Source: Flavobacterium sp. UGB4466
GTDB taxonomy: Bacteria > Bacteroidota > Bacteroidia > Flavobacteriales > Flavobacteriaceae
Length of the DNA: 64,000 nt
Direction of reading: 5' to 3'
Assembly (NCBI RefSeq): GCF_903469665.1
Contig: NZ_CAGKLC010000003.1
Location: 1 to 64,000 of the forward strand
Shown here: piece by piece, positions 1 to 64,000 of the stretch
How positions within the stretch are numbered: the first letter of the stretch is position 1
How the letters are laid out: each line of letters starts with the position of its first letter
Position numbers and translations under genes: made by a program
Notes under the pieces: generated by a model
The model's input: the letters and a program-made list of their open reading frames with translations, nothing else
The model's database searches: none
Told to the model about the DNA's origin: nothing

Positions 1-470
1 TTATTATTACACTGTCGTTTTTATTTGCAAATCTTGCAATTGGTCAGACGCACCAAATTACAAAACACAATGGAGAACAATTGGATGTTAATTTTATCAA
101 ACAGGAAAATGATTTAATTTATTATTCATTAGATAGGAGTAGAGAAGAACAGAAAATTAGCAAGTACGCAGTTTCACAATTGACCAATAAAGAAACAAAA
201 GAAACTAAAAAAATTAGTGATAAAGTTCTGGTTGATTCTAAATCAGATTACAAATTGGTGACAGTTTTGTCTCAGGAGAAAACAGCCGGTTTGAAACAGG
301 TGGCTAATTTTTCGGGAGTCTCCACTAAGACAAAAGGAGAGTCTCCACTTGCAAATCAGAAACAAACTGCGATGAGAATAAAAACAAAATCGGCTTCAAA
401 CGGATACCCATTTGTGAGCATTGTTGAAAAAGCAGATGGAAAGTATGAAGCAGTAGCTTATGCGTATTAA
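1..470 (+). CDS. Secreted protein of unknown function, 5' end outside the window
   Basis: The frame is open from base 3 to the TAA at 468-470, so this is the 3' part of a gene starting upstream. A TTG at 81 could be read as a start, but the codons before it encode a hydrophobic run (IITLSFLFANLAIGQ) followed by TH, which looks like the end of a Sec signal peptide with cleavage after Gln. The mature part is about 140 residues, rich in Lys, Ser and Thr, with no Cys and no motif I recognise. It is probably periplasmic or exported. No neighbour suggests a role, and I do not assign a function. Confidence 0.6.
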   Translation, partial: IITLSFLFANLAIGQTHQITKHNGEQLDVNFIKQENDLIYYSLDRSREEQKISKYAVSQLTNKETKETKKISDKVLVDSKSDYKLVTVLSQEKTAGLKQVANFSGVSTKTKGESPLANQKQTAMRIKTKSASNGYPFVSIVEKADGKYEAVAYAY

Positions 471-560
471 ATTTTGTGTTAACTTTTATTAATTATCATC
501 AAGTCAATATTTTATAGTTTAAAAAAAGAGTACCTTTATTAATCACTTAAATTAAATATT

Positions 561-887
561 ATGTCAAAGAATCTAAATACTGTAGCAGCAATCATAGGTG
601 CTGCGGCCGCTGGTGCAGCGATTGGAATTTTATTTGCTCCCGATAAAGGATCTAAAACCCGTGCTAAACTTAAAGAAGGTTTAGATGATGCAGCTCATAA
701 TTTAAAAGATTCACTTTCAGCAAGTTCTGAAGTACTGCGTGAAAAGTTTACCCATGCAAAAGAAAATTTAGATGGAACTTATGGAGAGCTGCTTTCCAAT
801 ATGAGTTATAAAACAGAAGAAGTAATTAGTTTTTTAGAAGCTAAACTGGCTGATTTAAAAGCACAAAACGCTAAACTTCAGAAATAA
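561..887 (+). CDS. YtxH domain-containing protein
   Basis: This 108-residue protein has one N-terminal hydrophobic Gly/Ala-rich segment (about 8-26, AAIIGAAAAGAAIGILFAP) followed at once by DKGSKTRAKL, the hallmark of the YtxH family (Gly-zipper membrane segment, then a charged helix). The remainder is a predicted amphipathic or coiled helix rich in Lys, Glu and Ala. YtxH proteins are small inner-membrane proteins linked to general stress in Firmicutes; their biochemical role is unknown. It is followed by a holin-like gene and a DUF6327-like gene, a trio common in Flavobacteriaceae. A large hairpin with a T-run (895-996) separates it from them, so part of the transcripts may stop there. Confidence 0.85.
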   Translation: MSKNLNTVAAIIGAAAAGAAIGILFAPDKGSKTRAKLKEGLDDAAHNLKDSLSASSEVLREKFTHAKENLDGTYGELLSNMSYKTEEVISFLEAKLADLKAQNAKLQK

Positions 888-894
888 TAATCCG

Positions 895-996
895 GAAGCA
901 CAAAGCTTAGAATGATTTGTTGGATTGTTTCGGTTATTTTATTCTTAGAATAATCAAATGCCAATTTTGAATCATAAGTTTTGTGCTTCTTTTTTT
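895..996 (+). terminator. Large structured hairpin with T-run between ytxH-like and holin-like genes
   Basis: The arm at 895-917 pairs with 970-989 over about 20 bp, including the perfect core GAAGCACAAA/TTTGTGCTTC and a three-base bulge. Seven T residues follow at 990-996. The approx 50-nt loop can form a smaller hairpin (TTATTC TTA GAATAA near 943-957). It may be an intrinsic terminator, or an attenuator or processing site, because the next gene starts only 17 bases later. Confidence 0.6.
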
Positions 997-1012
997 AACC
1001 AAAACTACAACT

Positions 1013-1363
1013 ATGGCTTTTGAAGAATTAAAAGAGAATACTGAAAATATTCAGGATCAGGCTAAAATTTATCTCGACAGTCATTTGGCCTACTATAAAC
1101 TTTGGGGTTTTAAGGTCGCAATGAAATCGACCACTCTGATTTTTAAGTTTACTTTGATTTTATTGTGTGTTGGAATGGTATTACTTTTTGGATCTGTTGC
1201 AGCAGCATTCGCTTTTAGCAATTGGTTTGGAAGTTACACTTTGGGATTTCTAGCAGTAGGAGGGATCTATCTTTTGGCCACAATACTACTTTTCTTTGTA
1301 AAAGATAAGTTTGTAGAAGGACCAATTTTGGAGAAATTTTCAGAAATATTTTTTAATGATTAA
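1013..1363 (+). CDS. Phage holin family-like (holin superfamily III) membrane protein
   Basis: The protein has 116 residues from ATG 1013 (MAFEELKENTENIQDQAK). A GTG at 983 gives a 10-residue extension, but that extension would be encoded by the arm of the preceding hairpin and its T-run, so I reject it. An amphipathic N-terminal helix is followed by two membrane segments (about residues 43-67 and 74-98) and a charged C-terminus. This matches the Phage_holin_3_6/Actinobacterial-holin-X type family found beside YtxH genes in Bacteroidetes. Despite the name these are chromosomal membrane proteins of unknown function, and there is no lysis cassette here. The next gene starts 2 bases after its stop, so the two are probably translated together. 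Confidence 0.8.
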   Translation: MAFEELKENTENIQDQAKIYLDSHLAYYKLWGFKVAMKSTTLIFKFTLILLCVGMVLLFGSVAAAFAFSNWFGSYTLGFLAVGGIYLLATILLFFVKDKFVEGPILEKFSEIFFND

Positions 1364-1365
1364 TT

Positions 1366-1620
1366 ATGGAAACAAAAAAATATTCATCATACGCTGAAAT
1401 CGAGAGAGATTTAGAAATTCTGAAATTGGAGAAAGATATTAATTACCAAAAATTAGTATTAAGTTTTCAAAAAACTAAGGAGTCTATAACACCACAAAAT
1501 GTAATTAACGGAGTATTTTCTTCTTATAAAGAGTATTTCTTCAATTCGTATCCACAAATTTTACAATCCATTTTACCCTATATTATCAATTGGTTTATAA
1601 AAAGAAAAAGAGGCAAATAA
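1366..1620 (+). CDS. Small membrane-anchored protein, DUF6327-like
   Basis: This 84-residue protein begins METKKYSSYAEIERDLEIL and continues with a charged helical N-terminal half. The C-terminal segment YPQILQSILPYIINWFI is hydrophobic and followed by a strongly basic tail (KRKRGK), suggesting a tail anchor with the helix facing the cytoplasm. It resembles the DUF6327 proteins that follow YtxH and holin-like genes in flavobacteria; I rely on recall for that. It is coupled to the preceding gene by a 2-base gap. Its stop codon lies in the loop of a perfect 15-bp terminator stem. Confidence 0.65.
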   Translation: METKKYSSYAEIERDLEILKLEKDINYQKLVLSFQKTKESITPQNVINGVFSSYKEYFFNSYPQILQSILPYIINWFIKRKRGK

Positions 1621-1635
1621 GCCTCTTTTTCTTTT
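1600..1635. terminator. Bidirectional intrinsic terminator, perfect 15-bp stem
   Basis: Arms 1600-1614 and 1621-1635 are perfectly complementary (15 bp), with loop AAATAA containing the TAA stop of the upstream gene. A-rich and T-rich flanks on opposite sides let it serve both this operon and the convergent SPFH gene. Confidence 0.85.
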
Positions 1636-1640
1636 GTTAA

Positions 1641-2624
1641 TTATTTTATTTCTGGTTGAATGTCATCTTCATAACCAGACTGTTGTGGTTCGATTGGTTT
1701 TATTTTCTCAATTTTTTTGTTCGTTTTTTTCATCATTTCACCAACCTGGTTAGAAGCTGTAAACGAGGCAACCATATTGTTGAGCATATCACTTCCGGCT
1801 TGAGGAGAATTTGGTAACAAGATTAGGTTCGAATTGGCATCAGCACCAATTGCCTGTAAGGTATCATAATGTTGTGTAACTACAATTAGGGCAGAAGCTT
1901 CCTGAGAATTGATACCAACATTGTTTAAAACTTCAACACTTTCTACAAGACCTCTGGCAATTTCACGACGCTGATCTGCAATACCTTGACCTTGTAAACG
2001 TTTACTTTCGGCTTCGGCTTTTGCTTTTGCAACGATTCTGATTCTGGAACTTTCAGCTTCAAATTCAGCAGCAGTTTTTTCTCTGTCAGCGGCGTTAATT
2101 CGGTTCATGGCATTTTTTACCTGAATGTCAGGATCAATATCAGTCACCAAAGTATTGATGATATCATAACCATAAGTAGTCATCGCTTCATTCAATTCTC
2201 TTTTTACGGCAATAGCAATGTCATCTTTTCTTTCAAAAACGTCATCCAGTTTTAGTTTAGGAACTTCGGCACGAACCACATCAAATACATAAGCAGTAAT
2301 CTGATCGTGTGGATATTCTAACTTATAAAAAGCATCATATACTTTTTCCTGAATAACTTTGAATTGTACCGAAACTTTCATTTTTATGAAAACGTTGTCT
2401 CTGGTTTTGGTTTCAATAATAACATCTAACTGTTGTATTTTAAGATTAACACGTCCGGCCAATCGGTCAACCAAAGGAATTTTTAGTTGTAATCCTGAAT
2501 TTCTTACGCTTAAAAATTTTCCAAATCTTTCTATAATTACCGACGATTGTTGTTTCACGGTAAAGAAGGAGGACATTAGTATAAAAAATGCCAGGACTAA
2601 AATGATAATAAATGCTGTACTCAT
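1641..2624 (-). CDS. SPFH/Band 7 (stomatin-prohibitin) family membrane protein
   Basis: The protein has 327 residues. One N-terminal membrane helix (about 3-20, FIIILVLAFFILMSSFF) is followed by the SPFH domain (about 22-200), with family features QSSVIIERFGKF, KIPLVDR and VLNKxG-like segments, and AADREKTAAEFEAESSRIRIVAKAKAEAESKRLQG, a long Ala/Glu/Lys coiled coil typical of stomatin/QmcA proteins. The Pro/Gln C-terminal tail is acidic. SPFH proteins form large oligomeric cages in the membrane and organise lipid microdomains or protease complexes. No NfeD or FtsH partner is adjacent, so the specific role is open. It is convergent with the preceding operon and shares its terminator. Confidence 0.9.
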   Translation of the reverse strand: MSTAFIIILVLAFFILMSSFFTVKQQSSVIIERFGKFLSVRNSGLQLKIPLVDRLAGRVNLKIQQLDVIIETKTRDNVFIKMKVSVQFKVIQEKVYDAFYKLEYPHDQITAYVFDVVRAEVPKLKLDDVFERKDDIAIAVKRELNEAMTTYGYDIINTLVTDIDPDIQVKNAMNRINAADREKTAAEFEAESSRIRIVAKAKAEAESKRLQGQGIADQRREIARGLVESVEVLNNVGINSQEASALIVVTQHYDTLQAIGADANSNLILLPNSPQAGSDMLNNMVASFTASNQVGEMMKKTNKKIEKIKPIEPQQSGYEDDIQPEIK

Positions 2625-2727
2625 GGTGATAATGATTTAGTTTTTATGATCTTCTAAAAATACAAATTATATGTTGATAATTGTTTATTAATTATTTTTC
2701 TAACGATTTTTAGTGTTAATTTATATA

Positions 2728-2735
2728 TATATTTG
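2728..2735 (+). promoter_or_regulatory. Putative -7 promoter element (TATATTTG)
   Basis: TATATTTG matches the Bacteroidetes TAnnTTTG element 28 bases before the ATG of the secreted protein gene at 2764. I see no clear -33 TTG at the right distance, so this is a partial match. Confidence 0.4.
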
Positions 2736-2763
2736 CGCTCAAATTTAAACCAAAAACAAATTT

Positions 2764-4266
2764 ATGAAAAGAATACTTTTTAGTATTGCCTTACTCTCTT
2801 CTGTTTATTTATCAGCCCAAACTGTTATTGTTGAGGAAAAATATGAAAAAAATAATGAACCTACTGGATTTAGATATCTTCCTAATTCAAAAAAGTTTGT
2901 AGTTTTTAAAGGAGAAAAGCTTTATTTAGGTGCTGTAACTCCTAGTACTATATTTTATATGACAAAATCTGGATATAGTTTTGATGAAAATGGCAGTAAA
3001 TCTATTTTATTTGAAAATAAAAAATTAGCTAATTGTACTTTTTCAGTTAGCGAAAATTCTTTTAAAGCTTTAGGAGGAGATAAATTATCGAGTACAGGTA
3101 TGCGTGAGTATTATTTAAATAATGTTTACAATAGTAGCATTTCATTCGACGACATTAAAAAAACAAATAGTTGTTATTTTGGACTTGTAAATGTTAGTAA
3201 TCAATTTATGCCGAATGTTGGGCTATCTTTTGATGATGTTTTTTTTGAAAATCTTTTTTATAGTTCTTTTTCCGACTTTTATGATTTAGGATTAACAAAT
3301 CAAAAGGGGAAGAATAATATTAATTTTGAAAAAGATGAAATTTATTTAGAGGTTTTTGATTTAAAATCCAAGCAAAAAAACAGAGTAAAATTAGAAACGC
3401 CTAAATTAGATTTGTTAAAAGGAAATTCATTAATAGAATCAACAAAAAAAGGTGTGACTTTTAGTTGTAAGCTGAAAGCAAATGATACTTTTGATATGGT
3501 GACAAAATCAATTTCAAAAGAACGTAATGAGAATATTATTTATAAAACAACTTATGATATTCAAGGTAAGAAGATTAAGGATGTAACAATGAAGCTAAAT
3601 TTAAAAGATAATTTTTTTATTTTATCTTCCTGCGGTGCTGGTTATGTTGACAATTTTGCTTGGGATGTACAGGCAGTTAATAATTATTACGAAGATTCTA
3701 AGAATGGTGATATTTATGTTTATGGAATTTATAACAGTGAGAAATCTAGAATTCATAAAGGTTTTGATGCTGTTGGATTCTATATTTTTAAGTTTGATAA
3801 AGATGGAAATAAAATATGGGAATCTATTAATCCAATCAAAGACGAAAATTTTGAAGGTTTATGTTGTGGTTTAAACTTTAATCTTAATTTATTTGAATAC
3901 AATGGAAAACTCCTTTTTACCAATTCTGCAGATGTATTCATGGAATTTTCTAATTATGCAGTTGTTGAAAAATCTTCAGGTAATGTATTGAAAATGAATA
4001 ATGTAATTTATAATCGTACAACTAGTTATTTAAGAAGAAGAGCGTTTGTAAATAATTCATATGATAAAGTAGATATAAAAAATAAAGCATTCTCACCTGT
4101 TTCATTTGTTGCAATGGATCTTAGTCCGGCAATGAATAATTATTTAAAAACCATTCCAAGTAAGGGAAATGCAGTTTATTTTGAAACCATATTTTCTGAT
4201 CAGGGAATATGGTTGATAGAAACGGATAATGAAGAATATTATAAAGTTCTTTTGTTTAAAGACTAA
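2764..4266 (+). CDS. Secreted protein of unknown function (500 aa)
   Basis: Residues 1-19 (MKRILFSIALLSSVYLSAQ) are a typical Bacteroidetes Sec signal peptide ending in SAQ. The mature protein of about 480 residues is rich in Asn, Lys, Phe, Tyr and Ser. It has several KFDKDGNKIWE-like stretches (about 340-352) reminiscent of beta-propeller or WD-like blades, and four closely spaced Cys in the second half, including CCG near residue 366. I see no type IX sorting domain at the C-terminus, which ends YYKVLLFKD. It is flanked by its own -7 promoter element and a strong terminator, so it is monocistronic. I cannot assign a function; periplasmic or outer-membrane attachment is inferred only from the signal peptide. 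Confidence 0.75.
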   Translation: MKRILFSIALLSSVYLSAQTVIVEEKYEKNNEPTGFRYLPNSKKFVVFKGEKLYLGAVTPSTIFYMTKSGYSFDENGSKSILFENKKLANCTFSVSENSFKALGGDKLSSTGMREYYLNNVYNSSISFDDIKKTNSCYFGLVNVSNQFMPNVGLSFDDVFFENLFYSSFSDFYDLGLTNQKGKNNINFEKDEIYLEVFDLKSKQKNRVKLETPKLDLLKGNSLIESTKKGVTFSCKLKANDTFDMVTKSISKERNENIIYKTTYDIQGKKIKDVTMKLNLKDNFFILSSCGAGYVDNFAWDVQAVNNYYEDSKNGDIYVYGIYNSEKSRIHKGFDAVGFYIFKFDKDGNKIWESINPIKDENFEGLCCGLNFNLNLFEYNGKLLFTNSADVFMEFSNYAVVEKSSGNVLKMNNVIYNRTTSYLRRRAFVNNSYDKVDIKNKAFSPVSFVAMDLSPAMNNYLKTIPSKGNAVYFETIFSDQGIWLIETDNEEYYKVLLFKD

Positions 4267-4296
4267 AAAAAAGCTCCCAATTTTGGGAGCTTTTTT
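4267..4296. terminator. Intrinsic terminator between convergent genes
   Basis: The stem AAAAAAGCTCCCAA (4267-4280) pairs with 4283-4296. It has A and T runs on both sides and lies between the secreted protein gene and the convergent gltX, so it works in both directions. Confidence 0.85.
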
Positions 4297-4299
4297 GTT

Positions 4300-5823
4300 T
4301 TATAAAGTCGAAATTGCTTTTTGAATTCTCGAAATAGTTTCTTCTTTTCCAATGATTTCAACAATGTCAAATAGGTGAGGACCTTTTAGTGCTCCAACCA
4401 AACTAAGTCTGAAAGGCTGCATGACTTTCCCCATACCAATTTCATTTTTAGTCAGCCAGTCTTTTACAATGGTTTCAATATTGGCTGAAGTAAAATCTTC
4501 AATATTTTCTACAACCGAAATTAATTCTTGCATTAAAGCAGGTGTCTCTTCCTTCCAGTTTTTACTTGCTTTTTCATCATAAGACGTAGGTGCCTGAAAA
4601 AAGAAATCTGTTAAATCCCAAAATTCTGAAACAAAATTAGCTCGTTCTTTAATCAGTGAAACAATTCTTGTAAGCTTTGCAATGTCTTCCTGAGCGGAGA
4701 CGAAGGAAGAGAAGCCTTTTTCTTCTAAAATAGAAGAGAAACTTTTTGCTAAATCGGCATCATTTTGTTGGATAAGATGCTGGTGATTGAACCATTTGTT
4801 TTTCTCAGGATCGAATTTTGCTCCCGCTTTATGAACTCTGTTCAAATCAAAAGAGGCTACTAATTCTTCTAGAGAAAATATTTCCTTGTCCGTTCCGTCG
4901 TTCCATCCTAACAAAGCCAGGAAGTTTACAACTGCTTCCGGGAAAAATCCTTTTTCTCTGTAGCCGGATGAAATGCTTTCTTCCGTTTTCCATTCCAACG
5001 GAAACACAGGAAATCCTAATTTGTCACCGTCTCTTTTAGATAATTTTCCGTTTCCAACCGGTTTTAAAATCAAAGGTAAGTGTGCAAATTCAGGAGCATC
5101 CCAGCCAAAAGCTCTGTACAATAAAACGTGAAGAGGCATAGAAGGTAACCATTCTTCACCACGAATTACATGTGAAGTTTCCATTAAATGATCATCTACA
5201 ATATTGGCTAAGTGATATGTTGGCATTCCGTCGCTTTTGAATAATACTTTATCATCCAATAAATTGGTTTCAAATTTTACATCACCACGAATAATATCTT
5301 TTAAATGTAAAGTTTCATCAACCGGAGTTTTAAAACGAATGACATAATGCTCGCCATTGGCAATTCTTGCAGCAGCTTCATCTGCAGAAATTACCAAAGA
5401 AGTATCCAACTTTTCACGGTTATGATGATTGTATATAAACGTTTTTCCTTCAGCTTCGTGTTGCTTTCTGTGTGCATCCAGTGCTTCCGGAGTATCAAAT
5501 GCATAATATGCCCAGCCAGATTGGATCAATTGATCGGCATATTTTTGGTATATTTCTTTACGATCGCTTTGTCTGTACGGACCAAATTTTTCATTTTTTC
5601 CAACCGTTTCTTCAGGAGCAATTCCTAACCATTCCAGCGCTTCCATAATATAAGCTTCAGCACCTGGAACAAAACGAGTCTGATCTGTATCTTCAATTCT
5701 CAGATAAAAAACACCGTTATGTTTTTTTGCAAATAAATAATTAAATAGAGCAGTACGAACACCGCCAATATGTAATGGTCCAGTTGGACTTGGTGCAAAA
5801 CGCACACGAACTTGCTTTGACAT
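4300..5823 (-). CDS. gltX: Glutamate--tRNA ligase
   Basis: This 507-residue class I aminoacyl-tRNA synthetase charges tRNA-Glu in the cytoplasm. The N-terminal Rossmann fold begins VRVRFAPSPTGPLHIGG, which contains the HIGH-type signature (HIGG at 18-21). IRGEEWLPSMPLHVLLYRAFG and LSKRDGDKLG supply the KMSKS loop (KLSKR). The C-terminal third is the helical anticodon-binding domain. The length fits a normal bacterial GltX. The gene stands alone, reading leftward, with its own -7 element (TATCTTTG on the minus strand, 5841-5848). Bacteroidetes usually have GatCAB-independent glutaminyl charging, but whether this enzyme is discriminating cannot be read from the sequence by eye. Confidence 0.97.
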   Translation of the reverse strand: MSKQVRVRFAPSPTGPLHIGGVRTALFNYLFAKKHNGVFYLRIEDTDQTRFVPGAEAYIMEALEWLGIAPEETVGKNEKFGPYRQSDRKEIYQKYADQLIQSGWAYYAFDTPEALDAHRKQHEAEGKTFIYNHHNREKLDTSLVISADEAAARIANGEHYVIRFKTPVDETLHLKDIIRGDVKFETNLLDDKVLFKSDGMPTYHLANIVDDHLMETSHVIRGEEWLPSMPLHVLLYRAFGWDAPEFAHLPLILKPVGNGKLSKRDGDKLGFPVFPLEWKTEESISSGYREKGFFPEAVVNFLALLGWNDGTDKEIFSLEELVASFDLNRVHKAGAKFDPEKNKWFNHQHLIQQNDADLAKSFSSILEEKGFSSFVSAQEDIAKLTRIVSLIKERANFVSEFWDLTDFFFQAPTSYDEKASKNWKEETPALMQELISVVENIEDFTSANIETIVKDWLTKNEIGMGKVMQPFRLSLVGALKGPHLFDIVEIIGKEETISRIQKAISTL

Positions 5824-5840
5824 TTGTTTAAATTTTGATG

Positions 5841-5848
5841 CAAAGATA
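5841..5848 (-). promoter_or_regulatory. Putative -7 element of gltX (TATCTTTG)
   Basis: On the minus strand TATCTTTG lies 17 bases upstream of the gltX ATG and matches TAnnTTTG exactly. I do not see a TTG at the expected -33 distance. Confidence 0.5.
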
Positions 5849-5985
5849 CGGTTTATGATTTTAGATTTAAGAATGTCGATTTTAGATTTTTGCCTCCTGA
5901 AAGCTTAGAACCTTAGTAACTTAGAATCTTAGAAGGTATTATTAAAATTACTACTTTTATAGGTTATAAATAAAAGAGATTCATT

Positions 5986-8900
5986 TTGAAAACAACATCT
6001 GCCATATATCAAAAATTAGAAGCATTTATAAAAAAATATTATACGAATGAATTGATAAAAGGAGGACTTCTTTTTATGGGTTTTGGATTATTGTATTTTC
6101 TTTTGACACTTTTTATTGAGTATTTTCTATGGTTGAAACCATTTGGAAGAACCGTATTGTTTTGGTTATTTATTGGAGTAGAAGTTTTTCTTTTGTTTCG
6201 ATTTATTTTATTCCCCGTTTTTAAGTTATTCAAACTTCAGAAAGGAATAGATTACAATCAGGCTTCGGCTATTATTGGAAACCATTTTACGGAGGTAAGT
6301 GATAAGCTGACTAACTTTTTGCAATTATCGGCTTCAGGCAATACAGCCGAAAGTTCGGAATTAATGCTGGCTTCAATAGAACAAAAAGCCAATTCTTTAC
6401 AGCCGATTCCATTTGGAAATGCGATCAATTTTAACAATAATAAAAAGTATTTGCCATTAGCAATCGTTCCGGTTTTGCTTTTTGCCGTGTTTTATATTTC
6501 AGGAAACAGTACTATTATTTCACAAAGTTTAAATAGAGTAGTGCATTTTAATGCTACCTTTTTGCCTCCGGCACCTTTTAAATTTGTTGTTCTAAATCAG
6601 AATTTACAAACCGAACAAAACAAAGATTTTGTTATCAAGATGGAATCTGTTGGGAAGATCGTTCCTGAAAATGTTATGATTCATGTAGGGAATGAAAGTT
6701 ATTTTATGGAATCTTCTCAACCGGGAAAGTTTGAATTCAAAGTTGAAAAGCCAGTTGAAAATGTTTCTTTCTCTTTTGAAGGTAATACAGTTTCATCAGA
6801 AGAATACGAATTGAAAGTGATCACAGTTCCATCAATTGCGAACTTTGAGATGGTACTTAATTTTCCATCTTACTTAAAAAAGAAAGCTGAAATTATTCAG
6901 GGAACAGGTAATGCAATCCTACCTGAAGGAACTTTGGTAACCTGGAAAATGAAAACACAATCTACTCAGGAGATCGTTTGGAAGGGCGAAAATTCAATTT
7001 TTAAGTTTAATAGAGACCAAAATGAGTTTAAATTGGCTAAAAACATAAGTCAAAATACAGAATATCAAATTCTTACCTCGAATAATAAGGTCAAAAACTA
7101 CGAAAAACTGGATTATCAGCTCTCAGTGATCAAAGATCAGCACCCATCAATTCATGTAGCACCAGCTCCGGATAGTTTGAAGTTAGATAAAAATTATGTT
7201 CTGGGTAGGTTAGGGGATGATTATGGTTTGTCTAAATTACAGGTTGTTTATTATGAAAGAAACAAACCTAACACTGCCAAGCGTGGAACAATACCTGTGA
7301 AGTCAGGAGTATTTGATCAGTTTGTTTTTAACTTTCCAAGCAATCTGGCAGTGCAGGAGGGAGTATCTTATGAATACTATTTTGAAGTTTTTGATAACGA
7401 TGCACCACATGGTTTTAAAAGTACAAAGTCTTCTGTGTTTTCTGATCGTGTTGCTACCACTGATGAAATTCATGATAAGGAATTGCAACAGCAGAATGAG
7501 AACATTAATAGTTTAGAGAAGTCTTTAAAGAATCAAACCAAACAGTTTTCTGAGATGGACAAGATTCAGAAAGCCGGTAAAGAGAAAGAGAATTTAGAGT
7601 TTAAAGATCAGCAAAAAGTAAATGATTTTATCAAGCGTCAGAAACAACAAGACGAGTTGATGAAACAATTTACAGAGAAAATGAATAAAAATCTGGACAA
7701 GTTTCAATTGGATAAGAAAGATAAAACAGCTGAAGATTTGCAAAAGAGATTAGACAATGCTGAAAAGGATCTGGAGAAAAACCAGAAGTTAATGGAGGAA
7801 TTGAAGAATCTAAATGACAAATTGAATAGCGAAGATCTGTTTGATAAGATGGAAAAGTTCAAACAGATTAGTAAAAACCAATCCCGTAATTTAGAACAAT
7901 TGGTTGAATTGACCAAGCGTTTTTATGTATCCAAGAAAGCAGAGCAAGTTGCTGAAAAGTTAAACAAGCTTGCAGACAAACAAGAGCAGCTTTCAAATAA
8001 AGACAAAGAAAATACGCAGGACAAACAAGAAGATATCAATAAAGATTTTGATAAAATTCAGGAAGATTTGAAGAATCTGAAAGAAGAAAACAAAACATTA
8101 AAAGCTCCACTAGACATTCCGAATGATGCTTCGAAGGAGAAAGACGTGAAGAATGATTTGCAGAAAGCTTCAGAAGACTTGAGTAAAAAGAATTCTTCGT
8201 CAGCTAAACCAAAACAAAAGAGTGCTGCTAAAAAAATGAAAAGTATGGCAGAACAAATGGATGCCGGTATGGAAAGTGGCGAACAAGAACAAATGGAAGA
8301 AGATGTAGCAATGCTTCGTCAGATTCTGGATAATCTTTTAGCCTATTCTTTGTCGCAGGAAGATGTGATGAAACAATTTAGAACAATGAAATTGGGTTCG
8401 TCAGCGTACACGAAGAACATTAAAATTCAGCAAAATTTGAAACAACAGTTCAGATATGTGGATGACAGTTTGTTTGCTTTATCACTTCGTAACCCTAAAG
8501 TTGCCGAAGACGTAACCAAAGAAATTGGAAATGTACAGTACAATATTGATAAAGCTATTGAAAGTTTAAGCGATGTTCAGGTTCCAAAAGGAGTATCGCA
8601 TCAGCAATATGCAGTTTCTTCTGCAAATAAGTTGGCAGATTTTTTGAGTGATTTATTAAATAATATGCAGATGTCTATGTCGAAACCGGGATCTGGAAAA
8701 CCAAAACCGGGTGATGGACAAGGAATGCAATTACCGGATATTATCCAAAAACAAAAAGGTTTAGGAGATAAGATGAAAGAAGGTATGAAGTCTGGCAGTA
8801 AACCGGGAGATAAACCTGGGGATAAACCTGGGGATAAATCCGGTGAAAAAATGGGTGATAAACCGGGCGATGGAAAAAGTGGTGAAGGCAAAGAAAGTAA

Positions 8901-9408
8901 TGGAAAGGATGGTAAAGGTAAAAATGGTGATGGTAAAACCGGTCAGGGGAATAAAAATGGAGGTCAAAGTAATGGGCAGGTGAAGGATAATGATGGGGAA
9001 GGAGATGCTGAAGCAATCATGGAAATTTATAAAGAACAAGTAAAATTACGTGAAGCCTTGCAAAAAGAACTTGCTAAAAAAGGATTAGACTCTGAGGGTA
9101 AATCTGTAATCGATCAGATGAAAGCTTCCGAAAAGCAAATTTTGAATAAAGGTTTTAAGAATGAGAACTTGCAACGTATCCTTAATATTCAGCAAGAATT
9201 ACTAAAGTTAAACAACGCAGTTCAGCAACAAGGACAAGATAAGAAGCGTCAATCTGAAACCAATAAGACTGAATTTCCTAATAGAACAAACGCGTTGCCG
9301 AGTTCGTTACTGGAATATTTAAACAGTGTGGAGATATTAAACAGACAATCACTACCTTTGCGCTCGAATTTTAATCAAAAAGTTCAAGAATATTTTAATA
9401 CAAAATGA
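5986..9408 (+). CDS. DUF4175 family membrane protein with long coiled coil
   Basis: The protein has 1140 residues and starts at TTG 5986; an in-frame stop lies 15 bases upstream and no ATG fits. Two membrane helices lie at about 27-49 and 54-76 and a third at about 157-175. A beta-rich region follows to about 500. Then comes a very long Lys/Gln/Glu coiled coil (about 500-790), a helical part, a Gly/Lys/Asp low-complexity linker (about 935-1010) built on GDKPGDKPGDK, and a helical C-terminus. This architecture matches DUF4175 proteins, which are widespread in Bacteroidetes and whose function is unknown. It is probably inner-membrane anchored with a large periplasmic part. The stop overlaps the ybeY start by 4 bases (ATGA), so the two genes are translationally coupled. 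Confidence 0.85.
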   Translation: MKTTSAIYQKLEAFIKKYYTNELIKGGLLFMGFGLLYFLLTLFIEYFLWLKPFGRTVLFWLFIGVEVFLLFRFILFPVFKLFKLQKGIDYNQASAIIGNHFTEVSDKLTNFLQLSASGNTAESSELMLASIEQKANSLQPIPFGNAINFNNNKKYLPLAIVPVLLFAVFYISGNSTIISQSLNRVVHFNATFLPPAPFKFVVLNQNLQTEQNKDFVIKMESVGKIVPENVMIHVGNESYFMESSQPGKFEFKVEKPVENVSFSFEGNTVSSEEYELKVITVPSIANFEMVLNFPSYLKKKAEIIQGTGNAILPEGTLVTWKMKTQSTQEIVWKGENSIFKFNRDQNEFKLAKNISQNTEYQILTSNNKVKNYEKLDYQLSVIKDQHPSIHVAPAPDSLKLDKNYVLGRLGDDYGLSKLQVVYYERNKPNTAKRGTIPVKSGVFDQFVFNFPSNLAVQEGVSYEYYFEVFDNDAPHGFKSTKSSVFSDRVATTDEIHDKELQQQNENINSLEKSLKNQTKQFSEMDKIQKAGKEKENLEFKDQQKVNDFIKRQKQQDELMKQFTEKMNKNLDKFQLDKKDKTAEDLQKRLDNAEKDLEKNQKLMEELKNLNDKLNSEDLFDKMEKFKQISKNQSRNLEQLVELTKRFYVSKKAEQVAEKLNKLADKQEQLSNKDKENTQDKQEDINKDFDKIQEDLKNLKEENKTLKAPLDIPNDASKEKDVKNDLQKASEDLSKKNSSSAKPKQKSAAKKMKSMAEQMDAGMESGEQEQMEEDVAMLRQILDNLLAYSLSQEDVMKQFRTMKLGSSAYTKNIKIQQNLKQQFRYVDDSLFALSLRNPKVAEDVTKEIGNVQYNIDKAIESLSDVQVPKGVSHQQYAVSSANKLADFLSDLLNNMQMSMSKPGSGKPKPGDGQGMQLPDIIQKQKGLGDKMKEGMKSGSKPGDKPGDKPGDKSGEKMGDKPGDGKSGEGKESNGKDGKGKNGDGKTGQGNKNGGQSNGQVKDNDGEGDAEAIMEIYKEQVKLREALQKELAKKGLDSEGKSVIDQMKASEKQILNKGFKNENLQRILNIQQELLKLNNAVQQQGQDKKRQSETNKTEFPNRTNALPSSLLEYLNSVEILNRQSLPLRSNFNQKVQEYFNTK

Positions 9409-9824
9409 TCAATTTTAATTACGAAACCGAATTTACTTTAGACAACGAACAAGCTTTTTCTGACTGGTTAAGTGCTGTTATCGTTTCTGAAAACAAAAAC
9501 GAAGGAGAGATAAATTACATTTTCTGTGATGATGAGTATCTTCATAAGATTAATGTAGAGTATCTAAATCATGATACGTTAACAGATATAATCAGTTTTG
9601 ATTATACAGTTGGTAACGAACTCAACGGAGATATTTTTGTTTCTGTTGAAAGAGTTGAAGACAATGCTAAAGATTTTAATGTTTCTTTTACTGAAGAATT
9701 GAAGAGAGTTTTAGCACACGGCATATTACATTACTGTGGATATAAAGATAAAAGTGATGCTGAAGCTGAATTAATGCGATCTAAAGAAGATGAAAAGATT
9801 GCGATGTTTCACGTGGAACAGTAG
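9405..9824 (+). CDS. ybeY: Endoribonuclease YbeY
   Basis: YbeY (139 residues here) is a single-strand-specific metallo-endoribonuclease required for 16S rRNA 3'-end maturation and ribosome quality control. The family fold is evident from LTDIISFDY, NGDIFVSVERVEDNA and the zinc motif region LAHGILHYCGYKDK. His105 and His109 supply the first two ligands of HxxxHxxxxxH, while the third position is Asp115 instead of His. The GYKD form occurs in other Bacteroidetes YbeY proteins as I recall them, so I read it as a lineage variant and not a defect. The last residues (MFHVEQ) are encoded by a parS-like palindrome (9805-9820). The start overlaps the DUF4175 stop. Confidence 0.93.
   Translation: MINFNYETEFTLDNEQAFSDWLSAVIVSENKNEGEINYIFCDDEYLHKINVEYLNHDTLTDIISFDYTVGNELNGDIFVSVERVEDNAKDFNVSFTEELKRVLAHGILHYCGYKDKSDAEAELMRSKEDEKIAMFHVEQ
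9805..9820. promoter_or_regulatory. parS: parS-like site 1 (inside the 3' end of ybeY)
   Basis: TGTTTCACGTGGAACA fits the ParB-binding consensus TGTTNCACGTGNAACA at every fixed position. It overlaps the ybeY coding sequence and supplies its last codons. Confidence 0.85.
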
Positions 9825-9855
9825 ATAAATTACCTTTTTTTAATTCAGTTTTACA

Positions 9856-9871
9856 TGTTCCACGTGAAACA
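9856..9871. promoter_or_regulatory. parS: parS-like site 2
   Basis: TGTTCCACGTGAAACA is a full 16-base match to the parS consensus, 35 bases after site 1. Confidence 0.88.
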
Positions 9872-9903
9872 TAATAGAGTAGAAGAGGGTGATTAAATTA
9901 AAG

Positions 9904-9919
9904 TGTTTCACGTGGAACA
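9904..9919. promoter_or_regulatory. parS: parS-like site 3
   Basis: TGTTTCACGTGGAACA is a full match to the parS consensus, in the intergenic region before mnmG. Confidence 0.88.
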
Positions 9920-9959
9920 TGAAAAAAAAAAGTTTTTTTCTGTGTATAAAAGAACCGAA

Positions 9960-9975
9960 TGTTCCACGTGGAACG
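9960..9975. promoter_or_regulatory. parS: parS-like site 4 (one end mismatch)
   Basis: TGTTCCACGTGGAACG matches at 15 of 16 positions; the last base is G where the consensus has A. The core palindrome GTTCCACGTGGAAC is perfect. Confidence 0.78.
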
Positions 9976-10005
9976 ATTGTTTTTTGATAAAGAATGGTTT
10001 TAGAT

Positions 10006-10021
10006 TGTTTCACGTGAAACA
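10006..10021. promoter_or_regulatory. parS: parS-like site 5 (perfect palindrome)
   Basis: TGTTTCACGTGAAACA is a perfect 16-base palindrome, identical to the commonly quoted bacterial parS. Confidence 0.9.
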
Positions 10022-10113
10022 ATATTTTTTGAGAATTATAGGGATTTAGTATGGGGAAAGTTTTTAGAATTGAAGAGAGTTTCTAGTTCAAGTTTCGAAA
10101 CAGAAAGCTTCTA

Positions 10114-10183
10114 ACCTGAAACCTGAAACTTGAAACCTGAAACTTGAAACTTGAAACCTGAAACTTGAAACTTGAAACCTGAA
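10114..10183. repeat. Heptamer tandem repeat, ten copies of ACYTGAA
   Basis: Ten contiguous 7-base units run from 10114 to 10183, mixing ACCTGAA and ACTTGAA. They lie between parS sites 5 and 6, upstream of mnmG. The reverse complement of the same unit recurs downstream of mnmG (from about 12195). Confidence 0.9.
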
Positions 10184-10195
10184 AAAGAAAAACCA

Positions 10196-10211
10196 CGTTC
10201 CACGTGGAACA
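10196..10211. promoter_or_regulatory. parS: parS-like site 6 (one end mismatch)
   Basis: CGTTCCACGTGGAACA differs from the consensus only at the first base. It is the last site before mnmG. Confidence 0.78.
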
Positions 10212-10273
10212 AAAGAAAAGAAAATTAATTCTGAGAACCGCCTTAAACGGTTTGAAGAGAATAATAAAACAAA

Positions 10274-12145
10274 ATGTTTTTAGAAGAATACGATGTTATT
10301 GTAGTTGGTGCTGGTCATGCAGGATCTGAGGCCGCGGCAGCGGCAGCAAATCTGGGATCCAAAACTTTATTGGTTACAATGAGTTTGCAGAACATCGCAC
10401 AGATGTCTTGTAATCCTGCGATGGGAGGAATTGCAAAAGGACAGATCGTGCGAGAGATTGATGCGTTGGGTGGATACTCAGGAATTGTTTCTGACCGAAC
10501 GGCCATTCAATTTAAGATGTTGAATAAATCGAAAGGACCGGCAATGTGGTCGCCAAGAGTTCAAAGTGATCGAATGCGTTTTGCTGAAGAATGGAGAATG
10601 ATGTTGGAGGGAACTCCAAATTTGGATTTCTACCAAGAGATGGTCAAAGGTTTGATTATTGAGGATGGGAAGATAAAAGGAATCAAAACTTCGTTGGGAG
10701 TTGAGATTCGTTCTAAGTCTGTTGTTTTGACAAACGGAACTTTTTTGAATGGTTTAATTCATATTGGAGAAAAACAGTTTGGAGGAGGACGAGCAGGAGA
10801 AAGTGCTGCAACAGGAATTACTGAGGATTTAGTTCGTGCCGGTTTCGAAGCTGGAAGAATGAAAACGGGAACGCCACCACGAGTGGATGGACGTTCTTTG
10901 GATTATTCTAATATGAACGAAGAGAAAGGTGATGCAAAGCCGGATAAGTTTTCTTATTCTGATTTGACTTCACCGTTAACACATCAGCGTTCTTGTTACA
11001 TGACGTATACGTCATTGGATGTTCACGATATTTTGAGAGATGGTTTTGATCGTTCGCCAATGTTTAACGGAAGAATCAAAAGTCTTGGTCCAAGATACTG
11101 TCCTTCGATAGAAGATAAAATTAATCGTTTCGCCGATAAAGAGCGTCATCAATTATTTGTGGAACCGGAAGGGTGGAATACTTGCGAAGTGTATGTGAAT
11201 GGATTTTCAACTTCACTTCCGGAAGATATTCAGTTTAAAGCATTGCGTTCTGTAGCCGGTTTTGAGAATGTGAAATTCTTCCGTCCGGGTTATGCGATCG
11301 AGTATGACTATTTCCCACCGACACAATTGAAACATACCTTGGAAACAAAATTAGTGGAAGGATTGTATTTCGCCGGACAGATCAATGGAACTACCGGATA
11401 TGAAGAAGCCGCTTCTCAAGGTTTGATGGCGGGAATAAATGCACATTTGAAAGTACATGAAAAAGCGCCGTTGATTTTGAAACGTGATGAAGCTTATATC
11501 GGAGTATTGATTGATGATTTGATTACGAAAGGAACAGAAGAACCTTATCGTATGTTTACATCAAGAGCAGAGTATAGAACTTTGTTGCGTCAGGATAATG
11601 CCGATTTTAGATTGACGCCAATGTCGCACGAAATTGGTCTTGCTTCTGAAAAGCGTTTACGCCGAATGGAAAAGAAATTAAGCGAGTCTGAAAAGATGGT
11701 GGCCTTTTTTAGAGAGACCAGTGTTTCTGTTGCAGAAACAAATCCTATTTTAGAAGCTAAAGAAACCGCTCCAATTTCACAGGGAGATAAAATGTTTAAA
11801 GTTTTCTCTCGTCCTCAAATTGATTTAGACGATATGCTTAAGTTTGAAAAAGTGAAAGCGTATGTGGAAGAAAATAATCTGGATCAGGAAATTTTGGAGC
11901 AGGCAGAAATTCAGGTGAAGTATTCCGGTTATATCGAAAAGGAAAGAAATAATGCGGATAAACTAACTCGTTTGGAAGAAGTGAAAATACCGGAGAATTT
12001 CGATTACGATAAAATTAAATCAATGTCGATTGAAGCCAAACAAAAGTTAAGCAAGATTCGTCCTGTAACTATTTCTCAGGCTTCAAGAATAAGCGGAGTT
12101 TCTCCAAGTGATATTTCTGTTTTGTTAATTTACATGGGAAGATAA
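10274..12145 (+). CDS. mnmG: tRNA uridine-5-carboxymethylaminomethyl(34) synthesis enzyme MnmG
   Basis: This 623-residue FAD protein (old name GidA) works with MnmE to add the carboxymethylaminomethyl group to U34 of tRNAs reading split codon boxes. The FAD dinucleotide fold begins DVIVVGAGHAGSEAA (7-21). The conserved Cys-containing stretch SCNPAMGGIAKGQIVREIDALGG, the GGGRAGESAATGIT region and AGQINGTTGYEEAASQGLMAG near residue 370 are all present. The C-terminal helical domain ends with SPSDISVLLIYMGR. Length and motifs are normal. The start is an ATG after an A-rich stretch. The gene sits beside a cluster of parS-like sites, in line with the origin-proximal location of gidA in many bacteria. 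A wobble-paired terminator follows. Confidence 0.97.
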   Translation: MFLEEYDVIVVGAGHAGSEAAAAAANLGSKTLLVTMSLQNIAQMSCNPAMGGIAKGQIVREIDALGGYSGIVSDRTAIQFKMLNKSKGPAMWSPRVQSDRMRFAEEWRMMLEGTPNLDFYQEMVKGLIIEDGKIKGIKTSLGVEIRSKSVVLTNGTFLNGLIHIGEKQFGGGRAGESAATGITEDLVRAGFEAGRMKTGTPPRVDGRSLDYSNMNEEKGDAKPDKFSYSDLTSPLTHQRSCYMTYTSLDVHDILRDGFDRSPMFNGRIKSLGPRYCPSIEDKINRFADKERHQLFVEPEGWNTCEVYVNGFSTSLPEDIQFKALRSVAGFENVKFFRPGYAIEYDYFPPTQLKHTLETKLVEGLYFAGQINGTTGYEEAASQGLMAGINAHLKVHEKAPLILKRDEAYIGVLIDDLITKGTEEPYRMFTSRAEYRTLLRQDNADFRLTPMSHEIGLASEKRLRRMEKKLSESEKMVAFFRETSVSVAETNPILEAKETAPISQGDKMFKVFSRPQIDLDDMLKFEKVKAYVEENNLDQEILEQAEIQVKYSGYIEKERNNADKLTRLEEVKIPENFDYDKIKSMSIEAKQKLSKIRPVTISQASRISGVSPSDISVLLIYMGR

Positions 12146-12151
12146 AAAAAG

Positions 12152-12180
12152 AGACGTGCCAATAGGTGCGTCTTTATTTG
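12152..12180 (+). terminator. Intrinsic terminator of mnmG
   Basis: AGACGTGCC (12152-12160) pairs with GGTGCGTCT (12165-12173) over 9 bp including two G-U pairs. The loop is AATA and a short T-rich tail follows. Confidence 0.7.
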
Positions 12181-12194
12181 TTTTGATTTTCTTT

Positions 12195-12326
12195 GTTTCA
12201 AGTTTCAAGTTTCAAGTTTTGAGTTTCAAGTTTTGAGTTTCAAGTTTGAGGTTTCAAGTTTGAGGTTTCAAGTTTGAGGTTTCAAGTTTGAGGTTTCAAG
12301 TTTGAGGTTTCAAGTTTTGAGTTTGG
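12195..12326. repeat. Tandem repeat array (TTTCAAG/TTTGAGG units)
   Basis: Heptamers TTTCAAG, TTTTGAG and TTTGAGG alternate across about 130 bases. The core is five perfect copies of the 14-mer TTTCAAGTTTGAGG at 12238-12307. The unit TTTCAAG is the reverse complement of the CTTGAAA unit found upstream of mnmG, so the two arrays form a loose inverted pair around the gene. Confidence 0.9.
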
Positions 12327-12383
12327 GATTTGAATTTTATTACGTTGGATTGTTTTAAGAGAAAGTGATCTGAAATAAATAAA

Positions 12384-12399
12384 TGTTCCACGTGAAACT
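12384..12399. promoter_or_regulatory. parS: parS-like site 7 (downstream of mnmG)
   Basis: TGTTCCACGTGAAACT matches the consensus at 15 of 16 positions, with the last base T instead of A. It lies about 240 bases after mnmG and extends the cluster to both sides of that gene. Confidence 0.72.
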
Positions 12400-12562
12400 A
12401 CTTTGATAAGTCTTGCTAAACTTGAAGAAAATCGTAAAACTATTTAAAAAAAAATCTGTGAGATGCGTAGTAAAGCATTTCAAATTAATTAATACTTGTT
12501 GCATTAGTATTTTTGATGCAACATTTGCGTTGCCAAATTCTATTAAAAACCTATAATTAAAA

Positions 12563-13411
12563 ATGAACGTTTTAAACAAAAAACATTTTCTTTCTGTAAA
12601 AGACCATTCTGTATCTAAAGAAATTTTTGATCTGTATTACGATGAAACTTTAGATATGTTAATTACTTCTCCACAACCCGATTTAGAAAATCTTGGAAGA
12701 TATTACGAAAGCGAAGATTATATTTCTCATACCGACAATAAAAGATCTTTGTTTGAAAAAGCCTATCACTTTGTAAAAAGTATTGCTTTAAAAAATAAAC
12801 TGAATTTGATTAATGGTGAACAATCTCAAAAAGGCAGAATTTTAGATATTGGTGCCGGAACCGGAGATTTTTTATTGACAGCAAAAAATGATGGTTGGGA
12901 AACAGTTGGAGTGGAACCAAGCGAGAGAGCAAAAAATATTGCGATAGAAAAAGGAATTTCTTTTGTAAACGGAATTGATGCTCTTGAAAATAATTCTTTT
13001 GATGTCATTACCATGTGGCACGTTTTAGAACATGTACCAAATTTGGAATTGCAAATTCGGGAATTGAAAAGATTATTAAAACCAACTGGAACTTTAATTG
13101 TGGCGGTTCCAAATTTCAAATCGTTTGATGCAAAATATTACAATGAATTTTGGGCAGCTTATGATGTGCCAATTCACTTTTGGCATTTCTCGAAAAAAGC
13201 TATTCAGTCTCTTTTTGGAAAAGTAGATATGAAATTAGAAAAAGTGCTTCCGATGAGATTCGATTCATTTTACGTTAGTCTTTTATCGGAAAAATACAAA
13301 ACGGGAAAAATGAATTTCGTTAAGGCCTTTTTTATTGGTTTGCGATCAAATTTAAAAGCATCGGGAACAAAAGAGTATTCATCACACATTTATGTCTTAA
13401 AAAACAGCTAA
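12563..13411 (+). CDS. Class I SAM-dependent methyltransferase
   Basis: This 282-residue protein has the SAM-binding Rossmann core at about residues 93-195. Motif I is ILDIGAGTGDFLLTA, the acidic end of strand 2 is in VGVEPSE, the post-core is FDVITMWHVLEHV, and ELKRLLKPTGTLIVAVPN follows. This is the Methyltransf_23 type, often found with polysaccharide, lipid or quinone genes. Before the core there is a segment with YYDETLDMLITSPQP and LGRYYESEDYISH, usual in flavobacterial members of the group. The substrate cannot be told from sequence and no partner gene is adjacent. Its 3' end appears to be part of an old duplication continuing in the intergenic region downstream. Confidence 0.88.
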   Translation: MNVLNKKHFLSVKDHSVSKEIFDLYYDETLDMLITSPQPDLENLGRYYESEDYISHTDNKRSLFEKAYHFVKSIALKNKLNLINGEQSQKGRILDIGAGTGDFLLTAKNDGWETVGVEPSERAKNIAIEKGISFVNGIDALENNSFDVITMWHVLEHVPNLELQIRELKRLLKPTGTLIVAVPNFKSFDAKYYNEFWAAYDVPIHFWHFSKKAIQSLFGKVDMKLEKVLPMRFDSFYVSLLSEKYKTGKMNFVKAFFIGLRSNLKASGTKEYSSHIYVLKNS

Positions 13412-13585
13412 AACGTAAAATAAGCGCATTTAAGGCGTTTTCTAAGGGAATATGAGGGTTTGTGTCGTCTTTTTTAATAAATCGCCTTAAATAAAAGCTA
13501 TGAAAGCCGCTTTTAATAGTGAGATTTTATGGTAAAATGCCAGTCCATAAATAAAATTAATGCAGTAAAAATGGAGCATTTTTTT
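13338..13585. repeat. Imperfect direct duplication, copy A
   Basis: This copy covers the 3' end of the methyltransferase gene and the following roughly 175 bases. It aligns to 13709-13955 with a constant offset of 371 bases. Shared landmarks are GGTTTGCGATCA, CTAAAAC, AATAAGC, TTTAAGG.GTTTTCT, a Gly/Thr-rich stretch, TTTTATGGTAAAA and AGCATTTTTT. The intergenic part carries an inverted pair TTTAAGGCG (13429-13437) and CGCCTTAAA (13483-13491). Confidence 0.65.
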
Positions 13586-13708
13586 AGAAATTTTGGTATT
13601 TCTTTTTAGAAATTCGAGTTTTTAGAAAAGTGCTTCTTTTTTTTGCTAAGTTTTGTTTCGTGAATGTAAAAAATAATAAATATTTTTTTTGACTGGATTA
13701 ATTTTATG

Positions 13709-13955
13709 GGTTTGCGATCAGATGAAGCGCAACGGTAAAAAAAGAACAATTCTTAACGGATTTACGCTTTCAATCACCCTAAAACTTGAAATAAGCTTGT
13801 TTAAGGGGTTTTCTGATGATAGGTGAGTATTTGTGTTGTTGTTTCTGAGAAAACGTCTTAAAAAAAGGCTGTGAAAGTCATTTTTAATAATGATATTTTA
13901 TGGTAAAAATCTCCTCAATAAATAAAACTAATATCATAAAATTATAGCATTTTTT
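13709..13955. repeat. Imperfect direct duplication, copy B
   Basis: This is the second, more decayed copy of 13338-13585. The part corresponding to the methyltransferase C-terminus hits a stop within a few codons, so if it was coding it is now a remnant. With copy A it accounts for most of the roughly 620-base gap between 13412 and 14034, which holds no other gene I can support. Confidence 0.6.
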
Positions 13956-13965
13956 AAACTTTATG

Positions 13966-13994
13966 TTGATGCTATTTATTTTTTTATATTTTTG
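13966..13994 (+). promoter_or_regulatory. Promoter of the OmpH-like lipoprotein gene
   Basis: TTG (13966-13968), an 18-base spacer and TATTTTTG (13987-13994) match the Bacteroidetes -33/-7 consensus exactly. The start codon is 40 bases downstream. Confidence 0.75.
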
Positions 13995-14034
13995 TCTTCA
14001 TTCAATACAATAAAAAAAATAGAGATTTAAAAAA

Positions 14035-14613
14035 ATGAAAAAAGCATTAGTAATTATCGCACTTTCAATTTTCGCTGTTTCATGTAGTGACAAAACTGCG
14101 GAAGTTAAGGAAGTAAAAACAGCTTACGTAGATACTTCAGTTTTAATGAAAGAATACACTGAAGCAAAAGACCTTGAAGCTAAATACAAAGCTCAGGCAG
14201 AAGAAAAAGGAAGACAACTACAAGCTGAGATTACACGTTTTAAACAAGACGCTGCTAATTTTCAAAGTCAGGCACAAGCAAACGGTCAGGCGTGGGCACA
14301 ACAAAGAGGTGCTGAATTGCAAAAAAGAGAACAACAATTGGGTTATGCACAACAAGCTTTGTCTCAACAATTACAACAGGAAAGCGGTGTTGAAATGGAT
14401 TCTTTGGTAAGTGGAGTGAAGAAATTCATCAAAGATTACGGTAAGAAAAACGGTTATTCTTATATCTATGGTACTGGAGATGCTGCTTCAATTTTGTATG
14501 CTGAAGAGAAATTCGATATCACAAAAGATATCGTTAAAGCTTTGAATGACAAATATAAAGCGACTCCAAAAACAGAAGAAAAACCAGCTGTAAAAGAGGA
14601 AGCTAAAAAATAA
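14035..14613 (+). CDS. OmpH/Skp-like lipoprotein
   Basis: This 192-residue protein has a lipoprotein signal (MKKALVIIALSIFAVSCSD, predicted lipid on Cys17). The mature part opens with KTAYVDTSVLMKEYTEAKDLEAKYKAQAEEKGRQLQAE, the usual start of the OmpH/Skp family, then a long Gln/Ala/Lys coiled coil (about 50-125) and the closing beta segment GYSYIYGTGDAASILYAEEKFDITKDIVKALN. Skp proteins are periplasmic trimeric chaperones for unfolded outer-membrane proteins; a lipid anchor is a departure from the soluble E. coli form, though frequent in Bacteroidetes. The C-terminus is an acidic and Lys-rich tail. It has a consensus promoter and a terminator, so it is monocistronic. Confidence 0.88.
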   Translation: MKKALVIIALSIFAVSCSDKTAEVKEVKTAYVDTSVLMKEYTEAKDLEAKYKAQAEEKGRQLQAEITRFKQDAANFQSQAQANGQAWAQQRGAELQKREQQLGYAQQALSQQLQQESGVEMDSLVSGVKKFIKDYGKKNGYSYIYGTGDAASILYAEEKFDITKDIVKALNDKYKATPKTEEKPAVKEEAKK

Positions 14614-14636
14614 TACCAAACTAACTAACTAAATTT

Positions 14637-14669
14637 AAAAACCTAAATCTGTCAAGATTTAGGTTTTTT
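14637..14669 (+). terminator. Intrinsic terminator after the OmpH-like gene
   Basis: AAAAACCTAAATCT (14637-14650) pairs with AGATTTAGGTTTTT with loop GTCA. The T-run continues into the flank. Confidence 0.88.
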
Positions 14670-14712
14670 CTTTTATAAAAATACGATACTTTTAGCTCTC
14701 AATTTACGCCTA

Positions 14713-16992
14713 ATGCAAAACGTTTCAGAAGCAGCAGCTTATACTTTACAATTCATTAATCAAACGCAAAAATCTATTTTCCTGACCGGTAAAGCGGGGA
14801 CCGGGAAGACTACACTTTTGCGTGAAATTATTGCCACTACGCATAAAAATACTGTGGTTGTGGCTCCAACCGGAATTGCGGCGCTGAATGCCGGAGGTGT
14901 TACGATTCACTCGATGTTTCAGTTACCATTTTCAGCCTTTATTCCATCATACGAAGAGGCTTCTCAGTTTACTGAAACAGTGAAGTTTGAGAATAAGGAA
15001 ACTTTACGTCGACACTTTAAAATGAATAATGTGAAGCGTAACGTAATCAGGAATATGGAGCTTTTGATTATCGATGAAGTCAGTATGTTACGCGCTGATC
15101 TGTTGGATGCCATTGATTTTATGATGCAGACCGTACGCAAAAGTACCCGTGCTTTTGGTGGTGTTCAGGTACTTTTTATTGGCGATTTGTTACAGCTTCC
15201 GCCGGTTATCAGAGATGAAGAATGGCGAACTTTGCGCAATTATTACAAAGGAAAATTCTTTTTTCATTCGCATGTAATTCAGCAATATCCGCCGTTATAT
15301 ATTGAATTATCAAAGATTTATCGTCAGTCAGATGATACTTTTATTTCGGTTTTGAATAATCTTCGAAACAATCAGATTACACCTCAGGATATTCAGGTTT
15401 TAAATGAATATGTGAAACCTGATTTTGACTTAAAAAATAATCCCGGATATATTACACTTACCACGCATAATGCCAAAGCCGATTCGATTAATGAGCAGGC
15501 AATTGGCGATTTAGCCGGAAATGAATTCGCTTATCAGCCGTTTATTGTGGGGGATTTTCCGGAGAAAATTTTTCCGGTTGAGGAAAATCTAAAGCTTAAA
15601 GTGGGTGCTCAGGTTATGTTTGTCAAAAATGATTTGTCTTTTGAAAAGCGTTATTTCAACGGAAAAATGGGCGTTGTAAAGTCACTTTCGGCCGAAGAAA
15701 TATTCATACATTTTCCTGAGGAGGATAAAACCATTGAAGTTGAAAAGTACGAATGGAAAAATATCCGATACAAAGTAAACGATCTCACCAAAGAAGTTGA
15801 AGAAGAAGTTTTGGGCACATTTGCACATTATCCACTTAAGCTGGCATGGGCAATTACGGTGCATAAAAGCCAGGGGTTAACTTTTGAGAAAGCTGCGCTC
15901 GATGTATCGCAAGTTTTCTTACCCGGGCAAGCCTATGTAGCATTATCGCGTTTAACGTCCTTAAACGGGCTTATTTTGTTGTCTCCGCTGCAAATGAATG
16001 GTATTTCGAACGATCAGGATGTGATGGATTATGCTTTGAACAAAGCAAGCGAAGAAGTTTTGAAAAACTCCTTGCATTTTGAAACTAAAAATTTTATTCA
16101 TAACTATTTGATTAGTAGTTTTAATTGGGCTGATTTGGCTCAGGAATGGCGCAATCACCGTTTTAGTTATAACGAAAATGCAGTTGCTTCTGAAAAATCA
16201 AAGCATGCTGCGTGGGCACATAAGCGTTTAGAAATAATAGATTCGTTAGCAGATCCTGCACAAAAATTCGTTAATCAGCTTAATAAAATTTTCAATAAAG
16301 AAACTGTCGATCTCTTTTTTGTACAGGAAAGGGTAGTGGCAGCTTATGATTATTTTTTTAAACCAATGGACAAACTGGTTACGGATCTTTTGAATAAAAT
16401 GGCCGAAATTCAGAAATTTAAAAAAGTAAAAGAGTTCTACGAAGAGCTCGCTTTTTTGGATGATTTGCAAACAAAAGCTGTTTTGCGCTTAATGAAGGCC
16501 AAATTACTCATCGAAATTGTCGTGACAGGTGAAACCATCTGTAAAGAGAAATTGTCGTCTACAGCGATTAAAAACTACAAATTTGACAAGGTTGCAAAGA
16601 TCCGCGAGGAATTTAATATGTCGAACACTGATATTTTTAAATCTGAAGAACCTACAGTGCGTTATACAGCACGCAAATTAGATAAAAGCACACCAAAGGC
16701 CGAGAAGAAAACAACCATCGAAGAAACCCATGATTTATGGCTGGAGAAAAATTCGGTTCAGGATATTGCCCGAATTCGTAAACTTACTGTGCAAACAGTT
16801 GAAATGCATTTGGTTAAACTAATTCAGGCTAAAAAAGTGGAGATATCCGATGTTTTACCGTATGATAAAATTCTGGCCTTGCGTGAAGCTTTCGAGTTTT
16901 ATAGCGAAGAATCCTTAAGTCCGCTAAAGGAAAAGTATGGTGATGAATTTACGTGGGATGAGTTGAAGATGTTTAAAGCGAGCATTAACTGA
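14713..16992 (+). CDS. PIF1-like superfamily 1 helicase with C-terminal HTH domain
   Basis: This 759-residue protein has the SF1B helicase core of PIF1/RecD type. Walker A is GKAGTGKTT (26-34), motif Ia is VVAPTGIAALNAGG, Walker B is LLIIDEVSML (about 117-126), motif III is FIGDLLQLPPV, and the late motif is AWAITVHKSQGLTFEKAALDV (about 378-398) followed by YVALSRLTSL. The C-terminal third is helical and includes a winged helix-turn-helix (about 690-745; THDLWLEKNSVQDIARIRKL) of the type found in bacterial HTH_40 proteins. PIF1 family enzymes unwind DNA 5' to 3', including G-quadruplex and D-loop substrates. The cellular role of the flavobacterial form is unknown. It stands alone between a lipoprotein gene and two secreted paralogues. 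Confidence 0.9.
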   Translation: MQNVSEAAAYTLQFINQTQKSIFLTGKAGTGKTTLLREIIATTHKNTVVVAPTGIAALNAGGVTIHSMFQLPFSAFIPSYEEASQFTETVKFENKETLRRHFKMNNVKRNVIRNMELLIIDEVSMLRADLLDAIDFMMQTVRKSTRAFGGVQVLFIGDLLQLPPVIRDEEWRTLRNYYKGKFFFHSHVIQQYPPLYIELSKIYRQSDDTFISVLNNLRNNQITPQDIQVLNEYVKPDFDLKNNPGYITLTTHNAKADSINEQAIGDLAGNEFAYQPFIVGDFPEKIFPVEENLKLKVGAQVMFVKNDLSFEKRYFNGKMGVVKSLSAEEIFIHFPEEDKTIEVEKYEWKNIRYKVNDLTKEVEEEVLGTFAHYPLKLAWAITVHKSQGLTFEKAALDVSQVFLPGQAYVALSRLTSLNGLILLSPLQMNGISNDQDVMDYALNKASEEVLKNSLHFETKNFIHNYLISSFNWADLAQEWRNHRFSYNENAVASEKSKHAAWAHKRLEIIDSLADPAQKFVNQLNKIFNKETVDLFFVQERVVAAYDYFFKPMDKLVTDLLNKMAEIQKFKKVKEFYEELAFLDDLQTKAVLRLMKAKLLIEIVVTGETICKEKLSSTAIKNYKFDKVAKIREEFNMSNTDIFKSEEPTVRYTARKLDKSTPKAEKKTTIEETHDLWLEKNSVQDIARIRKLTVQTVEMHLVKLIQAKKVEISDVLPYDKILALREAFEFYSEESLSPLKEKYGDEFTWDELKMFKASIN

Positions 16993-17003
16993 TTTTTAGA
17001 TTT

Positions 17004-17083
17004 TTAGATTGTTAGATTGTTAGATTGTTAGATTGTTAGATTGTTAGATTGTTAGATTGTTAGATTGTTAGATTGTTAGATTG
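17004..17083. repeat. Octamer tandem repeat, ten copies of TTAGATTG
   Basis: Ten exact, contiguous copies of TTAGATTG fill 17004-17083, just after the helicase stop and 65 bases before the next start codon. Exact copies suggest recent slippage. Confidence 0.95.
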
Positions 17084-17148
17084 TGGAATTTGGAGGTTCT
17101 GATGAAATTTTGGAATCTACTATAAAAACATTATGTAAAATAGAAAAT

Positions 17149-17907
17149 ATGAAAAAGTTACTTTACATTCTCTTCATAGGCATTGCGATTCAAAATACGT
17201 CAGGTCAGGACCTGAAACCCGAATATCAGAAGTTTGTTAAAAAATTTATTGATAATGTAAAAAATGATAGAAAAGAGGCTGTAGCCGAAGCTATTAAATA
17301 CCCTTTAAGAAGAGATAATCCAATTCCGTCTATCAAGAATAAAGCAGAGCTTGTAAAAAGATATGCTGAAATTTTTGATACTGAACTGAAAGCCGAAATT
17401 TCACAATCGGATGCGACAAAAGATTGGTCAGAAGTGGGCTGGCGTGGCATAATGCTAAATCAGGGAACTTTGTGGATGGATACTGACGGAAAAGTTTTCT
17501 CAATAAATTATCAGTCAAAAGTGGAAAGTGATCTCAAAAACAAATTGATAGCTTCTGAGAAAAGTAAACTTCACCCATCGATTGCAAAGTTTAAAGAGCC
17601 ACAAATTATCATAGAAACATCTAAATTTAGAGTTCGAATTGATGACTTAGGAAATGATACTTACAGATATGCTTCATGGTCAATAAATCAATCGATGAGC
17701 GAAAAACCGGATTTAATCATTACCAATGGAAAATGGTTTCACGATGGAACAGGAGGTAACAACCATTACGATTTTAAAAAAGGAAATTACTTGTACCAGT
17801 GTTATATTACAGTTTTAGGTACAAAAGATTCAGCACCAGCTAATTTAACCATTTATCAAAACGGAAAAGAAATCCTTAATCAGGATGCTAAAATTGTTCC
17901 ACGTTAA
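17149..17907 (+). CDS. Secreted protein of unknown function, tandem paralogue 1
   Basis: The protein has 252 residues from ATG 17149, where a signal peptide starts (MKKLLYILFIGIAIQNTSGQ). A GTG at 17083 would add 22 residues overlapping the octamer repeat and bury the signal peptide, so I reject it. The mature part is DLKPEYQKFVKKFIDNVKNDRKEAVAEAIKYPL followed by a domain with WRGIMLNQGTLWMDTDGKVFSINYQSK and a C-terminal beta-rich half. It is about half identical to the next gene product along its full length. The first half suggests an NTF2-like or immunity-protein-like fold, but that is a guess. The function is unknown; it is probably periplasmic. Confidence 0.75.
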   Translation: MKKLLYILFIGIAIQNTSGQDLKPEYQKFVKKFIDNVKNDRKEAVAEAIKYPLRRDNPIPSIKNKAELVKRYAEIFDTELKAEISQSDATKDWSEVGWRGIMLNQGTLWMDTDGKVFSINYQSKVESDLKNKLIASEKSKLHPSIAKFKEPQIIIETSKFRVRIDDLGNDTYRYASWSINQSMSEKPDLIITNGKWFHDGTGGNNHYDFKKGNYLYQCYITVLGTKDSAPANLTIYQNGKEILNQDAKIVPR

Positions 17908-17912
17908 ACATT

Positions 17913-17940
17913 ATCCTATTTCGAAAGAATGGGATTTTTT
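17913..17940 (+). terminator. Weak intrinsic terminator after paralogue 1
   Basis: ATCCTATTTC (17913-17922) and GAATGGGAT can pair around a GAAA-type loop with one wobble or bulge, followed by six T residues. Confidence 0.55.
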
Positions 17941-17986
17941 GTTTTATTACCCCATTTCAATTCGGTTACAACTATTATAAATTAGT

Positions 17987-17994
17987 TATATTTG
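17987..17994 (+). promoter_or_regulatory. Putative -7 element of paralogue 2 (TATATTTG)
   Basis: TATATTTG matches TAnnTTTG and lies 41 bases before the ATG at 18036. No clear -33 TTG is visible. Confidence 0.45.
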
Positions 17995-18035
17995 ATCGTA
18001 ATTGTCGGATTAATAATTAATTAAAAATATTTAAG

Positions 18036-18797
18036 ATGAAAAGAAGCAACATATTTTTAGTAGTATTATTTTTTTGCAGTGGGTTTATAGTTGCCCAGGA
18101 TTCGAAAATCGATTATCAGAAATTGGTTAAAAAGTTCATTGAAAATGTCAAAAATGATAAGAAAGAAGCGATTGCTGATGCGGTGGTTTATCCGTTAGAG
18201 CGAGTATATCCTATACCCGATATTGCAAATAAGGCAGATTTTATAAAACGATATTCTGAAATTTTTGATACTCTGTTAAAAAACGAAATTATAAAATCGA
18301 CGCCGGAAAAGGGCTGGACAGATATGGGTTTGCGCGGAATTATGTTAATTCATGGCAACATTTGGCTTGATACTGAAGGACGTTTAACGGCCGTGAATTA
18401 TCAATCGAAAGCCGAAATAGAACTTAAAAACAAACTAATTGCGTCGCAAAAGAAAAACCTGGATCCTAGTATTGCTTTTTTTCAAGATCCGGTTTGTATT
18501 CTGGAGACTTCTAAATTTAAAATTAGAATCGATCATTTAGGTTTTAATAACTATCGATATGCATCGTGGTCCATTCAAAAGGAAATGACTGAAAAGCCTG
18601 ATTTAGTGATTAATGGTGGAGTTTTAGTCGTTGAAGGTATTGGCGGTAATCACCAGTATGAATTTAAAAAGGATGGGGATGTTTATGAGTGTGCCATTAT
18701 CGTTTTTGGGGAAAAGAATTCTCCTCCGGCAAGACTGAAAATATATAAAGGGAAGAAAGTAATTCTTTCGCAGGATGCAGAAATAATAGCGAACTAA
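18036..18797 (+). CDS. Secreted protein of unknown function, tandem paralogue 2
   Basis: This 253-residue protein has a signal peptide (MKRSNIFLVVLFFCSGFIVAQ) and the same layout as the preceding gene. Shared blocks include DYQKLVKKFIENVKNDKKEAIADA, KRYSEIFDTLL, LRGIMLIHGNIWLDTEGR, NYQSKAEIELKNKLIASQK and YRYASWSIQKEMTEKPDLVI. Both proteins end with a QDA-type segment. The pair arose by tandem duplication and has diverged, with the regions after GIGG and GTGG the most conserved. Each has its own promoter element and terminator, so they may be regulated separately. The function is unknown. Confidence 0.78.
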   Translation: MKRSNIFLVVLFFCSGFIVAQDSKIDYQKLVKKFIENVKNDKKEAIADAVVYPLERVYPIPDIANKADFIKRYSEIFDTLLKNEIIKSTPEKGWTDMGLRGIMLIHGNIWLDTEGRLTAVNYQSKAEIELKNKLIASQKKNLDPSIAFFQDPVCILETSKFKIRIDHLGFNNYRYASWSIQKEMTEKPDLVINGGVLVVEGIGGNHQYEFKKDGDVYECAIIVFGEKNSPPARLKIYKGKKVILSQDAEIIAN

Positions 18798-18829
18798 AAA
18801 AGCCCATTCCGAAGAACAGGCTTTTTTTA
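18796..18829. terminator. Intrinsic terminator between convergent genes
   Basis: AAAAAGCC and GGCTTTTT pair, with an inner TTC CGAA GAA hairpin and A/T runs on both sides. It serves paralogue 2 and the convergent HU/SPOR gene. Confidence 0.78.
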
Positions 18830-18832
18830 GTT

Positions 18833-19798
18833 TTATAAAGGTTGTACGAGAATCCAGGCATCCGGATTTTCTCCTTTTTGTATTTCTTTCTGTGCTTTTT
18901 CGGCTTCAGCCATTGTAGCATAGCTGCCGTAGAGAACAGGGAATAATCCGTGTTTGTTTTCGCCTAGCATTCTGGCTTCGTAACCATCTTTTACTAATTG
19001 ATTATAAGCTTTTCTGGCATTTTTTTCGCTTCTGTATGCACCGGCCATAATGTGGTAAGGCATTGTTTTTTCAGCAGCTGTTTCTACATTTGTTGTATCT
19101 ACTGAGAGAGTTACAGCAGGCATAGGGTTCTGGATAAAGAAAGTCGCTTCCTGAATTTTGTTTTCTACTTTTTTCTGTACACTGCTTTCTACAACAAGTG
19201 TTTTGGCGGCGATTTGATTTTGATATAAAGGATATCCGATACTTCCTGTAATTCCAAGTCCTAAGACTAGTATCGCAGCATATTTCAAAAGTGGATTTGT
19301 TGTTCTTCCTTCTTCATTTTCGTATAATGAAATTGCATCTCCTTCCGAAATTTCCTCTATTTTTCGCTCGAAATTCTCTTTTTTGACTAGTGGGGAAACA
19401 AATGGACTTAGTCCAAAAGAACTTGTTAGGAAATTAGTTTGATCATTAGGAGTGAATACCATTTTCTGATCAGCATTATATCGAATTTCACCAATATTTT
19501 TAAGTGCTACAACACCATTTTCTTCTAGTGTTTTTTTCCAGCTCACGACTTCAAAAGCAATGGCGCTTACTGCAAAACCGTAAGAAGTTTTTTCAGCCTG
19601 TGCGATATGATTTGCCAACAATCCATCATTGTTTTTTAGATAACCGTTGAAAGAGATCATTTTTGTCGGTGGAAAGAAAGAATTTGTGCTTTCATTCAGC
19701 TTTGCCGATTGAATTTCTGTTAAAAATGCTCCAAACCCTGGAACCGTTACACACTGATAACGATACAGTAACTGTGCTATGTAATTTTCGATTTTCAT
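18833..19798 (-). CDS. HU-like (CCDC81-type) and SPOR domain envelope protein
   Basis: This 321-residue protein begins MKIENYIAQLLYRYQCVTVPGFGAFLTE, the start of the bacterial CCDC81-like HU domain. A second such domain follows (about 80-135, AIAFEVVSWKKTLEENG). A single membrane helix (about 175-195, YAAILVLGLGITGSIGYPL) leads to a linker and a C-terminal SPOR domain (about 245-320, YHIMAGAYRSEKNARKAYNQL...). SPOR domains bind denuded glycan strands of septal peptidoglycan, so the protein probably sits in the inner membrane with the HU-like part in the cytoplasm and SPOR in the periplasm. This architecture is a Bacteroidetes speciality with a presumed cell-division or wall role. A consensus promoter ends 5 bases before its ATG. 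Confidence 0.85.
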   Translation of the reverse strand: MKIENYIAQLLYRYQCVTVPGFGAFLTEIQSAKLNESTNSFFPPTKMISFNGYLKNNDGLLANHIAQAEKTSYGFAVSAIAFEVVSWKKTLEENGVVALKNIGEIRYNADQKMVFTPNDQTNFLTSSFGLSPFVSPLVKKENFERKIEEISEGDAISLYENEEGRTTNPLLKYAAILVLGLGITGSIGYPLYQNQIAAKTLVVESSVQKKVENKIQEATFFIQNPMPAVTLSVDTTNVETAAEKTMPYHIMAGAYRSEKNARKAYNQLVKDGYEARMLGENKHGLFPVLYGSYATMAEAEKAQKEIQKGENPDAWILVQPL

Positions 19799-19803
19799 AG
19801 TAA

Positions 19804-19832
19804 CAAAGTTACAACTACAGAATACTTATCAA
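19804..19832 (-). promoter_or_regulatory. Promoter of the HU/SPOR gene, close to the start codon
   Basis: On the minus strand TTG (19830-19832), an 18-base spacer and TAACTTTG (19804-19811) match the consensus. Only 5 bases separate the -7 element from the ATG, implying a leaderless or nearly leaderless transcript. Confidence 0.7.
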
Positions 19833-20036
19833 AATGTTATTCACAATTTTTATTAACAATTGCTTTATTTTTATAGACAATTCTTTTTCAAATAGTTAAT
19901 AGGTAGTGTTTAAGTCTTGTAGGATTTGAAACAATATTTATATTTAAATTTAACAGGATTAGACTTTCTTTTTATGATATTTGTGTTTCGTATTTGAGGT
20001 TTTATTCTTTCTTATTTTACATAATATTTTACACGG

Positions 20037-21137
20037 ATGCCGGATCAGGATTTATTCTATTTATTAGCCTTATTAAAAGTCGATGGAGTTGGAGATATAA
20101 TGGCTAAAAAGCTGCTTAATTATTTTGGCAGTGCAGAAGCTGTTTTTAAAAGTAAGGGAAGTCAAATGGCTGCTATTGATGGTGTTGGATCGGTTTTGTT
20201 ACAGAATTTTAAGGATAAATCGGTTTTCGAAAAAGCGAATCAGGAAATGGAATTTATGAAATCTGGTGGCGTTAAAGTGTCTTTTTTTAAAGAGGATGGC
20301 TATCCGGAACGCTTAAAACATTGTATTGATTCTCCTGTGCTGATTTTTACCTCTGGAAATATAAATTTAGCAAATAAACGAATAATTAGTATTGTGGGAA
20401 CGCGCCAGATTACCTCTTATGGAACGGAGTTTTGCCGAAATTTAATAGAAGAACTGGCACCTCTCGATCCGGTAATCGTAAGCGGTTTTGCCTATGGTGT
20501 AGATATCGTAGCACATCAGCGGGCGATGGATTTTAACTTGCAAACTATTGGAGTTCTGGCACATGGTCTCAATCAGATTTACCCAAAATCGCATAAGAAG
20601 TATATGGTTCCAATGGAAGAAAATGGTGGTTTTATAACCGAGTTTTGGAGTACATCAAATCCCGATAAAGAAAATTTTGTTCGTAGAAACCGTATTGTGG
20701 CGGGTATGACTGAAGCAACAATTGTAATAGAATCTGCTGAAAAAGGAGGGTCGCTGATTACCGCCAATCTTGCTAATGATTACAATCGTGATGTTTTTGC
20801 CGTTCCCGGACGTGTGACAGACAAATACAGTCAGGGTTGCAATAATCTCATTAAAACACAACGTGCCAATGTATTAACAAGTGCCGCAGATTTAGTTTAT
20901 ATGCTGAACTGGAATGTGGAAACAAAGGCAAAACCGGTTCAAAAACAGCTCTTTATTCATTTGGAAACGGAGGAACAAAAGGTGTATGATTTTTTGCTAA
21001 AAAACGGTAAAGAATTGTTGGATATTATTGCGCTGCAGTGTGATTTTCCTATATATAAAATTTCGGGAATTCTCTTAAATATGGAACTGAAAGGAGTCAT
21101 TCGACCCTTGCCGGGAAAATTGTTTGAGGCCGTTTAA
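20037..21137 (+). CDS. dprA: DNA-processing protein DprA
   Basis: This 366-residue protein loads RecA on incoming single-stranded DNA during natural transformation. The N-terminal helix-hairpin-helix-like region (LLALLKVDGVGDIMAKKLLNYFG) precedes the Rossmann-like DprA domain (about 105-290) with VGTRQITSYGTEFC, SGFAYGVDIVAHQRA, GVLAHGLNQIYPKSH, FVRRNRIVAGM, SAEKGGSLITANLAN and FAVPG. The C-terminal winged-helix domain (about 305-366) is present (EEQKVYDFLLKNGKELLDIIALQCDFPIYKISGILLNMELKG). All conserved blocks are intact. The gene is alone and in opposite orientation to its neighbours. Confidence 0.95.
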   Translation: MPDQDLFYLLALLKVDGVGDIMAKKLLNYFGSAEAVFKSKGSQMAAIDGVGSVLLQNFKDKSVFEKANQEMEFMKSGGVKVSFFKEDGYPERLKHCIDSPVLIFTSGNINLANKRIISIVGTRQITSYGTEFCRNLIEELAPLDPVIVSGFAYGVDIVAHQRAMDFNLQTIGVLAHGLNQIYPKSHKKYMVPMEENGGFITEFWSTSNPDKENFVRRNRIVAGMTEATIVIESAEKGGSLITANLANDYNRDVFAVPGRVTDKYSQGCNNLIKTQRANVLTSAADLVYMLNWNVETKAKPVQKQLFIHLETEEQKVYDFLLKNGKELLDIIALQCDFPIYKISGILLNMELKGVIRPLPGKLFEAV

Positions 21138-21145
21138 TTTGGATT

Positions 21146-21178
21146 AAACCTGACAGGTTTTTAAAACCCGTCAGGTTT
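21146..21178. terminator. Convergent terminator between dprA and trpS
   Basis: AAACCTGAC (21146-21154) pairs with GTCAGGTTT (21170-21178), and an inner GGTTT/AAACC extends the stem past one mismatch. This CTGACAGG type of palindrome is frequent in flavobacterial intergenic regions. Confidence 0.75.
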
Positions 21179-21184
21179 AGATGT

Positions 21185-22159
21185 TTATTTACTAAATCCC
21201 AGAACTTCTCTTACTTTGGCTAAAACACCATCGGCAATTACGGAAGCTTTTGAAGCGCCTTTTTTCAGTAGGTTATCTACTTCATCAAGGTTGTTCATGA
21301 AGTAAGTATATTTTTCTCTTTCGGTTTTAAACTTTTCTATAATCAGTTCAAACAAAGCTTGTTTGGCGTGACCGTAACCATAGTTTCCTCCTAAATAGTT
21401 GGCTCTCATTTCGGCGATTTGTGCTTCAGTTCCCAGCAGGGAATAAATGGCGAAAGCATTACAGGTATCCGGGTTTTTAGGTTCTTCAAGTGGCGTACTA
21501 TCGGTTTCAATACTCATCACCTGCTTGCGAATTGTTTTATCGTCAAGGAAAATATTGATCAGATTGTTAGCTGATTTACTCATTTTTCCACCGTTTGTTC
21601 CCGGAATCAGTTTGCCGTCTTCCTGGATTTTTGCCTCTGGAATCACAAAGGTTTCTCCCATTTGGTGGTTGAAACGTGAAGCGACATCACGAGTGATTTC
21701 TAAATGCTGTAATTGATCTTTACCAACCGGTACAAATTCGGCATCATACAATAAAATATCGGCGGCCATTAACATCGGATACGTAAAAAGTCCGGCGTTA
21801 ACATCGTCTAAACGATCCGCTTTATCTTTAAACGAATGTGCGAGAGTCAGACGCTGAAAAGGAAAAAAGCAGCTTAAATACCAGGTTAATTCTGTCGTTT
21901 GTACCACATCAGATTGTCTGTAAAAGGTTACTTTATCAGGATTTAAACCACAGGCTAGCCAGGCGGCAGCAGTGCTGTAAGTGTTTTCTCTAAGAGTTTT
22001 ACCGTCTTTAATTTGTGTAATCGAATGTAAATCAGCAATAAATAAAAAGGATTCATTTGCCGGATTGTTTGATAATTCGATTGCAGGAATAATTGCTCCC
22101 AATAAATTGCCTAAGTGTGGCGTTCCAGTACTCTGAACACCGGTCAGTATTTTTGCCAT
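21185..22159 (-). CDS. trpS: Tryptophan--tRNA ligase
   Basis: This 324-residue class Ic synthetase charges tRNA-Trp. It begins MAKILTGVQSTGTPHLGNLLGAI, containing the HIGH-type motif (HLGN), and carries GGKMSKSANN as the KMSKS loop (about 193-202). Other family landmarks are LFIADLHSITQ, YLSCFFPFQRLTLAHSFKDK and PMLMAADILLYDAEFVPVGKDQLQHLEITRDVA. Length is normal for bacteria. It is convergent with dprA and monocistronic. A near-match of the -7 element (GAACTTTG, one base off) precedes it on the minus strand. Confidence 0.96.
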   Translation of the reverse strand: MAKILTGVQSTGTPHLGNLLGAIIPAIELSNNPANESFLFIADLHSITQIKDGKTLRENTYSTAAAWLACGLNPDKVTFYRQSDVVQTTELTWYLSCFFPFQRLTLAHSFKDKADRLDDVNAGLFTYPMLMAADILLYDAEFVPVGKDQLQHLEITRDVASRFNHQMGETFVIPEAKIQEDGKLIPGTNGGKMSKSANNLINIFLDDKTIRKQVMSIETDSTPLEEPKNPDTCNAFAIYSLLGTEAQIAEMRANYLGGNYGYGHAKQALFELIIEKFKTEREKYTYFMNNLDEVDNLLKKGASKASVIADGVLAKVREVLGFSK

Positions 22160-22236
22160 TCTCGTTTTTTCTTATTACTAAATGCAAAGTTCGTTTTTTT
22201 AGAGCAAAGTGTGTAATTTTTTTTAGTTTCTAATTA

Positions 22237-22280
22237 TTTTAACCACAGAGAACACAAAGTTTTTCACAGAGTTTGCGAAG
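22237..22280. repeat. Left CACAGAG-type repeat flanking the GxxExxY gene
   Basis: This stretch contains ACCACAGAGAACACAAAG and TTTCACAGAGTTTGCGAAG. It is about 90 percent identical to the reverse complement of 22853-22902 over some 38 bases, giving an inverted repeat pair around the gene at 22338-22712. Confidence 0.8.
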
Positions 22281-22337
22281 GATTTAACTTTAATGAATGT
22301 TAAATTTTTTGAAGTTCACAAAGGGAATGGGTATGTA

Positions 22338-22712
22338 TTAATCGTTAATAACCCTTCGTATACCATTTTTTAGAAGAATTTCATTGAAGTTTATAAGTAA
22401 GCCTAGTTTGTATTTTCCAAGTTTTAAGTATGTTAAAGTTTGGGCTAAATGAATTGTGGTTAATGATTCTACACTTTTTATTTCGACTACAAATTTTTTC
22501 TCCACCAATAAATCAACACGATAACCGCAATCTAGTTTTACTTCTTCAAAAATTAGAGGCATCGCTTTTTCTTTTTCTACAGAAAGACCATGTTGTTTAA
22601 TTTTATAAAATAAACATTCTTTATATGCATTTTCAAGTAAACCAGGACCGAGTGCTTTGTGAACCTGAATTGCTAGTCCGATTATAATTGTAGATATTTC
22701 ATTCTCTGTCAT
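22338..22712 (-). CDS. GxxExxY protein (PD-(D/E)XK nuclease-like)
   Basis: This 124-residue protein has the family signature GPGLLENAYKECL (G-x2-E-x2-Y). It continues with MPLIFEEVKLDCGYRVDLLVEKKFVVEIKSVESL, in which the D of RVDLLV and the E-x-K of VEIKSV fit a PD-(D/E)XK active site. The C-terminal part TLTYLKLGKYKLGLLINFNEILLKNGIRRVIN is the usual ending. No function is established; nuclease activity is inferred from fold. Genes of this family are found in many genomes beside short CACAGAG-rich repeats, and that is the case here on both sides. No partner gene is present. It could be a repeat-linked selfish unit or a housekeeping nuclease. Confidence 0.85.
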   Translation of the reverse strand: MTENEISTIIIGLAIQVHKALGPGLLENAYKECLFYKIKQHGLSVEKEKAMPLIFEEVKLDCGYRVDLLVEKKFVVEIKSVESLTTIHLAQTLTYLKLGKYKLGLLINFNEILLKNGIRRVIND

Positions 22713-22752
22713 AATATCAAATTTAATACTTATTTCCTTATAATTAATTAAA

Positions 22753-22790
22753 TTTTAACCATAGAGATAGAAAGTTTTTCGTAGAGAAAG
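22753..22790. repeat. Degenerate inner copy of the CACAGAG-type repeat
   Basis: TTTTAACCATAGAGATAGAAAG and TTTTTCGTAGAGAAAGG (split around 22774) follow the same order as the left flank repeat in direct orientation but with several substitutions. It lies just upstream of the GxxExxY start. Confidence 0.6.
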
Positions 22791-22852
22791 GGAAGTTAGA
22801 TCTAAAAAAATTTAACTTAAAATCTGTTAACTTAGAAAAAGCTTTTCTATTT

Positions 22853-22902
22853 AAAAAACTCTGTAAACTCTGTGAAAGACTTTGTGTTCTCTGTGGTAAA
22901 AA
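22853..22902. repeat. Right CACAGAG-type repeat, inverted relative to the left
   Basis: AACTCTGTAAACTCTGTGAA and CTTTGTGTTCTCTGTGG read in reverse complement as the left flank repeat (22237-22280). It ends about 55 bases before the next gene. Confidence 0.8.
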
Positions 22903-22921
22903 ACACGAGCGTAAATTCTTT

Positions 22922-22953
22922 TTGTAGAATTCATTTCTGATTTATTACATTTG
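22922..22953 (+). promoter_or_regulatory. Promoter of plsC-like gene, close to the start codon
   Basis: TTG (22922-22924), a 21-base spacer and TACATTTG (22946-22953) match the consensus. The ATG follows after only 5 bases, which suggests a leaderless or very short leader transcript. Confidence 0.68.
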
Positions 22954-22958
22954 AAACC

Positions 22959-23708
22959 ATGAAAGGATTAAAAGTTGTTTTTTGGGTTTTATGGCGTATA
23001 TGGTTTTATATTTTAATGGCCATTCCGATATTGATTATGCTGCCGTTTTTGCTAGTTTCTATAGCGTCAGAGAAGGGTTACCCCTATTTTTTTAAAATGG
23101 CCCGCATTTGGGCTAAATTTATCCTTTTCGGGATGGGTTTTTATTATAAAGTCGAACGTGAAGAGAAGCTGGTTCGAAATAAGAGCTATATGATCGTAGC
23201 CAATCATACTTCGATGACCGATATTATGCTAATGCTGGCTCTCGTTAAAAATCCGTTTGTTTTTGTGGGAAAGAAAGAGCTTTCAAAGATTCCTTTGTTT
23301 GGGTTTTTCTACAAAAGAACCTGTATTTTGGTTGATCGAACTTCTTCGAAAAGTAAAAATGAGGTTTTTAAAAGAGCGCAAAATAGGTTAAATCAAGGAC
23401 TTAGTATTTGTATTTTTCCTGAAGGCGGAGTTCCTGACGATGAATCTATTTTACTGGATGAGTTTAAGGACGGTGCTTTTCGTCTGGCGATTGAGCACCA
23501 AATTCCGATCGTTCCCATTGTTTTTGCGGATAACAAGGAAAGATTTTCATATACTTTTTTCAGTGGAAGTCCTGGAAAAATGCGTGCAAAGGTACTTCCT
23601 TTTGTTGCTACAGAAGGATTGGCAGCTGACCATAGAAAAGAACTGCGAGATCAGGTGAGACAAATGATTTATAAAGATTTACTGAAGTTTAAAAATAAAG
23701 AAAAGTAA
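22959..23708 (+). CDS. plsC: 1-acyl-sn-glycerol-3-phosphate acyltransferase
   Basis: This 249-residue enzyme transfers an acyl chain to lysophosphatidic acid to make phosphatidic acid, the second step of phospholipid synthesis, at the inner membrane. An N-terminal hydrophobic segment (about 8-32) precedes the acyltransferase domain with the catalytic HX4D motif in NHTSMTD (about 83-89), and later FVGKKELSKIPLFGF, FKRAQNRLNQGLSICIFPEGG (FPEGG motif) and IPIVPIVFADN. Because membrane-lipid acyltransferases are a large paralogous family, the exact acyl donor and acceptor are inferred. A strong hairpin terminator follows. Confidence 0.9.
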   Translation: MKGLKVVFWVLWRIWFYILMAIPILIMLPFLLVSIASEKGYPYFFKMARIWAKFILFGMGFYYKVEREEKLVRNKSYMIVANHTSMTDIMLMLALVKNPFVFVGKKELSKIPLFGFFYKRTCILVDRTSSKSKNEVFKRAQNRLNQGLSICIFPEGGVPDDESILLDEFKDGAFRLAIEHQIPIVPIVFADNKERFSYTFFSGSPGKMRAKVLPFVATEGLAADHRKELRDQVRQMIYKDLLKFKNKEK

Positions 23709-23722
23709 CTCATTTTAAGGAT

Positions 23723-23755
23723 AAAACCCGGCAAAATTGAAAATTGCCGGGTTTT
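23723..23755 (+). terminator. Intrinsic terminator after plsC
   Basis: AAAACCCGGCAA (23723-23734) pairs exactly with TTGCCGGGTTTT (23744-23755) across a 9-base loop, with T-rich sequence after. Confidence 0.9.
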
Positions 23756-23795
23756 CTTTTGAATTAAAATTACTCCATTTTATATTCAATAATGC

Positions 23796-23900
23796 TTATC
23801 TATGAATTATTTTTTCAGAAATAAAACGCAATACTTTTCTTAATTTCAGTTTGGTTTTTTTACGGTTTTTGTTGTACAACACTTCTATTTTCTCTTTCAT
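23796..23900 (-). CDS. Possible small basic protein (34 aa)
   Basis: A minus-strand frame from ATG at 23900 to the stop at 23796 encodes MKEKIEVLYNKNRKKTKLKL and then RKVLRFISEKIIHR, a highly basic helical peptide. It lies in the otherwise empty 550 bases between plsC and recA. There is no clear promoter or ribosome site. The composition, with 13 Lys or Arg in 34 residues and regular codons, is the only support, so it may be chance. The region also holds two minus-strand terminators (24015-24050 and 24186-24222). Confidence 0.3.
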   Translation of the reverse strand: MKEKIEVLYNKNRKKTKLKLRKVLRFISEKIIHR

Positions 23901-24014
23901 GGTTAAAATATTTTGGGTTGATACTAAAGAGTTTAATAAAACTCAAGTTAACGACATACTATTATAGAGCGTAAAAAATGAAAAAGGTTGCGTGAAAAGG
24001 TGAAAAAAAAAAAT

Positions 24015-24050
24015 AAAAACCCGTTAGAACCAAAAAACTAACGGATTTTT
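24015..24050 (-). terminator. Intrinsic terminator, reading leftward, with no assigned gene
   Basis: The stem CCGTTAG (24021-24027) and CTAACGG (24038-24044) is flanked by A5/T5. On the minus strand the stem is followed by a long T-run, so it terminates leftward transcription. The roughly 130 bases to its right (24060-24185) contain no supported coding sequence, so it may end read-through from recA or a small RNA. Confidence 0.7.
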
Positions 24051-24059
24051 ATTGAACAA

Positions 24060-24185
24060 ACCAACCAAATTTAAAGAAAAACCTTTGATCAGATACTTTT
24101 GGCTAAGTACCAGTCAAATCTTTTGTCTCTTCATAAGATGGTTTGGTTCCGGAATGGTTGCGTTAGTAAATGCATATTTTTTTAA
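24060..24185 (-). ncRNA. Possible small RNA or read-through region downstream of recA
   Basis: This stretch lies between the recA terminator and a second leftward terminator, so a leftward transcript ending at 24015 could arise here. I see no promoter matching the consensus on this strand and no conserved RNA family by eye. The call rests only on the orphan terminator. Confidence 0.15.
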
Positions 24186-24191
24186 ATAAAA

Positions 24192-24222
24192 AACCCGATC
24201 ATCTTTTAGGAATGATCGGGTT
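24192..24222 (-). terminator. Intrinsic terminator of recA
   Basis: AACCCGATCAT (24192-24202) pairs with ATGATCGGGTT (24212-24222) in an 11-bp stem. On the minus strand a T-rich tail follows, 38 bases after the recA stop. Confidence 0.88.
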
Positions 24223-24259
24223 GTATGTAAAGTATTGATTGTAAATACTTTTAATGATT

Positions 24260-25267
24260 TTAAGCGTCTGCTAATTCTTTGATATGTGCTTTGATTTTAA
24301 TCTCAAGTTCGTCTGCTAATTCCGGATTATCTTTGATCAAAGCTTTAACAGCATCACGACCTTGTCCTAATTTGGTATCGCCATAGCTAAACCAGGAACC
24401 TGCTTTTTTAACGATTTCAAACTCAACAGCAAGATCAAGAATTTCACCTGTTTTAGAAACTCCTTCTCCGTACATGATATCAAATTCGGCAGTTTTGAAA
24501 GGCGGAGCAACTTTGTTTTTTACAATTTTAACTTTGGTTCTGTTTCCAATTACATTTTCACCGTCTTTAATTTGCGAAGAACGACGAATATCTAAACGTA
24601 CCGAAGCGTAGAATTTTAGAGCATTACCTCCTGTTGTAGTCTCCGGATTACCAAACATAACACCAATTTTTTCTCTCAACTGGTTGATGAAGAAAACGGT
24701 ACAGTTTGTTTTACTGATGGTTCCGGTAAGCTTTCTTAAGGCTTGTGACATTAAACGTGCATGAAGACCCATTTTGGAATCTCCCATTTCACCTTCGATT
24801 TCACTTTTTGGAGTCAATGCAGCAACAGAGTCAATTACCACAATATCAATTGCTCCTGAGCGAATTAAATTTTCGGCAATTTCCAGCGCTTGTTCTCCGT
24901 TATCAGGTTGCGAGATGATTAAGTTTTCGATATCGACACCCAATTTTTCGGCATAATTTCTGTCGAAAGCATGTTCAGCATCTATAAAAGCAGCTATTCC
25001 GCCGGCTTTTTGAGCTTCAGCTATTGCATGCAATGTTAGAGTGGTCTTACCAGATGATTCAGGACCGTATATTTCAATAATTCTTCCTTTTGGATATCCA
25101 TTTACTCCAAGGGCTAAATCAACGCCAAGTGAGCCAGAAGAAATCGTTTCTACCTCCACAATGGCTCTGTCGCCCATTTTCATTACGGTTCCTTTTCCGT
25201 AGGTTTTGTCAAGTTTATCAAGCGTTAGTTGTAACGCTTTTAATTTGGCTTCTTTGTCTGAACTCAT
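24260..25267 (-). CDS. recA: Recombinase RecA
   Basis: This 335-residue protein is the single-strand DNA-dependent ATPase for homologous recombination and SOS induction. Walker A is [13 protein letters not shown] (about 69-81), and [44 protein letters not shown] carries motif B and the L1 loop. [39 protein letters not shown] carries the L2 DNA-binding loop. The C-terminal domain is slightly short and not strongly acidic. The gene is monocistronic, followed by its own terminator. Confidence 0.98.
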
Positions 25268-25415
25268 CTTTTCTTAAATGTCTAAATTGTTATTTTTTTC
25301 TTTCAAATAAATTTAAAGAAGATACTAACTTCTTGATCTTTATTAATGAGGCTTATATTTTGTAAAAATAGTTCTTTTTTCGAAGTTTGATTGTTCCAAA
25401 TTGTCACAATTTGCA

Positions 25416-25925
25416 CTACAAGAATAAAGCCTTTAATTCTGTGGCATCGGAAGGATTTAGTTTTCCGGCTAACACTAAACTAAGTTGTTTACGACGCAAA
25501 GCGGCGTCAAAACGTTGTATTTCAAGTTCAGTTTCGGGCAATATAGCCGGTACTTCTACAGGTCTGCCGGTATCGTCTACGGCTACAAAAGTGTAAATGG
25601 CTTCGTTGGCTTTGGTTCTGTTACCAGATTCGCGGTCTTCTACCCAAACATCAATGAAAACTTCCATCGAACTTTTGAAAGATCTTGAAACTTTTGCTTC
25701 AACTGTTACTACACTTCCTAACGAAATGGCTCTGTTAAAAGCCACGTGATTTACAGAGGCTGTAACTACAATTCGGCGGGAATGTCTGCGGGCTGCAATA
25801 CTTGCGGCACGATCCATTCGGGCTAATAATTCGCCACCAAAAAGGTTGTTTAAAGGATTTGTTTCACTTGGTAAAACTAAATCGGTTAAGATGGTAAGGG
25901 ACTCTGATGGGTGTTTTGCATTCAT
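25416..25925 (-). CDS. Acyl-CoA thioesterase (hotdog fold)
   Basis: The protein has 169 residues from ATG 25925 (MNAKHPSESLTIL). A TTG at 25976 would add 17 Lys/Asn-rich residues with little support, so I use the ATG. The single hotdog domain carries LVLPSETNPLNNLFGGELLARMDRAASIAARRHSRRIVVTASVNHVAFNRA, typical of the YciA/BFIT/acyl-CoA hydrolase group, and later TKANEAIYTFVAVDDTGRPVEVPA. These enzymes hydrolyse acyl-CoA to free fatty acid and CoA; chain-length preference is not predictable here. It is in the same direction as recA and not clearly cotranscribed. Confidence 0.85.
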   Translation of the reverse strand: MNAKHPSESLTILTDLVLPSETNPLNNLFGGELLARMDRAASIAARRHSRRIVVTASVNHVAFNRAISLGSVVTVEAKVSRSFKSSMEVFIDVWVEDRESGNRTKANEAIYTFVAVDDTGRPVEVPAILPETELEIQRFDAALRRKQLSLVLAGKLNPSDATELKALFL

Positions 25926-26055
25926 TTTTTTACTGTAAATTTTATTTTTTGCCACAATTTTATTTTTTGATTTCAATTCAATTTTGTTTTACGAATGTTG
26001 AATCTGTGACGATTTAATTTTTTTATTGACTTTAAAGCGGTGCGATTATGTCAGA

Positions 26056-26439
26056 TTAGTTCAACCAGTAAACCGCCATTACTGCCGGAATAAAATAGAT
26101 CACTATGGTTCTTGCACCGTCATAATCTTTGGCTAATCGCTGTCCGAAAAGCATCATTAGCAATGTGATACATGAAAATATAGCTCCGTATAATCCAAAT
26201 TCCCGGCCACTGTCGGTGAGCAATTGTATCGCTCCGACTACACATAAAATTCCGGAGATTAATTCCATAATTAAAAGATGAAGCAGGGCAAGTGGTATTT
26301 GGTTTTTAAGTCTTGTTTTGGCAAAATGTCCTTTAAGCCACTCGACATTGTCTTTCCAGTAAAATATTTTTTCGTATCCGGATTGTAAGAAGGTTAAAGC
26401 TAAAAATGCTAATAGTAAAATGGAGGCAACATTATTCAT
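26056..26439 (-). CDS. DoxX-like small membrane protein
   Basis: This 127-residue protein has four predicted membrane helices (about 4-21, 50-72, 81-99 and 108-125). It carries a charged pair of segments (YEKIFYWKDNVEWLKGHFAKTRL) after the first helix, as in the DoxX family (DoxX/DoxD/SURF4-like). DoxX proteins are poorly defined; some associate with thiosulfate:quinone oxidoreductase or antioxidant functions. It lies 7 bases after the DNA polymerase delta' gene on the same strand, so the two probably share a transcript although they are functionally unrelated. Confidence 0.75.
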   Translation of the reverse strand: MNNVASILLLAFLALTFLQSGYEKIFYWKDNVEWLKGHFAKTRLKNQIPLALLHLLIMELISGILCVVGAIQLLTDSGREFGLYGAIFSCITLLMMLFGQRLAKDYDGARTIVIYFIPAVMAVYWLN

Positions 26440-26446
26440 TTGATAA

Positions 26447-27595
26447 CTATTTTTTGTGGATTAAACGAGTCAGTTTTATAGATAAGTCGGTTAGAATTAT
26501 TTTTGCATTTCCGTTCCTTTCGATATGATACATTGCATCCGAAAGTTCTTTGAAAATTTCATGAATATTGTTTCCGTTGACAAAAGGTGCAAAATTTTCG
26601 AGTTTGAATTTATCTACTTTTGGTTCGATGTACACAAGAGTAGGGGCCTGATAGTTAAGCATCAAGGCTTGTCGAAACATTTCCATGCAGAACTGGATGA
26701 ATTTTTTCTGACTTTCACGTCCCAGACCGGCAATTTCTTCACTCCAGGAAATTAAATCCTGAATAGCAGCTGCATTTCCTTTCGCTCTAAACGCAGCGCG
26801 AACCCAATTGACAAACCATTGTTCGAAAGGTAACTCTGAATCATCTTCTTTTAAAAGATGTAAGGCCTTACTAAAATTTCCCTGTGCCTGATGTGCAATT
26901 TTAAAAGCTAATTTTTCGTCAATGTTTTCTTTAGAAATTAAAGCTTCTGCAATTACTTTTTCGGGAAGTCCGTTAAAATGAATGACCTGACAACGGGAGC
27001 GGATGGTTTGAATTATATCTTCTTCGTTTTCAGAAATGAGAATGAAAATAGTCTTGTCTGAAGGTTCTTCAAGTAATTTTAAAAGTTTGTTGGAGGCGGC
27101 AATATTCATTTTATCGGCCATCCAGATAATCATAATTTTGTAACCGCCTTCGTATGATTTTAATGAAAATGATTTCAAAACTTCCTGTGCATCTTCAACT
27201 CGAATTTCTCCTTGTTTGTTTTGAACACCAAGTACTTTGTACCAGTCAAACAAACCTCCATAAGGCATTTCCTGTATAAAAGTACGCCAGTCCTGAATAA
27301 AATCTAAACTTTTGGGTTTTGTTTTGACATCCTCAGTGGTCACTGTCGGATAAATAAAATGCAAGTCGGGATGAGAGAGGTTTTGAAATTTCAAATTGCA
27401 GGAATCATTTCCGTTTGAGTTTTCGTCTCCTGTGTTGTTGCACAAAATATATTGTGCGTAGGCAATTGCTGTTGATAATGTGCCACTTCCTTCCGGCCCA
27501 ATGAATAGTTGTGCATGCGGAATTCGTCCGGAAGCTGCACTTTTTATCAAGTGACTTTTGATGTAATCCTGACCTAAAATTTGAGAAAATTGCAT
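26447..27595 (-). CDS. holB: DNA polymerase III subunit delta' (clamp loader)
   Basis: This 382-residue AAA+ family protein is the delta' subunit, a structural part of the clamp loader that opens the sliding clamp. It begins MQFSQILGQDYIKSHLIKSAASGRIPHAQLFIGPEGSG. The nucleotide loop is GPEGSGTLST, which lacks the Lys of a standard GxxGxGK[ST] motif, in keeping with delta' being catalytically inactive in other bacteria. IIWMADKMNIAASNKLLKLLEEPSDKTIFILISENEEDIIQTIRSRCQ gives the sensor-1 and SRC region. The C-terminal domain is helical. A consensus promoter ends 4 bases before the ATG. A DoxX-like gene follows. Confidence 0.9.
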   Translation of the reverse strand: MQFSQILGQDYIKSHLIKSAASGRIPHAQLFIGPEGSGTLSTAIAYAQYILCNNTGDENSNGNDSCNLKFQNLSHPDLHFIYPTVTTEDVKTKPKSLDFIQDWRTFIQEMPYGGLFDWYKVLGVQNKQGEIRVEDAQEVLKSFSLKSYEGGYKIMIIWMADKMNIAASNKLLKLLEEPSDKTIFILISENEEDIIQTIRSRCQVIHFNGLPEKVIAEALISKENIDEKLAFKIAHQAQGNFSKALHLLKEDDSELPFEQWFVNWVRAAFRAKGNAAAIQDLISWSEEIAGLGRESQKKFIQFCMEMFRQALMLNYQAPTLVYIEPKVDKFKLENFAPFVNGNNIHEIFKELSDAMYHIERNGNAKIILTDLSIKLTRLIHKK

Positions 27596-27599
27596 GAAG

Positions 27600-27627
27600 C
27601 AAAGATAGAAGAAAATGATGTAGTCAA
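27600..27627 (-). promoter_or_regulatory. Promoter of holB, close to the start codon
   Basis: On the minus strand TTG (27625-27627), a 17-base spacer and TATCTTTG (27600-27607) match the consensus exactly. Only 4 bases separate it from the ATG, implying a leaderless transcript. Confidence 0.7.
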
Positions 27628-27968
27628 AAATTTTAGCTCAAAAGTTTATCCATACAGAGTGATTTCTAATAATCATGAAGATTTCGAGCTGTTTTTTGAC
27701 GTTTGTTAACCAACTTTTGTTAATAAACATGGCAAGATGTGGAGATATTAAGACTTTTTTGTTAATAGTTTTTTGCTGTACAATGATTAACGAAAGCTTT
27801 TTTTGATTACTGGTAGTACGTGTTAGTTTATTTTTTATAGCCAATATCTTACCCTTTGCGACAGAGCCAATTTTAACTAAAATCTCGTTAAAACGCACAT
27901 TTTCTCGACATAACGCTGGTTTTTAAGCTTTTTTTAAGCTTTTTTTTTGAAAAAAGAAATCAATAAAG
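27628..27968. other. Intergenic region between divergent holB and spr operon
   Basis: About 340 bases with no gene I can support. It is very AT-rich, with poly-T tracts near 27927-27952. A minus-strand frame (27638-27898) has skewed composition and no family resemblance, so it is not reported as a gene. A palindromic segment GTTTGTTAACCAAC/TTGTTAATAAAC near 27701-27730 could be a protein site. It leads into the promoter at 27969. Confidence 0.5.
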
Positions 27969-27998
27969 TTGCAGTTTAAGTTAATTTCTATATTTTTG
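27969..27998 (+). promoter_or_regulatory. Promoter of the spr operon
   Basis: TTG (27969-27971), a 19-base spacer and TATTTTTG (27991-27998) match the Bacteroidetes consensus in every fixed position. It lies 34 bases before the first gene of the seven-gene run. Confidence 0.8.
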
Positions 27999-28032
27999 TT
28001 TTTATGAACAACCAATTATAAACTAAGAATCT

Positions 28033-28485
28033 ATGAAAGGGAAAATTATTTTATTAAGTACACTTTTTTTTATGACGACTGGTGCCATTTCGGCTCAGGC
28101 GAAAAATGCTCCAAGAAGTATAATCAGTACAACTGCTATTATTCGTAAATACCATGATCAAAAAGAATTGAGTGGTATGCAAAAAGGAGAACTTTTAGAA
28201 TTGTACATCGAGCGTATTAAAGTTTTAGTAAAAACTCTTCCTTACATTGCTTTGGTAACAAAACCGGGAGTTACGATGGCCGACTTAGGTATTCCGGATG
28301 ACAACGAACACAAAAAAGTGTTAGATGGTCAGGCTGTTGGTACAACAACATTTTTAGATACAACAGTAGAATTTCAAAGAAAGATGATGCCGTATTCTGA
28401 TAAAGGAAACTTAATCGCTGCAATTTTATTCTACGAAAGCACATTGAAATCTTTACACGAGTTCAACGAATTGAACGAAATGTAA
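28033..28485 (+). CDS. Secreted protein, first gene of the spr operon
   Basis: This 150-residue protein has a signal peptide (MKGKIILLSTLFFMTTGAISAQA). The mature part is helical (IISTTAIIRKYHDQKELSGMQKGELLELYIERIKVLVKTLPYIAL), followed by a segment with DLGIPDDNEHKKVLDGQAVGTTTFLDTTVEFQRKMMPYSDKGNLI. I see no sorting domain. It is directly behind the operon promoter and precedes a strong terminator-like hairpin, so it may be made at higher level than the rest. In F. johnsoniae the sprB transcript includes three genes upstream of sprC, and this matches the first by position. Function unknown. Confidence 0.7.
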   Translation: MKGKIILLSTLFFMTTGAISAQAKNAPRSIISTTAIIRKYHDQKELSGMQKGELLELYIERIKVLVKTLPYIALVTKPGVTMADLGIPDDNEHKKVLDGQAVGTTTFLDTTVEFQRKMMPYSDKGNLIAAILFYESTLKSLHEFNELNEM

Positions 28486-28571
28486 TATTATATAATTTTT
28501 AAAGCTTTTTTTGTCAATGTTTATATAGAGGATTAAATTTATATAGATGTTTTAGAAAAGAAATAAAAAAC

Positions 28572-28623
28572 AACTCTCTCGAAAAGTTCTGAGTATGATC
28601 AGAAAATTCGAGATGAGTTTTTT
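28572..28623 (+). terminator. Strong terminator-like hairpin inside the spr operon
   Basis: AACTC and TCTCGAA (28572-28583) pair with TTCGAGA and GAGTT (28607-28619) with one bulged T. An inner TTCTGA/TCAGAA hairpin extends it, and six T residues follow (28618-28623). It separates the first gene from the rest, so it is a candidate attenuator for the downstream gliding genes. Confidence 0.7.
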
Positions 28624-28670
28624 CATTTACGCATACCCAAATTTATTATTAACTGTAATACCCCCTTATC

Positions 28671-29963
28671 ATGAAAAAAATTACTCAAATGATCTGCGTT
28701 CTTTTGACAGTTACGAGTATGAGTGCTCAACAAGAGAAAGGAATTATGGGCTACAACAATTGGTTGAACAACTGGACCGAATTTAAGCCTAACAAAGTAG
28801 AGTATGGAGAAGCAAACCAAATTTTAGCAGGAAATATTTCTGTTAATACTAAATTGCTGAAGAAGAATATTTATGTACTGCAAGGTAATGTTTATGTTAC
28901 GAACAATGCAGTTTTAACCATTGAACCAGGAACTTTAATTATTGGTGATTTTGAAACAAAAGGAACTCTTGTTGTTACAAAAGGTGCCCAAATTATGGCT
29001 GATGGTTTAGAGACCGACCCAATTGTATTTACTTCAAACCGTAGCCAGAAAAAAGCTGGTGACTGGGGTGGAATCGTAATTCTAGGGGATGCACCAATTA
29101 ATAAATTTGGAAATGTTGGTTCTTACAACTTAGATCTTGATCCTAGTTTAACGACTTACGGTGGTGATAATGCTGCCGCTAATTCAGGAGTTTTAAGATT
29201 CGTAAGAGTTGAATTTGCAGGTAAAAAAGTAAAAGGTGTAGACACTTTCAACGGTATAACTTTTGCCGGTGTGGGATCTAAAACAGTACTGGACAACGTT
29301 ATGGTAAGCTACTCTGGTGGTGACTCATTTGCCTTTTTTGGAGGTGATGTAAACGCTACTAAATTTGTATCTTATAAATCAATCAATGACGATTACAAAT
29401 TTACTCAGGGTGTACAATGTCGTTTGTACAATTCATTAGCAGTAAGATCTTCTTATTTATCAAGTAATAAAGACGGTTCTCGTTGTATGGAAGTAAAGTC
29501 TTTCGAAAAGAAAAGTGAAACTGATTTTACTAAAAAACAAACTTTAGTTGTTGCAACTAATATTACGATGCTTAATGACAGCGAAAACATCAAAGCTGAT
29601 ATTCAGTCAGGATTAGTAAAAGAAGCTGTTTTTGTAGCTGAAAATGCTTCTCTTGAAATGAAGCGTAGTGTAATTTCCGGATTTAATCCAGCTGTTTTAT
29701 TAGACAGTAAAACAGAAATTAATGATGCTAATCTAAAGAAAATCAAATTTGAAGAAATGTACTTTAACCTATGTAACGGAAATATCTTTACAGAGTACAA
29801 CTCAAACAATGAAGATTTAGAAAGCTGGTACGGAAATAGTGTATTTTTCAATGTGTATTCTCAAAGTAACAACAGAGAGACTTTCATTGACATTTTCAAC
29901 CCTAAAAAGCCGGATTTCAGATTACAATTAGGCAAAATTACAGCGTCTAGCAGCAACAGATAA
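28671..29963 (+). CDS. Secreted beta-helix-like protein, second gene of the spr operon
   Basis: This 430-residue protein has a signal peptide (MKKITQMICVLLTVTSMSAQ). Repeated short strands such as NIYVLQGNVYVTNNAVLTIEPGTLIIGDFETKGTLVVTKGAQI, GDWGGIVILGDAPINKFG, LRFVRVEFAG and ITFAGVGSKTVLDNVMVSYS suggest a right-handed parallel beta-helix, as in large Bacteroidetes surface proteins with the GxWGGIVILGxA motif. There are three Cys near residues 250-270. No C-terminal sorting domain is visible. It could be a surface or periplasmic scaffold for the gliding adhesin, but that is inferred only from position. Function is not established. Confidence 0.75.
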   Translation: MKKITQMICVLLTVTSMSAQQEKGIMGYNNWLNNWTEFKPNKVEYGEANQILAGNISVNTKLLKKNIYVLQGNVYVTNNAVLTIEPGTLIIGDFETKGTLVVTKGAQIMADGLETDPIVFTSNRSQKKAGDWGGIVILGDAPINKFGNVGSYNLDLDPSLTTYGGDNAAANSGVLRFVRVEFAGKKVKGVDTFNGITFAGVGSKTVLDNVMVSYSGGDSFAFFGGDVNATKFVSYKSINDDYKFTQGVQCRLYNSLAVRSSYLSSNKDGSRCMEVKSFEKKSETDFTKKQTLVVATNITMLNDSENIKADIQSGLVKEAVFVAENASLEMKRSVISGFNPAVLLDSKTEINDANLKKIKFEEMYFNLCNGNIFTEYNSNNEDLESWYGNSVFFNVYSQSNNRETFIDIFNPKKPDFRLQLGKITASSSNR

Positions 29964-30063
29964 TAGATTTCGATTTTTATTTCAGCGTAAATTTTATTAA
30001 TAAAGTCCCCAGACATAATTTATGTATTCGTCTTAATACCGGACAAATAAAGATCAAGACATA

Positions 30064-30477
30064 ATGGCACCATCTAGAAAAAAATATTTTATATATATAA
30101 TATTTTTGGTTTTCCCTATTTCGCTTAGTTTATATGCTCAAAATACCACAGTAGAACGACCTACTTCTGCTGAAGCAATAAGCGAAATAAGAGGCTGTGA
30201 GAACCAAAAAATAAAAAATGCTGATCCAGTATGTATCGGCGAATTAGATAATTCTAATCAGTTATTAGCAGGGCTATCCATCCCCAAGGATAGCCTTTCT
30301 ATGGCAGCTGAAGTGAAAGATCAGAATTCAGAGTGCAAAGAAAATTCGTTTTTAACCGGTTCTTTTTCAGTTCTTGCAAAGGATATTATCGAGAACTATA
30401 AGTACGATTTTTCTGAAACATTTATTGATATCCTCTTTTTTGAAGACATAGATTTAGCAAGAACACGCACTATATGA
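30064..30477 (+). CDS. Small secreted protein, third gene of the spr operon
   Basis: This 137-residue protein has an N-terminal basic stretch and hydrophobic core (MAPSRKKYFIYIIFLVFPIS and then LSLYAQ), a signal peptide ending AQ. The mature part has Cys residues at GCENQ, DPVCIGEL and NSECKEN and ends with acidic and Phe-rich segments (FIDILFFEDIDLARTRTI). I recognise no family. Its stop codon overlaps the sprC ATG (ATGA at 30474), which argues for translational coupling and a role with SprC, perhaps as a small accessory factor. Confidence 0.65.
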   Translation: MAPSRKKYFIYIIFLVFPISLSLYAQNTTVERPTSAEAISEIRGCENQKIKNADPVCIGELDNSNQLLAGLSIPKDSLSMAAEVKDQNSECKENSFLTGSFSVLAKDIIENYKYDFSETFIDILFFEDIDLARTRTI

Positions 30478-31955
30478 TTCAAAAAATTACCCCAAATTTT
30501 ACCAAATTAGTGCTTTTGTTTTCTTTAGTTATTTTAACTAAATTAAATTCATATGCCCAAACGCCAGTGATAGGACCACAGCAGCTTCCCTTTGAGAGAA
30601 TCTGCGCTGGTTTTATTGTCAATGGCGTTGTGTTTAATGAATATTTTGCAACTTTCAGCTACGTAGATTTTCCCGCTGGAACAACTTTTGCCGTAGAACT
30701 TTCTGATGAGACTGGAAGTTTTACAAATCCAACAGCTACTACAACACTTTCGGTTACAGATGATGCTGCTTTAAAACAACAAACAATTAAATTTGCGGTT
30801 CCGACTAATCTGAAAGGATCGGATGTGTATAGCTTACGCGTTAAGAGCTTGAATACTACACCTGTAGTAAATAGCCCAAGATTTAAAAACGCCGTTGGTA
30901 ATACAACCTTTTCTGTTTATTACAGTACTTATGTAAGTTCGTTTTATATTAATGAAAAACAGCCAACAGCGTCTTTTTGTGCTGGCGGTAATCTTACACT
31001 TTCCGTTTATAATCCTACGCCTTCTGATCAGGCTTCGTCACCTGCTAATTACTCCAATCTAAAATACAAATGGTACAAAGATGGTGCTGTAATTGCCGGA
31101 CAAAGTTCTAAAGATTTGATTGTAAATTCTGCCGGAAAATACTATGCCGAAATTGACTATGGTTTATGTTCTGATGTAAATTTTAGCTCAAATCGTGTTG
31201 ATGTAACGACTTCAGGATCGGGAGGATCGGCAGTTACCATTAGCTCAAGTTTGGGAAACCCGTTTTGTGCATCTGGATCAGGAACAGTTCTAACGGCTAC
31301 TTCCGGAAATACTTACGTTTGGAAGAAAGACGGAGCAATAATTTCGGGTGCTACTACGCGTAGTATTAATGCAAATGTATCAGGAGTTTATACGGTACAG
31401 GTTGATTTTGGAGGATGTAGTGCTACAGGAACTATCGATTTGAAAAGTAATAGCTTTAATGCGAGTATAGATGCGCCGGAAACCACATCAATAAACGAGG
31501 GGGAAACTTTGAATGTTTCGGTTACAACAGATGCTTCAAACCCTACTTTTGAATGGTTTTTAAATGGAAACGCAATTGCAAGTGCAACATCAAGTTCTTA
31601 TGTTGTATCTATTCCTGGTAATTATAAAGTTAAAATTTCTCAAGCATCGGGTTGTATTTCTTCTCAGGAGTTTAGTTTTAAAGTTACAGGACCAATGGCT
31701 TCGACGACAGTGATTCCTAATGTTGTAAGTCTCCAGAATCCCTATTGGAATGTTCCGGATGTTTATAAAACAGTCCAGACGAAAATAATAATCATGAGTT
31801 CTAATGGTGAAATTATGTATGACGGTTTAGGAAGTGATTATAATCCTGAAACCAATACGTTTATAAAAGATTTTAAAAATGTTAATCCGGTATATTACTA
31901 TGTCATTAAATCCGACAATGGTGAAAAAAAAGGATCAATAACTGTAATAAGGTAA
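30474..31955 (+). CDS. sprC: Gliding motility protein SprC
   Basis: This 493-residue secreted protein starts with a signal peptide ending near residue 30 (LTKLNSYAQ). It has several Ig/PKD-like segments of the YTWYKDGxxI type, for example YKWYKDGAVIAGQSSKDLIVNSAGKYYAEI (about 195-225) and YVWKKDGAIISGATTRSINANVSGVYTV. The C-terminal 85 residues look like a T9SS type B sorting domain without the usual PNGDG start. sprC mutants of F. johnsoniae are impaired in gliding on agar, and SprC is thought to help SprB reach or function at the surface. It overlaps the preceding gene by 4 bases and lies 1 base before sprD. The symbol rests on operon order and architecture. Confidence 0.8.
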   Translation: MIQKITPNFTKLVLLFSLVILTKLNSYAQTPVIGPQQLPFERICAGFIVNGVVFNEYFATFSYVDFPAGTTFAVELSDETGSFTNPTATTTLSVTDDAALKQQTIKFAVPTNLKGSDVYSLRVKSLNTTPVVNSPRFKNAVGNTTFSVYYSTYVSSFYINEKQPTASFCAGGNLTLSVYNPTPSDQASSPANYSNLKYKWYKDGAVIAGQSSKDLIVNSAGKYYAEIDYGLCSDVNFSSNRVDVTTSGSGGSAVTISSSLGNPFCASGSGTVLTATSGNTYVWKKDGAIISGATTRSINANVSGVYTVQVDFGGCSATGTIDLKSNSFNASIDAPETTSINEGETLNVSVTTDASNPTFEWFLNGNAIASATSSSYVVSIPGNYKVKISQASGCISSQEFSFKVTGPMASTTVIPNVVSLQNPYWNVPDVYKTVQTKIIIMSSNGEIMYDGLGSDYNPETNTFIKDFKNVNPVYYYVIKSDNGEKKGSITVIR

Positions 31956-31956
31956 T

Positions 31957-34900
31957 ATGAAGAAAATTTTACTATTCATCACACTATTTTACGGTTTTTC
32001 AAATACACTCTATTCTCAGGACAAAAATGAGGATGGAGTTGTTTCGTTTTCGTTACCTATTAGAAATTCTTTAAAGTTTAATCGATACTTAATTAACCCG
32101 GCTTTTAGCTTTGTTCGTGAAACAAATGCTTATGCCAGTTTTTATAATAAAAGACAATGGGTACAGTTTGAGAATGCACCAAACACCTATTTAGCCAACT
32201 ATTCGGGCCGTTTTAGAGAAAATGAAGCTTTTGCTTTTGGTCTGTTTCAGCAAAATTATGGTTTAATGACGGTTTTTGGAGGAATCGGAAACTTTGCTCA
32301 TAACATCGTTTTAGAGCAAGACAGTAATTTAACTTTTGGTTTAAATGTTGGAGTTTACCAAAGCAGTTTAAATAAAGGAAAAATCATCTCAGATGATCCA
32401 AATATTTTAAATGGAGACTATCCGTCAAACACTTTACTTACGGTTAATCCGGGAGTAAATTATGGAACAGAGTTCCTTGACTTTGGATTAGCGGTAAACA
32501 ATCTTATCCTTTATAATTTCGGTGGCGGAATTGTAAAAGAAGACCCTGAAAGAGCGATTCAGTTGCATGCTATGTATACAGGATACATTGATAGTTTCGG
32601 TTTTTTTGACAGAAGTAAATTTTCAGGAATTGTAAAAACAGAGGTTAAAAAAGGTAAGACAGTAATTTCCGGACTTGCAATGATTGCAATTCCAAAAGGA
32701 GTTTGGGCTCAAGCAGGATACAATACATTATATGGGATTTCTGCCGGTCTTGGATTTAATATTTCTCCAAGTATTGCATTTGAATACAACTATGAAAAAG
32801 GCATGGGAAATTTTACCAATATGGGAGGTTCGCATGAATTTACAATTGCTTATAAATTTAAAAATAAAAACTATTACTATGGTGATGATGAAGAAGGCTC
32901 TTTAATAGATCCGGCTAAACCAAAACCGGTATTGGCTAAACCATCATCAGGAACAACCGCTGAGAGAACTGATGGTGCAGAAAAAGCGAGACTGGCTGCC
33001 GATGCGAAGGCTAAAGCCGATGCAGAAGCGCTAAAAGTGAGACTTGCCGCAGCCGAAAAAGTGAAGGCTGATGCAGCAGCGGCAGCAAAAGCAAAATTAG
33101 AAGCAGACAATAAAGCCAAAGCTGATGCCGAGGCACTTAAGATAAAAATAGCCGCTGACGCTAAAGCTAAAGCTGATGCCGCAGCAGCAACAAGAGCACA
33201 AACTGCAACGGCAAACAGAGCAGTTGCTGCAGAACAAAAAACACAGGCGCAGCTGACCGCAGATAAGGCAAGAGCGGATGCTGAAGCCCGCAGAATAAAA
33301 TTGGCTGCAGATAATAAAGCGAGAGTAGATGCAGCGGCAGCGGCAAGAGCGAATGCTAATAAGCCTTCAGCGACGCCACAAAAAACACAGGCACAACTGG
33401 CTGCTGATAAAGCCAAAGCTGATGCCGAAGCAATGAAATTGAAATTAGCCGCAGATGCTAAAGCAAAGGCTGATGCGGAAGCCGCTAAAGCAAAAACTGC
33501 TGCGGAAAATAAACCGGCAACAGCGCCACAAAAAACACAGGCTCAATTAGCTGCTGACAAAGCAAAAGCTGATGCGGAAGCCGCTGCAAAAGCAAAATTA
33601 GCTGCTGATGCAAAAGCAAAAGCAGATGCTGAAGCTCTGAAAATAAAACTAGCAGCAGATGCAAAAGCTAAGGCTGATGCTGCAGAAGCAAAACGTAAAG
33701 CCGATGCAAAAGCGAAAGCAGAAGCTGCAGACTTACAATCAATTTTAGCTGCGGATGCAAAAGCCAAAGCAGATTCAGATGCGCTTCAGGCGAGACTGGC
33801 TGCTGAAGCGAAAGCCGCTGCTGCTGCTGCTGCAAAAACAAAGGCAAGTATAGATGCTGCCAATAAAGCAAAAATAGCTGCTGACGCGAAAGCTAAAGCT
33901 GCTGAAGAAGCTGCCTTAAAAGAAAAACAAGCTGTTGAAGCCAAAGCCAAAGCAGATGAAGAAGCCAGACAAGCCAGAATTGCTGCTGAAGCTAAAGCGA
34001 AAGCCGATGCAGAAGCTCTTAAAGCAAAATTAGCTGCAGATGCTAAAGCGAAAGCGGATGCAGAAGCACTTCAGGCGAAATTAGCTGCCGATGCAAAAGC
34101 CAAAGCCGATGCAGAAGCTCTTCAGGCGAAATTGGCTGCAGATGCTAAAGCGAAAGCCGATGCAGAAGCACTTCAGGCGAAATTGGCTGCAGATGCTAAA
34201 GCGAAAGCCGATGCAGAAGCACTTCAGGCGAAATTAGCTGCCGATGCAAAAGCCAAAGCAGATGCAGAAGCACTTCAGGCAAAATTAGCTGCCGATGCAA
34301 AAGCCAAAGCGGATGCAGAAGCACTTCAGGCGAAATTAGCTGCTGATGCTAAAGCGAAAGCGGATGCAGAAGCCCTTCAGGCAAAATTAGCTGCCGATGC
34401 CAAAGCCAAAGCAGATGCAGAAGCACTTCAGGCGAAATTAGCTGCTGATGCAAAAGCCAAAGCAGATGCCCAGGCTCTTCAGGCGAAATTGGCTGCCGAT
34501 GCAAAAGCGAAAGCGGATGCAGAAGCACTTCAGGCTAAGTTAGCTGCTGATGCAAAAGCCAAAGCCGATGCAGAGGCACTTCAGGCTAAGTTAGCTGCTG
34601 ATGCAAAAGCCAAAGCGGATGCAGAAGCTCTTCAGGCAAAATTAGCTGCCGATGCTAAAGCGAAAGCCGATGCAGAGGCACTTCAGGCTAAGTTAGCTGC
34701 TGATGCTAAAGCGAAAGCCGACGCAGAGGCACTTCAGGCTAAGTTAGCTGCTGATGCAAAAGCCAAAGCTGATATGGAAGCTTTACAAGCTAAATTACTT
34801 GCGGATGCGAAGGTAAAAGCAGATGCAGAAGCAACTGCGAAAGCGAAAGCAGATGCAGAAGCAAAACAATTACAGGAAGCAGAAGAAGCTCGTTTGGCAA

Positions 34901-36498
34901 AATTAGCTGCCGATGCCAAAGCGAAAGCCGATGCTGAAGCTCTTCAAGCAAAGTTAGCTGCTGATGCAAAAGCTAAAGCAGACGCCAAAGTTAAAGCGGA
35001 TGCTGAAGCCCTTCAGGCGAAGTTAGCAGCAGATGCCAAAGCGAAAGCCGATGCAGAGGCTCTTCAGGCGAAGTTAGCTGCTGATGCTAAAGCAAAAGCC
35101 GATATGGAAGCCGCACAAGCGAAGTTAGCTGCTGATGCCAAAGCGAAAGCCGATGCGGAAGCTCTTCAGGCGAAGTTAGCTGCCGATGCCAAAGCAAAGG
35201 CGGATGCAGAAGCCCTTCAAGCGAAGTTAGCTGCTGATGCCAAAGCGAAAGCCGATGCAGAAGCTCTTCAGGCGAAGTTAGCTGCTGATGCTAAAGCTAA
35301 AGCTGATGCAGAAGCCCTTCAAGCGAAGTTAGCTGCTGATGCCAAAGCGAAAGCCGATGCGGAAGCTCTTCAGGCGAAGTTAGCTGCCGATGCTAAAGCA
35401 AAAGCCGATATGGAAGCCGCACAAGCGAAGTTATTGGCAGATCAAAAAGCGAAGGCTGATGCAGAAGCGACAGAAAGATTAAAAGCTGAGGAAGAAACAA
35501 GACAGTTGCAATTAGCAGAAGAAGCTCGTTTGGCAAAATTAGCTGCTGATGCGAAAGCGAAAGCCGATGCAGAAGCTCTTCAGGCAAAGTTAGCTGCGGA
35601 TGCACTTGCAAAAGCTGCTTCAGCTCCAAAAGATGATACAGCAAAAGCAATAGATAACTTATCTCAGTCTATCGAGAGCGCAAGTAAAATGCAGAAAGAT
35701 TTATTGGCACAGTTTAATACAACAGTGGCAAGTAAACAAAGAGACTTGAACGACTTAAGAGAAGAGAATGATTTAAGTGAGAAAGGAATTTATAAAGAAC
35801 CAAAACCTTTCAAAAGTGTAGCAGCCGAGAACAGTCAGCTGGAAGCTTTAAAATCTCAACTTGCTGAAGTAAATAAAGCACAGAAAGATGAAATTGCGAA
35901 GTTGACTAATTTATACAACGAAAGGCTTAAAAAGTTTCCTAATAAAAACGATGCTTTGAATAAGGCTTATCTGGAAAAGATAAACGAGTTAAAAGCAGCA
36001 CAATTGAAAATGGAACAGGATAGCGCAACATTACTTTCTAATTTAGAACGTATCAAGGCCGAGACTGAAATTGAGAAAAAACGTCGAATCAAACGTGCAG
36101 CATATGAGAATGATCAGGGCCGATATGCACAGGATGTTGCCGCTCTTAAACGTATTAGAGAAACAACGAAATTAAGCAGTACGCCTCTAACAGCAAGTGA
36201 TTTTGATTTCGGTGAAGACCAATCAAATATGCAGATTATCAAGAATATTAAGAATGCTGATGGTGGATATTATTTAATTATTGCAGTTCACAGCAGTGTT
36301 GAAAAACGCGATCAGTTCCTCGCTAAAGCAGTTGCAGCAGGACGTACAGATGTTAATTTCTTTTATAATGTAACCACAAGTAAGTATTACATCTATTATG
36401 AGAAATTCGACGGACTATCAGAAGCTACAAAAGCACTGGAAGCAAAAGGGACTAAGCCATACAACGGGAAAATGGCAATTGTGAAAGTGGAGAATTAA
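31957..36498 (+). CDS. sprD: Gliding motility protein SprD with long Ala/Lys repeats
   Basis: This 1513-residue protein has a signal peptide (MKKILLFITLFYGFSNTLYSQ). A PorP/SprF-like beta-barrel segment (about 30-310, with INPAFSFVRETNAYASFYNKRQW and GLGFNISPSIAFEYNYEKG) follows. Then comes a huge Ala/Lys/Asp/Glu coiled coil (about 345-1225) built on a 17-residue unit EALQAKLAADAKAKADA. The C-terminal region (about 1225-1513) is helical and ends in a SPOR-like domain (YYLIIAVHSSVEKRDQFL...YYIYYEKFDGLSEATKAL). SprD is needed for efficient gliding on agar in F. johnsoniae. The PorP-like part suggests an outer-membrane anchor and the SPOR-like end suggests peptidoglycan contact, which would span the periplasm. 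Confidence 0.88.
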   Translation: MKKILLFITLFYGFSNTLYSQDKNEDGVVSFSLPIRNSLKFNRYLINPAFSFVRETNAYASFYNKRQWVQFENAPNTYLANYSGRFRENEAFAFGLFQQNYGLMTVFGGIGNFAHNIVLEQDSNLTFGLNVGVYQSSLNKGKIISDDPNILNGDYPSNTLLTVNPGVNYGTEFLDFGLAVNNLILYNFGGGIVKEDPERAIQLHAMYTGYIDSFGFFDRSKFSGIVKTEVKKGKTVISGLAMIAIPKGVWAQAGYNTLYGISAGLGFNISPSIAFEYNYEKGMGNFTNMGGSHEFTIAYKFKNKNYYYGDDEEGSLIDPAKPKPVLAKPSSGTTAERTDGAEKARLAADAKAKADAEALKVRLAAAEKVKADAAAAAKAKLEADNKAKADAEALKIKIAADAKAKADAAAATRAQTATANRAVAAEQKTQAQLTADKARADAEARRIKLAADNKARVDAAAAARANANKPSATPQKTQAQLAADKAKADAEAMKLKLAADAKAKADAEAAKAKTAAENKPATAPQKTQAQLAADKAKADAEAAAKAKLAADAKAKADAEALKIKLAADAKAKADAAEAKRKADAKAKAEAADLQSILAADAKAKADSDALQARLAAEAKAAAAAAAKTKASIDAANKAKIAADAKAKAAEEAALKEKQAVEAKAKADEEARQARIAAEAKAKADAEALKAKLAADAKAKADAEALQAKLAADAKAKADAEALQAKLAADAKAKADAEALQAKLAADAKAKADAEALQAKLAADAKAKADAEALQAKLAADAKAKADAEALQAKLAADAKAKADAEALQAKLAADAKAKADAEALQAKLAADAKAKADAQALQAKLAADAKAKADAEALQAKLAADAKAKADAEALQAKLAADAKAKADAEALQAKLAADAKAKADAEALQAKLAADAKAKADAEALQAKLAADAKAKADMEALQAKLLADAKVKADAEATAKAKADAEAKQLQEAEEARLAKLAADAKAKADAEALQAKLAADAKAKADAKVKADAEALQAKLAADAKAKADAEALQAKLAADAKAKADMEAAQAKLAADAKAKADAEALQAKLAADAKAKADAEALQAKLAADAKAKADAEALQAKLAADAKAKADAEALQAKLAADAKAKADAEALQAKLAADAKAKADMEAAQAKLLADQKAKADAEATERLKAEEETRQLQLAEEARLAKLAADAKAKADAEALQAKLAADALAKAASAPKDDTAKAIDNLSQSIESASKMQKDLLAQFNTTVASKQRDLNDLREENDLSEKGIYKEPKPFKSVAAENSQLEALKSQLAEVNKAQKDEIAKLTNLYNERLKKFPNKNDALNKAYLEKINELKAAQLKMEQDSATLLSNLERIKAETEIEKKRRIKRAAYENDQGRYAQDVAALKRIRETTKLSSTPLTASDFDFGEDQSNMQIIKNIKNADGGYYLIIAVHSSVEKRDQFLAKAVAAGRTDVNFFYNVTTSKYYIYYEKFDGLSEATKALEAKGTKPYNGKMAIVKVEN
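34012..34776. repeat. 51-bp tandem repeat array in sprD (block 1)
   Basis: About fifteen consecutive 51-bp units encode the 17-residue repeat EALQAKLAADAKAKADA with almost no amino-acid change. Codons vary between copies (for example GCC/GCT/GCA and AAA/AAG), so the array is old enough for synonymous drift but is still homogenised at protein level. Confidence 0.9.
34900..35430. repeat. 51-bp tandem repeat array in sprD (block 2)
   Basis: A second run of about nine or ten units of the same 17-residue repeat is separated from block 1 by a short Gln/Leu-rich spacer (KQLQEAEEARLAKL). Two units carry ADMEAAQAKL variants. Confidence 0.85.
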
Positions 36499-36522
36499 TA
36501 TAATTATTGAGAATATAGCCCC

Positions 36523-36549
36523 GTTCTTCTTAATTTTTTTAAGAAGAAC
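36523..36549 (+). other. Hairpin between sprD and sprB
   Basis: GTTCTTCTTAA (36523-36533) pairs perfectly with TTAAGAAGAAC (36539-36549) around a T5 loop. No T-run follows, so it is not a typical terminator. It could be an mRNA stabiliser or processing site between sprD and the 17.6-kb sprB reading frame. Confidence 0.65.
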
Positions 36550-36626
36550 ATCTATTATAAATGTTTCAGAATGCTTTGATTTATTTTTTAACGCCCCTTA
36601 GAAAATAAAAGAGAAGCAAAAACAAA

Positions 36627-39600
36627 ATGAAGACTATGAAAAAACCTACTAACCTAAGATTGATTTTATTAGCTTTGATTTTCTTTCAAAGTTACTTTGT
36701 AATTTCTCAGAATCTTAAGTCATTTACTCCGAGATTTGACAAGAAGCTAAAAGGAGACATGTTGCTTATTGGTAACAATATCCTGAACAGAGATGGAGGA
36801 ACCAGAAATTCCAGACCAAATGTCGCTTACAATGATGACTGGCTTAACTCGGATTTCGACATGAGGTATATTGATGTCGATAATGACAACAGTACTTTTA
36901 GTTCCAGTAGTGCAACTTTGACAGTGCCAAAGCCGGCTTGTTATAAAATTGTTTATGCCGGTTTGTATTGGGGGGCTATCCTACAGCAAAATGATCGTAC
37001 AGGTATAGAGAAGGTAAAACTTAAATTACCAACAGGGGGCTATCATGATATCAATGGAGAGATCATCCATGATGCTAATGCAGCACCAATTGGAAGTGGT
37101 AATAACAGGCCTTATGCCTGTTATGCAGATATAACGAACTTAGTTGCCGGACAGGCTAATGCGCAAGGTGTCTATACGGTTGCTAATGTTATATCGAGTC
37201 AAGGTTCTAATGGAGGAACCGGTTTATCTGCGGGCTGGTCTATTTATGTTGTTTACGAAGACCCAACTTTGCCGGCGAAATATATCACTTCATTTGATGG
37301 TTTTAGTGCAATTGGAGGTGTAACTACTTTAGACATTCCTGTTTCAGGTTTTAAGACAATCCCAACTGGTCCGGTACGTGTAAAGTTTGCTTTTGCTGCT
37401 TTAGAAGGGGATCAGTCTATTGCGGGTGATTACCTGCAAATTAACGGAATTGGGATTAGTGCTACAAACGCCGCAAATACAGCTATTAGAGCCTCAAATA
37501 ACTTCTTTAATAGTAGTGTAACTTATGTTGATCCGGCTACAGATAAAACAGAGAATTTCTTAAACCGAAGTCCCGCCAGTACCAATACGCTTGGGTATGA
37601 TGCGGGTATTTTGAATATTAATAACCCCGGAACTCTTTTGAGACCCGGAGGTATTGTTATTGATAATAATGAGACTTCGGCAAATATTAGATTAGGAAGT
37701 ACTCAGGACGTTTACTTTTATTATTTTAATGCATTTGCGGTAGATATTATTGAGCCTCATATTGTACTAACGAAAATTGTTAAAAATTCAGCAGGAACGG
37801 ATATTGGGGGGCAAAATGTAGTATTGGGGCAACAATTAAATTATGAAATTGGTATTAGAAACTCAGGGAATGATGATGCAAAATCTTTAACCATTAGAGA
37901 TCAGTTGCCAATTAATATTATATTTAATTATCCGGGAGACTTAAACCCGCTTCCGGCTGGCGTAACGGTACAAAGTTATGATCCTGCAACCAGAAGTATT
38001 GTTTTTAAAGTAGATGATTCTGTTGTTAAAGCAAATACATTAAAAGAGACTGTCATAAGCTTTAAAGTTAAAGTTGTTCCGGATTGTAATTCCTTAAGTG
38101 AAGCATGTTCTAATAGTATTGATAACTCTGCATATGCCACTTATAAAGGAACTTTAAATCCTGATTTTCAAATTTCAGATGATCCGAGTGTCAATACAAA
38201 TACAGGATGTATATTAACTCCAAAAGCGACTAACTTTTTAGTAGGTGTCGATGGTTGTAAGTATACAGCAAATGTTACTTTATGTAAAGACACAGTAGAT
38301 TTAGTTGCTGCAAACGGATATACAAGTTATACCTGGTATAGTGACGAAGCGCGTACAAAACAAATAGGGACAGGACAAACACTTACGGTTAAAGATCCGG
38401 GAACTTATTATGTATACAATTTAGCTGCGGCACCTTGTAGATCAATTTATCAGGCTATTACAGTAACCAGATTTGGTGCTACAAATACAAACCCTGTAAT
38501 TCCTTATGCAAAAGCTCCGTATAAAGGAGAGGTCTTAATTTGTCCAAATAATGGAAAAGAGTTACCTAATCTTTTCTTATGTGGTGCAAATGATTCCAGA
38601 CTAATTGAAACGCATATCTCAGATGGTTCAACCCTTGTTTGGGAAAAATTAGATGAAGCAAGCTGTACAGCGCCAAGCAGTCCAAATTGTGCCAATGAAG
38701 GTACTTCTTGTTCTTGGACTCAGGTTGCAACGGGACCAAATTACCTGGCTAAAATTGCCGGGCAATACCGATTAACATTAAATTATGCCGGAGGTTGTTT
38801 TAACCGTTTTTATTTTAATGTTTTCACCAATTCATTAAGTCCTACAGAGAAACATACCGATATTATTTGTGGTAAAGCTGGTACGATTACAGTAGGAGGT
38901 GTTCCTGCCGGATATGAGTACAGTATTAATGGTACAACTTATCAGGCTAGTAATGTATTTAATGTTACTACTGCAGGCTTCTATACCGTTTATATAAGAC
39001 TAGCAGGTGTAACAGGAAACACTTGTATTTTTACGGTTCCGAATATTCAAATCAGACAAAGGGACTTTAAGGTAGTACAAGAGGTAACACAGCCATTGTG
39101 TTATGGTGAAAAAGGTAAAATTAAAGTAGCCGTAAATGATGCTAATGCACAATATTATTATAAACTTTATAATAATGGAACATTATTGTCTAGTGTAGGA
39201 CCTGTGCCAGATTCTGAATATACTTTTGATAATTTAAATACAGACCAGAATTATGTTGTAGAGATTACTACAGATGATGGTTGTAAAGATACCAAGTATA
39301 TATACATGGGTAAGGTTTGGAACGAATATAAAGCAACAGTTGCTTTAGTAGAACCTCTTACTGCATGTAGTGACGGAAAAATCAGAATCACAACAGAAGG
39401 AGGTAATTCGCCTTATAATTATTTTATAAACAGCGATACTGTCTTTCAAACCAGTAATGAGTTTGTGGTAACAGCTCCGGGACTTTATACCATTAAAATT
39501 GTAGATAAAAACAACTGTACGATAACAAGAACTATTACAGTTCCTGATAATACAAAACCTGCTTATACTATTGATCATACCAATAGTAATTGTTATGATG

Positions 39601-42600
39601 GAAGCTCTAAGATAGAAGTAAAACTTACTGCCGGAGCAAACGGGTACACAATGGGGTATAGTATTAATGGAGGTGCTACTTTTCAGTCTAATCCTGTTTT
39701 TTCTAATTTACAGCCGGGAAGTTATGATGTAGTTGTCAGATACGGTATAGGAACGCCAATCAAGTATTGTACAGATCCTAAACAAAAAATAACAATTACA
39801 GGACCAACTTCTGCTATTTCAGCTTCTGCGGGAGTTGCCGCTTTGGCCGGATGTACATTACCTGACGGTAGCGGTGCAAACCAGGGAGGTAAACTGCGTA
39901 TCAATAATGTTCAGGGAGGAACACCTGCTTATCAGTTTAGTTTTGATGGTGGTGTTACATGGCAGGCATCGAATGAAAAAGATGTTATGCCGGGTAATTT
40001 TATTTTACAGGTTAAAGACGCTTTAGGCTGTATATTCGAAATTCCTTATCAGATTACTTTAGATCCAAAACCTGCTGACCCAACGATCACTGTGGCTGAT
40101 CCTGTTTTTGGCTGTAATGGTATGGCATCAACTACGGTTACGGTTACAAATCCGTCAAATAATTATACGTATGAGTACTATATTAATAATGTACCTAATA
40201 CGCCAATTACAAATAATGTCTTTACAAATGTTCCTTCCGGAACACATACTATAAAGGTTAAATACAAAGTTACTACGGTACCTACTTACAGTAACTTGTT
40301 AAGAGAAGATTTTGGTAGAGGACCAGACACAACAACTCCGGGTATTCACCCTAATTATTGTTGGGAAAAACAAGATGCTGTAGAAGATTGCGGTATTGGA
40401 GGTTATATGCCAATTTTGCTTAATGATGGGGAATATGTTGTGACTCAGGCTCTGTTGCCACAGCACGTAGCTGGTTTTAACTGGAATCTGCCTAAAGATA
40501 ATACGGCAGTTATTAACAATACACCACAAATAAAAGACGGAAGATTTTTAGCCGTTAATGTTGGAGGTGTGGTACCAATAGGTGGTGTTTTATACAAAAA
40601 AACGATTAATGATGTTATCCCAAATCAGGACATACAGGTATCACTTTATATGCTTAACTTATTAAGTAAAAATAATAATTTACCTTCTCCAAGATTAACG
40701 ATACAACTTCAGAAAAATGGAACTGTTATAACGGGAGCCTCAAAAGATACACAAAGTATTCCTAGAGATGAGAAATGGCATAATACAACTGATCTTGGAA
40801 GTGGCCAGGTATTAACTTTAAATCCCGGAAATAATACTTCTCTTGACTTTGTTATCTTATCCTACAGTCAGGTTATTTCTGGTAATGATTTAGCGGTTGA
40901 TGATATTTGGGTACGTCAGATTCCGGAGGTTTGTGGCGCTGAGAAAGAATTCCCAGTTGTTATTGGAAAAGATAAAGCATTTAAAGCTTCAATTGTAGGT
41001 CATAAAGACGTAACCTGTAATGGTGCTAATAATGGAGAAATTACATTATCTGCACAAAATTTTGATGCCACTTATGGTTTTGATTACTCTTTAGATAATG
41101 GTGCAACCTGGGTAAATTCTAAAACTTCACCGGTTACCGTTAAAAACTTGACGAGTAAAACGTATAATATTTTAATTCGTTATGATGATAAGGCGGGAAC
41201 ATGTAGTTTCCCATTCGATCAGCCAGTAGGTACTCCTGCTGCATTAACAATTACGGCAAGTGTTACAAAAACGGCTACTTGTACAAATGGAGCTACTATT
41301 ACGGCTGTTGCAGGAGGAGGAACACCGGCATATCAATATGAATTAAGAGCAGCAAATGGTACTACAGTTATAACTGCATTCCAGAATTCTGGTGTATTTA
41401 CAAATGTTCCTACTGGTACCTATACAGTGGTAACACGTGATGCATATGCATGTTCTTCAAGCGCCTCTGCACAGGTTAATGTTGTTGCACCAACAATGCC
41501 AACAGCATCTTTAGCAGCTACTAGTGACTATTGTGTTACCGGGACTAAAGGAGCAACTCTTGTGGTTACGGCTACAGGTACAGGAGCTCTAACGTATAGT
41601 TTAAATGGTGCACCTGCACAAACCAGCCATACATTTACAAATGTTGGAGCAGGAACACATACTATTACAGTTACAGACAGTAATAATTGTCCGATTTCTA
41701 TAAACGGAATTGTAATTGCTCCTGAGTTAAAAGCAGCAGCCTCTATTACAAAAACATTGGATTGTACAACTCCAAATGCAACGATTAAAGTTGACATTAC
41801 GGATGGTGTTGCTGCCTATACTTATAAAGTTAAAAAAGACGCAGGTGCTTATGGTGGCAGTGTAAATGTTACAGGTAATACTTTTAATTATCCTACGCCG
41901 ACAGCCGGACTTTATACTTTTGAAATTACAGATTCTAAGGGATGTAAAGCTTATATAGATGCTACAATTAGTCCAATTACAAATCCAACAGTTACTGCTA
42001 ATCCAACGCAAATTACTTGTAATGGTCTTAAAAATGGTAGTGTACAGTTAGTTGGAGCAGGAGGTTCAGGCGGATATGAGTACAATTTTAATAATTTAGG
42101 TTGGTCAACAACTTCATTATATTCTGGTTTAGATCCAAATATTAACTATTCTTATCAGGTAAGAGACAGTAAAGGATGTACTTCTCCTGTTGGAAATATT
42201 ACATTAACACAGCCAACCGCTGTATCAGGAACTATTGGAGCTACTATTATTAAATGTGGCACACCAAGTACTGTACCGGCATTAGTTACAGTTACTGGTT
42301 CTGGTGGAACCGGTGCTTATACTTACAGTTTCAACGGAACGGCAAACTTTACAACAACAAATACTTACTCAACAACAGCTGCCGGAACAGTTACGGCATA
42401 TGTTAGAGATGCAAATAACTGTCAGTTTGGGCCATTGTCAATTACAATTGGTGCTTTAGAACCAATTACAGATATCACTATTGTTGATAGCGGATATGAT
42501 TGTTCTACGGTTCCGGCTGGTGGACGTGTAACTTTGACAGCGGTAAAAACAGGAAGTACAGCAAATATTATCTATCAGATTATTTCTGGTCCTGCAGGAT

Positions 42601-45600
42601 TTAACCCTGCGACCAATACAACCGGAAACTTTTTATCACTGACTCCGGGAGATTATATCTTCCAGGCAACTGATACGGTTACTAATTGTTCATTCACAAA
42701 AGGACATACCATTAAAGCAACGTCAGATATTATTACAGGTGGTTCAGTACTTACAAGTATTCAATGTTTTGGTTCTACCGGAACTATTGAATTTACAGTA
42801 AATGGTGTTAAGGCAAACGGATATGATTATGTTATTAAAAACGCTGCCAATACAATCATTCAGCAAGCAACTGGTGTAAGTGCAGCTACAACTACCGTTG
42901 CAGTTCCTACTGCTCAGCCTGTAGGAGCGTATACGATTACTGCAACAGACAGATTAACGAAATGTCAGTCTTCTTATACAGTAACTTTAACGCAGTCAGC
43001 TGCAGCTGTTGATGTTACTGCTGTAGCCACTACAGTAAATTGTAACAAATTTACAGCTGAGATTACAGCAACCGGAACAGGAGGGACACCAAATTATACC
43101 TATGCAGTAGCAAGACAAGGTGCTGCAGTTCCTACAGTTTATGCTTCCAATAATGTTTTAACAGTTAATACTGTTAACGGAACAGTATTAAACTGGGTGG
43201 TTTATATAAAAGATGCGAATGGTTGTTTGGATAATTTCCCTATAAAAATTGATGTTGATGCTAAACCGGTTATTACAGGTGTGGTGGTTGACAATCAATG
43301 TCAGACAGGATCAGTTGCAAGTTTTACCATTACAGCTACTGCTACGGGATTAGTACCTTTAACGTATAGTATTGATGGAACTAATTTCCAGACTAGCAAT
43401 ACTTTTACAGTAAGTGCTGGATCTTATACCGTAACGGTAAAAGATAAAAATGGTTGTACAACAGCTGCTGCAGTTCCTGTAGTGGTGTATGCTAAAGTTG
43501 GTGCCTTAGCAGAGGTTACTAAAGAATTAGATTGTAGTGCAACTCCAAATGCAACAATTAAAGTTGATATTAGTGGAGGAAAAACTCCATATACTTATAC
43601 TGTAGCGAAAGGCACAGGAACTCCTGGTGGAGTTATTAATGTTACCGGAACATCGTTTACAATTTCTGTTGCTTCTGCTAATGCTGATAAATATACATTT
43701 GCAATTACAGATGCAAACGGATGTTCTACGACAACATCTGCGACTGTTGCTCCTATTGCACCTCCAACAGTAACTGCTGTAAAAGTAGATGCTTCATGTA
43801 ACGCTTCTGCAACAGGTACAGTTCAATTAACAGGTGCTAATGGTTCAGGTGGATATACCTATAGTAAAGACAATGTTACTTATACAGCGACTTCATTATT
43901 TGAAAATCTGTTAGCGGGTAACTACACTTTCTATGTAAAAGACAGTAAAGGATGTACCGGAAGTGTTAATGTTACAATAGGTGAACCTGCAAAATTAACA
44001 GCAGGTGCTACTGCTACTAACTTTACTTGTAGTGTTACCAATACGAAACAATCTGCGACTGTTACCATTACAGCAACAGATGGTACAGCTCCTTATACGT
44101 ACAGTTTTAACGGAAGTGGATATACTGCCGCAAATACGTTAACAGTAAACGATAACGGTGCAGATCAAATCATTAGCTATTCTGTTAAAGATGCTAAAGG
44201 ATGTACCACTGCGGTTCAGCAAATTACCATTAAGAAATTAGATCCTCCTGTTATTGTTTCAATATCAGGTAGTGCAATTCTATGCTCACCATCTACCAGT
44301 ACTACCAGTACTGTAACTGTTACAACAACAAATGGAGTAGGGACTTTAGCTTATGTTATTACAGCACCAGCTTCTGCAACTTCAAACGTAACAGGTGCAA
44401 CGACTGGAGTATTTACAGGATTAGTGGCAGACACTTATACTTTTAAAGTAACAGATGCAAACGGATGTTTTGCTATTCAGTCTTATACAGTACTTCCATT
44501 AACTCCAATTGCAGTTGCTGAATCAAAATTAAGCGATGTTTTATGTAATGGAGGAAATACGGGTTCTGCAAAATTCAGTATTTCCGGATTTAGTGCTACA
44601 GGAAATTATACCGTAGCAGTAACGTCTACTCCTGCAGGATTACCTTATACAACTTCAACAGTTGGAGATGTGATTACCCTAAACGGATTAGTTATGGGAA
44701 GTTATACTTTGACAGTTCAGGACAAAACAACAAATTGTTCGGCCGGAAAAACGGTAAACATTTCACAGCCGGCACAGCCATTAAATGCAACAATTGCAAT
44801 TGTAAATGCTAATTGTAATGTTCCAAATGCAAAAGTAACAGTTACTGCTACAGGAGGAACTGCCGTTTACAGATATGCATTTGTACCAGACGGGACTCCT
44901 GTAACGGCTTATACAAACAGTAATGTTGCTTATCTTGATCCTGCGACTGCAGATTGGGATGTTCATGTTATTGATGCAAATGGCTGTACAGTACAAAAAG
45001 ATATTACAATTATTAAAGATGCAACGCCAACCGTTACTGCTTCGGCAACCGGAGAATGTTTTGGTGATGGAACTGCATTTGTAATTACAGCTACTCCGGG
45101 TGCTGGTACTATTGCTCCGGTAAAATACAGTATTAATAATGGAGCTTCTTTCCAAACAGGAAATACATTTACGGTTACAACTCCGGGTAATTATACAGTA
45201 ATTATTGAGGATGCTAATGGTTGTAGAGCTTCAAGTACAGCTGTTACAGTTTTTGATAAATTAACTTTATCTGCTAAACTAGATAAAGATATTACTTGTA
45301 AAGCTCCTACAGCAGCCCGAATAACTTTGACTGCTACCAATGGGAACAATGCTTTATATACTTATACAAGTTCTCCTGCTACAGGAACTTTTACAGGAAA
45401 TGTTTTCGAAACAAATACACCTGGATCATATACTTTTACAGTAACAGATGCCAATGGTTGTACCGCAACTACAACGGCACCAATTGTGGTGAATCCAACA
45501 GTTGATCCGGTAATTACTAATTTGAGTACTACACCACTTTTATGTCATGGTGATTCAAATGGTGCTATTGTAATTACAATTGATAATACAAAAGGTTTAG

Positions 45601-48600
45601 CTCCATTTGTTTATAAGGTTGTAAATAACACAACAGGTAAGGATTATGGTACTCAGACTTCAGGTCTAACAGCCGGAGATTATACGGTAACAGTAACCGA
45701 TGCAAAAGGATGTTTTGCTACTCAGAATATTACGATTGCTGAGCCAACTAAAATTGTTGTTGACTTTACGCCTACCTCAATTACATGTGATGCTTCTAAT
45801 GGGGAATCTCTTGGTAAGATAACCATTAATTCGGTTAGTGGTGGAACTCCTGCCTATACTTATCATGTTACGGGAGTAAATGGTTATAACCAACAAATCA
45901 GCGGGCAGACAGGTGCTGCTGCTGTTTTTAGAGTGGTTGATTTTGGTTTATATCAGATTATTGTTACTGATGCAAACGGATGTTCTAATGTGATAAAAGA
46001 CATATTGATTGCTTCACCACCAAAAGATTTAGATATTACCGTAACTCCTCCTCCTGCAGATTGTTCTTCATTGGGTTCTGCAGTTGTAGCAATTGGAGCG
46101 GGATCTACAAATATAACCGGTAATGGTCCTTTCCATTTTGCAGTTTATACTGGTCCGGGAATGGTGTATACTGCTCCTACAACTTTGCCTTGGTATGATG
46201 AAGATGGTTTCCAAAGTAAAAAGACATCCATACCTAATTTATTACCAGGTGTTAAATATACCTTTATAGTACACGACCAGGGAACAGGCTGTTACTATTA
46301 TGAAACAGCGGAATTTATGATTCCTACTAATTCAACATTAAAAGTTAATAATGTAGTAGAACAAAATATTACCTGTAAAGGAGCTAAAGATGGTAAAGTT
46401 TCATTTACGATTGATAGTACTTATCCGTCAGCGACAAATGTAACGTATGAAATTTTAAATTCACTAGGCCTAACTTCTGTGGTTCCTCCGGCGACAGGTT
46501 CCGGAACTATTGCAGCCAATGGAACTCTTACAGTTACTGATTTAGGTCCGCTTCCTTTTGGGAATTATATCATTGTGGTTAAAGAAACTGCAGGATCGAC
46601 AAATGCAGGATGTAGTGTTGCCAGCAAAGAATTTAACATTACAGAATCTGCAATTGACTTGACAGTTACGGTTTCTGTTACTAAAAATGCAAATTGTAAC
46701 GCTGCTTCAGGTGTTATAAGCGCTATCGGTCATGATGGTACAGCACCATATACCTATCAGTTATTATTGAGTACTGATCCGGTACCAACAGCGGCAACTG
46801 CAGGCTGGGCACCAGATAACACTTTTAACAGAGATGCGGGTGATTATATTGTTTATGTAAAAGATGCATACGGATGTATAAAACCAGCTTCTATTACATT
46901 AGTTAAAGATGCAGATCCAACAATCGTTGCTCCTGCTACACCTATTTGTTATGATGGTACTCCATTTACAATAACGTATAGCGGAACAGTTTCTAAAGCT
47001 CCTGCGATGTATAGTGTAAACGGAAGCGCTTTCCAGGCAACTCCAAGTTTTACATTTAATGCTGCCGGAACTTATAATCTGGTAATTCAGGATGCTAACG
47101 GTTGTACGGCTAATGTTGACTATATTGTATATCCTCAATTACAAATAAAAGCCGATGTTACTAAAGAACTGGATTGTACAACAAGTCCTGCTGCTCAAAT
47201 TACATTAACAGCCAGTGGAGGAAATACAACTCCTGCTGCTTCGTATGTTTATACTTATTCATACAATGGCGGAGCATTTTTACCAACGACAAACGTACAT
47301 TCAACAAGTGCATTGGGAGATTATATTTTTAGAGTAACGGATGCTAATAATACAACACTTTGTTATGCAGAGGTACCTTTCAAATTAGAAGCAATTCCTT
47401 CTCCAACAGTTACAACATCACATACAAATGTTAGTTGTAATGGTGGAGCTGATGGATCTATCACCGTAAATACAACTTCTGGTGTGGGACCATTTGAGTT
47501 CAGTTGGAATAATGGTACGATTTCATCTCCATTTCAACCTTCAAATATATTTAAAGGTTTATCGGCTGGTAATTATGTAATTACAGTTAGAGATGCTAAA
47601 TTATGTCTTTATTTAACAGCTCCGGTTGTAATAACACAACCAGTAGCTCTTCATGCCGGTGCAGCTGTTAAAGATTATGCTTGTACAGGTAATGTTGCAC
47701 AGCCAGCTGTGGTAACAGTAAATGTTACAGCAGGTACAGGAACAGCACCTTACAAATACAATTTTGATGGTTCTGCTAACTATTTTGACGCTAATACACT
47801 AACAGTATTAGACAATGGTGCTGCACAGACTATTAGCTATTATGTAAAAGATGCTAACGGATGTTTGTTTAATAGTACAGTAACGGTTAATCCATACCAA
47901 AAAATTACAGACCTAAACTTTGCGGGTGCTGCAATTACTTGTAACGCTCCTGCGACAAGTATTACAGTTACTGTAGCGGGTGGATATGCGATTACGAAAT
48001 ATGAAATCGTTTCACCAACTGCAAACGCAGTTGATAACGGAACGGTGAATGTTTTCAATGGTTTATTACCAGGTACCTATGTTTTCAAAGTAACAGATGC
48101 TAATGGATGTTCATTCCAGAAATCATTGACAATTAAACCAGTAACTAATATTACCGTTTCTGGTCAATTAATAAAAGATGTAAGTTGTAACGAAACAGCA
48201 GCTGTTGCTAACGGTTCTGTTGAGTTCACTGTAGGTAACTTTGCAGCAACTTATACATATTCTATTAACGGAGTTGCGGTTGCAGGAACACATACTAATC
48301 CTAAAGTTACCCTTACCAATTTAGCAGTAGGGAACTATAAAATAGATGTTGTTGATGTGGCTACAGGCTGTATTGCAACAGCAAATGAGGATGTTAGCGA
48401 ACCGGCAACGCCATTATTATTAACACTGGATTATAATATCAATGCGAATTGTAATTTTGGTGCAAAAGTAAGTGTTATAGGTTCAGGAGGAACTCCTGGT
48501 TATACTTACGCTTACGCTGAGAGCCCAACAGCACCGGCACTGGGAGCTTATAAAGCGAGTCCAAGTGCAGTTTTAGATCCATCTAAAGTTTGGATTGCTT

Positions 48601-51600
48601 ATGTAAGAGATGATAACGGATGTATTGCTCAGTTACCATTGACTATTGCGACAGATCCTCTGCCAACAATTGACCCAATTACGGGTGTTTGTTACGATGG
48701 TTCTCCTGTAAATGTTACTTTGGTAGGCCATGGTGTTGGTCCATTAACGTACAGTATTGGTAATGGATTTAAAACAAGTCCTGACTTTGTACTTAACGCA
48801 CCGGGTTCATACACTTTCTACGTGAGAGATGCTAACGGTTGTGATGCTGCAATTCCATATGTTTATCAATTGGATCAGAAATTGTTATTAGACGCGGTAC
48901 TTCAGGATTTAACCTGTGCGGCTCCTAATATGGCGACTGTTACATTAACAGCTACGCAAGGATCTACTTTGTATACTAACTATGAAGTTTCATTTAATGG
49001 AGGTGGTTTTACACCAACAACATCTCCATACACAACTAATATTGCAGGAACCTATACTTTTAGAGTTACAGATAGTAAAAACTGTCAGTCAGTTTCAAAA
49101 CCAGTAGTCGTAAATCCTATTGTAATGCCTACTATTTCAACTACTCCATTTAATGTAAGTTGTAATTTAGGAAACGACGGAAGTATTACAATTACTGCTG
49201 GTAGCGGACTTGCTCCTTATGAATATAGTATTGATGGTACAAATTACCAGGCTTCTAATATTTTTGGAACATTAGGTCAGGGTACTTATACGGTATACGT
49301 AAGAGATGCTAAAAAATGTGTGGTTAGTGAGGTTGTTACAATTTCACAGCCGACTGTTTTAGGTGCTACTGCTGCAGTTACTCCATTTAGATGTAATTTA
49401 ACTAATGCACCAGATGATGCTATAGTAACTTTAACGGCTACTAACGGTACTCCAGGATACAAATACAGTTTTGATAATGGTGTTACTTTTGGAGATGCTT
49501 CAACGTTAAATGTAAGCACTATAACGGCTAATAAAACAGTGTTTTACGTGGTAATTGATGCTAATGGATGTAGAGTTTCAGGAAATGTAACGGTGATCCC
49601 TTACACACCGCCTACTGATATGAATATTACAGCAACACCAATTTATTGTAATACAGCTGGAGGAGTTTCTACTGCTACCGTAAATACAGTAACAGGTGGT
49701 GTAGCTCCTTACCAATACGATATTGTTTCACCGGCAACGGCTGTTACTAACAATACAACCGGTATTTTCCCTGGATTGTTACCGGATACTTATCAAATTA
49801 AAGTTACAGATGCTAATGGTTGTAGTACAACAAAAGCGATCGTGATTAAAGAATCTGATAAGATTGAAGCGACTACTCAGTTGATAACTGATGTGTCATG
49901 TAATGGAGTAAGCACCGGTACAGCGTCATTTGTTGTAAGCGGTTATATTACTCCTGCTGATTATATCTATTCATTAGCACCACTTGCTGGTACAGCTACT
50001 AAAACGGGTGATGTTATAAGCTACACTGGTTTAGCTGCAGGTATTTATACGTTTACAGTAGTAGACAGGATATCTGGATGTCAGGATCAGGTGGTAAACT
50101 TTGAGATTAAGCAGCCATTGGCTTTAGATTTTACATCTACTGCTACCAATACAAATTGTAACGATAAAACGGCTGAAATAACTATTGCAGCAACCGGAGG
50201 TACTCCTGCTTATCGTTATGCTGTTGTTGTTTCAGGTGCAGCAGCTCCAACGGTTTTTGGAAACAATAATGTTATAGCTGTTGATACAAACAATGGTGCC
50301 AATAGAAATTGGGATATTTATGTACAAGACCTTAACGGATGTCCGGTAATGAAATCTCAAAATATTGTTGAAGATGTATTACCAACAACTCCGTCAGTGG
50401 CTCCATTTAGTCAATGTCCGGATCCATTAAACGGAATGTATACCTTTACGATTACTGGAGTTACAGGTGTAGCACCAATCGAATATAGTATTGGTAAAGG
50501 TTTCCAAAGTAGCCCAACATTCACCGTTAATGCTTCAGGTACTTATGATGTAACTGTAAAAGACGGAAACGGTTGTGAAGTAAAAACGACGGCAGTAGTG
50601 AATATTTTCCCAGCTCTGACTTTAGATGTGGAGATCACAGCTTTACCAGACTGTAACACTAACAATGGAGCTATTAAAGCTACAGTTTCTGGAGGTGCTA
50701 ACCCTGCAACCCCTGCAAACTATAGCTATAGTTTAAATGGTAACTTTGGTCAGACATCCGGAGTATTTACCAATATCGCTCCTGGAAAACATACAATTAC
50801 GGTAACGGATGTGGCTACAGGTTGTACTAGAACCGTTCAATTTGAAATCATACCTGCGACTCCAATTAAAGGATTTACTTTAGCACACACAGATGTTACT
50901 TGTAATACATTTACTAATGGAACGATCACTGCAACTATTGATGAAACAGGTGGAAATGACAACCCAATTTACTATTACAGTATCACAGCGGGACCAGTTC
51001 TTAGACCTAATCAGACTTCAAATGTGTTCACAGGATTGCCAAAAGGTCAATATACAGTAACCGTTACATCTGGAAGAGGTTGTAAAGATTTAGAAGATGT
51101 TGAAATTCTTGAGCCGACTCCAATTGTTGTTACGGATTTTGTATTTACTCAATTTGGTTGTACAGCAGGAACAAACACAAATACAAATGCGACAATTACA
51201 GTAAACAAAGTAGACGGAGGATCTGGTACGTATGTTTTATATCAATTCATGAAAAATGGAGTTGAAGTTCAAAATAGTACTTCAAATACTTATACCGTAT
51301 TTGATCTTACAGGAGGAGATTATACTGTAAATGTTTATGATAGTAAAGGATGTGTTGGATCATCTACAGGATTAATGAAAATTTTGCCTTTTATTAGCTT
51401 AGACAATATTACGGTAACAATAGATAAAGAAATTACTTGTGTAAACAATGAGGACATTACTGTTACAGCTGCGGTTAGTGGTGGTACACCGACACCGACA
51501 CAATTGTTATACAGCATTAGAGGAATAGGCGGAAGCACTTTTACAGCTAATAATACAACAGGAGTGTTCACAGCATTGCCAATTGGTAATTATTTAATTA

Positions 51601-54206
51601 CTGTAGAAAATACAGATACAAAATGTATAATAGAGAAAGCGCATTATGTAGCTAATCCAAATACATTCGAAATTAAAGCTACTCCGGTAGTAGCTGAGGT
51701 TTGTTTTGGAACTGCTAATGGAAGTGTGAACCTAACTTTTGTTGATAATCAAAAACTTCCAAGCGATGATGCAGGTATATTTGATTACACGATTACAGGT
51801 CCTGTAAATGTTCCATTAACTCGTTCAGCAAATGCTGGTCCGGTTTCTATTACAGGTCTTCGTGCAGGTCAGTATACGGTAAACGCTACTTTAGTAGGCA
51901 AACCATATTGTTCAGTTTCAACTATTTTCTCAATAGGACAGCCTAGTGCGGCTTTAGTGGTAACAACAACAAAATCTGAAATCACTTGTGTGGCAGGTAA
52001 TAATGATGGAGAAATTTCAGCTTCCGCAACAGGTGGTTGGGATACGAATTACCAATATGACTTAGTATTAAACGGAACAGTTATCGCAAATAACACCAAC
52101 GGTAATTTTACCGGGTTATCAGCAGGTAATTACACCGTTATTGCTAAAGATGGAAAAGGATGTCAGGCATCAGCAACACAATCATTGAAGATCCCGGATC
52201 CAATTGTGGTTAGTGCAACAGCAACAGCTTCAGTATTACCATGTTTTGGAGACAGATCAGGTATCATTACAGTAAACCCTCCAACAGGTGGTCAGGGAAG
52301 TAACTATATGTACACCTTGAACATGTTGTCAGAGAATCCGGTGATTTCATCAGGTCCACAAAGTAACCCTGTGTTCACAGGCTTACCGGCAGGAACTTAC
52401 AGTATTACAGTTACGGATGGATTTACTTGTTCTGCAACATCTGCAAATGTTGTGATTACAGAGCCAACAGAAGTAGTTCCAAGTTTAGTGCTGGCAACGA
52501 CACAAACTTGTAATACACAATCAACACTTACGTTAAGTGCAACAGGAGGTTCTGGTCCATATACATACAGTACCGATCAGACTTTTACAACAACAACTGG
52601 TTCATTTGCAACTTCTCTTACCTTCGCGGTACCAGTGGGTAAATACCAATATTATGTGAAAGATGCTAAAGGTTGTGTGGCAAAAATTTCTAACGAAGTT
52701 AAAATCGATCCATTAGAGCCATTAGTAATAGATTTAGATGTTACCAATGCTGTAGTAAAATGTATGGGTGAAGCTACAGGAGTTATTGTAGCAAATGCAA
52801 AAGGCGGTTTAGGAAACTATATCTATACTTTAGAAAATAATACAGGTGTTGTGGTTAGACCGGCACAGCCTAGTGGCAGATTCGAAGATCTTCCAATAGG
52901 GACGTATGTTGTAAAAGTAGCTAGTGGTGATTGTCCTGCGACATCAGGAACTATCGAAATTAAACAGCCAGCTACAGCTATTCAGGCTACATTTACACCA
53001 ACCAATGTTTCTTGTTTTGGAGAAAGTAACGGTCAGATTGTAGTTGCTGCAACAGGTGGTACAGGAATTATTAAATATGCAATATCACCGGATTTAGATC
53101 AGTTTGATGTTAAAAACACTTTTGATAAACTTGCACCGGGTAAATATACGGTTATAGCTCAGGATGAAAATGGTTGTTATGTTATCGATGAAATCGAAAT
53201 CACTCAGCCAAAACCTTTAATCGTAACAGAACTTCCAAACTCTATGATTCCGGAAGTTTGTAAAGGAGATAAAGACGGTGCATTCAGTATCGAAGTTAAA
53301 GGAGGTACTGCACCATATAGCGTAAGTCTTGACAATAAAAACGGAACGTATACTCAAGGTACGGCAACTCAAATTATATTTGATTTTACTAATCTTTCAG
53401 GAGGAGTTCATACCGTTTACGTTAAGGATGCTCAGGGATGTGTGAATGAATTTGTAGAAAACATGCCTTTACCGGTTGTTCTTGATCCAACTACCGTAAC
53501 CAATTACGATTGTGTGAACAACGCTCAAACGAATATGGTAACCGTAACAGTTGATGCTAGTAATACAGATCTTACACAAATAGATTATTCACTTGATAGT
53601 GATGTAGGTCCTTGGCAGGCAGCAAATATCTTTACCAATATTGCTCCTGGAACGCACTACATTGTAGCGAGACATACAAATGGATGTAAAGTGCCAACGG
53701 CAAGTTTTGAAATCAGAGCTTATGAGAAGTTAACACTTGCTGAGTCAACAGGAAAACCTGAAATGAACATCATTTCAGTTACTGCTGCCGGTGGAGCGCC
53801 AGCTTACGAGTACAGTTTCAACGGAGAGCCGTTTACTTCTTCTAGCAAATACAAAATCTACAAAACAGGAGATTATGTAGTAGTAGTAAGAGATCAAAAC
53901 GGATGTACAGCAACAATTACAGTTCATGCAGTTTATGTGGATGTGTGTCTTGACAACTACTTTACTCCAAACGGAGATGGTGTTTATGATACGTGGGGGC
54001 CTGGTTGTACAAACATTTACAACAACCTTGAATTCTCAATCTTCGACAGATACGGTCGTGTAATTGCCAAATACCGTTACGGACAAAAATGGGACGGTAG
54101 ATACAATGGTGCCGAATTACCATCAGGAGATTACTGGTATGTTCTTAAATTAAATGACGAGAAAGATGCACGTGAGTTTGTAGGACATTTCACTTTATAC
54201 AGATAA
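36627..54206 (+). CDS. sprB: Giant gliding motility adhesin SprB
   Basis: This 5859-residue protein is the cell-surface adhesin propelled by the gliding motor and exported by the type IX system. It starts with a signal peptide (about 1-28), then a Bacteroidetes adhesin N-terminal region (about 35-360, KIVYAGLYWGAILQ), and a DUF11-like domain (about 375-495). Dozens of SprB-type repeats of roughly 80 residues follow, typically opening with a TCNG-like Cys and closing GTYTVTVTDANGC. A single jelly-roll-like module (about 1220-1435) interrupts them. The last ~90 residues (VDVCLDNYFTPNGDGVYDTWG...) are a type B sorting domain with PNGDG and the FDRYGR segment. F. johnsoniae SprB is about 6500 residues, so this one has fewer modules. 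sprF follows after a short gap. Confidence 0.96.
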   Translation: MKTMKKPTNLRLILLALIFFQSYFVISQNLKSFTPRFDKKLKGDMLLIGNNILNRDGGTRNSRPNVAYNDDWLNSDFDMRYIDVDNDNSTFSSSSATLTVPKPACYKIVYAGLYWGAILQQNDRTGIEKVKLKLPTGGYHDINGEIIHDANAAPIGSGNNRPYACYADITNLVAGQANAQGVYTVANVISSQGSNGGTGLSAGWSIYVVYEDPTLPAKYITSFDGFSAIGGVTTLDIPVSGFKTIPTGPVRVKFAFAALEGDQSIAGDYLQINGIGISATNAANTAIRASNNFFNSSVTYVDPATDKTENFLNRSPASTNTLGYDAGILNINNPGTLLRPGGIVIDNNETSANIRLGSTQDVYFYYFNAFAVDIIEPHIVLTKIVKNSAGTDIGGQNVVLGQQLNYEIGIRNSGNDDAKSLTIRDQLPINIIFNYPGDLNPLPAGVTVQSYDPATRSIVFKVDDSVVKANTLKETVISFKVKVVPDCNSLSEACSNSIDNSAYATYKGTLNPDFQISDDPSVNTNTGCILTPKATNFLVGVDGCKYTANVTLCKDTVDLVAANGYTSYTWYSDEARTKQIGTGQTLTVKDPGTYYVYNLAAAPCRSIYQAITVTRFGATNTNPVIPYAKAPYKGEVLICPNNGKELPNLFLCGANDSRLIETHISDGSTLVWEKLDEASCTAPSSPNCANEGTSCSWTQVATGPNYLAKIAGQYRLTLNYAGGCFNRFYFNVFTNSLSPTEKHTDIICGKAGTITVGGVPAGYEYSINGTTYQASNVFNVTTAGFYTVYIRLAGVTGNTCIFTVPNIQIRQRDFKVVQEVTQPLCYGEKGKIKVAVNDANAQYYYKLYNNGTLLSSVGPVPDSEYTFDNLNTDQNYVVEITTDDGCKDTKYIYMGKVWNEYKATVALVEPLTACSDGKIRITTEGGNSPYNYFINSDTVFQTSNEFVVTAPGLYTIKIVDKNNCTITRTITVPDNTKPAYTIDHTNSNCYDGSSKIEVKLTAGANGYTMGYSINGGATFQSNPVFSNLQPGSYDVVVRYGIGTPIKYCTDPKQKITITGPTSAISASAGVAALAGCTLPDGSGANQGGKLRINNVQGGTPAYQFSFDGGVTWQASNEKDVMPGNFILQVKDALGCIFEIPYQITLDPKPADPTITVADPVFGCNGMASTTVTVTNPSNNYTYEYYINNVPNTPITNNVFTNVPSGTHTIKVKYKVTTVPTYSNLLREDFGRGPDTTTPGIHPNYCWEKQDAVEDCGIGGYMPILLNDGEYVVTQALLPQHVAGFNWNLPKDNTAVINNTPQIKDGRFLAVNVGGVVPIGGVLYKKTINDVIPNQDIQVSLYMLNLLSKNNNLPSPRLTIQLQKNGTVITGASKDTQSIPRDEKWHNTTDLGSGQVLTLNPGNNTSLDFVILSYSQVISGNDLAVDDIWVRQIPEVCGAEKEFPVVIGKDKAFKASIVGHKDVTCNGANNGEITLSAQNFDATYGFDYSLDNGATWVNSKTSPVTVKNLTSKTYNILIRYDDKAGTCSFPFDQPVGTPAALTITASVTKTATCTNGATITAVAGGGTPAYQYELRAANGTTVITAFQNSGVFTNVPTGTYTVVTRDAYACSSSASAQVNVVAPTMPTASLAATSDYCVTGTKGATLVVTATGTGALTYSLNGAPAQTSHTFTNVGAGTHTITVTDSNNCPISINGIVIAPELKAAASITKTLDCTTPNATIKVDITDGVAAYTYKVKKDAGAYGGSVNVTGNTFNYPTPTAGLYTFEITDSKGCKAYIDATISPITNPTVTANPTQITCNGLKNGSVQLVGAGGSGGYEYNFNNLGWSTTSLYSGLDPNINYSYQVRDSKGCTSPVGNITLTQPTAVSGTIGATIIKCGTPSTVPALVTVTGSGGTGAYTYSFNGTANFTTTNTYSTTAAGTVTAYVRDANNCQFGPLSITIGALEPITDITIVDSGYDCSTVPAGGRVTLTAVKTGSTANIIYQIISGPAGFNPATNTTGNFLSLTPGDYIFQATDTVTNCSFTKGHTIKATSDIITGGSVLTSIQCFGSTGTIEFTVNGVKANGYDYVIKNAANTIIQQATGVSAATTTVAVPTAQPVGAYTITATDRLTKCQSSYTVTLTQSAAAVDVTAVATTVNCNKFTAEITATGTGGTPNYTYAVARQGAAVPTVYASNNVLTVNTVNGTVLNWVVYIKDANGCLDNFPIKIDVDAKPVITGVVVDNQCQTGSVASFTITATATGLVPLTYSIDGTNFQTSNTFTVSAGSYTVTVKDKNGCTTAAAVPVVVYAKVGALAEVTKELDCSATPNATIKVDISGGKTPYTYTVAKGTGTPGGVINVTGTSFTISVASANADKYTFAITDANGCSTTTSATVAPIAPPTVTAVKVDASCNASATGTVQLTGANGSGGYTYSKDNVTYTATSLFENLLAGNYTFYVKDSKGCTGSVNVTIGEPAKLTAGATATNFTCSVTNTKQSATVTITATDGTAPYTYSFNGSGYTAANTLTVNDNGADQIISYSVKDAKGCTTAVQQITIKKLDPPVIVSISGSAILCSPSTSTTSTVTVTTTNGVGTLAYVITAPASATSNVTGATTGVFTGLVADTYTFKVTDANGCFAIQSYTVLPLTPIAVAESKLSDVLCNGGNTGSAKFSISGFSATGNYTVAVTSTPAGLPYTTSTVGDVITLNGLVMGSYTLTVQDKTTNCSAGKTVNISQPAQPLNATIAIVNANCNVPNAKVTVTATGGTAVYRYAFVPDGTPVTAYTNSNVAYLDPATADWDVHVIDANGCTVQKDITIIKDATPTVTASATGECFGDGTAFVITATPGAGTIAPVKYSINNGASFQTGNTFTVTTPGNYTVIIEDANGCRASSTAVTVFDKLTLSAKLDKDITCKAPTAARITLTATNGNNALYTYTSSPATGTFTGNVFETNTPGSYTFTVTDANGCTATTTAPIVVNPTVDPVITNLSTTPLLCHGDSNGAIVITIDNTKGLAPFVYKVVNNTTGKDYGTQTSGLTAGDYTVTVTDAKGCFATQNITIAEPTKIVVDFTPTSITCDASNGESLGKITINSVSGGTPAYTYHVTGVNGYNQQISGQTGAAAVFRVVDFGLYQIIVTDANGCSNVIKDILIASPPKDLDITVTPPPADCSSLGSAVVAIGAGSTNITGNGPFHFAVYTGPGMVYTAPTTLPWYDEDGFQSKKTSIPNLLPGVKYTFIVHDQGTGCYYYETAEFMIPTNSTLKVNNVVEQNITCKGAKDGKVSFTIDSTYPSATNVTYEILNSLGLTSVVPPATGSGTIAANGTLTVTDLGPLPFGNYIIVVKETAGSTNAGCSVASKEFNITESAIDLTVTVSVTKNANCNAASGVISAIGHDGTAPYTYQLLLSTDPVPTAATAGWAPDNTFNRDAGDYIVYVKDAYGCIKPASITLVKDADPTIVAPATPICYDGTPFTITYSGTVSKAPAMYSVNGSAFQATPSFTFNAAGTYNLVIQDANGCTANVDYIVYPQLQIKADVTKELDCTTSPAAQITLTASGGNTTPAASYVYTYSYNGGAFLPTTNVHSTSALGDYIFRVTDANNTTLCYAEVPFKLEAIPSPTVTTSHTNVSCNGGADGSITVNTTSGVGPFEFSWNNGTISSPFQPSNIFKGLSAGNYVITVRDAKLCLYLTAPVVITQPVALHAGAAVKDYACTGNVAQPAVVTVNVTAGTGTAPYKYNFDGSANYFDANTLTVLDNGAAQTISYYVKDANGCLFNSTVTVNPYQKITDLNFAGAAITCNAPATSITVTVAGGYAITKYEIVSPTANAVDNGTVNVFNGLLPGTYVFKVTDANGCSFQKSLTIKPVTNITVSGQLIKDVSCNETAAVANGSVEFTVGNFAATYTYSINGVAVAGTHTNPKVTLTNLAVGNYKIDVVDVATGCIATANEDVSEPATPLLLTLDYNINANCNFGAKVSVIGSGGTPGYTYAYAESPTAPALGAYKASPSAVLDPSKVWIAYVRDDNGCIAQLPLTIATDPLPTIDPITGVCYDGSPVNVTLVGHGVGPLTYSIGNGFKTSPDFVLNAPGSYTFYVRDANGCDAAIPYVYQLDQKLLLDAVLQDLTCAAPNMATVTLTATQGSTLYTNYEVSFNGGGFTPTTSPYTTNIAGTYTFRVTDSKNCQSVSKPVVVNPIVMPTISTTPFNVSCNLGNDGSITITAGSGLAPYEYSIDGTNYQASNIFGTLGQGTYTVYVRDAKKCVVSEVVTISQPTVLGATAAVTPFRCNLTNAPDDAIVTLTATNGTPGYKYSFDNGVTFGDASTLNVSTITANKTVFYVVIDANGCRVSGNVTVIPYTPPTDMNITATPIYCNTAGGVSTATVNTVTGGVAPYQYDIVSPATAVTNNTTGIFPGLLPDTYQIKVTDANGCSTTKAIVIKESDKIEATTQLITDVSCNGVSTGTASFVVSGYITPADYIYSLAPLAGTATKTGDVISYTGLAAGIYTFTVVDRISGCQDQVVNFEIKQPLALDFTSTATNTNCNDKTAEITIAATGGTPAYRYAVVVSGAAAPTVFGNNNVIAVDTNNGANRNWDIYVQDLNGCPVMKSQNIVEDVLPTTPSVAPFSQCPDPLNGMYTFTITGVTGVAPIEYSIGKGFQSSPTFTVNASGTYDVTVKDGNGCEVKTTAVVNIFPALTLDVEITALPDCNTNNGAIKATVSGGANPATPANYSYSLNGNFGQTSGVFTNIAPGKHTITVTDVATGCTRTVQFEIIPATPIKGFTLAHTDVTCNTFTNGTITATIDETGGNDNPIYYYSITAGPVLRPNQTSNVFTGLPKGQYTVTVTSGRGCKDLEDVEILEPTPIVVTDFVFTQFGCTAGTNTNTNATITVNKVDGGSGTYVLYQFMKNGVEVQNSTSNTYTVFDLTGGDYTVNVYDSKGCVGSSTGLMKILPFISLDNITVTIDKEITCVNNEDITVTAAVSGGTPTPTQLLYSIRGIGGSTFTANNTTGVFTALPIGNYLITVENTDTKCIIEKAHYVANPNTFEIKATPVVAEVCFGTANGSVNLTFVDNQKLPSDDAGIFDYTITGPVNVPLTRSANAGPVSITGLRAGQYTVNATLVGKPYCSVSTIFSIGQPSAALVVTTTKSEITCVAGNNDGEISASATGGWDTNYQYDLVLNGTVIANNTNGNFTGLSAGNYTVIAKDGKGCQASATQSLKIPDPIVVSATATASVLPCFGDRSGIITVNPPTGGQGSNYMYTLNMLSENPVISSGPQSNPVFTGLPAGTYSITVTDGFTCSATSANVVITEPTEVVPSLVLATTQTCNTQSTLTLSATGGSGPYTYSTDQTFTTTTGSFATSLTFAVPVGKYQYYVKDAKGCVAKISNEVKIDPLEPLVIDLDVTNAVVKCMGEATGVIVANAKGGLGNYIYTLENNTGVVVRPAQPSGRFEDLPIGTYVVKVASGDCPATSGTIEIKQPATAIQATFTPTNVSCFGESNGQIVVAATGGTGIIKYAISPDLDQFDVKNTFDKLAPGKYTVIAQDENGCYVIDEIEITQPKPLIVTELPNSMIPEVCKGDKDGAFSIEVKGGTAPYSVSLDNKNGTYTQGTATQIIFDFTNLSGGVHTVYVKDAQGCVNEFVENMPLPVVLDPTTVTNYDCVNNAQTNMVTVTVDASNTDLTQIDYSLDSDVGPWQAANIFTNIAPGTHYIVARHTNGCKVPTASFEIRAYEKLTLAESTGKPEMNIISVTAAGGAPAYEYSFNGEPFTSSSKYKIYKTGDYVVVVRDQNGCTATITVHAVYVDVCLDNYFTPNGDGVYDTWGPGCTNIYNNLEFSIFDRYGRVIAKYRYGQKWDGRYNGAELPSGDYWYVLKLNDEKDAREFVGHFTLYR
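41731..50620. repeat. Higher-order repeat in sprB, about five blocks of seven modules
   Basis: Blocks start near 41731, 43500, 45264, 47144 and 48884, with the next start near 50620; spacing is 1.74-1.88 kb. Each block opens with a module of the TKELDC type, then modules opening with a SCNG type, a KDYAC/TNFTC type, an ILC/ITC type, an LxDVxCNG type, a NANCN type with a YAY/YAV tail, and a CYDG/CFGDG type. The modules are well diverged at DNA level. Confidence 0.75.
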
Positions 54207-54250
54207 CAAAATAAGAGCCCCTAATGATGTTATCTAAAAAAATTATTACA

Positions 54251-55225
54251 ATGAAAAAGTTTATTTTATCTTTAGTACTCATGGCTGTAACAACAAGTTA
54301 CAGCCAAGAGTTAAACCTACCGGTTTTTACACAGTATTTAGCCGATAATCCTTTTGTTATCTCACCGGCCTTCGCTGGTATCGGTGATAACCTTAGAATT
54401 AGAGCCAATGGACTTACCCAATGGGTAGGGATAAAGGATGCGCCGGACAACCAGTCGCTTTATGCCGATTTTAGAGTTTTGGACCGTTCAGGAGTGGGTA
54501 TCAATGTGTACAATGATAAGAATGGATATACGCGTCAGACTGGAGCTAAGATCTCCTTCGCGCACCACATTATTCTGGATTATTATTCAAAACAATACCT
54601 GTCTTTCGGACTTTCGTACAACTTTAATAGTTTCCGTATTGATATTGACGAATTCAATAACACCATTGAGCATCCTATTTTAGATCCAAGTGTAACCGAC
54701 AATCGATATACCGCAAACAGCAACTTCGATGTAAGTGCTTTGTACCGTAACAAAGCATTCTATGTCAGTTTTAATGCGAACAACGTACTAAAGAAAAATA
54801 CCAACAAATACAGAGGAGTAGAGCCTAGTTTACTTTCCAATTATCAGATATATACAGGATTTATTTTTAAAGACGGAGAAAACAGCCGTATCGAATACGA
54901 ACCATCGCTTTACTACCAGTACTTCGCAAGTGATAAACGTTCTACAACCGATTTTAACTTCAAGTACAGACGTTACAACCGTTACGAGGATTATTACTGG
55001 ATTGGAGTTTCGTATCGTTTTTTAAACGATCAGTTCCCAAAACCATTATCCGTTGGGCCAATGGTAGGTTTTATGAAATCTAAGTTCTACTTTGGGTATT
55101 CGTATCAGGTAATGTTTAACAATTTAGGCAATTACAACACAGGGACACACTCGGTAACTATTGGTTTCGATTTCTTGCAAGCCATTAGCAACTGTCCTTG
55201 TACACAAAGTCCGGTTCACGACTAA
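54251..55225 (+). CDS. sprF: SprF, PorP-like outer-membrane partner for SprB secretion
   Basis: The protein has 324 residues from ATG 54251, where the signal peptide begins (MKKFILSLVLMAVTTSYSQ). An ATG at 54224 would add nine residues before it and is less likely. The family features of PorP/SprF are present (LPVFTQYLADNPFVISPAFAGIGDNLRIRANGLTQWVGIKDAP) along with alternating beta strands typical of an outer-membrane barrel. The C-terminus ends NCPCTQSPVHD. In F. johnsoniae SprF is required for SprB to reach the surface, and similar proteins accompany other type B sorting domain proteins. It is 45 bases after sprB, the last gene of the operon. Confidence 0.94.
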   Translation: MKKFILSLVLMAVTTSYSQELNLPVFTQYLADNPFVISPAFAGIGDNLRIRANGLTQWVGIKDAPDNQSLYADFRVLDRSGVGINVYNDKNGYTRQTGAKISFAHHIILDYYSKQYLSFGLSYNFNSFRIDIDEFNNTIEHPILDPSVTDNRYTANSNFDVSALYRNKAFYVSFNANNVLKKNTNKYRGVEPSLLSNYQIYTGFIFKDGENSRIEYEPSLYYQYFASDKRSTTDFNFKYRRYNRYEDYYWIGVSYRFLNDQFPKPLSVGPMVGFMKSKFYFGYSYQVMFNNLGNYNTGTHSVTIGFDFLQAISNCPCTQSPVHD

Positions 55226-55321
55226 GCAAACATTTTTAGCGTTTTTAAAGTTAATTTGTTTTTTTTTCTAAATTATATCGTTTTCGCTGTTAGAGCGGGT
55301 TTATTTTTATATTTTTCAAAT

Positions 55322-55350
55322 TTGTTGCAACCCTAAAAGTTCTATATTTG
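55322..55350 (+). promoter_or_regulatory. Promoter of pgk
   Basis: TTG (55322-55324), an 18-base spacer and TATATTTG (55343-55350) match the consensus. The ATG of pgk is 33 bases further on. Confidence 0.78.
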
Positions 55351-55383
55351 TTTTTCTATCAGAAAAAATTAAAAAATTATCAA

Positions 55384-56571
55384 ATGAAAACTCTAAACGA
55401 TTTCGACTTTAAAAATAAAAAAGCAATTATCCGTGTGGACTTTAATGTGCCATTGGATGAAAACTTTAATGTAACGGATGCTACGCGTATCGAAGCGGCA
55501 AAACCAACTATCGATGCAATTTTAGCGCAGGGAGGAAGTGTAATTTTAATGTCGCATTTAGGCAGACCAAAAGGAGCAGAAGATAAATATTCGTTAAAGC
55601 ACATTTTAAAAACTGCTTCTGAAATATTGGGAGTTCAGGTAAAGTTTGCTGAAAACTGTATTGGAGAAGCAGCCAAGACTGCTGCTGCTAATTTACAGCT
55701 GGGAGAAGTTTTGTTGCTTGAAAATTTACGTTTTCACGCTGAGGAAGAAGCCGGAGATGTTGCTTTTGCAAAAGAGTTAGCATCATTGGGAGACATTTAT
55801 GTAAACGATGCTTTTGGTACAGCACACAGAGCACACGCTTCAACCACAATTATTGCCCAGTTTTTTCCAACTGAAAAATGTTTTGGAACCTTATTGGCAA
55901 AAGAAATTGAAAGTTTAAATAAAGTACTTAAAAATAGCGAAAAACCGGTAACAGCAGTTCTTGGAGGTTCAAAAGTATCTTCAAAAATTACCGTTATCGA
56001 AAACATCTTAGACAAAGTAGATCACATGATCATCGGTGGCGGTATGACTTTTACATTCGTTAAAGCACTGGGGGGTAAAATCGGAGAATCTATTTGTGAA
56101 GATGACAAACAGGATTTAGCACTTGAAATTTTGAGATTAGCTAAAGAAAAGGGAGTTCAGGTTCACATTCCGGTTGATGTACTTGCAGCAGATAGTTTTT
56201 CTAATACTGCCAATACTCAGGTAGTAGAGGTAAACGCAATTCCTGACGGATGGCAAGGTCTTGATGCAGGTCCTAAATCTTTGGAAAACTTTAAAAAAGT
56301 AATTCTGGAGTCAAAAACAATCTTATGGAATGGTCCATTAGGAGTTTTCGAAATGGAGGCCTTTGCTAAAGGAACGATCGCTTTAGGTGATTATATTGCT
56401 GAAGCTACAGAAAATGGTGCCTTCTCATTAGTGGGTGGTGGAGATTCTGTTGCAGCAGTAAAACAGTTCGGTTTTGAAGATAAAATGAGTTATGTTTCTA
56501 CCGGAGGTGGAGCTATGCTTGAAATGTTAGAAGGCAAAATTTTACCTGGAATCGCCGCGATTTTGGACTAA
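55384..56571 (+). CDS. pgk: Phosphoglycerate kinase
   Basis: This 395-residue glycolytic enzyme transfers phosphate from 1,3-bisphosphoglycerate to ADP. The first Met in a sensible position is at 55384 ([25 protein letters not shown]); a TTG 36 bases earlier overlaps the promoter's -7 element and is rejected. N-domain landmarks are [20 protein letters not shown] and [11 protein letters not shown]; the hinge region has [11 protein letters not shown]; the C-domain has [18 protein letters not shown] and [12 protein letters not shown] for nucleotide binding. The enzyme is complete and standard length. It is separated from the upstream spr operon by its own promoter. Confidence 0.98.
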
Positions 56572-56681
56572 AAAATCACAATTAACATTTTTTTACATAG
56601 TTTTCTTCAATAAACTGTTTAAGTTTGTAAAACTAAGGTTTCTGTAATTTGTTGAATTATAGAATTTTAAAAAAATGTTAT

Positions 56682-58529
56682 ATGATTGTAAAAAAAATAG
56701 CAATAGTGGTTTCCGCTTTTTTTTCGATTTCTGTGGTCGCACAGAATGTGGCAAAAGCAGATGCTGAAATTAAACCGGTTGTAAAAATATCGTATTTAGA
56801 TTCTGTTAAAAGTACCTTCAAAAAAAATGAACTGGCAACACGTGTTGACAGTCTTTGGATGAACGAATTAGTAAGTCTCGATATTTACGACGATTTAACA
56901 AAAGATATTCAAACCATTAACACAGATGTAACCGTTGATGAAGAACTGCCTACAGATTTGCTAAAACAGCGATTGCAGGCAATGAATGGGAAATCACCTT
57001 TTAATATTGAATACAATCAGGGATTAGAAAACATCATAAAGTCATTTCTTAAGAATCGTAAAAAATCGTTTTCACGATTAATGTCTTTATCAGAATATTA
57101 CTTTCCAATTTTTGAAGACGCTTTTGCCAAACAAAATGTGCCTTTAGAAATTAAATATTTAGCCGTTGTAGAATCTGCTTTAAATCCTAAAGCAGTTTCT
57201 AAAATGGGCGCCACCGGACTTTGGCAATTCATGTACGGAACCGGTAAACAATACGCACTTAAAATAGATTCTTATATCGATGAACGCAGTGATCCGCTTA
57301 GAGCAACTGCCGCAGCATCAGAATATATGACTAAAATGTTCAGCATCTTTGGTGACTGGGAACTGGTTCTGGCCTCTTACAACTCAGGACCCGGAAATGT
57401 GACCAAGGCCATTCGCCGTTCCGGTGGAAAAACAAAATATTGGGACATTCGAAGCCATCTTCCAAAAGAAACTCAAGGTTACGTGCCCGCTTTTTTAGCC
57501 ACCATGTACCTTTTTGAATACCATAAAGAACACGGAATTAATCCACAAAGAGCCGTTGTTAAAAATTTTGAAACCGATACTGTTCAGATCAAAAGCCAAA
57601 TGTCATTCAAACAAATTGCTGATTTGTTAGACATGCCGCAATCTCAGATTCAGCTTTTAAATCCATCGTATAAACTAAACGTAGTTCCTTTTTATCAGGG
57701 AGAGGAGCATTATCTGCGTTTACCCAAAGAGAAAATTGCCACCTTTGTTTCAAACGAAGACAAGATTTATGCCTATGTGGCTTACCAATCGCAGAACAAA
57801 ACCATTCCGGTTCAACTGGCGATGAGGACAGCCCCAAGAGCCAAATACATGGCGAAAGCCAAAGAAAAAGAAGAATCCTCTAAAGAAATTCAGTTTTACA
57901 AAGTTCGGAAAGGTGATAATCTGGGAGCAATTGCCGAAAAGTATAACGTAAGCATTGTAGATCTGAAGAAGTGGAACAATCTGAAATCAAACTCAGTGGC
58001 CTTTGGAAGAAATTTAAAAATTAAATCTGAAATAGAGGCAGTTGTTAAAAATCCTAAAGAAGCTAAAGCAACATTGGCAATAGATAAAAAATCAGAGGAA
58101 GCTATTGCTTCAGCAGATGATAAAGATAAAAATAATGCACAACCACAGGAGTATGTAGTAGCTGCCGGAGACAATTTAGGCAGCATTGCAAAGAAATTCG
58201 GTACGACTATTGCGGAGTTGAAAGAACTTAATAGTCTAACTTCAAATAATATTGGTTTAGGGAAAACATTAGTGATTTCTAAAGCAGTTCCTGAAATTGT
58301 AGAGGAGAATGCTGTAACAACCGCTATTGCGTCAAACAATTCAATTGATTCGTTTAAGAAAAAAGCAACGTCAAAAGCTTTGGGTGAAGACTATTATGTT
58401 AAAAAAGGAGATTCGTTGTATAGTATTTCTAAAAAATATCCAGGAGTGACTATTTCTGATATTAAAAAATGGAATAATATTAAAGACGGAGACATTAAAC
58501 CCGGAATGAAACTTAAAATAAACGGATAA
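56682..58529 (+). CDS. LysM lytic transglycosylase (MltD-like)
   Basis: The protein has 615 residues from ATG 56682, at a signal peptide (MIVKKIAIVVSAFFSISVVAQ). A TTG 33 bases upstream is less likely. The catalytic SLT domain (about 130-270) contains the Glu in LAVVESALNPKAVSKMGATGLWQFM (Glu about 164), NSGPGN and AFLATMY. Three LysM domains follow (about 404-446, 489-533 and 570-613), each beginning with a Y-V-x-x-G-D-x-L-type segment. Such enzymes cleave the MurNAc-GlcNAc bond to give 1,6-anhydro ends and are held on peptidoglycan by LysM. The gene is close after pgk and may share read-through. Confidence 0.92.
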   Translation: MIVKKIAIVVSAFFSISVVAQNVAKADAEIKPVVKISYLDSVKSTFKKNELATRVDSLWMNELVSLDIYDDLTKDIQTINTDVTVDEELPTDLLKQRLQAMNGKSPFNIEYNQGLENIIKSFLKNRKKSFSRLMSLSEYYFPIFEDAFAKQNVPLEIKYLAVVESALNPKAVSKMGATGLWQFMYGTGKQYALKIDSYIDERSDPLRATAAASEYMTKMFSIFGDWELVLASYNSGPGNVTKAIRRSGGKTKYWDIRSHLPKETQGYVPAFLATMYLFEYHKEHGINPQRAVVKNFETDTVQIKSQMSFKQIADLLDMPQSQIQLLNPSYKLNVVPFYQGEEHYLRLPKEKIATFVSNEDKIYAYVAYQSQNKTIPVQLAMRTAPRAKYMAKAKEKEESSKEIQFYKVRKGDNLGAIAEKYNVSIVDLKKWNNLKSNSVAFGRNLKIKSEIEAVVKNPKEAKATLAIDKKSEEAIASADDKDKNNAQPQEYVVAAGDNLGSIAKKFGTTIAELKELNSLTSNNIGLGKTLVISKAVPEIVEENAVTTAIASNNSIDSFKKKATSKALGEDYYVKKGDSLYSISKKYPGVTISDIKKWNNIKDGDIKPGMKLKING

Positions 58530-58575
58530 TTCAAAATCTTATATAAATTTGGGTTTTATTTCATAACTTAAGAGA

Positions 58576-59544
58576 ATGAATAAAACCCATTTTTTATTAG
58601 TACTACTTCCGCTGCTGTTCATTTCATGTTTTAAAAATGACAAGCAGACTGAAACTGTGTCTGGAAAAACCAATACCATTTCCGTCATTATAGACGATCA
58701 ATTGTGGTATGGCGAAGTGGGCGACAGCATTCGAAATAAATTTGCCTCACCGGTTTTAGGACTTACACAGGAAGAACCCATATTTACCATCAATCAGTAT
58801 CCGGCTCGTTTGCTGGAAGGTTTTGTTACCGACAGTCGTAGCATTATTGTGGTAAAAAAAGCCACCGCTGATAAGTTCGAAGTCACACACAGTGCCTCGC
58901 TGCCTCATAATACTTTTAGAATTTACGGAAAATCGGTAGATGATATCATTTGCAGTATCGAACTCAATTCCGCACAAATTATCAAAATAATCCGCGATAC
59001 CGAGATCAAAAAAATTCAGGAGGACAACAGTAAATCCCTGTTGAATCCGGCCATTATAAAAAACAAGTTTCATATCGATCTTCAGATACCCGTTGGATAT
59101 GAATACATGTTGCACAAAAAGAACTTTATCTGGCTTAAAAAAGACATCATTAGCGGAAATACCAGTCTGCTCATCTATCAAATTCCGATTCGCAGTTTTG
59201 AGAAAAGTTCAAATGTAGTAGACAACATTATCCGAATGCGGGATTCGGTTGGATATTATATCAAAGGGAAAGAACCCAAAACACGTATGATTACAGGAGA
59301 GGCTTATGCTCCCTATTTCTCGACGATTTCATTAGATGGAAAAAAAGCTTTTGAAACCAAAGGTACCTGGGAACTTAAGAATGATTTTATGGCCGGACCC
59401 TTTATTAACTATGCCATTGTCGACGAAATGTACAACCGAATTCTGGTAATCGAAGGATTTTGTTATTCCCCCTCCAACGAAGAACGTGATTTAATGCTGG
59501 ATCTGGAAGCAATTATAAAATCGGTTAAAATTGATAAAAGGTAA
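58576..59544 (+). CDS. DUF4837 family lipoprotein
   Basis: This 322-residue protein has a lipoprotein signal (MNKTHFLLVLLPLLFISCFKND; lipobox Cys18). The mature part opens NTISVIIDDQLWYGEVGDSIRNKFASPVLGLTQEEPIFTINQYP, which is the characteristic start of DUF4837 proteins of Bacteroidetes, and closes with ILVIEGFCYSPSNEERDLMLDLEAIIKSVKI. Function is unknown. It follows the LysM transglycosylase by 46 bases in the same direction and is found in that order in other flavobacteria as I recall, suggesting an envelope role. A -7 type element (TAAATTTG, 58544-58551) could give it a separate promoter. Confidence 0.87.
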   Translation: MNKTHFLLVLLPLLFISCFKNDKQTETVSGKTNTISVIIDDQLWYGEVGDSIRNKFASPVLGLTQEEPIFTINQYPARLLEGFVTDSRSIIVVKKATADKFEVTHSASLPHNTFRIYGKSVDDIICSIELNSAQIIKIIRDTEIKKIQEDNSKSLLNPAIIKNKFHIDLQIPVGYEYMLHKKNFIWLKKDIISGNTSLLIYQIPIRSFEKSSNVVDNIIRMRDSVGYYIKGKEPKTRMITGEAYAPYFSTISLDGKKAFETKGTWELKNDFMAGPFINYAIVDEMYNRILVIEGFCYSPSNEERDLMLDLEAIIKSVKIDKR

Positions 59545-59547
59545 ATC

Positions 59548-59640
59548 CGTCGCTCCGAAAGAGCTTCAGCTAAAGCATAGTGCAACGCGCTATGAAGCAT
59601 GTAAAAGTTTGTTTACGCCCTGAAAGGGCAAAAGCCCAAT
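59548..59640. repeat. REP-like element with three hairpins
   Basis: Three short hairpins lie in a row: GCTC..GAGC (59552-59564), CATAGTGC/GCGCTATG (59576-59594, one wobble) and GCCCT GAA AGGGC (59617-59629). The GC-rich composition contrasts with the surrounding DNA. CGCCCTGAAAGGGCAAAAGC is a repeat motif that I have met in many Bacteroidetes genomes. Confidence 0.65.
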
Positions 59641-59717
59641 ACCAAAATTATCAATTTGTAGCTTTTTATAGAAATACTGTTAAGTTTTTAGTAATGAGGT
59701 GACAAACTAATTTTTCT

Positions 59718-59725
59718 TAATTTTG
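59718..59725 (+). promoter_or_regulatory. Putative -7 element of DUF1579 gene (TAATTTTG)
   Basis: TAATTTTG fits TAnnTTTG and is 29 bases before the ATG at 59755. No good -33 TTG is seen. Confidence 0.4.
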
Positions 59726-59754
59726 TTTTACAACTAACATTAAAACAGAACATT

Positions 59755-60393
59755 ATGAAAAATTTAATTGCAGTATTAGTACTAGTCATGTGTTTTGCCT
59801 CCTGTAAAAAAGAGGCCAAGACAGCAACTGAAACGGTCGGCTCTTCTGATAGTATTAAAAAAGAAGAACCAATAGCAGAACAGCCGGTTGATTCGGCTGC
59901 GCAAATGAAAGCCTGGCAGGAGTATGCAACCCCGGGGGCTCCTCATAAATTAATGGCCGATGAGGTTGGAACCTGGAATTGTGACATGACTTTCTGGTCT
60001 GAACCAAACGGGAAACCCGAAAAAGCCACTTCAACAGCAAACGTTAAAATGATTCTTGGAGGACGTTATCAGGAATCGAACTATCAGGGAACCATGATGG
60101 GACAAGCTTTTGAAGGTAAAAGTACATTAGCTTATAACAATGCCAGTAAAGAATACACCACCACTTTTATCGACAATATGGGAACCGGTATGCTGGTGGC
60201 CATGGGTAAGTACGATGAAAGCACCAAAAGTATGGAGCTAAAAGGAGATATGATTAATCCCGTAAACGGTAAAAAGACCCCCTACAGAGAAATTTATACC
60301 ATTGTGGATGCTAAAACACGTAAAATGGAAATGTTTGATGTAAAAAATGGTGAAGAGTTCAAGAGCATGGAAATCATTATGAAGAAAAAATAA
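59755..60393 (+). CDS. DUF1579 family lipoprotein
   Basis: This 212-residue protein has a lipoprotein signal (MKNLIAVLVLVMCFASCKKE; Cys17), then a Glu/Ser/Thr/Lys linker (about 20-55). The DUF1579 domain follows (about 60-212: HKLMADEVGTWNCDMTFWSEPNGKP, MILGGRYQESNYQGTMMGQAFEGKSTLAYNNASKEYTTTFIDNMGTGM, and a final IVDAKTRKMEMFDVKNGEEFKSMEIIMKKK). DUF1579 proteins are all-beta and of unknown function. It has its own promoter element and terminator and stands alone after a REP-like region. Confidence 0.87.
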   Translation: MKNLIAVLVLVMCFASCKKEAKTATETVGSSDSIKKEEPIAEQPVDSAAQMKAWQEYATPGAPHKLMADEVGTWNCDMTFWSEPNGKPEKATSTANVKMILGGRYQESNYQGTMMGQAFEGKSTLAYNNASKEYTTTFIDNMGTGMLVAMGKYDESTKSMELKGDMINPVNGKKTPYREIYTIVDAKTRKMEMFDVKNGEEFKSMEIIMKKK

Positions 60394-60415
60394 GATTCTC
60401 CTTCCATCATAAAGT

Positions 60416-60450
60416 ATAAATCCCGATTGCAGTTTGTAATCGGGATTTAT
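60416..60450 (+). terminator. Intrinsic terminator after DUF1579 gene
   Basis: ATAAATCCCGATT (60416-60428) pairs exactly with AATCGGGATTTAT (60438-60450). The A/T ends make it usable on either strand. Confidence 0.85.
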
Positions 60451-60532
60451 AGTTAAGAATATTTGGTATAATTTTGTTTTTAGTGTAAGTTAGAACCGTA
60501 AACAATAAGACAAAACAATAAACAAAGATCAA

Positions 60533-60979
60533 ATGGAGCTAAAATGGAAAATAAAGCCTTTTGAGGCGTTAAATGTAAACGAGCTATACGATTTGCTCAA
60601 ATTAAGAAGTGAGATCTTTGTAGTCGAGCAAAACTGCGTTTATTTAGATCTTGACGGTAAAGACAAGAAAGCATTACACCTGATTGGCGAGTACGATGGA
60701 AAAACAGTAGCGTATGTGCGTTTATTCGATGCGGGGATTAGTTTTGACAATGCTTCGATCGGACGTGTGGTGGTAGATGCCAATTACCGCGACCGAAAAT
60801 GGGGACACGATCTGATGCGCGAAGCGATTGCGGCTATAAAATCAAATTTTGATAAAGATGCGATTACGATTGGAGCTCAATTGTATTTAAAGAAATTCTA
60901 CGAAAGCCACGGATTCGTGCAAACCAGTGAAATGTATCTGGAAGATGATATTGAGCATATTGAAATGGTAAGAGGTTGA
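60533..60979 (+). CDS. GNAT family N-acetyltransferase, ElaA type
   Basis: This 148-residue protein has one GNAT domain. It begins LKWKIKPFEALNVNELYDLLKLRSEIFVVEQNCVYLDLDGKDKKALHLIGE, which matches the ElaA family (RxxVFVVEQxCPYxExDxxD). The acetyl-CoA loop is in SIGRVVVDANYRDRKWGHDLMREAI, and the C-terminal part LYLKKFYESHGFVQTSEMYLEDDIEHIEM closes the domain. The physiological substrate of ElaA is not known. It is alone between two terminators. Confidence 0.88.
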   Translation: MELKWKIKPFEALNVNELYDLLKLRSEIFVVEQNCVYLDLDGKDKKALHLIGEYDGKTVAYVRLFDAGISFDNASIGRVVVDANYRDRKWGHDLMREAIAAIKSNFDKDAITIGAQLYLKKFYESHGFVQTSEMYLEDDIEHIEMVRG

Positions 60980-61044
60980 CCAAAGACTCAAACTACCGAT
61001 TATAGTAGTGGTATCTTTATCTTTTAAAATTCTATCAGGAGTAT

Positions 61045-61086
61045 AAACCCTTATTTACTTACTTAAGTAGATAAGGGTTTTTTTTA
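61045..61086 (+). terminator. Intrinsic terminator, extended stem
   Basis: AAACCCTTATTTACTT (61045-61060) pairs with AAGTAGATAAGGGTTT (61065-61080), 16 bp with one wobble. An ACTT loop separates the arms and a T-run follows. Confidence 0.88.
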
Positions 61087-61162
61087 TGATTTAGATAACA
61101 GTTTCGAGTACTGGATTTATTTAATTTAGGTTTTGGTAGAGGTTTAGTAAAAAGAATAATAA

Positions 61163-62830
61163 ATGAAAAGAAAAGTACTGGTGTTTGTGTTTTTAGTTTT
61201 TGGTGTCTTGAGCTTTGGGAACGGTAAAGGGATAAGTAGCAATGAAAATCAACGTATCGAAAATCTATCGAGTCTGGCAAAAATTTGGGGATTTCTAAAA
61301 TACTACCACCCTAATGTCGCTAGAGGCAATTTCAATTGGGATGAGCAATTGATTATGATGATTCCAAAAGTGGAAGGGGCAAAGAACAGAGAAGATTTAT
61401 CAAAAATCTATCTGGATTGGATTACAAGTTTGGGGGTTGTCAAAGAATGTAGATCATGTCAGAACATATCTGGAAAGAGTTATTTTGATAAAAACTTCGA
61501 TCTTTCCTGGATGGATAATTTAGCTGTTTTTACACCAGAGCTTTCTCGAAAACTTAGATACATTGAAGAAAATAGAGCACAAAGTAATAGCTTCTATGTC
61601 ACCAAAAGCCCAAGAGAAAATGTTGAAGTCAGAAACGAATCAAAATATAAAGATTTTGAATATCCGGAAAAAAATTATCGGTTACTAAGTTTGTTCAAAT
61701 ATTGGAATACCATTGAATATTTCTTTCCGTATAAATATTTAACGGATCAAAAATGGAGTACAGTTCTGGAGGAAATGATTCCAAGGTTTGAAAAAGTTAA
61801 TAACGCAACTGAATATCAATTGGTGTTGCTTGAAACAGTTATTAAAATCGACGACACACATGCAAGTTTGTATACGAATAAGAATTTTGAGTTTTTTGGT
61901 AAAAAGTACATTCCGGCCTTCAGTAATGTGATAGAGAATAAAGTCGTTATTGTTGGGATTTACAATGATTCACTCGCGAGAATAAATGATATCAGAAAAG
62001 GTGATATTATTGAAGAAATTGACGGTAAGAATGCATTGGAAATAATGGCTGACCGAAAAAAATACGTAAACGGTTCAAATAGTAATACCAAAGCTAAGAA
62101 TTATAACTACCAGTTGTTTAATGGTTCAACGGATTCAGTAAAAGTTAAAATAAGAAGAGATAATGATTTTGTATTAAAAACAGTAAAACGGTATAAAGGA
62201 TCAGATTTAAAATCAAATTTGAGCCGCACCAAAGAAAAATTTAATCTGGATGCAAACGACATTGGATATATCAATTTGGCTAATATAGAAGTAAATGATC
62301 AGGAAGAAATTATGGATAAGCTGAAATCGACAAAAGCTTTAATCATAGATCTTAGAAACTACCCTCCATTGATGCCTTACAGAATCGCCAGAAGATTAAG
62401 TTTTGAAAGTAAGGAGTATGTGAAGTGTATAGCGCCAGATTTAAAATATCCGGGAAGATTTTTTTGGAAAAAATCTCTTGTGATAGAGCCATTAAAAAAA
62501 TCATATTATAGAGGAAAAGTAGTTTTGCTAGTTAATGAAGAGACCCAAAGCAGAGCAGAGTTTGTGACTATGCTTTTACAAGCGGGTGATAATGTTACTA
62601 CTATTGGTAGCCAGACCGCAGCAGCGGATGGTGATGTGTCCCGACTTGAATTTTCTGGCTTTGTAACGGCTATAAGCGGACTAGGTGTTTTTTACCCCGA
62701 TGGAACTGAGACACAAAGAAAAGGGGTCAAGATCGATATAGAGGTTCGTCCAACAGTTAAAGGAATTCAGGAAGGGAAAGATGAGGTTTTGGAAAAAGCA
62801 AAAGAATATTTAGTAACAGAAAAGAGCTAG
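61163..62830 (+). CDS. S41 family (tail-specific type) peptidase
   Basis: This 555-residue secreted protein has a signal peptide (MKRKVLVFVFLVFGVLSFGNG). An N-terminal domain (about 25-230, WGFLKYYHPNVARGNFNWDE and FKYWNTIEYFFPYKY) precedes a PDZ-like domain (about 245-330) and the S41 core (about 345-545). Serine 463 in NEETQSRAEF is the predicted nucleophile. The expected Lys of classical Prc is not obvious in the following segment (GSQTAAADGDVS), so this may be the Tricorn-like Ser-based variant common in Bacteroidetes. It probably acts on exported proteins in the periplasm. It is convergent with the OmpA-like gene and only 13 bases away, with no terminator seen between. Confidence 0.85.
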   Translation: MKRKVLVFVFLVFGVLSFGNGKGISSNENQRIENLSSLAKIWGFLKYYHPNVARGNFNWDEQLIMMIPKVEGAKNREDLSKIYLDWITSLGVVKECRSCQNISGKSYFDKNFDLSWMDNLAVFTPELSRKLRYIEENRAQSNSFYVTKSPRENVEVRNESKYKDFEYPEKNYRLLSLFKYWNTIEYFFPYKYLTDQKWSTVLEEMIPRFEKVNNATEYQLVLLETVIKIDDTHASLYTNKNFEFFGKKYIPAFSNVIENKVVIVGIYNDSLARINDIRKGDIIEEIDGKNALEIMADRKKYVNGSNSNTKAKNYNYQLFNGSTDSVKVKIRRDNDFVLKTVKRYKGSDLKSNLSRTKEKFNLDANDIGYINLANIEVNDQEEIMDKLKSTKALIIDLRNYPPLMPYRIARRLSFESKEYVKCIAPDLKYPGRFFWKKSLVIEPLKKSYYRGKVVLLVNEETQSRAEFVTMLLQAGDNVTTIGSQTAAADGDVSRLEFSGFVTAISGLGVFYPDGTETQRKGVKIDIEVRPTVKGIQEGKDEVLEKAKEYLVTEKS

Positions 62831-62843
62831 AAGATTATTGTTT

Positions 62844-63647
62844 TTAAATCTTAGTAATCAAAAATTCAACACGACGATCTAGATTTTCACCTTTTCCCAG
62901 CGGGTATTTATTTCCGCAACCCTGATAAGTCATTCGGTTTTTGGAGATTTTTTTTGAGCTGAGGTAGTGAAAAACAGTTTTGGCACGGTTCCAGGAAAGT
63001 CTTCTTTCATTGGTGGCTCGGTCAATTCCGTCGGAGTAGATATCAGGGGTACAGCAAACATGACCTCTGATTTCGAATTTTAAACCCTTTTGTTTTTCTA
63101 AAATTGCGGCAACTTTATCTAATTCTTTTTTAGAATTTGGAGTAAGTTTTGAACTTCCAATATCAAACAAAATATTGTCTAAGAAGATCTTGTCACCAAT
63201 TTTAAGTTTGTTAGGGAATGAGTTGTAAATTCCTTTACCAAAGCTGTTTTTCTTTACAGCAATTAAGTCAACCCGCCGATTTCGGGAACGGGTTTCGTGT
63301 AAATTTTCGATAGTGTCAGGCCTTAGAATCACACGGCCTTTGCCTTCTAAAATAACAATTTTGCCATGGTTGAAGCCCGCGCGAACCAAGAAGTTCTGAA
63401 TGGTTGCCGCCCGATTGTTAGACAAACGAAAGTTGTATTCGTCGTTTCCGCGATCATCACAATAGCCATATATTTGTACCGACTCAACTTTAGAGGTGTC
63501 GATATTTTTAATAAAACGGTTTACAACTTCGGTTTGTTTTGGTGTAAGATCGAACTTGTCAAATTCGAAATAAATGGTTTCAATAGGTTTTTGCTGTGCC
63601 GATAAATTGTAAATAAGAAACAGAAATAGGGGTCTGTAAAGTTTCAT
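62844..63647 (-). CDS. Secreted protein with two OmpA-like domains
   Basis: This 267-residue protein has a signal peptide (MKLYRPLFLFLIYNLSAQQ). Two OmpA C-terminal-like domains follow directly. Domain 1 (about 22-128) has YFEFDKFDLTPKQ, VESVQIYGYCDDRGNDEYNFRLSNNRAATIQNFL and RNRRVDL. Domain 2 (about 155-267) has NILFDIGSSKLTPNSKKELDKVAAIL, FEIRGHVCCTP, ERRLSWNRAKTVFHYL and LDRRVEFLI. Such domains bind the diaminopimelate peptide of peptidoglycan; the Asp/Arg residues are partly visible in each. Having two and no barrel is unusual, so a periplasmic wall-binding or structural role is inferred. Cys pairs in both domains may form disulfides. Confidence 0.8.
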   Translation of the reverse strand: MKLYRPLFLFLIYNLSAQQKPIETIYFEFDKFDLTPKQTEVVNRFIKNIDTSKVESVQIYGYCDDRGNDEYNFRLSNNRAATIQNFLVRAGFNHGKIVILEGKGRVILRPDTIENLHETRSRNRRVDLIAVKKNSFGKGIYNSFPNKLKIGDKIFLDNILFDIGSSKLTPNSKKELDKVAAILEKQKGLKFEIRGHVCCTPDIYSDGIDRATNERRLSWNRAKTVFHYLSSKKISKNRMTYQGCGNKYPLGKGENLDRRVEFLITKI

Positions 63648-63651
63648 TCTT

Positions 63652-64000
63652 TTACATTTTTAAAATCGTTTTATACTCGGTTTGGTTATTTAATACATTT
63701 ACTGCTTTTTTAATTTCTGAATTATTTTTAATGTAATATTGATACAAGCCTTCCTGATACTGATATCTTTTAATCAGTTCTTCCAGTATCAGGTTTCTGA
63801 TTTCCTTTTGATTTTTATCCAGTAAAGTACTTTCACTTTTTTCAAGAGCTGCCTGTAACTGTTGGTATTCTGTAGCAATAGTTTCGTCGATTTTTTCATT
63901 TTTGGCTGCAGCCATCATATTTTTTAACGCCACTTCTGATTCCGTGTCAAAACTAATTTTGTTGGTTTTCAGGAACTGCTTGAAACTACTGTAATCAGCA
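63652..64000 (-). CDS. C-terminal part of probable S41 carboxy-terminal processing peptidase
   Basis: The frame stays open from the stop at 63652 to the right edge (codon phase starting at 63999), so the gene continues beyond the window. A GTG at 63933 is an internal codon. The visible 115 residues are helical and Lys/Glu-rich: ADYSSFKQFLKTNKISFDTE, then SEVALKNMMAAAKNEKIDET, and finally IRNLILEELIKRYQYQEGLYQYYIKNNSEIKKAVNVLN. This pattern resembles the C-terminal helical domain of Bacteroidetes CtpA/Prc proteases as I remember it. No catalytic residues lie in the window. It ends 4 bases before the OmpA-like gene, so the two form an operon. Confidence 0.5.
   Translation of the reverse strand, partial: ADYSSFKQFLKTNKISFDTESEVALKNMMAAAKNEKIDETIATEYQQLQAALEKSESTLLDKNQKEIRNLILEELIKRYQYQEGLYQYYIKNNSEIKKAVNVLNNQTEYKTILKM

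Follow-up and report, generated by a model that had tools for sequence, protein, structure and literature searches.

A GxxExxY nuclease-like gene bracketed by inverted heptamer arrays in Flavobacterium: a candidate repeat-nuclease partnership

A GxxExxY gene and the inverted arrays on either side of it, in a 64,000-nucleotide stretch of the genome of Flavobacterium sp. UGB4466 (contig NZ_CAGKLC010000003.1, positions 1 to 64,000, hereafter the window), are probably one unit of a REP/RAYT-like repeat-nuclease partnership in which the enzyme is a PD-(D/E)XK protein. The arrangement looks like such a partnership because the arms bracket the gene and because array spacing matches the lineage of the protein, both near the gene and genome-wide. 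The features of the locus are collected in Table 1, where the two flanking genes, which we take to be trpS and plsC, are named from their sequences.

Table 1. Features of the GxxExxY locus in the window
Feature	Position	Strand	Description
GxxExxY gene	22338..22712	minus	intact ORF, 124 aa; TIGR04256 and PF13366 member
Left arm (3' side of gene)	22237..22285	plus	AACC plus CACAGAG/CACAAAG/CACAGAG, reads towards gene
Right arm (5' side of gene)	22854..22902	minus	inverted copy of left arm, same words and spacing, reads towards gene
Degenerate third array copy	22752..22795	plus	between gene start and right arm
trpS-like flanking gene	21185..22159	minus	host-lineage marker for the site
plsC-like acyltransferase flanking gene	22959..23708	plus	other border of the site

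Each arm is 49 nt long, with word starts spaced 9 and then 12 apart; the two arms are 86% complementary, lie 568 nt apart and are 95% identical in their outer 38 nt. The two 350-bp flanks give a local inverted-repeat score of 33, compared with a maximum of 18 in 1000 dinucleotide shuffles, so that the inverted repeat of roughly 40 bases described around the gene in an earlier note, made from the sequence alone, is borne out. By this score the gene ranks second among the 36 genes tested in the window. First rank belongs to a mnmG/gidA-like gene with an unrelated tandem repeat: TTGAAACYTGAAAC-like repeats, of another type than the window arms, lie inverted on both sides of it (10103-10184 and 12203-12283) and give a flank score of 50.5. 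The degenerate third copy upstream of the gene, likewise pointed out earlier, was recovered as two pieces, 22752-22767 being 94% like 22236-22251 and 22771-22795 being 76% like 22256-22280. Since this copy reads towards the right arm, which it faces, the pair has the appearance of a degraded palindrome on the upstream side of the gene, and a more intact equivalent can be made out by eye at the orthologous locus L073. Among the other intergenic stretches of the window (those above 60 bp between ORFs of at least 90 codons) none has more than one such heptamer word on the same strand, and the 1.2-kb region gave no Rfam match at E up to 1.

The protein is a full-length match to TIGR04256 (E 2.5e-40, 137.5 bits, cut-off 35), and its sole Pfam match is PF13366 (PDDEXK_3; E 1.2e-39, 135.8 bits, cut-off 22). 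It carries G24xxE27xxY30, D67, E77-x-K79 and Q91xxxY95, and G24, E27, Y30, D67, E77, K79, Q91 and Y95 are all invariant across 55 aligned proteins, picked from 80 loci plus the window with omission of sequences containing stops or frame breaks. ExK together with QxxxY is read as a RecB/Cas4-like motif. The AlphaFold2 model (pLDDT 96.4, pTM 0.89) is a single compact domain with no extra DNA-binding domain. Its top Foldseek match was Cas4 4r5q (E 2.3e-3, with nothing below 0.001), and the top VIA-align match was SSO0001 4ic1, a Cas4 (Z 9.8, 101 residues, rmsd 4.3), further matches being a restriction enzyme (Z 8.2) and Hjc resolvases (Z about 6 to 7). The best match in a PADLOC profile search was also Cas4, weakly (E 0.0084, 14.4 bits), and no relative was found among solved structures searched by sequence. 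The model thus displays a nuclease fold with invariant catalytic-type residues, and by this predicted fold the protein would be a small Cas4/RecB-like PD-(D/E)XK nuclease, nearest to Cas4; the PD-(D/E)XK-like residues remarked on earlier are in line with the PF13366 match and with the Cas4-like predicted fold.

Arms of this kind accompany GxxExxY genes across phyla. The public-genome set comprised the best 80 of 574 loci, of which 78 were testable, two having been dropped for short flanks. In agreement with the compact repeat-plus-nuclease unit proposed earlier, inverted arms scoring at least 14 bracket 59 of the 78 loci, whereas 3 of 89 other genes drawn from those loci, and 6 of 390 shuffles, reach that score; at a score of at least 20 the figures are 26 of 78, 2 of 89 and 0 of 390, respectively. 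The remaining loci (19 of 78) have no arm pair at the score threshold. The hosts are mainly Bacteroidota, but L141 (score 15.5) and L124 (score 18.5) come from records that carry the labels Planctomycetota and Treponema, these labels being those of MAGs. Five more loci come from plasmid or chromid records. In Gemmatirosa (Gemmatimonadota), CCGCAGAGGACGCAGAGG palindromes flank both sides with a score of 55.5, the match being to residues 1-43 only in an unannotated record whose gene ends were guessed; loci of Bernardetia and Bacteroides have arm pairs scoring 18 and 22.5, and no array arms were found at a Prevotella locus from the plasmid or chromid records. The earlier remark that such genes lie next to repeats in unrelated bacteria therefore holds for Bacteroidota and for the Planctomycetota-labelled, Treponema-labelled and Gemmatimonadota records. 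Within the genus, 64 of 90 loci score at least 14 and 45 of 90 at least 20 (shuffles 4 of 270 and 0 of 270); three of 93 loci were dropped, one without an ORF and two with short flanks, L316 is the same locus as L047 and is counted twice both here and in the 202-locus spacing set described below, and L206 duplicates L007 from a second genome of one species. The last of the five plasmid or chromid loci, in Sphingomonas parapaucimobilis (L256, 1995-2423), has a single array, upstream; its GxxExxY gene stands in a row of fab genes, with fabD and fabG as neighbours, and may be domesticated or in decay.

At most arm-bearing loci the words are CRCWRAG-like and point at the gene. Over 139 GxxExxY loci (4 of 143 were left out for want of a usable ORF) 893 words point inward and 244 outward, whereas the corresponding figures for 76 other genes are 87 and 80; at least three inward words occur at 110 of the 139 loci and at 9 of the 76 other genes. 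A control in which flanks were swapped between GxxExxY loci (mean 11.8, maximum 34.5), with 9 of 32 loci above its 95th percentile and 4 of 32 above its 99th, is inflated, since identical words recur at unrelated loci, and it was dropped in favour of other genes and shuffles.

Profile search of the contigs of the same genome revealed five GxxExxY loci above the family cut-off, comprising three whole genes, one gene in two frames and one split by contig ends, and the inverted array around the gene differs from locus to locus. Inverted pairs are of CACAGAG type in the window, of ATTAAG type at 92 kb on C3 and of CACGAATT type on C4; as judged by eye, the arms are of degenerate CACGAATT/CACGGATT type at the C7 locus and of CGCAAGG/CGCTAAG type at the locus split between C120 and C43. 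The arm score of L217, an intact relative of the C7 locus, is 29.5. At the C7 site itself (L018, C7:67600-70300) the gene is in two frames, likewise in a genome of the same species (G374:C1:2808103-2808445), and relatives keep an intact copy. The gene at the end of C120 and start of C43 (L019/L020) is whole at the same place in same-species G374 (L195), so that its interruption appears to come from a break in the assembly.

The strict array pattern CRCWRAGNNCRCWRAG has 98 matches in this genome, compared with one for the reversed pattern. The commonest word is CGCAAAG, and the CACAGAG form is listed, among the 98, at the window locus only. The 14 gene-less sites inspected are intergenic arrays, mostly palindromic by eye and about 70-200 bp long. 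At 34.8 kb on C16 a CACGAATT palindrome is nested within a CGCAAAG palindrome; inspection by eye of this site (L106) and of L091 (C5:94 kb) reveals one word type's palindrome inside another's, as if array centres accept other arrays. L110 (C16:37.7 kb) is a tandem run whose unit of about 42 bases is one array. A reading of solo palindromes as terminators was rejected: by eye, those inspected begin with T runs at their left edge and end with A runs at their right edge, opposite to the layout of a terminator. Two of the 98 matches are the window arms themselves and the other 96 are all over 1 kb away from the nearest GxxExxY match, which bears directly on autoregulation. If the arrays were operators of the GxxExxY gene, to which the GxxExxY protein itself or another regulator binds, their position near the gene on both sides and their pointing at it would be accounted for. 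The presence of arms 3' of the gene as well, and a modelled protein of one compact domain without an added DNA-binding domain, both speak against this, and self-regulation taken alone, which had been suggested earlier, leaves the 96 distant arrays unexplained. We consider it highly improbable.

The arrays go with the gene across whole genomes. Of 150 genomes examined in the genus, the 121 with the GxxExxY family have a median of 9 array matches and the 29 without it a median of 1 (p 1.6e-9, no phylogenetic correction); the reversed-pattern control averages 0.67. Genome size accounts for part of this difference, the partial Spearman correlation with size removed being 0.59 (again with no phylogenetic correction), and when only genomes of 3.0-4.3 Mb are taken, the median is 6 for the 49 with the gene and 1 for the 16 without it (p 4.6e-6, phylogeny uncorrected). 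Three of the 29 genomes without a GxxExxY match still hold at least five array matches. Repeats equally common without the gene, the outcome that the earlier note had set against its own reading, are thus not what is found across genomes. The mapping of repeats onto genes that it had advised gives a divided answer: they co-occur from genome to genome, but most array copies within one genome are gene-less. The excess of arrays where the gene is present also tells against a domesticated maintenance nuclease, one that serves the host by resolving or trimming palindromes (cruciforms, Holliday-like structures) without any spreading, since more arrays, not fewer, accompany the gene. The Hjc resolvases among the fold matches, the palindromic form of the arrays, and the largely vertical loci with diverged within-genome copies would all suit such a role, which nevertheless strikes us as improbable.

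The property of the arrays that follows the protein is the spacing of the words. Over 3591 pairs without homologous flanks, from the 89 of 139 loci with enough spacings, spacing and protein distance are correlated (Mantel 0.509, with 0 of 999 permutations as high). Spacing classes of 8, 9 or 10-11 bp could be assigned to 88 of 202 loci, 114 not being typable, and the nearest non-orthologous protein predicts the class of 79 of the 88 (shuffled maximum 53). The window locus is of the 9/12 bp class. MTENELSKIVF-like proteins go with a spacing of 9 and IIVDVCYKIH-like proteins with 8, while YKIIGLAIEVH-like and LDCAYKVHxKLGSG-like proteins go with 10-11; MEVHRNLGPGLLEVVYKDAL-like proteins are typed as 'none' for this word, and their close relatives bear CACGAATT or CAGATT arrays. 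The letters of the word are only weakly coupled to the protein among non-orthologous loci (Mantel 0.087, 22 of 999 permutations as large), and were set aside as the coupled quantity in favour of spacing.

The same matching extends to arrays elsewhere in the genome. With the fetched gene loci subtracted, the 20 genomes that have a typed 10-class gene show a share of 0.52 for arrays of spacing 10, and the 41 genomes lacking one a share of 0.22 (p 1e-4, phylogeny uncorrected and with part of each genome's genes typed); these 61, of 68 typed genomes, have at least three arrays to compare. In eight genomes reached through loci of the 574-locus public search the 9-spaced counts are 10, 13, 42, 15, 5, 4, 39 and 47, and the controls, in the same order, 0, 0, 0, 1, 0, 3, 3 and 0. 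The sole genome of the eight without a 9-spaced excess is G403, whose fetched gene L185 is of the 10 class; G404 has 39 nine-spaced matches against a control of 3, though its fetched gene L149 shows 10-spaced words. From this coupling, beside the gene and genome-wide, the earlier proposal that the protein recognises the repeats appears plausible on sequence evidence. The spacing could instead be conserved through slow indel change rather than through recognition. A rival reading is shared descent only, with passive arms, spacing co-inherited with the protein and some other host or selfish factor spreading the arrays. Many loci are indeed orthologous and vertical among close species, and word letters drift fast. 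The coupling nonetheless persists when pairs with homologous flanks are removed, it reaches arrays outside the fetched gene loci, and the core of the word is the same across distant hosts, where neutral DNA should presumably be saturated; shared descent by itself therefore seems unlikely.

At the site occupied by the window gene, the arms track the gene and not the host. The trpS-plsC interval was compared in the 30 best-scoring trpS loci, the genome of the window included, of which 29 were readable; L079 was dropped, no trpS start having been found, and the 37-bp interval in L071 possibly reflects a wrong plsC start. The GxxExxY gene is present in 16 of the 29 and absent from 13, and at the occupied sites it has the orientation seen in the window in 12 cases and is reversed in four, one of them broken. 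Two or more words are retained in 11 of the 13 gene-less intervals, L065 and L070 retaining an array-type inverted pair; L053 and L054, with TrpS proteins 98% identical, both lack the gene. For 14 gene-bearing genomes, a set that leaves out L052 (from the species of the window) and L068 (broken gene), word similarity at the site tracks the GxxExxY gene, with a partial Mantel of 0.497 once trpS is allowed for (3 of 4999 permutations), but does not track trpS (-0.09, 3553 of 4999 permutations). The trees conflict accordingly: the GxxExxY gene groups G000 with G114 (100/98), whereas trpS groups G114 with G245 (95/86). G000 and G114 are 89.6% identical in the GxxExxY gene and 85.5% in trpS; G114 and G245 are 80% identical in the former and 93% in the latter. 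Since the words track the gene rather than trpS and the trees disagree, gene and arms appear from their sequences to have been replaced together at an old trpS-plsC site. The three intact reversed genes group with the L075 gene of usual orientation, with modest support (82/85), which fits their origin by inversion between the arms. At some loci the two arms have a peculiarity in common; examples noted by eye are a lengthened first spacer at L056 and GGCCACAAAG/GACCACAAAG words at L062.

Turnover of arrays is visible at other sites too. At 12 of 12 gene-less sites the array is also found in another genome of that species. A relative whose flank pieces are 94-99% identical retains 0 to 2 words at L087, L088 and L105, where other sequence stands in place of the array. 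The L098 arrays of two same-species genomes differ blockwise, the two outer arms matching each other exactly in G374 and not in G000, and tandem copy numbers at L104 and L110 differ between genomes, those of L110 in two relatives. Within-genome copies, part of which were fetched, gave 91 pairs with a best identity-like score of 0.77 and a median of 0.32. With the window protein as query, 6 of 72,556 plasmid records matched at E 1e-5; none of 50,697 phage records matches the GxxExxY protein, and none of the viral contigs with the 140 pattern matches encodes a relative of it. GxxExxY loci are often orthologous and vertically inherited among close species. The comparison of syntenic strains for empty sites that the earlier note recommended brought no clean one to light: the 12 array sites showed neither a clean insertion nor a target duplication, and among the 29 trpS-plsC intervals there was replaced sequence and no clean empty site with a target duplication.

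These observations weigh on an ordinary insertion sequence, in which GxxExxY would be the transposase, the arms terminal inverted repeats and the solo copies MITE-like. Inverted ends, dispersed gene-less copies and presence or absence at trpS-plsC are what such an element would leave. Against it stand the 91 pairs without near-identical copies, the lack of any clean target duplication in the sites compared and the near absence from plasmid and phage records, and we give it very little credence. The suggestion that the unit may be mobile has in consequence survived in part: trpS-plsC intervals show the unit in place, missing, inverted or replaced, but clean target duplications, near-identical copies and phage carriage were not found and plasmid carriage is almost nil.

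For the partnership that we favour, the following scheme may be proposed. The GxxExxY protein would recognise arrays built of words some 7 bp long, reading both the word and the spacing, the word in the branch of the window being CRCWRAG, and would nick or cut array DNA, probably in palindromic form. Recombination repair with other arrays might then copy arrays and make the arms alike, and the same repair would occasionally invert, replace or lose the gene between the arms. Gene-less palindromic arrays would be the dependent members of this system and the gene-bearing unit the provider. There is an even chance that the window unit represents a wider, phylum-spanning class of repeat-nuclease systems, with proteins unrelated to those of REP/RAYT, in which Cas4-like GxxExxY nucleases read a code of word and spacing; several such systems would coexist in a genome, each maintaining and spreading its own arrays and gene. 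On the same even odds, this class would use spacings of 8, 9/12 or 10-11 bp, with CACGAATT, CAGATT, ATTAAG and CACATAG as further words in other branches.

Such a system would supply a function for a widespread nuclease-like family for which none was found in print, and would explain many small intergenic palindromic repeats in Flavobacterium-like and other bacteria. It would also mean that REP-like spread of repeats does not require an enzyme related to HUH transposases. From the spacing classes one would predict that each protein prefers arrays of its own spacing, and if the arrays are indeed cut, the family would be a set of compact, naturally varied, sequence-reading Cas4-like nucleases. 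The parts available of the literature on GxxExxY and PF13366 mention no function or repeat association, and no report of an association was found for the array words, REP/RAYT, Flavobacterium repeats or nuclease-repeat pairs, judged by title or abstract, in the open-licence literature other than preprints; as judged from that literature, the repeat-GxxExxY partnership looks undescribed.

Among known systems, Cas4 and RecB-like nucleases are the nearest in solved fold, with weak profile similarity and the invariant ExK and QxxxY in common. The GxxExxY protein differs in its length, 124 residues compared with about 200 in the listed Cas4 chains, and in going with word arrays rather than CRISPR; cas neighbours are absent at the window locus, where the neighbours are the trpS-like and plsC-like genes. 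MITEs and insertion sequences share inverted ends and gene-less relatives with the GxxExxY units, which differ from them in that a target duplication was never observed, the copies compared were not near-identical, and word letters change fast. The closest likeness in organisation is to the REPtron or TIRtron, in that a GxxExxY gene is bracketed by repeats of a word family that is also dispersed without the gene, with the limit that what is shared is the word family, the exact CACAGAG form occurring at the window locus only. RAYT (TnpA-REP) is an HUH tyrosine transposase acting on GTAG-tagged stem-loops, whereas the GxxExxY protein is, by predicted fold, a PD-(D/E)XK nuclease with spaced heptamer arrays, and the arms of the window unit contain neither GTAG nor CTAC; since RAYTs are HUH enzymes, the GxxExxY unit is not a REPtron by membership. 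According to the available portions of two papers on REP/RAYT systems, a chromosomal gene lies beside or between repeats that are also dispersed as gene-less palindromes, with cognate pairing, and TnpA-REP genes resemble housekeeping genes more than transposase genes (PMC8266576, PMC3733652). In their low within-genome identity, rare plasmid or phage carriage and orthologous loci, GxxExxY genes resemble REP-associated transposases as these are described in the text available from the first of those sources (PMC8266576).
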